From the IMG/VR virus record IMGVR_UViG_3300009505_001018, positions 1 to 23,311 of that record: a stretch of DNA of 23,311 nt. One strand, 5' to 3'. The stretch comes from a virus. The notes beneath the pieces were generated by a model, which saw only the letters and a program-made list of their open reading frames with translations, searched no databases and was not told where the DNA came from. A program made the translations under genes and the position numbers. This document shows positions 1 to 23,311 of this stretch, piece by piece (position 1 is the first letter of the stretch; each line of letters begins with the position of its first letter).

Positions 1-27
1 CTGCATAATGCAAAGCTGACCAAATAG
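1..27 (+). CDS. 3' end of an upstream gene (partial)
   Basis: Frame 1 reads eight sense codons (Leu-His-Asn-Ala-Lys-Leu-Thr-Lys) and then TAG at 25-27, just before the polymerase start. The stop overlaps the polymerase ribosome-binding site, a spacing like that of other gene pairs here. The stretch is too short to identify a product. The other two forward frames also meet stops, so the assignment rests on spacing only. Confidence 0.35.
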   Translation: MHNAKLTK

Positions 28-35
28 GAGCAAGT

Positions 36-1435
36 ATGAGCAAGAAATATGTATGGGATTTAGAAGCTAACGGCCTGTTAAAAGGCAATAAGCTAAGTGA
101 AGCAGCAAATAAGATATGGATGATTGTCGCTACAGATCTTGAGACAAAGGAGACATTCGTCTTCTGTGATCACACTGAGGACAAGACTGCCAAGCCTTTG
201 CTGGACTTTAAGATATTGTTTGATGATGCGAAGGAGCTTATCGGACACAACATTATCAACTATGACTTCCCTGTACTGAGAAAGATCCTCGGATGGGAGC
301 CTAACAAAAAGACAGTAATCAGAGATACCCTCTTGATGTCACAGATGTTAGACTACATGCGATTTGGCGGGAGACACAGCCTCGAGTTATGGGGTAATCA
401 CCTTGGAGTTCAAAAGCCTGTTCACGAGGATTGGCTTAACTTCAGTGAGGATATGGTTCACCGTTGTAAAGAAGATGTCAAGATCAACGAGAAGGTATAC
501 AGGCTACTTGCGAGAGAGCTTACTAATTACCTGAAGGCGAGCAAGACACCTCAGTATATGAAGACTAGTCTACGTGTTGAGCATAGGATAGCTGAGTTTC
601 AAGCACAAGCCTCCCGTACCGGTTGGGTGTTTGATATGAAGCGAGCCTTAGAGCTTGAAGCAGAGATGATCAAGGAGCTAGAGGATACTAGGGCAGAGAT
701 TGAGCCTAGGATGCCTATGCGCTTGAAGATCTTAGACAAGGAGGGTTCTAAGAGTGAGTTCAAGGTTCCTGAGTATAAGAAGAACGGTGACTACTACGCG
801 AGTACAGTTGCTCACTTCCAAGCCGAAGGATCACACATCATTAACGCTGATGAGGCTAAGACTACCAGACCTCTAGACGGCCCTTTCTGCCGTGTTAGAT
901 ACTTGGAAGCAGACTTGGGCTCGATTGACTATCTTAAGACGTACTTGTACGGTCTTGGATGGGAACCTCTTGACTGGAACTGGGAGAAGAAGGATGGTAA
1001 GTTTGTCAAGAAGTCTGCAAAGCTCTGTCCTGAATCACTAAGGGCATTAGGGCCAGAAGGCGCTAGGATTGATGACTTCACTACCACGCGCTCTAGACTC
1101 GGTATTCTCCGTGGTTGGATTGCTAACACAGACCCAGAGACTAACAGGATATGCGGTGAGATGTTCACTATTGCTACTCCTACAGGTCGAGCACGACACA
1201 AGACGATCGTTAATGTTCCTAGTCCCAACGCTGCTTGGGGTAAGGAAATGCGTGGCCTCTTTGGTTGTAGACCGGGTTATAAGGTAGTAGGCTCAGACTC
1301 CTCTGGTAATCAGTTTAGGGCTCTTTGTCACTACATCAAGAACGACGAATTCACCAATGAAGTTATAAACGGTGATGTTCACCAGAAGAATGCTGATGTT
1401 TTAGGTTGTGACAGACCTACAGCAAAGCCGTGGAT
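36..1435 (+). CDS. DNA polymerase family A (T7-like), exon 1
   Basis: First exon of the replicative DNA polymerase, coding residues 1-466 and two bases of codon 467. A 3'-5' exonuclease domain comes first: Exo I with Asp8 and Glu10 (DLEANGLL), Exo II GHNIINYDF around residues 70-78, and Exo III near Asp147. The polymerase domain follows, with motif A DSSGNQFR at 421-428. The exon stops inside motif B (O-helix) after Arg460-Pro-Thr-Ala-Lys464-Pro-Trp. AGGAG at 26-30 precedes the ATG. Without splicing the frame runs on into the intron and stops at 1482-1484, giving a 482-aa protein with exonuclease but no complete polymerase site. The joined product is 632 aa, somewhat shorter than T7 gp5 (704 aa). 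The family call is secure; the exon end comes from P1/P10 pairing and protein alignment to T7 from memory. Confidence 0.93.
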
Positions 1436-2109
1436 TGGTAATAGGTCTACGTTAAATTATGTGAACTCAGGGAACATCTCGTAAGAGACAATCCTGAGCC
1501 AAGCCAAGTAAGGAGTTTGTATGGGTTACCAAGAGAAAGTATGTACTGAATGTGAGGGGTCTTTTAAACCTTATGTTCACAACCAAAACAAGTGTGACGG
1601 TTGTCTTGATGTGATCCGAACTAAACCCTGTAAACTATGCAGTGAAACCTTCAACCCTACCACAATACGAGAGGACTATTGCTCGACAGGCTGCAGAAAT
1701 GCACAGAATATGATAGGGAGGAAGAGAGCAGGTTACTACACACGAGAGGTGTACTTACAGTATCGATCTGTGAGTGAATGCCAGATCTGTGGAAGTGAAG
1801 GCTTCGCCATGCAAGGCGGAGATGAATCTTCTAAGCTATGTTTAGATCCTAAGCATGGTACAGATTTCGTGAGAGGTAAGCTGTGTCACAATTGTAACAG
1901 GGCGCTCGGTCTTTTTCAAGACAACCCTGAGTTGCTTAAAGTTGCAGCTAAATACTTGGAAGGTGCAGAGACTATCCTGAAAGGGAGTACACTCAAGTGA
2001 GTGGAAGCGCATAACGCCGCAAGGTGATGATATAGTCCGGTCTGCATGGTGACATGCAGCAGTTCATAAGAGAACGGGAGCAGCCTAACGCACTGCTTCG
2101 AACATCCCG
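1436..2109 (+). ncRNA. Group I intron in the DNA polymerase gene
   Basis: Self-splicing intron of 674 nt. P1: exon bases 1429-1435 (CGUGGAU) pair fully with 1445-1451 (GUCUACG), placing the conserved U-G wobble at the 5' splice site. P10: the first exon 2 bases CUAU (2110-2113) pair with AUAG (1441-1444), directly next to the guide. P3: UCAGG 1467-1471 with CCUGA 1976-1980. P5: UCUC/GAGA closed by GUAA (1477-1488). P6 extension: CCAAGUA 1504-1510 with UACUUGG 1953-1959. P7: GACUA 1970-1974 with UAGUC 2033-2037, inside the typical GAUAUAGUCC element. P9: a 7-bp stem with GUGA loop, 2042-2059. P9.0: GG 2039-2040 with CC 2107-2108 before terminal G2109. The core resembles the T4 td type (subgroup IA, inferred). 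Splicing restores the open frame through motif B. Confidence 0.93.
1521..2000 (+). CDS. Intron-encoded HNH / endonuclease VII-like homing endonuclease
   Basis: 159 aa, free-standing inside the intron, with AAGGAG at 1509-1514. The N-terminal half carries repeated Cys pairs (CTEC at 8-11, CDGC, CKLC, then CSTGC) that look like small zinc modules. The C-terminal half matches the recombination endonuclease VII/HNH pattern: CQIC, then LDPKHGT, VRGKLCHNCNRALG and a final helix ending in KYLEG. The Asp, the second His and the Asn of the HNH site are present, but the usual Asp-His pair reads Asp-Pro. Its likely role is to cut intronless polymerase alleles and spread the intron. Its last about 30 coding bases also form P7 (5' strand), P3 (3' strand) and part of P8 of the ribozyme, so the gene and RNA core overlap. 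Whether it is active is unknown. Confidence 0.88.
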   Translation: MGYQEKVCTECEGSFKPYVHNQNKCDGCLDVIRTKPCKLCSETFNPTTIREDYCSTGCRNAQNMIGRKRAGYYTREVYLQYRSVSECQICGSEGFAMQGGDESSKLCLDPKHGTDFVRGKLCHNCNRALGLFQDNPELLKVAAKYLEGAETILKGSTLK

Positions 2110-2608
2110 CTATGCCTTTCTCTTCGGAGCAGGGTTAGAAAAATTAGGGCTCATCCTTACGGGGAAGAGAGACAAAAAGGCTGGTGGCGAGTCTAAGAAG
2201 AAGTTCGTAAACTCAATTCCGGGTTTCAAGCTTCTTATTGACAAGCTGAATACTATCGTACACGGCTCTGAAGCAAGAGACTCACGCGCTAGCATCCCTG
2301 CCCTTGATGGTCGCAGGATCTATCTTGACTCTGGTCACAAAGCACTTAACTATCTCCTGCAGTCTGCGGAAGGTATTACGTGTAAAGCTGCTGTTGCATA
2401 CACGATGGATAAGTTTAAAGAAGAGGGCATTGATGCCGAACCTTTGATCTTCTATCACGATGAACAACAGTGGGAAGTAAGAGAAGACCAAACAGCTAGA
2501 GCTGCTGAAATCTGTGAAGAAGCATTCCGCGAGGCCCCTAAGTGGTTCGGCGTGACATGTATGGATGGGGAAGCAATGGTTGGCGATAACTGGTATGAAA
2601 CACACTAA
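2110..2608 (+). CDS. DNA polymerase family A (T7-like), exon 2
   Basis: Second exon, residues 467 (third base) to 632. The spliced codon ATC (Ile467) is followed by YAFLFGAGLEKLG, completing motif B. Tyr468 sits where T7 Tyr526 and E. coli PolA Phe762 lie, the residue that governs nucleotide discrimination. Motif C is YHDEQQ with His583, Asp584 and Glu585. The in-frame ATG at 2054 lies in the P9 stem of the intron, and the codons 2054-2107 are intron sequence, so it is not a gene start. The stop TAA is at 2606-2608. Identification rests on clear motif B and C matches to T7-like polymerases. Confidence 0.92.
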
Positions 2609-2613
2609 ATCTG

Positions 2614-2634
2614 ATATAAAGGAAAATACTATGA
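2614..2634 (+). repeat. Duplicated translation leader, copy 1
   Basis: The 21 bases from 2614 to 2634, covering the ribosome-binding site and ATG of the 28-aa gene, are identical to 3131-3151. Looser forms of the same leader (AAGGAATACTATG) precede other genes. Confidence 0.7.
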
Positions 2635-2717
2635 GTAATAATACTACAGTTACATTAAAAGATGCACCTAAATCTTTTTGGGACAGCTTAGGAAAAAAGG
2701 AGAAAATGAATGGCTGA
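2631..2717 (+). CDS. Small hypothetical protein (28 aa)
   Basis: A 28-codon frame beginning MSNNTTVTLKDAPKSFWDSL and ending in a Lys-rich tail. It has a strong leader (AAGGA, 8-9 nt before ATG) shared almost base for base with the gene at 3148. It overlaps the start of the next gene by 8 nt, suggesting translational coupling. No family is recognised. The leader is the main evidence that it is translated. Confidence 0.55.
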   Translation: MSNNTTVTLKDAPKSFWDSLGKKEKMNG

Positions 2718-3126
2718 AATAAACGAGCAGAGAACTAAGAAGAGAGCCAAGGAGACAGGCGAAGTATTTACCCCTCCTTGTGAAATTGCACGTATGCTCT
2801 CTACTTTAGATTCTTCTGTATGGAAAGAGAATAAGACCTTTTGTGATCCCGCAGCAGGAGACGGCAACATCGTTGTCAGCATCCTTGCTTGGAAGATTGC
2901 AGAAGGTCACGATCCTACAGAGGCACTGAGGTCAGTGTATGCAGTGGAGTTAATGAAGGATAACTGGACTACAATGAGGAGGAGATTGATACGACTGGCG
3001 GGGGATGATGCTCTGCACCGAAGTATTATAATGAACAATATTGTATGGGCGAACACCCTTGAATACGATATGCTCTTTGATAAGGATAATGATAACCGGA
3101 AAGAAACCGCTCGACTAGAAAACTAA
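2710..3126 (+). CDS. N6-adenine methyltransferase-like protein lacking NPPY
   Basis: 138 aa. Residues 13-60 match the SAM-binding half of type I/IIG N6-adenine DNA methyltransferases: TGEVFTPP (motif X-like), then the motif I-like FCDPAAGDGN. YAVELMKDNW follows, where motif II acidic and hydrophobic residues are expected. The protein ends before any NPPY/DPPY catalytic motif, and no continuation is visible in the next frames up to 3147. It is therefore either a SAM-binding domain with another role or a remnant under selection. Phages are known (from memory) to carry similarly short methylase-like proteins. Its ATG overlaps the preceding 28-aa gene. Confidence 0.7.
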   Translation: MAEINEQRTKKRAKETGEVFTPPCEIARMLSTLDSSVWKENKTFCDPAAGDGNIVVSILAWKIAEGHDPTEALRSVYAVELMKDNWTTMRRRLIRLAGDDALHRSIIMNNIVWANTLEYDMLFDKDNDNRKETARLEN

Positions 3127-3130
3127 ACTA

Positions 3131-3151
3131 ATATAAAGGAAAATACTATGA
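3131..3151 (+). repeat. Duplicated translation leader, copy 2
   Basis: Identical over 21 bases to 2614-2634, at the start of the 93-aa gene. It may reflect duplication of a leader or a common expression signal. Confidence 0.7.
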
Positions 3152-3429
3152 ACACTACTGAAAGAGAAGCAATGATAGCACAAGCAATGGGTGATTTTAG
3201 CAGTAGATCGATGCTGTTCTGCCTAGATAATACTCTCTTCCTAAAGTGGGAAGCTTCTGTAACTTCTATAACTGAGTGGAAAGACAACGGACACGGCGAT
3301 AATCGCTACACGAAGTATGTGTATGATTACAATGACTCTGCTTTCTACGAGTTGGAAGTATTGATTGAAGACGGAAAGATAGAGTACCAAGGCATGGGTA
3401 CACAAACCCCTTACTCTAAGAAGGGCTAA
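3148..3429 (+). CDS. Hypothetical protein (93 aa)
   Basis: Begins MNTTEREAMIAQAMGDFSSR after a leader whose last 21 bases through the start codon are identical to those before the gene at 2631. The body is rich in Tyr, Asp and Trp with alternating hydrophobic residues (YTKYVYDYND, FYELEVLIEDGKIEY), consistent with a small beta-rich fold. There is no signal peptide or membrane segment. No family is recognised. The next gene starts 3 nt after its stop. Confidence 0.75.
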   Translation: MNTTEREAMIAQAMGDFSSRSMLFCLDNTLFLKWEASVTSITEWKDNGHGDNRYTKYVYDYNDSAFYELEVLIEDGKIEYQGMGTQTPYSKKG

Positions 3430-3432
3430 CTT

Positions 3433-3819
3433 ATGACCCTACTAGCACCTGCGATAATGTGTCTAGCCCTTAATATCTACTTTGAAGCGAGAGACCAATC
3501 CTACGAAGGACAGGTAGCCGTTACAGAGGTGGTATTCAATAGAGTTGCCGATGGTCGGTGGCCTAACGAACCTTGTGCTGTAATAACACAAGAAGGGCAA
3601 TTCAGCTGGTATACCCAAGGCCAAACCACCTTTGACATAAAGGAGAAGAAAGCTTGGAAATCAGCTGTCAACCTTGCTCACGAGCTGTACGTAGATGGTC
3701 ACCCAGTGTCTCTTACAGATGGTGCGGTATTCTATCACGTTAAGCGAGAAGAGCATCACCACGATGATGTAATCCAAATAGGAGATCACGTATTTCTAAA
3801 GACCTTACGAAGACGATGA
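3433..3819 (+). CDS. Cell wall hydrolase, SleB/CwlJ type
   Basis: 128 aa. The pattern LALNIYFEARDQSYEGQVAV, then VVFNRV, the Cys-Ala-Val-Ile-Thr-Gln segment and QFSW, is that of the SleB (Hydrolase_2) family of peptidoglycan hydrolases. Glu in YFEARDQ is the conserved acidic residue of the family. Almost the whole protein is the catalytic domain, with no separate wall-binding module or clear signal peptide. Phage members act in lysis or in local wall opening. It sits among replication genes, away from the lysozyme at 17740. The stop overlaps the next start as ATGA. Confidence 0.82.
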   Translation: MTLLAPAIMCLALNIYFEARDQSYEGQVAVTEVVFNRVADGRWPNEPCAVITQEGQFSWYTQGQTTFDIKEKKAWKSAVNLAHELYVDGHPVSLTDGAVFYHVKREEHHHDDVIQIGDHVFLKTLRRR

Positions 3820-4130
3820 AAGACACGGTGTCAATCGAGATGGTGTGGATGAAGGTAGATGGTGTTGCCTTCCGAAGCATTAACGAGCGACCTTATTATG
3901 CCCAAGGGATGTACTGCCTGAAGAATCAGGTGGCTCGTCTTGAAGGCTACAAATTCTTAACGGAGTGGACTATAACAGACTTAAGTACTAAGAAGGTGTT
4001 GGCTTCTAGCAAACCTATCTCACCAGAGACGCAGGCGCTAGAGTTATATGAGGTACACAAGAGTTACGCTAAAGTAGCTCGAATATTAGGGGTTCACCCA
4101 ACCACAGCTAGAACGTGGTGCAACAAATAA
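3816..4130 (+). CDS. Hypothetical protein with C-terminal helix-turn-helix
   Basis: 104 aa, coupled by an ATGA overlap to the wall hydrolase. The N-terminal two thirds is not recognised. Residues about 70-102 (ALELYEVHKSYAKVARILGV followed by HPTTARTWC) read as a helix-turn-helix of the resolvase/transposase type: a helix, a short turn after Leu-Gly-Val, then a recognition helix. A DNA-binding or regulatory role is an inference from this short segment. Confidence 0.65.
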   Translation: MKDTVSIEMVWMKVDGVAFRSINERPYYAQGMYCLKNQVARLEGYKFLTEWTITDLSTKKVLASSKPISPETQALELYEVHKSYAKVARILGVHPTTARTWCNK

Positions 4131-4138
4131 GGAATACT

Positions 4139-4846
4139 ATGAAGATATTAATTGATGGCGACATACTAGCATTTGCAGCAGCTTCGGTACATCCCGATGA
4201 CAAGCGTATGGCAGTAGCGAAAGTGAGATCGCTGGTAAAGACAAGCACCGATGCCTGCTTTGCCGCTGAAGATGAAGGCGAAATCTATGTCAAGGGAGAT
4301 TATAACTTCCGCGATGAGTATAGCTTCTACAAGGCTAACCGAGCGGGGTCTGTTAGACCTGCTACGTTGGAACCTGTAAGAGCAGTATTGGCATCGATGG
4401 GCACTCAGTCTCACGGAGGTGAAGCTGATGACTTTATTGTTATCCGTGCTCAAGAGTTATTCGATAAAGGTGAAGACTACGTTATATCTAGCTTGGATAA
4501 AGACCTCAAGCAGATGCACGGAAAGTTTCATAACTATCGTACAGGTGATTTCATAGATGTCACAGAGGAGCAAGGTTTGTTCTGGTTACATCAACAGTGC
4601 ATCACTGGTGACTCTACTGACGGTATTCCCGGTATTCGAGGGATAGGCCCGAAGAAGTCTGAGAAGTTTTTACAGTTACACAAAGTAGAAGACCGACCGC
4701 CTGCTATTCTTGAACTCTATTATGAGCACTTCGGATCCAGAGACCAAGCCTTCGAATCATTAGAAGCTTGCTGGAACTGTGTGTATATGAGAAAGAGAAT
4801 GGAAGACGTTAAAATCCTACCATTACCAAAGGAGTTTTCACTATGA
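4139..4846 (+). CDS. 5'-3' exonuclease, T7 gp6-like
   Basis: 235 aa from the ATG at 4139, chosen because AAGGA at 4129-4133 precedes it; an in-frame ATG at 4115 lies inside the previous gene without a good site. The protein has the FEN/PIN-like nuclease pattern: MKILIDGDILAF at the N-terminus, YSFYKANR, GGEADDFI, SSLDKDLKQ and ITGDSTDGIPGIRGIGPKKS. These supply the metal-binding acidic residues and the helix-hairpin-helix DNA-contact region. In T7-like phages this enzyme removes RNA primers and degrades host DNA. Together with the polymerase and primase-helicase it makes a T7-style replication set. The stop overlaps the next ATG. Confidence 0.85.
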   Translation: MKILIDGDILAFAAASVHPDDKRMAVAKVRSLVKTSTDACFAAEDEGEIYVKGDYNFRDEYSFYKANRAGSVRPATLEPVRAVLASMGTQSHGGEADDFIVIRAQELFDKGEDYVISSLDKDLKQMHGKFHNYRTGDFIDVTEEQGLFWLHQQCITGDSTDGIPGIRGIGPKKSEKFLQLHKVEDRPPAILELYYEHFGSRDQAFESLEACWNCVYMRKRMEDVKILPLPKEFSL

Positions 4847-5160
4847 GTTATGTAAACAATAAAGAAGTAATAGAACTAGGCGTGTTTAGCTATGACCACT
4901 ACCAGACCGCTTATGACGCAGCGGTGAGCGGGGCTATATACAACTTTGATTTGGGAGATGGTAAAGCTGATACCCATAGAAGTCTTATTGCAGCTGCGCT
5001 AGTAGGTGGTGAATGTTTGTGTCATGAGGCACCTTTAGTACCTTGTGCTAGGTTCTCGGGCGGTGAGTGGCTGAAGATTAACCCCGTAGACTTACATGAT
5101 CGGAAATATAAGATCATGGATGATGTACTTGCCGAGTTTGGCCTGATGCGAGTAGGCTAG
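4843..5160 (+). CDS. Hypothetical protein (105 aa)
   Basis: Coupled to the exonuclease by ATGA and to the next gene by a one-base overlap (TAG/GTG). Acidic, soluble, with four Cys, three of them in the stretch ECLCHEAPLVPCARF, but no standard zinc-finger spacing. No family is recognised. Its place between two nucleases suggests co-expression with DNA metabolism genes but nothing more specific. Confidence 0.7.
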   Translation: MSYVNNKEVIELGVFSYDHYQTAYDAAVSGAIYNFDLGDGKADTHRSLIAAALVGGECLCHEAPLVPCARFSGGEWLKINPVDLHDRKYKIMDDVLAEFGLMRVG

Positions 5161-5738
5161 TGGCTATTGCCAAGAAGAAGGGTGCTGCGAAGCCTAAAGC
5201 TAAAACAAAACCTAGAGTTAAGACACCTAAATTTATACCAATAAAGGAAAAGATGAAGAAGGATATGGGACACTGGAGCTATACAGGAGCTGATATAGAG
5301 CTGTCTGCTAACTTCGGGTTTGTGTATCTAGTAATCAACAAGACGAAAAACAAGTACTACATCGGTAAGAAGCAGTTCTGGGCTTATAAGAAGAACAGCT
5401 ATGTAAGGAAGGGCAAATCACTATGGAGAGCTTACGGTACATCCTCTGAACACGTTTGTGAGGACAGACGACAAGGAGATGTTATGGAGTTCCATATGCT
5501 AGGTGTGTTTGAAACTAGAGCTTGGTGTAACTACACTGAAGCTTGGTTACAGATGGCGCTATGCTCTATCACAGACAGAGATAGTATAGGCGAGCGCAGA
5601 TGGTATAACAACCAAGTAGCAGCTATTAGATTCATACCTAAGCTAGATCCAAAACAGCACGATACGATGGAGACCACGCTCAAGAGAGCAACTAAACTAA
5701 TTAAACTAGAGAGGAAAGAAGATGTCAAAAATATCTAA
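5160..5738 (+). CDS. Putative GIY-YIG endonuclease
   Basis: 192 aa from a GTG that overlaps the previous TAG. The first 35 residues are very basic (Lys/Pro/Ala-rich), probably a DNA-contacting tail. Residues 53-71 (FVYLVINKTKNKYYIGKK) match the two-strand GIY-YIG core with Y56 and Y67-I-G69. Arg90 and Glu127 (in YTEAWLQ) sit where the family's Arg and metal-binding Glu are expected, and WYNN at 148-151 provides the terminal conserved Asn. Such proteins serve as homing endonucleases or host-DNA-degrading nucleases in phages. It is not inside an intron, so it may be a free-standing mobile nuclease or a housekeeping one. Confidence 0.68.
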   Translation: MAIAKKKGAAKPKAKTKPRVKTPKFIPIKEKMKKDMGHWSYTGADIELSANFGFVYLVINKTKNKYYIGKKQFWAYKKNSYVRKGKSLWRAYGTSSEHVCEDRRQGDVMEFHMLGVFETRAWCNYTEAWLQMALCSITDRDSIGERRWYNNQVAAIRFIPKLDPKQHDTMETTLKRATKLIKLERKEDVKNI

Positions 5739-5928
5739 TAGAGTCGGAGCATCGGCAGGCGCAGTGGTAATGACAAATGTATTGTACTCCATATGGATTA
5801 TGATAGACGTTGTAACAGGTAGAGAGTTAGACCTATCGGATGCTATGTCGTTAGGAGGAACCCTGATGTTCGCCTTTATACTAGTAGCTAACAGCGTTGT
5901 AAAAGGTTTAGCAGATGAAGAAGACTGA
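5722..5928 (+). CDS. Small two-helix membrane protein, holin-like
   Basis: 68 aa with two hydrophobic segments: about 14-32 (VVMTNVLYSIWIMIDVV) and 43-62 (MSLGGTLMFAFILVANSVV). They are separated by a short polar, charged loop, and the tail is acidic (ADEED). Size and topology fit a class II/III holin or another small phage membrane protein, but no holin family is recognised and a lysozyme gene is 12 kb away. It overlaps the gene before it by 17 nt and the primase-helicase by 14 nt. Confidence 0.62.
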   Translation: MSKISNRVGASAGAVVMTNVLYSIWIMIDVVTGRELDLSDAMSLGGTLMFAFILVANSVVKGLADEED

Positions 5929-7591
5929 GAAGAGCCAGTTCCTAGGTCACGGATCTTGTGACAAGTGTGGTTCTACAGATGCAGTGGGGATCTACGAGGT
6001 AGGCCCCGCTACCTGCTTCAACTGTGGAGCGGTGCATCCGAACCCAATAGAAGCTAAGAAGAAGGAAGGCAACAATATGGCAACAGAAGTATTAGACTTT
6101 ACCAAGATGGATGACAAGCCACCTAGAATACCCTTATCGGAAATAGCCGACTATTCTGTAAGAGGTTTCAAGGATCGAGGAATCCCCAAGGTAATAACAG
6201 AGTTCTTCGGTGTTAAAGCCGGAGTCAATTCACAAAACGAGGTGATAGAGCATTACTACCCTTATGGCATTAGGGAAGTTGTAGGTTACAAGGTAAGAGA
6301 GTTGCCTAAGAAGTTCAGTGTCATCGGTAAGCTCGAAGGCCTGTTCGGTCAGAAAGAGTTCAACGGTGGTAAACGATTAGTCATTACGGAAGGCGAGATG
6401 GATGCTATGGCAGTTGCCTATGCTACTCACCAGAAGTATAACACTATCTACCCTGTAGTATCCTTGCCTAGCGCAAGTGGTATGAAGGCACTCTTGGAGC
6501 AACGTGATTGGGTTCGATCCTTTGACGAAGTTGTCCTGTTAATGGATAATGACGAAGCGGGTCAGAAAGCACTCAAGGAAGCTTGTAAGATAGTAGGTGT
6601 TGATAAGGCTAAGATCGGTAGGCTGAGAACTAAGGATGCTAACCAAGAGCTTCAGGAACACGGCTACACAGCTATCATGAAGGCTATTTGGGATGCTCAA
6701 CCTTACGCACCAGCTGGCATAGTTCAAGGAGATGCATTATGGGATCAATTCGTAGAGCGTGAGCTTATCGAGAGTGTTCCGTATCCACCTTGTCTAGCTG
6801 GTCTTAACCACCGCATTCGTGGTGTTAGGATGGGTGAGGTAGATCTGTATACCTCTGGCACTGGTTCCGGTAAGTCAACCCTGATCAAGGAAATCATCTT
6901 ACATCTCCACCAGACTACTGAAGACAAGATCTCTATGATCTCTCTTGAGGAAGGCCCCGGTGAGACTGTAGAGAAGTTCTTGAGTATGGAGCTAGGTACT
7001 GATCTTCAAGATGACAACGAGGTGTCTGAGGAAGACAAGAAGGCTGCTTTCGATCGGGTGTTTGCTGATGGAAGGATATCTATGCTTGACCACCAAGGTT
7101 CAGTATCAGATGGTAGCTTGATGGAGAAGATAGAGACTATGTGCCTTATGGGTAGTAAGTATCTTATCCTCGATCACTTAACCATTGCGGTATCCGAGGC
7201 TGAAGGTAATGCTAACGAGGCTGTCGATAAGGTCATGAGTGACTTATTGAAGATGGCAAAGAAGTATAACGTTTGGTTCGGTGTTATCTCTCACTTGCGT
7301 AAAGTAGGTGCGGGTCAAGGCAAGACATTTGAGGAGGGGAAGTTACCCTCTATGGATGACATCAAGGGTTCTGGTAGCATCAAGCAGATTGCTTTCCAGA
7401 TTATCGGTTTCGCAAGAGACCTCACTAGCGAGAACTTAACCGTGAAGAACACCATCAAGATCAGAGTCCTGAAGAGCCGTATAAACGGTAACACAGGTAA
7501 TGCTGGCGGTGCTTTTTATAACTCAGAAACTGGTCGTCTCTCGTATGTTGAGAGCGTGGCTGAAACTGTATTTGTTGAGGAAGACCTATGA
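5915..7591 (+). CDS. DNA primase-helicase, T7 gp4-like
   Basis: 558 aa bifunctional replication protein. A zinc-binding primase domain comes first (C15, C18, C34, C37). The TOPRIM fold has ITEGEMDA with Glu160 and MDNDEAG with Asp211/Asp213. The DnaB/RecA-type helicase has Walker A SGTGSGKST (314-322), Walker B YLILDHL (416-422), then GVISHLRK (457-464) and a glycine-rich loop GSGSIKQ. The length is nearly that of T7 gp4A (566 aa). The C-terminus is short and acidic (VEEDL), as in gp4, whose tail binds polymerase. The start overlaps the preceding membrane protein gene, and the stop overlaps the next ATG. An internal start at 6077 is listed separately. Confidence 0.93.
   Translation: MKKTEKSQFLGHGSCDKCGSTDAVGIYEVGPATCFNCGAVHPNPIEAKKKEGNNMATEVLDFTKMDDKPPRIPLSEIADYSVRGFKDRGIPKVITEFFGVKAGVNSQNEVIEHYYPYGIREVVGYKVRELPKKFSVIGKLEGLFGQKEFNGGKRLVITEGEMDAMAVAYATHQKYNTIYPVVSLPSASGMKALLEQRDWVRSFDEVVLLMDNDEAGQKALKEACKIVGVDKAKIGRLRTKDANQELQEHGYTAIMKAIWDAQPYAPAGIVQGDALWDQFVERELIESVPYPPCLAGLNHRIRGVRMGEVDLYTSGTGSGKSTLIKEIILHLHQTTEDKISMISLEEGPGETVEKFLSMELGTDLQDDNEVSEEDKKAAFDRVFADGRISMLDHQGSVSDGSLMEKIETMCLMGSKYLILDHLTIAVSEAEGNANEAVDKVMSDLLKMAKKYNVWFGVISHLRKVGAGQGKTFEEGKLPSMDDIKGSGSIKQIAFQIIGFARDLTSENLTVKNTIKIRVLKSRINGNTGNAGGAFYNSETGRLSYVESVAETVFVEEDL
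6077..7591 (+). CDS. Alternative internal start: helicase form without zinc domain
   Basis: Met55 of the primase-helicase (ATGGCAACAGAA) is preceded by a strong AAGGAAGG at 6062-6069, about 7 nt upstream. It falls just after the zinc-binding domain and before the TOPRIM domain. T7 makes its short gp4B from an equivalent internal start (Met64), giving a helicase that cannot prime. The product here would be 504 aa. The site is seen in the sequence; its use is an inference from the T7 parallel. Confidence 0.55.
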   Translation: MATEVLDFTKMDDKPPRIPLSEIADYSVRGFKDRGIPKVITEFFGVKAGVNSQNEVIEHYYPYGIREVVGYKVRELPKKFSVIGKLEGLFGQKEFNGGKRLVITEGEMDAMAVAYATHQKYNTIYPVVSLPSASGMKALLEQRDWVRSFDEVVLLMDNDEAGQKALKEACKIVGVDKAKIGRLRTKDANQELQEHGYTAIMKAIWDAQPYAPAGIVQGDALWDQFVERELIESVPYPPCLAGLNHRIRGVRMGEVDLYTSGTGSGKSTLIKEIILHLHQTTEDKISMISLEEGPGETVEKFLSMELGTDLQDDNEVSEEDKKAAFDRVFADGRISMLDHQGSVSDGSLMEKIETMCLMGSKYLILDHLTIAVSEAEGNANEAVDKVMSDLLKMAKKYNVWFGVISHLRKVGAGQGKTFEEGKLPSMDDIKGSGSIKQIAFQIIGFARDLTSENLTVKNTIKIRVLKSRINGNTGNAGGAFYNSETGRLSYVESVAETVFVEEDL

Positions 7592-7977
7592 AAAACTTGA
7601 TCACTCTAAAGACCGAAATGAATAACGCAACTGAGGCTCTTGAGTCTTTTATTACTATCTGGAAAGGTGCGACCAACGAGGAGCTGGATGCGGGTGATTA
7701 CCGAGCCCACCTTCGCTTGTTCTCTCGGGATTATACTCGGAAGTTTCTTGCCTACGAAGAGGGTCTAAGGAACCTCTACGCTACGGAGAAGGCAGAGGAG
7801 GATCTGATTCGTACAAGGATACAAGAGAATATTGATATGGCTAAGAAAGAGATAGTGGAAGCAAAGAGCGACCTCGCGAATGCTAAGGCTGCTTATATTG
7901 ATGCCAAGCGTGGTCTCGATTGGGCTCAGTGGCATTTGAAATCGCAGGAAGAAAGTTTAGAAGACCACGATAAATAG
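7588..7977 (+). CDS. Coiled-coil protein of unknown function (129 aa)
   Basis: Overlaps the primase-helicase stop as ATGA. Almost wholly helical in character. Residues about 65-128 are rich in Ala, Glu, Lys, Gln and Asp with heptad-like spacing (AKKEIVEAKSDLANAKAAYI), predicting a long coiled coil. No family is recognised. It lies immediately upstream of the large AAA+ ATPase gene and could be an adaptor or partner for it, but only position supports that. Confidence 0.72.
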   Translation: MKNLITLKTEMNNATEALESFITIWKGATNEELDAGDYRAHLRLFSRDYTRKFLAYEEGLRNLYATEKAEEDLIRTRIQENIDMAKKEIVEAKSDLANAKAAYIDAKRGLDWAQWHLKSQEESLEDHDK

Positions 7978-7994
7978 ATAAAGGAATATATAGT

Positions 7995-9737
7995 ATGGCT
8001 AATAAAGATTTAGTAAAAGATGTAGCAGCACTTCACCGTACACTAGTGATCCTTACTGGTGTTCTATCTAGCGAACCGGACTTTATGTCTGAGCACGCTT
8101 ACTACGAGTTTCTACTAGACACCTATAAGCACAATGTAGGTAAGCCGTTTCCTGTTGGAGACTTCCCAACCTACGTATCTGCGGATATGACCTACAGCCT
8201 TCTGATTGAACTCCTAGACAACTGGGAAGCTTCGTTAGATTGGCCTGCGGTTATGGTAGCAGCGCCTGTAACTTATGCAGCTATGACTATGATGGCTGAT
8301 GAAATCGGAACAGCAGCAGAAGCTTTGATGCAGTATAGTAATGCAGTACCTACTAAACCTAAAGCAACTAAGAAAGGAAGAACTACTTTGATACCAAACG
8401 CTAAAGCAGAGAAGTTAGTAAGCGATTTCCTTAATGGGGATTACATATCTTCGTTATTCATTACTCACCCTGCCTCCGTTAAGTCTCAGAGAGGGTCGCA
8501 GACTATTGATACGTATGGCGAGTACTGCCTGTCACGTAACAAGTCTACAGCGTTCGTTGATGATGAAGGTAAATCAACAGTGTTCTTGGATAGAGCAGAA
8601 GCGTTACAGATCTGGTTTGCTACACAGATAACCCACTATGCTTCCTTCTTGCGAGGAGACACTGCTGGTCGGTCTAGGGAAGATGCAGAGGAAGCTGAGT
8701 TCATCGGCAACCTTCTTGCTGGCGTCCACACTGGCAAGTCTGGCTCTACTGAGAAAGACTGGTCTATTGGTGCTTCTGTTAATGTTACCTTCACAGGTGT
8801 TAACTTGCCGGGTGTTGCTCTTAGAGTAGAACCTGTGCAGTTCACGCAGATGGAGATTCAAGGAATGGCAGCACAGGTGAAGGAGCTAAACAAGATTGCC
8901 AAGCAAGCTGAAGGTCTCGGGGCTACTCCTGATTCCGTGGCTCACTCGGAGGGCATCATTGTTAAGATTCCTACACACTTTAATAAGTTCGAGAAGGTAG
9001 TAACTTTCAGTACTTACAATCTAAGTCTAGTAAATATCGATAGACCAGCTGAAGACCTCGTAAAGCAGATAACGACAGCACTTAGCAAGCCTGCTTCAGA
9101 GAGGCCACCTTTGATCTCTTGTCTCTTCCACGGTGTTCCCGGTTCTGGTAAGTCGCAGTTCGCGAACTACCTCGGTGAGCAGCTTGGCTTACGAGTAATT
9201 AAGAAGACTTACGCTGATATACAGAGCATGTATGTTGGTGAAGGCGAGAAGAACCTCTCTGAAGCGTTTGCGGAAGCGACACAAGAGGGTGCTATTCTCC
9301 TGATTGATGAGTTGGATTCGATTGCAGGTAACCGTCAGAACGCTGATAAGAACTATCAGAAGACTATGGTGAACCAGCTGCTTACTGAGCTTGACGGCTT
9401 CAAAGGTATCTTTATTGCTACCTCTAACTTCCAAGAAAGTCTCGACCCAGCAGTACTACGCCGCCTCTTCCTTAAGCTTGAGTTTAAGTTTATGAATGAG
9501 CAGCAGGTGCAGGATTGTTTCGAGTTGTACTTTCCGAAGTTGAAGAAGTCTAAGATTGGTTTCATTGATTACCTGACACCGGGTGACTTCCACGCTATCC
9601 GTGAGGCTAGCATGTTTGATGTTAAGAAGCCTACGGTTAAGCGAATAAGAGAGTTGCTTAATGCAGAGGTGTCTTTGAAGAAGAAGACACTAGGCGCGGT
9701 GATGAAGGCCGAAAGGAAAACAGGATATGATCTGTAA
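7995..9737 (+). CDS. AAA+ ATPase with unrecognised N-terminal region
   Basis: 580 aa. The C-terminal part is a complete classical AAA module: Walker A GVPGSGKS at 380-387, Walker B ILLIDELDS at 434-442, sensor 1 ATSN at 475-478 and arginine finger LRR at 488-490. The Walker B-to-LDGF segment looks like the FtsH/CDC48/proteasomal group. Residues 1-365 match nothing I know. A Lys-rich linker (KPKATKKGR) near 121-129 separates two pieces. No zinc-protease HExxH is present, so it is not a full FtsH. A remodelling or unfolding role is inferred. AAGGA at 7980-7984 precedes the start. The stop lies inside the deaminase gene. Confidence 0.85.
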   Translation: MANKDLVKDVAALHRTLVILTGVLSSEPDFMSEHAYYEFLLDTYKHNVGKPFPVGDFPTYVSADMTYSLLIELLDNWEASLDWPAVMVAAPVTYAAMTMMADEIGTAAEALMQYSNAVPTKPKATKKGRTTLIPNAKAEKLVSDFLNGDYISSLFITHPASVKSQRGSQTIDTYGEYCLSRNKSTAFVDDEGKSTVFLDRAEALQIWFATQITHYASFLRGDTAGRSREDAEEAEFIGNLLAGVHTGKSGSTEKDWSIGASVNVTFTGVNLPGVALRVEPVQFTQMEIQGMAAQVKELNKIAKQAEGLGATPDSVAHSEGIIVKIPTHFNKFEKVVTFSTYNLSLVNIDRPAEDLVKQITTALSKPASERPPLISCLFHGVPGSGKSQFANYLGEQLGLRVIKKTYADIQSMYVGEGEKNLSEAFAEATQEGAILLIDELDSIAGNRQNADKNYQKTMVNQLLTELDGFKGIFIATSNFQESLDPAVLRRLFLKLEFKFMNEQQVQDCFELYFPKLKKSKIGFIDYLTPGDFHAIREASMFDVKKPTVKRIRELLNAEVSLKKKTLGAVMKAERKTGYDL

Positions 9738-10146
9738 AGAAGACCTCTTCATGATGGACATTGCTGTACGAGTGTCTGAGGAGTCCAGAGACGAGAAAGT
9801 AAGTGTCGGTTGTGTCATCGCTAAAGATAGGAATATTCTTGCGTATGGCTACAACGGCACCCCCTCCGGATACCCGAACGAGATGAGAGATGTACACGGT
9901 GCAACCCTGTCCTGCGTAATACACGCAGAGCAGAACGCCCTTGCGAAGCTAGCCAAGTCTACCCAATCGGGAGAAGGTGCTTCTGTGTACACTACTCTCT
10001 TTCCCTGTATGAACTGTGCTATGTCATTAGTTCAAGCAGGGGTAACCCACATATACTACCAAGACCACTACAAGAACATGGATGCTCTGGAATTGTTCAG
10101 CGCACTAAATATAAACGTAACAAAGTTGGAGAACCACCTTGAGTAA
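9727..10146 (+). CDS. dCMP deaminase
   Basis: 139 aa, zinc-dependent deaminase that converts dCMP to dUMP for dTMP synthesis. The zinc site is HAEQNA (His67-Ala-Glu69), with Glu as proton shuttle, and PCMNC supplying two Cys. YNGTPSGYPNEM near residues 38-49 is the substrate/effector segment typical of phage deoxycytidylate deaminases. Length fits the family. It starts 11 nt inside the AAA+ gene and its last codons overlap the start of the reductase gene, so all three are likely co-translated. Confidence 0.92.
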   Translation: MICKEDLFMMDIAVRVSEESRDEKVSVGCVIAKDRNILAYGYNGTPSGYPNEMRDVHGATLSCVIHAEQNALAKLAKSTQSGEGASVYTTLFPCMNCAMSLVQAGVTHIYYQDHYKNMDALELFSALNINVTKLENHLE

Positions 10147-12007
10147 CCCCACCTACCGGGCATTCACGCCTTATGAGGAATTCATCTATCTGAGCCGCTA
10201 TTCTAAGTGGCGAGATGAAGATAACAGAAGAGAAACTTGGCCTGAAACTGTTGATCGTGTAGTTGACGCTTTCCAGAGACAGACAAACAGTAATAAAGAC
10301 ATCCCTTGGGGAAGTATCCGTCACGCCATACTGAACAGGGACGTTATGCCCTCAATGCGCGTTATGATGGCTGCTGGCCCTGCCCTAGATAACAACCACA
10401 TCGCTGCTTACAACTGTGCTTACACAGACATTACAAGCTACGCCACCTTTGCTGAGTGCCTGTATGTTCTTATGCACGGTACTGGACTTGGTTTCGGAGT
10501 TAGTAAGAAAGCTATCGATAAACTAGACGTAGTAGCCCCTTGCAACGGACGTAAGATCAACTATAAGATTGATGATTCCAAAGAAGGCTGGAGAGACAGT
10601 GTAGCAGTTGCTTGTGACCTAATCCCTAAAGGGTATAAGGTATACTTCGACTACAGCGCAATCCGACCAGAAGGCGCACGATTGAAGACATTCGGTGGCA
10701 GAGCTAGTGGCCCAGAGCCTCTTAAACAGCTTCACCAACATCTGATATCCGTGTTCAGTGATGCTCGTGGTAGATCTTTGTCTACTAAAGAAGCACACTC
10801 GATTGTATGTAAGATAGCAGAAGTAGTAGTAGTTGGTGGCGTAAGACGGTCTGCCCTGATTAGCTTGTCTGACCTCGATGATCGAGAGATGGCACTTGCT
10901 AAGTCAGGCGACTGGTGGATTCAGAACGGTGAATTCGGTCTCGCTAACAACAGTGCATTATATCACAGCAAACCATCACAACAGGAGTTCGCAACTGAAT
11001 GGCAAACCTTAATCGATTCAGGGTCAGGAGAACGAGGAATATTCAATCTTCAATCCGCGTACAGCAAATGCATCGAAATAGGGAGGAAGCCCTTAATAGC
11101 AGGAGTGAACCCGTGTGGGGAAATACTTCTGAGGGATGGTCAGTTCTGCAACCTGTCGGAAGCAGTGATTCGACCGGAAGACACGATAGACACACTAGCA
11201 GCGAAGATTAAGATCGCTTCTATTATAGGAACTATCCAGTCTACCTTTGATGTCTTCAATGGCCTCAGTGATAAGTGGACTATTAATACTAAGGAAGAAA
11301 GACTCCTCGGTGTCTCTATGACTGGTATTATGGATAACCCATTAACTAACGGTAAAGACGACGGCTTGGATTACAGGCTGGCAATATTGAGAGCACATGC
11401 TAGAGATGTTAACATTGAATACGCTGAGATCTTGGGTGTCAACCCTTCTACAGCTATTACAACTGTTAAGCCTTCTGGTACTGTATCTCAGCTGTGTGGT
11501 GTCTCTTCTGGTATCCACCCTGCTCACGCTAATTCTTATATTAGACGAGTAAGGAACGATAAGAAAGACCCCTTGACACAATTGATGATTGCTGAAGGTG
11601 TTCCCGGTGATACCGATGTTATGAACCCTAAGACACATGTCTTTGAGTTCGGCATTGAGCGACCTGATTCACTAACGCGAGATGACTTTACTGCTATCGA
11701 GTTCTTAGAGATCTGGAAATCATATAAAGTACATTGGACAGATCACAATCCAAGTGTTACAGTAAGCGTACACGATAGTGAGTGGCGTGCAGTAGGTGAT
11801 TGGGTGTTTGAGAACTTCGATATTGTAGGTGGCTTAAGCTTCTTACCTTTCGATGGTGGCACGTACCAACAAACACCTTACGAGACTTCTACCGATCTGC
11901 CTGTTGCAGTGAAAGTGGATTACACTAAACTTCCCGAGTACGAGAAGCAAGATAGTACGACCGGAGACCAACAGCTGGCTTGTAGCGCTGGGGTCTGTGA
12001 GATATAA
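10139..12007 (+). CDS. nrdJ: Ribonucleotide reductase, class II (adenosylcobalamin-dependent, monomeric)
   Basis: 622 aa. N-terminal SRYSKWRDEDNRRETWPETV is characteristic of the Lactobacillus-type ribonucleoside-triphosphate reductase. Conserved parts include AYNCAYT (first redox Cys), MHGTGLGFGVS, FDYSAIRPEGARL, FGGRASGPEPL, the radical-site motif NPCGEI and a C-terminal CSAGVC pair that re-reduces the active site. It makes deoxynucleotides without oxygen or a second subunit but needs cobalamin from the host. The start is TTG at 10139, with GGAG at 10128-10131; an ATG appears only much further in. It is shorter than the about 740-aa bacterial enzyme. Its place after dCMP deaminase marks a nucleotide-supply block. 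Confidence 0.93.
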   Translation: MSNPTYRAFTPYEEFIYLSRYSKWRDEDNRRETWPETVDRVVDAFQRQTNSNKDIPWGSIRHAILNRDVMPSMRVMMAAGPALDNNHIAAYNCAYTDITSYATFAECLYVLMHGTGLGFGVSKKAIDKLDVVAPCNGRKINYKIDDSKEGWRDSVAVACDLIPKGYKVYFDYSAIRPEGARLKTFGGRASGPEPLKQLHQHLISVFSDARGRSLSTKEAHSIVCKIAEVVVVGGVRRSALISLSDLDDREMALAKSGDWWIQNGEFGLANNSALYHSKPSQQEFATEWQTLIDSGSGERGIFNLQSAYSKCIEIGRKPLIAGVNPCGEILLRDGQFCNLSEAVIRPEDTIDTLAAKIKIASIIGTIQSTFDVFNGLSDKWTINTKEERLLGVSMTGIMDNPLTNGKDDGLDYRLAILRAHARDVNIEYAEILGVNPSTAITTVKPSGTVSQLCGVSSGIHPAHANSYIRRVRNDKKDPLTQLMIAEGVPGDTDVMNPKTHVFEFGIERPDSLTRDDFTAIEFLEIWKSYKVHWTDHNPSVTVSVHDSEWRAVGDWVFENFDIVGGLSFLPFDGGTYQQTPYETSTDLPVAVKVDYTKLPEYEKQDSTTGDQQLACSAGVCEI

Positions 12008-12016
12008 ATGAGTGAT

Positions 12017-12044
12017 TCCCCTGACCCCTAAAAAGGTTGGGGGA
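12017..12044 (+). terminator. Hairpin after RNR, likely transcription terminator
   Basis: A 10-bp stem (12017-12026 with 12035-12044: TCCCCTGACC against GGTTGGGGGA, including two G-U pairs) with an 8-nt A-rich loop, followed by TTCTTA. It sits 10 nt after the reductase stop, at the largest true gap of the region. The T-run is interrupted, so it may be a partial terminator or an RNA-processing or stabilising hairpin. Confidence 0.5.
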
Positions 12045-12123
12045 TTCTTATGTTAAATAAACCGAGGCGCAATGCCTCTATAAATAAACGCCTACCGCAA
12101 CGGTGGCTAAAGGAATTAGATTA
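12045..12123 (+). promoter_or_regulatory. Intergenic leader with second hairpin
   Basis: The gap between the terminator-like hairpin and the next start holds another stem (GAGGC 12064-12068 with GCCTC 12074-12078). This is followed at once by TATAAATA (12079-12086), which equals the T4 late promoter box by sequence. A small ACCG/CGGT hairpin lies near 12093-12104. I see no good sigma70 -35/-10 pair. A promoter for the MoxR/VWA block would be expected here, but none is certain. Confidence 0.3.
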
Positions 12124-12360
12124 ATGAACAACAATACATTCAACGCAGTAAGCAACGCCGTCCTAGAACTAGCAAAGACTCCAGAGGCTGAAGCTTTTCT
12201 GCAAGTCGCTACAGGAACAATAGGAACCCTCGTAGCTAAGACAGCTCTACAAGCAGTAACAAAGACTCCAGTAGGTATGGCAGTTGTCGGTGTAGCCGCA
12301 GCAAGCGCTCTCGCAATAGCCGTCTACAAGAGTTCAAAGGCACCAATAGAAGTAGAATAA
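12124..12360 (+). CDS. Small hydrophobic protein (78 aa)
   Basis: Start at ATG 12124 with AAAGGA 12109-12114; an in-frame GTG at 12103 lacks a site. The N-terminal half is Ala/Thr-rich and helical. Residues about 53-70 (VGMAVVGVAAASALAIAVY) form one membrane-type segment, followed by a Lys-rich then acidic tail. It is the first gene after the RNR terminator and precedes the MoxR gene. No family is recognised. Confidence 0.62.
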   Translation: MNNNTFNAVSNAVLELAKTPEAEAFLQVATGTIGTLVAKTALQAVTKTPVGMAVVGVAAASALAIAVYKSSKAPIEVE

Positions 12361-12442
12361 ACCGCAATTCAGGTGCAAAGCCTATCTATTGAATACCAAC
12401 CTAATCGTTTTAAAACAAAATAAACTTACAGGAATAGACTAT

Positions 12443-13477
12443 ATGAACATTACAAACGCTATTACAATCGTAGAACAAATGCTTACTAACAACCTGTCTT
12501 TGAAGAAAGGCGCAAGCAATGCAGCATACCTCGTACCAATGCTTTGGTCACTTCCCGGCGAAGGCAAGACAACTGCTATTGAGGACTTAGCAGAGAAGAT
12601 GGGTGCAGACATCCGAACAGTGATTGTTGCTGGTTATGATCCTGCTGAGTTAGGCGGCTTCCCTGTTATTGATAAAGAGAACGAGCAGTATGTACGCTTT
12701 GCTCCTTTCTTTATGAAGAACTTTGCTGAAGACAGGCCTACAATCTTGTTCCTCGATGAGCTCCCACAAGCATGTACTTCAAGTCAGAACATCGTGGCAC
12801 AGTTGGTCAATGAGCGCCGTATTGGTGAGCACAACTTACCTCCTCAAGTCGTAATTGTTGGTGCAGGAAATCCGATGGCAGCAAGGGCTGGTACGAACCA
12901 ATCCCCTTCACATCTGAAATCTCGTCTCACACACTTAGACATTGAAACGGATCACGTTGGCTTCCGGAAGTATGCTCTGACTAAAGGCTTCAACCCTGCT
13001 ATTACCTCTTACATCAATGATCGCCCTGAGTGGCTTCAGAAGTTTGATGCTAATGTTAATGCTTGTCCATCACCACGTTCTTGGGAGCGAGTTAACTCCT
13101 TGCTATCCTTGAACCTACCTGATGGAATGAAGCGTGATGCAATACAAGGTCAGCTAGGTGCTGGTGCAGTAACAGACTTCTTTGGTTACCTAGAGATGTT
13201 TGAGCATCTGCCATGTGTAGAGACCGACATTTTCCCATCACCGGAGACTGCTGAGATCCCTACACGACCAGACCACCTGTACGCACTATGCAGCAACATT
13301 GCTCATAAGGCCACAGATGACACTGCTGAAGCTTTGATCACCTACATCAAGCGTTTCCCTTCTAAAGAGTTCGCCGCATTCTGTGTGCGTGACTCATTGG
13401 CTCGGACTCCTACATTGATGAAAGTACCAGTTGTCCAGACTTGGATGGCTACAGAAGGTCGTGACTTACTACTATAA
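12443..13477 (+). CDS. MoxR-type AAA+ ATPase
   Basis: 344 aa from ATG 12443, preceded by ACAGGA and a spacer like other starts here; the longer frame back to TTG 12389 has no good site. Walker A SLPGEGKTT (36-44), the MoxR/dynein-related segment AGYDPAELGGFPV (63-75), Walker B ILFLDELPQA (101-110), sensor 1 GAGNP (140-144) and Arg161 in SRLTH as finger. MoxR ATPases act as chaperones that load or remodel partners, usually a VWA-domain protein encoded next door, as here. In the archaeal virus ATV a MoxR/VWA pair was linked to virion tail development (from memory). The phage target is unknown. Confidence 0.87.
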   Translation: MNITNAITIVEQMLTNNLSLKKGASNAAYLVPMLWSLPGEGKTTAIEDLAEKMGADIRTVIVAGYDPAELGGFPVIDKENEQYVRFAPFFMKNFAEDRPTILFLDELPQACTSSQNIVAQLVNERRIGEHNLPPQVVIVGAGNPMAARAGTNQSPSHLKSRLTHLDIETDHVGFRKYALTKGFNPAITSYINDRPEWLQKFDANVNACPSPRSWERVNSLLSLNLPDGMKRDAIQGQLGAGAVTDFFGYLEMFEHLPCVETDIFPSPETAEIPTRPDHLYALCSNIAHKATDDTAEALITYIKRFPSKEFAAFCVRDSLARTPTLMKVPVVQTWMATEGRDLLL

Positions 13478-13491
13478 AGGAGAAGTAAAGT

Positions 13492-14706
13492 ATGGATGCA
13501 CAATTAAAAGTTAGTAGAGCAGTAACCCGTCTTGCTTGTACAAACCCGTTCTTCGGGTCTTGTCTAATGCAGTTGGGAACTATAGAGGATCCTACTTGTT
13601 CTACTATGGCTACCGATGGCACAACTGTGTACTGGGGTAGGGCCTTTGTAGATACGCTGACTGAGGAGGAGGTAAGGGCTGTGTTGTGTCACGAGGTGAT
13701 GCACGTAATCCTTATGCACTGCCAAAAGCAGCCTGCACGATACTCTGATTTTAAACTTACTAACGTAGCTATGGATTACACGATTAATCCTGAGTTGCGG
13801 AACAGTGGGCATGTGTTGCCCAAGGGTGTCTTGTTCGATGAGTCTGGAAAGACTGCAGGTTGGACTTGGCAGGCTATCTACTTGTTACTGGAGGAAGTAA
13901 AGAAACAGCAGGAGGGTGAAGGTCAGCCCTCTGAGGGTGGAGAAGATGGAGAAGGCCTAGATGGTTTCACAGCTTCAGAAATAGAAGCGATGGCTAATGA
14001 CATAGCCAATGCTGAAGACCACGTAGGGCCATCTAAGAAGTCGGATTCTGAAACAGAGACCACTAAGCAGAAGATACAGGATATGGTTGTCAAGGCTGTT
14101 ACTACTGCTGAAGGCTCTAAGACTGACTTGCCTGCGGGTATGGAACGTATCTTAGAGGAGATCAGAGAGCCGAAGCTGCCTTGGAATGAATTCTTCCAGA
14201 ACAAGGTAAGAGCAAAGTTCCCAGATGATTTCACCTATCGTAAACCTAACAGGAAGTTCTTCGCAGATGATCTCTATCTGCCGACTATGTCAGGTGAGCG
14301 AGCAGGGACAATCGTGTTAGCTTTGGACACCTCTGGATCAGTACGTGATGAGGAGTTAGCCGCTTACTGTGGAGAGGTCAACTGTATTATTAATGATCTT
14401 AAACCAGAGAAAGTATACCTGATGACGTCTGATTGTAGGGTAGCACAGGTACAGGAATTTGAAGGTGACATGTGGTTTGATGTCGCTGACTTTAAAGCGT
14501 TAGGTGGTGGAGGTACTTCTTTCAGACCGGTATTCGAATACTTGGATGAGAAAGAGATAGCTGTAGACCAACTAATTTACTTTACTGATATGGGTGTGTA
14601 TGCCTCGGATTACCCGACAAAGCACCCTGATTTTCCTGTTATATTTGTATCAACTGAACCAAATCAAACAGCCCCATTTGGGGATGTAGTCTACTTAGAA
14701 CTATAA
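13492..14706 (+). CDS. Metallopeptidase-like plus VWA domain protein
   Basis: 404 aa. N-terminal domain: LTEEEVRAVLCHEVMHVILM with the zinc motif His67-Glu68-x-x-His71, followed by AMDYTINPEL, as in the putative metallopeptidase domain found with VWA-like proteins. A long acidic Gly/Glu/Ser linker spans about 138-195. The C-terminal VWA domain has MIDAS DTSGS (279-283), Thr342 in GGGGTSF and Asp366 in FTDMG. The two-domain layout matches families usually annotated as VWA-like DUF2201/PF13203. It starts 15 nt after the MoxR stop with AAAGGAG, so the pair is one unit. Whether the zinc site cleaves protein is not known. Confidence 0.87.
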   Translation: MDAQLKVSRAVTRLACTNPFFGSCLMQLGTIEDPTCSTMATDGTTVYWGRAFVDTLTEEEVRAVLCHEVMHVILMHCQKQPARYSDFKLTNVAMDYTINPELRNSGHVLPKGVLFDESGKTAGWTWQAIYLLLEEVKKQQEGEGQPSEGGEDGEGLDGFTASEIEAMANDIANAEDHVGPSKKSDSETETTKQKIQDMVVKAVTTAEGSKTDLPAGMERILEEIREPKLPWNEFFQNKVRAKFPDDFTYRKPNRKFFADDLYLPTMSGERAGTIVLALDTSGSVRDEELAAYCGEVNCIINDLKPEKVYLMTSDCRVAQVQEFEGDMWFDVADFKALGGGGTSFRPVFEYLDEKEIAVDQLIYFTDMGVYASDYPTKHPDFPVIFVSTEPNQTAPFGDVVYLEL

Positions 14707-14716
14707 GGAATATTAT

Positions 14717-15862
14717 ATGAATAGTCTTAACATATCTAGAGATTTAGAAGCACAAAGCTACTTCGCAAGCACTATCCAGCCTCTCTGTGCTCTAATTAAT
14801 CAGCTGAAGTTCTCTGAAGTCTTTGATAACGAAACGGGGAAGGTATTACCCCATATCGCGAAGGATCTGTCAATCGCTGAGATATCCGCAAGAGAGCATT
14901 TAGAGATAGTCTGCTATCGCGAGAAAGTATCTGTAGACGCGGTATTAGAAATCATAGAGCGCAGGTTAGACCGTACTAGGGCTAAGTTTGCTGATATGTT
15001 TCCTACTCCCGCAGATGCCCAAGATGACTTTCAGGCCATTGCGTCAGAGCTGTTTGACTACGGAAGCAGATATGGCTACCGGAGGTTTCTGATGCACGAT
15101 GTAGACTCTGAGCAAGTTGATGAGCTGTTGCTACTCTTACCTAGAGATGGTGCTACTGTGAAGCAAGGCTTGGTAGGGCTTTACGTGAAATCTCTTAAGT
15201 CTCTGATCAAAGCGCTTGTAAGCTTCACTGCTATAAAAGAGCTGATGCCTACTTACCGTGAAATAGCGGTAAAGCGGAATGAGACCTTTCGAAAGCTTAC
15301 TAAATCCAAAGAAGATCTGACGGATGGATTTTTCGGGTCTTGGTCTCTATCAGGTAGGATAAGCATGAGACGCGAACCTACTTCAAAGATAGAGTTGACT
15401 GAGCTAAGAAGAAATGGAGCAAGACGTGTCTCTGTCAGCGATGAGTCTCTGGATAATATGGGAGCTAGTAATATTAAGATCGCTGCTGACGCTCTATCTT
15501 TCCGGACTAAGAAGACAGTGATTACAGATGTAAGGGAATGTAGCGTTGAGGAAATTGCAGCTGCTGGTAAGAAGATGAAGTTCAAAGGTAACACAAGTGA
15601 CGTAAGGGTCTACGAGATAACACAAGGCTTCGCTATGGACACTCTTGCATTAGAGACCAATGCTTCTCAAACTCACGGTCTTAACACTCGACTAGAGAAG
15701 ATGAAGAGGAACACTATTGACCTTAGAGGTTACTTTATTACAGTACAGGAAACACCTACGATGCATTTCCAATCTGTGACGTTATCGATCGGTCGAGGCT
15801 TAGGCTCTACCACGAAGCGCATAGTTGGCGAAGTAATGGACACACTGACTCTATCATTCTAA
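14717..15862 (+). CDS. Unknown protein linked to MoxR/VWA pair (381 aa)
   Basis: Starts 10 nt after the VWA gene with AAGGA. No recognised motif. The N-terminal 200 residues look helical (runs such as ISAREHLEIVCYREKVSVDA and DEQ-rich stretches). The C-terminal half is more mixed, with basic patches (ELRRNGARRV, KKMKFKG) and a beta-type end. No Walker, HExxH or membrane segment is seen. Being directly downstream of MoxR and the VWA protein, it is a candidate third component or substrate (inference from position). Confidence 0.75.
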   Translation: MNSLNISRDLEAQSYFASTIQPLCALINQLKFSEVFDNETGKVLPHIAKDLSIAEISAREHLEIVCYREKVSVDAVLEIIERRLDRTRAKFADMFPTPADAQDDFQAIASELFDYGSRYGYRRFLMHDVDSEQVDELLLLLPRDGATVKQGLVGLYVKSLKSLIKALVSFTAIKELMPTYREIAVKRNETFRKLTKSKEDLTDGFFGSWSLSGRISMRREPTSKIELTELRRNGARRVSVSDESLDNMGASNIKIAADALSFRTKKTVITDVRECSVEEIAAAGKKMKFKGNTSDVRVYEITQGFAMDTLALETNASQTHGLNTRLEKMKRNTIDLRGYFITVQETPTMHFQSVTLSIGRGLGSTTKRIVGEVMDTLTLSF

Positions 15863-15877
15863 ACTAAGGAAATAACT

Positions 15878-16156
15878 ATGTACACTATTACTCACACACA
15901 TGCACAGATGAGCGCACTTCTTAACCAGAGTGCTAACGCTGAAATCCAGTTAACCAGTAAGATAGCAGACCTGTTATCATCTCGCTCGGCGGCAGTTTCC
16001 TTCATCCAGACTACTCAGCTCCAGTCAGTTGTGAACTCTAATCGGCGTTCTATTTATGCGCTGGACTTGCAGCTCACTCAGGCTAGGAAGGAGTTAGATG
16101 TGGCGCAGTATAACTATTACTACGCTAGTAAGCAGTTAGCTACCCTAAACAACTAA
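15878..16156 (+). CDS. Coiled-coil hypothetical protein (92 aa)
   Basis: Starts after AAGGA at 15866-15870. Polar, Gln/Ser/Ala-rich, with two helical stretches (INQSANAEIQLTSKIADLL-like, and LDLQLTQARKELDVAQYNYY) that could form an antiparallel hairpin. It resembles the coiled-coil protein at 7588 in general character only. It closes the MoxR/VWA block before a 67-nt gap that holds no clear signal beyond the next gene's AAAGGAA. Confidence 0.68.
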   Translation: MYTITHTHAQMSALLNQSANAEIQLTSKIADLLSSRSAAVSFIQTTQLQSVVNSNRRSIYALDLQLTQARKELDVAQYNYYYASKQLATLNN

Positions 16157-16223
16157 ATCAACTTTTATCAAACTGATCACACTAAAGAACAACCAACTTA
16201 ATATAAATCAAAGGAATACAAAT

Positions 16224-16517
16224 ATGAGTAATGATACTTTACGAGCACAAACAATCGAACTGATGACTGGCTTTATGATGGATAACATCTATGCTGGGCA
16301 GAATATCGATACAACTGAACTCCAGAACACTGCTGCACTGTACTACGACTTGGTTCTTGGTGCAAGGGATGCTATTGCTGCCGAGAATGTAATCAAGGAG
16401 AAGCAAGCGGTTGACGCGGTCAAGGCCGGTTATGTCGATGCTTCCAATCCTACACAGGTGGACTTGATGGGTGGTGCTCGGGCTGTAGAGAAATCTACGT
16501 TCTATAAAGGAGAGTAG
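16224..16517 (+). CDS. Hypothetical protein (97 aa)
   Basis: ATG 16224 follows AAAGGAA. Mostly helical and Ala-rich, with an acidic first half and a conserved-looking short C-terminal stretch (NPTQVDLMGG). No membrane segment or metal motif. No family is recognised. The next gene starts 1 nt after its stop. Confidence 0.7.
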   Translation: MSNDTLRAQTIELMTGFMMDNIYAGQNIDTTELQNTAALYYDLVLGARDAIAAENVIKEKQAVDAVKAGYVDASNPTQVDLMGGARAVEKSTFYKGE

Positions 16518-16518
16518 T

Positions 16519-16695
16519 ATGGGTTTCCAAGACCAAATGGCTGAACTGAGTAGGCGCATTGTCTCTTTGGAACAGCAGGTGATCTTCTTAAAAGGAGAGA
16601 TAGCACTGAGAGATCAGAGAGCTATGAGTGAAGAAGGTGTTGAGCTGCTTAAAGCGGTTGAGCAAATGAATCAGGAAAGAAGGGAGCAAAAGTAG
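16519..16695 (+). CDS. Short coiled-coil protein (58 aa)
   Basis: Begins MGFQDQMAELSRRIVSLEQQ; the site AAAGGAGAG overlaps the end of the previous gene. Leu/Ile/Val at heptad spacing between about 10 and 50 predict a parallel coiled coil, ending in a charged Glu/Arg/Gln/Lys tail. The gene packs exactly between neighbours (1-nt gaps on both sides), which supports it being real. Function unknown. Confidence 0.65.
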   Translation: MGFQDQMAELSRRIVSLEQQVIFLKGEIALRDQRAMSEEGVELLKAVEQMNQERREQK

Positions 16696-16696
16696 T

Positions 16697-17020
16697 ATGA
16701 GTGAACACACTTGTCTAGATGTGGATTTCGACGTGACAACAGGGAGCCGCTGTGTTGCCTGTAGAGAACGTTCAGAAGCTCACACAGTATGGTTAGCCAC
16801 TAGGGAGTTTCCTGTCTTTGACCACAGCCCTGCTGATGTGATCAGGTACATTCACGAAGGGGAGATGGAGATACAAGCGAGGATTATCGACAGTTTCCGT
16901 GAGAAGTATTGGGAGCAGAACCGCAGGTGTTATGAACGTGATACTACGATAGCTAAGCTAAAGAAGGACATCCTAGTGTTAGAACAAGCCATCGACTGGT
17001 TTGTAAACTCTAGTGAATAA
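16697..17020 (+). CDS. Hypothetical protein with possible N-terminal zinc site
   Basis: 107 aa. HTC near residues 4-6 and CVAC at 19-22 give three Cys and one His that could bind one zinc. The rest is helical: EGEMEIQARIIDSFREKY, then a coiled-coil-like TIAKLKKDILVLEQAI. No family is recognised. It overlaps the next gene's GTG by 8 nt. Confidence 0.68.
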   Translation: MSEHTCLDVDFDVTTGSRCVACRERSEAHTVWLATREFPVFDHSPADVIRYIHEGEMEIQARIIDSFREKYWEQNRRCYERDTTIAKLKKDILVLEQAIDWFVNSSE

Positions 17021-17342
17021 GGCAGAAGATTTTAAGCCTGCTTTACAGTACAGTACAGAAGAACTTATTAAGAGGTTACGTCTGAACATCATACTTCACT
17101 CTTGTGTCTATTATCAATTTGATGAAAGCATATGGAGTGATTTCGATTTCGACAGTAAGTGTAAACAGTTGGTCGCGCTATTAGCGGATCAGCCTAATAC
17201 TTACAGTGACCGCTTCGATAAGTTCTTTGTAGACTGGGATGGAGAGAGTGGCTTTCACTTCCCTCACCGAGATCCTTGGGTGTACAGTAAAGCAGAAGAA
17301 TTAATCAGACTAAACAAACTATATACAACAGGAGAGAAATAG
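17013..17342 (+). CDS. Hypothetical protein with LigA-Ia-like helical motif
   Basis: 109 aa from GTG 17013, inside the end of the preceding gene. The segment RLRLNIILHSCVYYQFDESI, followed by WSDFDFDSKCKQLVALL, resembles the N-terminal Ia domain of NAD-dependent DNA ligases (pattern xYYxxDxxxxSDxxYDxxxxxL), a motif that occurs alone in many small phage proteins. The rest of a ligase (adenylation Lys motif) is missing. In full ligases this part binds the NMN half of NAD; a nucleotide-binding role here is speculative. Confidence 0.6.
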   Translation: MNKAEDFKPALQYSTEELIKRLRLNIILHSCVYYQFDESIWSDFDFDSKCKQLVALLADQPNTYSDRFDKFFVDWDGESGFHFPHRDPWVYSKAEELIRLNKLYTTGEK

Positions 17343-17343
17343 A

Positions 17344-17436
17344 ATGGGATTATTCTTTGTAATAGGAGCCGTCTTCTTTGGCGCGCTTCTTATACCAGTT
17401 TATGTAATTGATCTATACACTAAAGGGGAGAGGTAG
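17344..17436 (+). CDS. Tiny membrane protein (30 aa)
   Basis: ATG 17344 with GGAGAG at 17333-17338, which overlaps the previous gene's end. Sequence MGLFFVIGAVFFGALLIPVY and a short charged tail: one membrane helix. Unknown function. Such mini membrane proteins are common in phage early regions. Confidence 0.5.
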   Translation: MGLFFVIGAVFFGALLIPVYVIDLYTKGER

Positions 17437-17520
17437 GTGGATGACGGTACCTTTTACTGCTTACTTTATATCGCCTTTGTAATAGCTCTGTCAGTATATG
17501 AGATATCTAAAGAGGATTAA
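17437..17520 (+). CDS. Tiny membrane protein (27 aa), GTG start
   Basis: GTG directly abuts the preceding TAG, with GGGGAGAGG just upstream. It reads one hydrophobic helix (FYCLLYIAFVIALSVY) and a charged end (EISKED). Support is the exact packing and the ribosome-binding site; no family is recognised. Confidence 0.42.
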   Translation: MDDGTFYCLLYIAFVIALSVYEISKED

Positions 17521-17524
17521 AACT

Positions 17525-17740
17525 ATGGAAATGAATGAGATGGTAATGTGTTTCGGGTTTGTCTTACTGACCCTCACGAGTGTCATATCAGTACCTTTCG
17601 TAGCATCGTATGTACTAACGTTGATTAGCAGGCCACATTACCGCAAGTGTTGTAGGTGTGAAAAGCTTAAGCCGTTAGAGTTAACGCATATGCTGTGTGA
17701 GGATTGTATAGATGAATTAGTTAACACAGAGGAATACTAA
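17525..17740 (+). CDS. Membrane-anchored zinc-ribbon-like protein (71 aa)
   Basis: Start taken at ATG 17525, with AAAGAGG upstream and 4 nt after the preceding stop; an in-frame ATG at 17498 would lie inside that gene. Residues about 8-33 form a membrane helix. A short Cys-rich domain follows, with CCRC and, 15 residues later, CEDC, typical of a single zinc-ribbon or knuckle. Likely membrane-tethered with the zinc domain in the cytoplasm. Its stop overlaps the lysozyme ATG (TAATG). Confidence 0.62.
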   Translation: MEMNEMVMCFGFVLLTLTSVISVPFVASYVLTLISRPHYRKCCRCEKLKPLELTHMLCEDCIDELVNTEEY

Positions 17741-18147
17741 TGAACATAGACATATTAACATCCGTACTTGAGCACGAAGGTTTCAGAGAGAAGCCTTACC
17801 AATGTTCAGAAGGTGTTTGGACTATTGGACACGGGTTGACATACTTGACCGAGAGTGAGTCTGAAGAGATTGTAGCTAATCGCTTAGAAGACTTGTACGA
17901 CAGATTAGAAGAGAAGCACACCTGCTTAGAGAGCTACAAGTACGGCACGAGGGTGAGGATCCTCAATGTCCTTACTGAGATGGCATTCCAAATGGGTTGG
18001 ACTGGCCTTCATAAGTTCGTTAAGATGTTTGAAGCTATCTCTAACCACGACTTAGGTCTGGCAGCAGTAGAGATGTTAGATAGTAAATGGGCTAAGCAGA
18101 CTCCCGGTCGAGCTAATGGTCTTGCACGTAAACTAAGAACCGCTTAA
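17740..18147 (+). CDS. T4-type lysozyme (endolysin, GH24)
   Basis: 135 aa muramidase that cleaves the MurNAc-GlcNAc bond. The N-terminal active site is HEGFREKPYQCSEGVWTIGHG: Glu13, then eight residues, Cys22, then five residues, Thr28. T4 lysozyme has Glu11-Asp20-Thr26; the E-8aa-(D/C)-5aa-T pattern is known among phage lysozymes, and Cys at this position is compatible with activity. No signal-arrest helix is present, so a holin would be needed for release. Upstream sit several tiny membrane proteins that could include it. The C-terminal part (EMLDSKWAKQTPGRANGLA) is typical of the family. Confidence 0.88.
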   Translation: MNIDILTSVLEHEGFREKPYQCSEGVWTIGHGLTYLTESESEEIVANRLEDLYDRLEEKHTCLESYKYGTRVRILNVLTEMAFQMGWTGLHKFVKMFEAISNHDLGLAAVEMLDSKWAKQTPGRANGLARKLRTA

Positions 18148-18162
18148 ATAAGGAATACTAAA

Positions 18163-18402
18163 ATGAACACAACTATAATCACTAAGCAAAACCCTTTCGG
18201 TGGAGAGCCTCGAACGATCGAAGTCAACCTATCACCAGAAGCGTATGAGCAAGCAGCAGCAGCGTGGAAAGGAGGTTTGTTAATACAACAAGCATTCCCC
18301 ACCTTGTCCGCTGATGATCGTGAGTTTATTCTTACCGGACACACCCCTGAAGATTGGGAAGACATGTTCGGAGAGGATGATGAGGAAGACGATTACATTT
18401 AG
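18163..18402 (+). CDS. Hypothetical acidic protein (79 aa)
   Basis: Leader AAGGAATACTAAA before ATG 18163. The central Ala/Gln-rich helix is followed by a segment FPTLSADDREFILTGHTPED and a very acidic end (EDDEEDD). The pattern 'fxxLxxxxREFIxTGxxPEDW' is frequent in small phage proteins of unknown function. A 50-nt gap follows with only a leader for the protease gene. Confidence 0.68.
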   Translation: MNTTIITKQNPFGGEPRTIEVNLSPEAYEQAAAAWKGGLLIQQAFPTLSADDREFILTGHTPEDWEDMFGEDDEEDDYI

Positions 18403-18452
18403 GTAGTACCCGCAGTATCTAAACTAAAAATATATTATTAAGGAAGTAAACT

Positions 18453-19013
18453 ATGTACAATGAATCACAGCAGGTCGGACAACTTCTTACAGACAGCGCT
18501 ATCATTATGCTGACAGACGGTTTTGAGCAGGACACTATTATGCCAATCGTGGCTAGAATAATGGCTTACAACCTGATGCCTAAAGAGCTTCAGCCTGAGT
18601 TCATTACTATGGTTATTAACTCACCGGGTGGCTCTGCGCACTCTTGCTTCCACTTGATCGACATTATGAAGACCTCTAAGATCCCAGTGCATACTGTTGC
18701 TATGGGTATTACAGCGTCTTGTGGTGTTCTTACTTTGATGGCAGGAGCGAAAGGTCACAGGTCTGTAACACAGAACACTTCTATCTTGAGTCATACTTGG
18801 TCTTGGGGCGCAAGTGGTACTTCATTCGCTCTGGAAGCTGCTAACGTTGAGTTTGAACTTAGCAACCAAAGGATGATGGCTCACTACAGGAAGTGTACTG
18901 GTAAGTCAGAGAAGTATATTACTAAACATCTGGTTGGCCCGACTGATAGTTGGTTGACTGGAGAAGAAGCAGTGAAACACGGATTAATTGACTTTGTAAC
19001 GGAGACTTACTAA
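18453..19013 (+). CDS. clpP: ClpP-like serine protease
   Basis: 186 aa of the S14 (ClpP/crotonase fold) family. VINSPGGSAHS at 54-64 forms the oxyanion strand. The catalytic triad is Ser89 (GITASCG), His114 (ILSHTW) and Asp165 (PTDSW). The C-terminal LTGEEAVKHGLID matches ClpP closely. Complete length for a ClpP subunit. Phage ClpP-like enzymes are either prohead proteases or true Clp-type peptidases. No scaffold or portal gene is near, and no ClpX/ClpA-type IGF-loop unfoldase is seen; the AAA+ protein at 7995 is the nearest candidate unfoldase. Leader AAGGAAG precedes the start. Confidence 0.9.
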   Translation: MYNESQQVGQLLTDSAIIMLTDGFEQDTIMPIVARIMAYNLMPKELQPEFITMVINSPGGSAHSCFHLIDIMKTSKIPVHTVAMGITASCGVLTLMAGAKGHRSVTQNTSILSHTWSWGASGTSFALEAANVEFELSNQRMMAHYRKCTGKSEKYITKHLVGPTDSWLTGEEAVKHGLIDFVTETY

Positions 19014-19014
19014 T

Positions 19015-19221
19015 ATGGAAAATATGATTGAAGGTATTGAGTGCATTGGCGAATTTGATTCTCACACAGAAGGTTGTGTAATCACCTTAACAGATCAGAC
19101 GATCTACATTTACCAGAACGAGTTCTTCCTGACATGTTGGGAGGAGGCGATTGAAGAACTGAAGATGGTGTTCAGGTTTGAAGATGGCGAACTACTCTCT
19201 CTTGACACACTAAGCTACTAA
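19015..19221 (+). CDS. Hypothetical protein (68 aa)
   Basis: Starts 1 nt after the protease stop. Acidic, probably a small beta-rich fold (CVITLTDQTIYIYQNEFF), with no Cys cluster, membrane segment or known family. Close spacing to both neighbours supports translation in the same unit. Confidence 0.65.
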   Translation: MENMIEGIECIGEFDSHTEGCVITLTDQTIYIYQNEFFLTCWEEAIEELKMVFRFEDGELLSLDTLSY

Positions 19222-19230
19222 GGAACCTAA

Positions 19231-19782
19231 ATGACTAATGAATACGAAGACCCGAGTTTATCATCGGATGCCCCCAGCATTGACCCTAATGCCACGGAGC
19301 CTAAAGCAGTAGAAGGCGCTCACGGAGGCAAACGCCCCGGTGCAGGTCGCCCTAAAGGGAGTAAGAACCAGTTCTCTAAGCACTCGGTAGATCGACTGAA
19401 AGAGCTTGAGTTCGACCCAATGGAAGCTATGGTAGATCTCTATCACGAGACAGCAACGATCATTGCCGAGATGGAAGATGTCAACCACCCGAGACGGTAT
19501 AGCGCACCCGCGTTAGCTGCCTTGATCATTAATAAACAGAAGGTTATCAACGACTTAATGCGATACGGCTACCGACACGTTCCTGAAAAGATCGAGGTAG
19601 AGGCTGTTGAGAAGCAACCGTTCCAGATCAACTTTACAGGCGTGACCCCTAAGGCCGCTGTTGTTATTGAGCAGTTGGACACAGTAGATGTTGAGCTCCA
19701 GCCTGCTAACTTTGACAGTGATGTTGGAGTAGTAGAAACTGTTGAAGACAACTCTGCCCCTGATGAAGATAAAGAAGACTAA
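19231..19782 (+). CDS. Putative terminase small subunit
   Basis: 183 aa. Residues about 31-46 (HGGKRPGAGRPKGSKN) are the basic Gly/Arg/Pro hook often seen near the start of phage small terminase subunits and related DNA-binding proteins. A helical middle part follows (PMEAMVDLYHETATIIAEME), then PALAALIINKQKVIND. The end is acidic, as in many packaging proteins that contact the large subunit. No large terminase is visible in the window, so the call rests on this motif and overall layout. It could also be an unrelated AT-hook protein. A hairpin terminator follows. Confidence 0.5.
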   Translation: MTNEYEDPSLSSDAPSIDPNATEPKAVEGAHGGKRPGAGRPKGSKNQFSKHSVDRLKELEFDPMEAMVDLYHETATIIAEMEDVNHPRRYSAPALAALIINKQKVINDLMRYGYRHVPEKIEVEAVEKQPFQINFTGVTPKAAVVIEQLDTVDVELQPANFDSDVGVVETVEDNSAPDEDKED

Positions 19783-19787
19783 TAATT

Positions 19788-19803
19788 AGGCCGAAAGGCT
19801 TTT
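19788..19803 (+). terminator. Rho-independent terminator-like hairpin
   Basis: AGGCC (19788-19792) pairs with GGCTT (19797-19801) around a GAAA tetraloop, followed by T residues to 19803 and CCC. It lies 6 nt after the stop of the putative terminase gene, in one of the few real gaps. The stem is short, with one G-U pair, so it may be a moderate terminator. Confidence 0.55.
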
Positions 19804-19841
19804 CCCTATTGATACACTAAACTAACTACGAGAATATAACT

Positions 19842-20177
19842 ATGAAAACTATTAACAAGCAAGTACAATCACAAACATCTTTCAACTTTGACCAGCGCAC
19901 TATCTCTGATTTCAACTCTTCAGAACTCGCTCAGTTGGCGCATGACTATTTGTCGTTGATCGCTAATGGCAAGGGTGCCAGCTTTGGCGCAATTGCTGCG
20001 GGTCTTGGTATTAACTACCGAACTGAAAGTCGTGTCTACAAGCTCCTCTTTGCTGTATTAAGGAAGATGGGTGCAGATGGCAGGCTCGATATGTTCCGGT
20101 CTGAAATTGGTAATCGTACTATCTATATGTCTAATGGGAGCTACAACGCTAAGCCTGTTCACTACTCAGCAACTTAA
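19842..20177 (+). CDS. Hypothetical protein, possible winged-helix (111 aa)
   Basis: First gene after the hairpin. An N-terminal polar stretch (Gln/Ser/Thr/Asn) is followed by a helical region: SELAQLAHDYLSLIANG, then ASFGAIAAGLGINYRTESRV and YKLLFAVLRKMGADGRL, then a beta-like RSEIGNRTIYMS. The helix-turn-helix-then-wing order suggests DNA binding, but no family is recognised. The leader is GAGAATATAACT rather than the usual AAGGA. Confidence 0.65.
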   Translation: MKTINKQVQSQTSFNFDQRTISDFNSSELAQLAHDYLSLIANGKGASFGAIAAGLGINYRTESRVYKLLFAVLRKMGADGRLDMFRSEIGNRTIYMSNGSYNAKPVHYSAT

Positions 20178-20191
20178 AGGAACCAAACACT

Positions 20192-20467
20192 ATGATCAAT
20201 GAACACCCCTACTTTAGTGAAGAATACCTCGCAGCAGCAGCTTTAGCAGCTCAGATCAGGATGGATACAGAGGCCTTGACATATGCTAAGAACGCTGCTA
20301 TCGTGGACAAGAATGCAACCTTGCGCTTTATAGCGTATAACACACACAACGTAGGGAAAGCCGTGTACAACAAAGTATTAGCGGAGTATGAAGCAGCAGA
20401 GACTAAGTCTTCTAACGCTTATATGGCAGCTAAGATGACTGCCTTCAATCGATTATTAGGAGAGTAA
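20192..20467 (+). CDS. Hypothetical helical protein (91 aa)
   Basis: AAAGGAACC precedes ATG 20192. Ala-rich and helical throughout, without motifs, Cys or membrane segments. The stop TAA directly precedes the ATG of the DHODH-like gene, and its last codons GGAGAG serve as that gene's ribosome-binding site, so the two are likely translated together. Confidence 0.65.
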   Translation: MINEHPYFSEEYLAAAALAAQIRMDTEALTYAKNAAIVDKNATLRFIAYNTHNVGKAVYNKVLAEYEAAETKSSNAYMAAKMTAFNRLLGE

Positions 20468-21145
20468 ATGTATTTCATATCAGCACCTTTCGGAAACTAT
20501 ATAAAGACGAAAAGCACTATCAGTGTTACAGGTAGCTGGACTCTTGAGCCTCGTCCGGGATTAGTAAAGCAAGTCGTGAAGACCTTACGCTATACTAAGA
20601 CTGGATGGAGGAACAAGATTGGCTTACGTAACAAAGGTATTGACTACGCTGTAGCAAGACACAAACGAGGAGATGTGATGAGCCTCGCAGCAGGAGAAGA
20701 TTGGCTAGGCCTGTATGAGAAGGTAAGCCCTTATGCCAGTGTGGAGATTAATATCAGCTGTCCTAATTTGGATAAGCAGGTAGGTCAACTGGTGGAGGGT
20801 TATGATCTCTGGCCTAAGACAGATCGTGAGTGGTGTATAGCTAAGATCTCACCGTTGGCAGATGAGGCCCTCGTTGATCAGTTGGTATACGCAGGCTATA
20901 CGACTATCCACGCAAGCAACACACTACCTTCTGATAAAGGAGGTCTAAGTGGTAAGCTGCTGGTACCGTATACTATGAGGCTATTAGACTACATTAATAA
21001 GAACCATCCCCACGTAGAGGTCATAGCTGGCGGCGGTGTCACTTGTGAGCAGGATGCAGAGGACTATATGAACGCAGGTGCGGATCATGTCAGCCTTGGT
21101 ACTGTTTGCTTTACCCCTTGGAAGATAAAAGGAATAGTAGGATGA
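20468..21145 (+). CDS. Dihydroorotate dehydrogenase-like flavoprotein (shortened)
   Basis: 225 aa, against about 310 for bacterial class 1 enzymes. Conserved signatures in order: SAPFGNY (5-11), IGLRNKGIDY (51-60), EINISCPNL (93-101) with the Cys that serves as catalytic base in class 1 enzymes, AKISP with the substrate/FMN Lys near 126, HASNT (148-152), GGLSGKLLVPY (158-168), AGGGVT (187-192) and AGADHVSLGTV (203-213) for FMN phosphate. The order and motifs fit a TIM-barrel DHODH, which oxidises dihydroorotate to orotate in pyrimidine synthesis. It is compact, and no electron-transfer subunit is seen. It could support pyrimidine supply or be a related FMN enzyme such as a dihydropyrimidine or tRNA-U reductase relative. 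Confidence 0.75.
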   Translation: MYFISAPFGNYIKTKSTISVTGSWTLEPRPGLVKQVVKTLRYTKTGWRNKIGLRNKGIDYAVARHKRGDVMSLAAGEDWLGLYEKVSPYASVEINISCPNLDKQVGQLVEGYDLWPKTDREWCIAKISPLADEALVDQLVYAGYTTIHASNTLPSDKGGLSGKLLVPYTMRLLDYINKNHPHVEVIAGGGVTCEQDAEDYMNAGADHVSLGTVCFTPWKIKGIVG

Positions 21146-21255
21146 TGCACTTAATAGCAGTAGCGGCCTTTAACCTGTTGGTTATCGTCGCAGTAATCGG
21201 GGTTGTAATAGGCCCTTTCTATGCACGTAAACTTTACAAGGAGAAACAACTATGA
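21142..21255 (+). CDS. Tiny membrane protein (37 aa)
   Basis: ATG 21142 overlaps the previous TGA (ATGATG; 21145 is an equal alternative), with AAAGGAA at 21128-21134. One membrane helix (LIAVAAFNLLVIVAVIGVVI) and a basic tail (ARKLYKEKQ), giving an N-out/C-in prediction. Its stop overlaps the next ATG. No family is recognised. Confidence 0.52.
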   Translation: MMHLIAVAAFNLLVIVAVIGVVIGPFYARKLYKEKQL

Positions 21256-21350
21256 TAATGTTGATACTACATGTTGTAGCAATTTGTACTATGCCAGCAG
21301 CGTTATTCGTAACGATACCGCTTCACATACTGATAGTGTCTGTCTCTTGA
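21252..21350 (+). CDS. Tiny hydrophobic protein (32 aa)
   Basis: Coupled by ATGA to the previous gene, with AAGGAG at 21238-21243. Almost entirely hydrophobic (MIMLILHVVAICTMPAALFV and onward), one or two short helices. Unknown; the stop overlaps the TTG of the lipoprotein frame. Confidence 0.48.
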   Translation: MIMLILHVVAICTMPAALFVTIPLHILIVSVS

Positions 21351-21478
21351 GACTCTTAGTGGCAGTAGTGTTAGTGTTGCTAGTGGGCTGCGCATCACCC
21401 TCTCCCTTTGTATTAGGGGAAGAGGTTCAACCACCAACAGGCTGTAGAGAAGGCCGAGAACGAGGAGTAGACTGTTGA
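21347..21478 (+). CDS. Small lipoprotein, candidate o-spanin
   Basis: 43 aa read from TTG 21347. It has a hydrophobic signal (LLVAVVLVLLVGC) with lipobox Leu-Val-Gly-Cys at residue 15, then a short Pro-containing mature part (ASPSPFVLGEEVQPPTG) of 29 residues. This size and composition resemble Rz1-type outer-membrane spanins of Gram-negative phages. No coiled-coil inner-membrane partner is evident next to it, so spanin is a suggestion. The start has no clear ribosome-binding site and may depend on coupling; GTG 21359 is another candidate. The stop overlaps the next TTG start. Confidence 0.48.
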   Translation: MRLLVAVVLVLLVGCASPSPFVLGEEVQPPTGCREGRERGVDC

Positions 21479-21870
21479 GTAATGTAAGTAAGAAGCTACT
21501 ACAGAAGATCTTGAGGAATGTACATTTCAGGTTTGACTACACCTATGACGATGACCAGTATGGCGGTGAGCACTGGCCCGATGTGGATATGCTAGGCGGT
21601 ATTCCTACTGGTCGAGATGAGTTCAAGGATGACTGTGATGGTTTCGCCTTGATGTGTCGTGCTAAGTGCAGGGAAGAGGGTATACGTAGTAGGTTGGTAT
21701 TCTGTAGGACTAGTAACGGAACAGGACATTTGATCTTAGAGGTCGATGGCTATTTGTTAAATAACATACACAAGTGGGTTATGACTGCTGATCAGTTGCC
21801 TGACTGGGAGTTCATTAGTATTAGCGGATTCGAAACAGGAGACCCTTGGCATAGAATTGTAATGGATTAA
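21475..21870 (+). CDS. Transglutaminase-like cysteine peptidase
   Basis: 131 aa from TTG 21475, with AGGAG at 21463-21467 well spaced. The pattern DDCDGFALMCRAKCREEGIR, then NGTGHLILEVDGYLLNN, fits bacterial transglutaminase-like cysteine peptidases: Cys54, His85 and Asp91 as the probable triad, followed by the usual 'LLxN' strand. Members occur in phages and bacteria and may cut or modify proteins or peptidoglycan peptides. No signal peptide is seen. The substrate is unknown. Confidence 0.75.
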   Translation: MSNVSKKLLQKILRNVHFRFDYTYDDDQYGGEHWPDVDMLGGIPTGRDEFKDDCDGFALMCRAKCREEGIRSRLVFCRTSNGTGHLILEVDGYLLNNIHKWVMTADQLPDWEFISISGFETGDPWHRIVMD

Positions 21871-21887
21871 ACTATAAGAGATAGGAC

Positions 21888-21923
21888 ATGGACGAGCATA
21901 TAATGAACCAATACAAGGACTAG
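21888..21923 (+). CDS. Possible 11-codon leader ORF
   Basis: ATG 21888 to TAG 21923 reads MDEHIMNQYKD after a weak AGGA, filling most of the short gap before the nuclease gene. It may be a coupling leader or chance. Confidence 0.15.
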   Translation: MDEHIMNQYKD

Positions 21924-21926
21924 TTA

Positions 21927-22355
21927 ATGTATACATACAAAGTAGAGATAGTAAGAGTAGTAGACGGAGATACAGTCAGGGTCGATATTGACCTCGGCTT
22001 CGATATGTGGATGAGGGATGTATCTGTACGCTTAGAAGGTATAGACACTCCGGAATCCAGAACTAGTGATCCAAAGGAGAAGTATTACGGTCAACTGGCT
22101 AAAGAAGCACTGGAGGACATCATGGACAATCGTGAGATCTTCTTGAACGTCTCTGGAACTGGTAAAGATAAGTATGGTCGTATCTTAGGATACTTCTTGT
22201 ATAAGTCTGACGATGTAAACGCTAATAGCATTAATGCACACTTGGTAGAGATGCACCACGCTGTCTCTTATTACGGACAGAACAAAAACACTATCAGGGC
22301 ATCTCATATGCTTAACAGACGAAAGCTAGAAGAAGCGGGGTATGAAGGATGTTAG
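21927..22355 (+). CDS. Staphylococcal nuclease-like (SNase) enzyme
   Basis: 142 aa. VVDGDTVRVDIDLGF (11-25) supplies the metal-binding Asp. VRLEGIDTPES (34-44) carries Arg35, Asp40 and Glu43, and GKDKYGRILGY (79-89) carries Arg85. Together these are the full catalytic set of thermonucleases. The C-terminal part is normal for the family. No signal peptide, so it acts in the cell, probably on host or replication DNA. The tail of the gene contains the ATG of the next tiny membrane protein. Confidence 0.88.
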   Translation: MYTYKVEIVRVVDGDTVRVDIDLGFDMWMRDVSVRLEGIDTPESRTSDPKEKYYGQLAKEALEDIMDNREIFLNVSGTGKDKYGRILGYFLYKSDDVNANSINAHLVEMHHAVSYYGQNKNTIRASHMLNRRKLEEAGYEGC

Positions 22356-22444
22356 CAGATATCGGGATGTTAGTCTTGGCAGTAGTGGTTTTGCTGGTAA
22401 ACTTATACGTGGTAAAGGTAGCTATATTTGATGAAGATGAATGA
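22349..22444 (+). CDS. Tiny membrane protein (31 aa)
   Basis: ATG 22349 lies within the last codons of the nuclease gene. Hydrophobic helix MLADIGMLVLAVVVLLVNLY followed by an acidic tail FDEDE. One membrane segment. It overlaps the next small frame. No family is recognised. Confidence 0.48.
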   Translation: MLADIGMLVLAVVVLLVNLYVVKVAIFDEDE

Positions 22445-22541
22445 AGAAGATTCGGGATACGAGTTTACAATAACTATAATCGTTTACACTTGTACAGCAT
22501 TGGGCTTTATTGCAGGGCTGTTAATAGGAGGAACACAATGA
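22431..22541 (+). CDS. Tiny membrane protein (36 aa)
   Basis: Start at ATG 22431 or 22437, within the end of the previous frame. A short charged N-terminus (MKMNEEDSGYEF) then one hydrophobic helix (TITIIVYTCTALGFIAGLLI). The stop overlaps the ATG of the next gene. Unknown. Confidence 0.48.
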   Translation: MKMNEEDSGYEFTITIIVYTCTALGFIAGLLIGGTQ

Positions 22542-22702
22542 GCAAGGATAGAGTAAAGGACATGAATGATCTACGAGTAAGGATCCAGAAGATGAAGAAG
22601 TGGTTTAACGATAATAAGGAATTCATCGTTGACATCGCTAAGTCTGTTGTGCGAATCATCAAACAAAAATACAACGAAAGGAAAAACAAGAATGCTAAGT
22701 GA
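22538..22702 (+). CDS. Small basic protein (54 aa)
   Basis: ATG 22538 with a near-ideal AGGAGG at 22526-22531; the frame upstream of it has no such site and overlaps membrane protein codons. Highly basic, helical (LRVRIQKMKKWFNDNKEFIV, ending Lys/Asn-rich). Could bind nucleic acid or a membrane surface. Unknown family. Overlaps the next start. Confidence 0.62.
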   Translation: MSKDRVKDMNDLRVRIQKMKKWFNDNKEFIVDIAKSVVRIIKQKYNERKNKNAK

Positions 22703-22970
22703 TTGTAACATTTACCAGATATCTCAGAGTGTTAATAATGACATCGGTGCCATTGTTGAAGCTCGGGTGATCGCTCGATCTTCTTATGAAGCAGCTACTC
22801 TCCATCCACGTGGTGGGACAGCTGTGTTAAGAAGGGAACAGTGGAGACGTTATGCTTCTGATGATCAATGGTGTGCTGTTCAAGACGTCTCAGTGAGGCT
22901 TGTGGGTATCGCTTGTTCTAGTGCTAAAGCTGGTAAGGTTATTATGATTGCTAAGGGTAGAGGAGTATGA
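22692..22970 (+). CDS. Hypothetical protein (92 aa)
   Basis: Start at ATG 22692, after AAAGGAAAAAC; a longer TTG start at 22629 would lie within the previous gene. Pattern NIYQISQSVNND, ARSSYEAATLHPRG, then VQDVSVRLVGIACSSAKAGK resembles a small phage protein family with a 'YxIsRsdn...A..IHP....W' layout, of unknown role. The stop overlaps the next ATG. Confidence 0.66.
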   Translation: MLSDCNIYQISQSVNNDIGAIVEARVIARSSYEAATLHPRGGTAVLRREQWRRYASDDQWCAVQDVSVRLVGIACSSAKAGKVIMIAKGRGV

Positions 22971-23269
22971 CAGAAGAAGAGAAGGCTAAAGCCAGAGACG
23001 AGAAGAATATGGACATCGTGATCAGGTTTGCCAATGATATGCACAGTGTCTCTTTTGATGAGCTCTATATGGCAGACAGAGAGGCCAACTATGAGTTACG
23101 CAATCAGAAGGTCAGGCACAGTTATTTCTGCGCTATGAAGGCAGTAGGTAATACTACTCAGGAGATAGTAGATAGCTGTGAGATAGACTTGCTCAAGGCT
23201 GAAGGAGTCAAGGGAGCAGTGACCACTATGCTAAAGGTTAAACATCAATACACACAAGAGGAAGTATAA
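22967..23269 (+). CDS. Hypothetical helical protein (100 aa)
   Basis: Coupled to the previous gene by ATGA. Charged N-terminus (MTEEEKAKARDEKNM), then helices and a possible helix-turn-helix around VGNTTQEIVDSCEID. No recognised family. The stop TAA overlaps the next ATG (TAATG). Confidence 0.65.
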   Translation: MTEEEKAKARDEKNMDIVIRFANDMHSVSFDELYMADREANYELRNQKVRHSYFCAMKAVGNTTQEIVDSCEIDLLKAEGVKGAVTTMLKVKHQYTQEEV

Positions 23270-23311
23270 TGAGCTGGGACTTAGTATTAGATTTTGCAGA
23301 AGATGAAAGTA
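23269..23311 (+). CDS. 5' end of a gene cut by the window edge
   Basis: ATG overlaps the previous TAA; GGAAG just upstream. Only MSWDLVLDFAEDES is visible, too short to identify. Runs off the right edge. Confidence 0.6.
   Translation, partial: MSWDLVLDFAEDES

Follow-up and report, generated by a model that had tools for sequence, protein, structure and literature searches.

Gene content and organization of the locus

The window, by which we mean the whole stretch of DNA that was analysed, represents a linear 23.3-kb piece of the genome of an uncultured tailed phage. Among its other genes are those for a family A DNA polymerase, a primase/helicase, an AAA protein, a dCMP deaminase, a class II ribonucleotide reductase, ClpP, and a lysozyme. 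The region considered here contains the following features.

12017–12044, + strand: terminator-like hairpin (consensus scan), upstream of the gene group
12124–12360, + strand: small protein with one hydrophobic segment (ATG at 12124; GTG at 12103 further upstream)
12443–13477, + strand: MoxR-type AAA+ ATPase, 344 aa, core (ATG start; TTG at 12389 also possible)
13492–14706, + strand: metallopeptidase-VWA protein, 404 aa, core (PF13203, PF09967, phrog_1314)
14717–15862, + strand: third protein, 381 aa, core (homologues directly behind the VWA gene in relatives)
15314–15859, + strand: C-terminal domain of the third protein, residues 200–381 (alignment, AlphaFold2)
15878–16156, + strand: coiled-coil-like ORF, 92 aa, not core (without a relative in the fetched loci)

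The five ORFs are separated by gaps of 82, 14, 10, and 15 nt. The order of the MoxR, VWA, and 381-aa genes is kept in six other contigs, which indicates that these genes are not chance ORFs. The ORFs proposed in the initial annotation are real and lie, all on the + strand, where it had placed them. The same annotation described a compact five-gene module behind a terminator. The hairpin is indeed present, but the region contains four such sites compared with 3.0 expected after shuffling, a similar frequency. The module contracts to a conserved core of MoxR, VWA, and 381-aa genes. Small proteins with a hydrophobic C-terminus precede MoxR only in the clade of the window, and the window’s own copy has a detectable sequence match only in two loci (L088 and L089); the small membrane protein was therefore rejected as a core part because it is clade-specific. 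The coiled-coil ORF was rejected as window-specific, none of the ORFs in the fetched loci being related to it. A search of Rfam gave no match in the window.

Several features of the surrounding sequence deserve mention in their own right. In the clade of the window, the trio is followed by a 97-aa protein (16224–16517) with a conserved DASNPTQVDLMGG-like motif. The family A DNA polymerase is encoded by two ORFs (36–1484 and 2054–2608) with an HNH-endonuclease-like ORF (1521–2000) between them, which may reflect a split gene, an intron, or an intein-like layout. The reductase at 10139–12007 belongs to class II (B12-dependent), whereas clade relatives have the two subunits, large and small, of a class I enzyme at the same position (L003:3560–6506), an in-place replacement of the reductase type. 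As a further set of AAA protein and protease in this region, an AAA ATPase with an uncharacterized N-terminal half (7995–9737) and a ClpP-like protease (18453–19013) flank the trio and recur in eight clade loci. The ORF at 20468–21145 matches dihydroorotate dehydrogenase (PF01180, 1.4e-16), a metabolic function that phages do not usually encode.

The MoxR ATPase and the metallopeptidase-VWA protein

The predicted ATPase matches PF00004 (AAA) at 1.9e-7, above the cut-off, while AAA_3 and AAA_5 fall below it; it also matches phrog_1297 (ATPase) at 7.9e-70. Its PGEGKT, DE, and N (GN) motifs are invariant in clade relatives, with which it shares 61–66% identity, and its closest relative of solved structure in the PDB is the AAA region of midasin. 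The Walker A and B motifs, the sensor residues, and the similarity to MoxR and midasin place the protein in the MoxR clade of AAA+ ATPases.

The protein encoded downstream matches both PF13203 (DUF2201_N metallopeptidase, 9.3e-40) and PF09967 (DUF2201 VWA-like, 6.5e-22), far above the respective cut-offs. Its layout is that of DUF2201 metallopeptidase-VWA proteins, with a zincin containing HExxH at the N-terminus and a VWA domain containing a MIDAS motif (DTSGS in the window) at the C-terminus; both motifs are invariant in relatives. All 43 full-length members have HExxH, DxSxS is present in 44/44, and the extended pattern HExxHxxxxH...NxAxDxxIN is kept in 42 of 43. The zinc-site residues of this putative peptidase are thus conserved. 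The ATPase and the HExxH plus MIDAS protein of the initial annotation therefore carry the domains and motifs ascribed to them.

In the record of phage N4 (NC_008720; L149 in our set), gp24 and gp25, which form a MoxR and metallopeptidase-VWA pair, are annotated as ATPase and HNH endonuclease. The second label is that of phrog_1314, from which it has passed to many phage records, including N4 gp25. We found no HNH domain in the phrog_1314 match of the window (13492–14706), whose domains are those of a DUF2201 metallopeptidase-VWA protein, and the label of phrog_1314 and N4 gp25 is likely an annotation error.

The VWA protein matches 767 phage records by tblastn. Jumbo phages of group 2.2 carry a MoxR and metallopeptidase-vWA pair for which a role in virion assembly has been proposed (PMC7824862), and genes 24 and 25 belong to the core set of N4-like phages (Schitoviridae) and to the middle genes of N4 (PMC4193335). 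Both pairs consist of the same two proteins with the same domain architecture as in the window. Of the undescribed system that the initial annotation proposed, the pair is thus already described; the new part is the family of the 381-aa protein. N4, the N4-like contigs, and phage phiFa differ from the trio in that their pair has no neighbouring gene from this family. The cellular MoxR-VWA pairs RavA-ViaA, CbbQO, NorQD, and CoxDE likewise combine an AAA+ motor with a VWA adaptor. They are not known to contain a fused DUF2201 metallopeptidase or a homologue of the third protein.

The third protein belongs to an undescribed family

The 381-aa protein, for which no motif had been noted initially, has no meaningful match in Pfam or PHROGs; it gave no tblastn match in 50,697 phage records and none in a direct scan of viral contigs. 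Among relatives, 38 members scanned against Pfam yielded no consistent match, and NCBIfam and PADLOC gave no meaningful identification of the family. PADLOC also returned no meaningful defence-model match for MoxR, VWA, or third-protein members. Comparison with PDB sequences produced nothing better than E 0.07, and Foldseek searches, run for the complete model as well as for the C-terminal domain, produced nothing below E 0.09 and no confident fold match. Assignment to a known family was accordingly rejected.

Relatives emerged through genomic neighbourhood and intermediate sequences, single-sequence searches being blank. Wherever IMG/VR contigs retrieved by way of the VWA protein are long enough, the VWA gene is directly followed by an ORF of 362–385 aa. 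These ORFs are homologous, with identities of only 18–27% compared with 43–52% for VWA and 61–66% for MoxR. Profile iteration through intermediates links the third protein to the post-VWA ORFs of phages resembling Roseobacter phage CRP-7 (CRP-7 gp16) and to further clades. In clade-versus-clade comparisons with hhalign, the clades form a connected chain with probabilities of 87–99.9% between neighbours, against at most 1% for controls with column-shuffled profiles and an unrelated downstream family. The most distant clades have no direct hhalign link (0.9% for T-C without intermediates), and membership of the family as a whole thus rests on transitive homology together with the same genomic position. 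More distant phages have an ORF of 280–295 aa downstream of VWA, which was rejected as a homologue (hhalign below 1%).

Members of the family range from 253 to 389 aa. The part common to all clades comprises the C-terminal 130–180 residues, and the most conserved part is the C-terminal end, a conserved and mostly basic helix. The AlphaFold2 model of the full protein (pLDDT 65.8) contains a poorly predicted helical N-terminus and a C-terminal α/β domain that, when modelled alone, reaches a pLDDT of 79.5 and a pTM of 0.77. Judged from these sequence comparisons, the 381-aa protein is the founder of an undescribed, fast-evolving phage family whose C-terminal domain may serve for docking.

The third gene always accompanies the pair

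To avoid circularity, searches for association were anchored on third-protein alignments alone, although some of the contigs found had also supplied query alignments. A VWA gene lies directly upstream on the same strand, with a gap of at most 378 nt, in 41/41 contigs that extend at least 400 nt upstream, and MoxR lies upstream of the third gene in all 21 contigs with at least 3.2 kb. The order MoxR-VWA-third on one strand holds in 44/44 loci. No relative of the third family was found in 84,980 bacterial and archaeal genomes by a degenerate-pattern search of limited sensitivity.

This survey bears out the earlier suggestion that the 381-aa protein is a dedicated partner. Two observations had been named as arguing against it: the third gene without the pair was not seen, whereas MoxR-VWA without a detectable third gene occurs in N4-like contigs (L022–L087), N4, and Thermus phage phiFa. 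The association in the genomes surveyed is therefore obligatory but one-way; the third gene appears to need the pair, and the pair occurs alone. A third partner in N4-like phages could be too divergent or too distant to see.

Among 50,697 phage records, CRP-7 (MK613349) is the only isolate in which the third family was detected. Its gp07, gp15, and gp16 form the same trio as in the window but, unlike in the window, seven small genes separate MoxR and VWA. Both gp15 and gp16 are annotated only as hypothetical.

In 19 trio loci, a protein of 200–260 aa without a family match is encoded directly upstream of MoxR (for example, L133:9258–9950, L130:9279–9884, and L125:240–908). It occurs as divergent alleles in near-identical phages (51–52% vs 99%) and is possibly a fourth, clade-specific component.

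Diversification and allele shuffling

Where MoxR proteins are 60–70% identical, VWA proteins average 49% identity and third proteins 19%. In most close pairs, dN/dS of the third protein is several-fold that of MoxR, yet below 1, and its N-terminal half diverges faster than its C-terminal half in 12 of 17 informative pairs. A stable motor with a fast-evolving vWA protein and third component is the pattern described for bacterial MoxR-vWA ternary conflict systems (PMC7159879). Those systems (VMAP, FtsH, beta-propeller, and related types; PMC7159879) resemble the trio in their three-part core with a fast-evolving, dedicated third member. They differ in that their third proteins are unrelated to the phage family (Pfam scan of 38 members) and their genes are ordered VMAP-MoxR-vWA rather than MoxR-VWA-third; the trio is further distinguished by the fusion of the zincin to VWA and by being phage-borne.

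In phages that are otherwise 93–100% identical, VWA and third proteins can fall to 55–75% identity. The two recombine independently of each other, as do even the peptidase and VWA halves. In clade E2, seven contigs whose terminase, portal, and primase are 98–100% identical harbor two MoxR alleles (about 60% alike), three alleles of the peptidase half, two of the VWA half (70%), and two of the third protein. The combinations of peptidase half, VWA half, and third protein (a-1-tA, a-2-tA, b-2-tB, and a'-1-tB) include all four pairings of VWA half and third protein, which implies recombination. Shuffling was seen independently in the CRP-7-like clade. There, L114 and L143 share 99% identity in MoxR and 95–100% in other proteins but only 70% in VWA and 69% in the third protein; L112 and L143 are 100% identical in VWA and third protein and 85% in MoxR; and L116 and L174 are 98% identical in VWA and 58% in the third protein.

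Across 52 non-redundant contig pairs, identity below 80% was found for VWA in 13/52, for the third protein in 13/52, for MoxR in 3/34, and for other ORFs in 32/322, the last figure meaning that these pairs differ to this degree in roughly 10% of their other ORFs too. The corresponding p-values of 0.003–0.005 are descriptive only, since contig pairs share contigs and are not independent. In N4-like contigs, which have the pair without the third gene, VWA fell below 80% in 0/26 pairs; VWA in close N4-like pairs is thus not diversifying, unlike in the trio clades. Mosaics in metagenomes can be assembly errors, although identical alleles turned up repeatedly in independent samples. Because the collections contain no close relative of the window, shuffling was seen only in sister clades.

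Genomic context

In CRP-7, the trio lies on the + strand arm together with DNA polymerase, primase, and RNA polymerase, whereas capsid, portal, terminase, and tail genes are all on the − strand. In three further clades (E, K, and H), the genes for terminase and portal are likewise on the strand opposite the trio, upstream of it, and in the clade of the window the neighbours of the trio are nucleotide-metabolism genes. The locus does not look like a late structural operon.

A model for the function of the trio

A conserved motor combined with a diversifying adaptor-peptidase and third protein, all encoded with replication genes, is the pattern expected if the target of the machine changes. With confidence just short of even, we favor a model in which the trio is an early, diversifying ternary remodelling protease of the phage, in which the third protein serves as recognition subunit and whose target belongs to the host. 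The MoxR AAA+ ring would supply force; the metallopeptidase-VWA protein would couple the ring to the client and may clip it. The third protein would be a dedicated recognition subunit, anchored to the common machine through its C-terminal domain and tail; its N-terminal part, which evolves faster, would choose the target in concert with the exchangeable halves of the metallopeptidase-VWA protein. The machine would be produced along with the replication proteins, early or midway through infection, and would most likely act on a host complex, either a takeover target or a defence component. Such a target would explain the swapped, divergent alleles in near-identical phages.

Known pairs such as CbbQO, NorQD, CoxDE, and the chelatases act on the products of neighbouring genes. 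MoxR-VWA pairs usually adjoin their client, as is established for the family (PMC7159879). The close rival to our model is that the third protein is itself the dedicated client or effector, which MoxR-VWA would activate, load, or disassemble using the conserved C-terminal tail as a grip handle. Its obligatory association with the pair is consistent with this reading, as is the position of its most conserved part at the C-terminal end. However, many phages have the pair without the third gene, which indicates that the pair has clients elsewhere, and VWA diversifies along with the third protein, which a fixed client would not demand. We consider the client reading rather unlikely, and the remaining ones less likely still.

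It is improbable that the trio acts as a chaperone in virion assembly and processes structural proteins by peptidolysis. This role was proposed for the jumbo-phage pair by analogy with the tail system of the archaeal virus ATV (PMC7824862), and some virion genes lie near the gp24/25 homologues of roseophage RPP1 (PMC4193335). In CRP-7 and three other clades, however, the trio sits in the replication arm opposite the structural genes, and portal and terminase are 97–100% identical where VWA and third protein differ. The replication-arm location and the allele swapping lead us to favor host modification or counter-defence over virion assembly.

Slightly more doubtful again is remodelling of the replisome or of ribonucleotide metabolism, in which the machine would act on replication enzymes of the phage or host. 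A primase/helicase gene lies inside the fetched stretch in 36/44 loci, and the trio of the window sits between ribonucleotide reductase and ClpP. Yet neither of the latter is a neighbour of the trio in other clades, and phage primase/helicase is 97–100% identical in pairs with divergent VWA and third proteins. It is very improbable that the third protein is a precursor from which the metallopeptidase releases an active C-terminal peptide: a variable protein with a conserved tail does adjoin a zincin, and zincin plus FxSxx-type peptide systems linked to the bacterial ternary systems offer a precedent (PMC7159879), but what is conserved is not a short peptide; it is an entire folded domain of some 130–180 residues, and in the model the tail helix is packed.

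Returning to the favored remodelling protease, the swapping of adaptor and third protein between near-identical environmental viruses of bacteria suggests that it acts early in infection against host targets that change. It is tempting to speculate that the trio is a modular, target-switching protease for counter-defence or host takeover, with a MoxR motor and interchangeable cassettes (peptidase, VWA, and third protein) that phages exchange by recombination to suit different host targets; we regard this as possible, though doubtful. The logic would be like the swapping of specificity subunits in restriction systems, but applied to AAA+ protein remodelling.

The MoxR-metallopeptidase-VWA pair is core in N4-like phages and present in hundreds of others. 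The third subunit and the swapping of cassettes provide a first handle on what such machines recognize. If the alleles do set the host target, the trio would add phage weapons based on protein remodelling, as a class of their own, to the inhibitors and protease adaptors already known.
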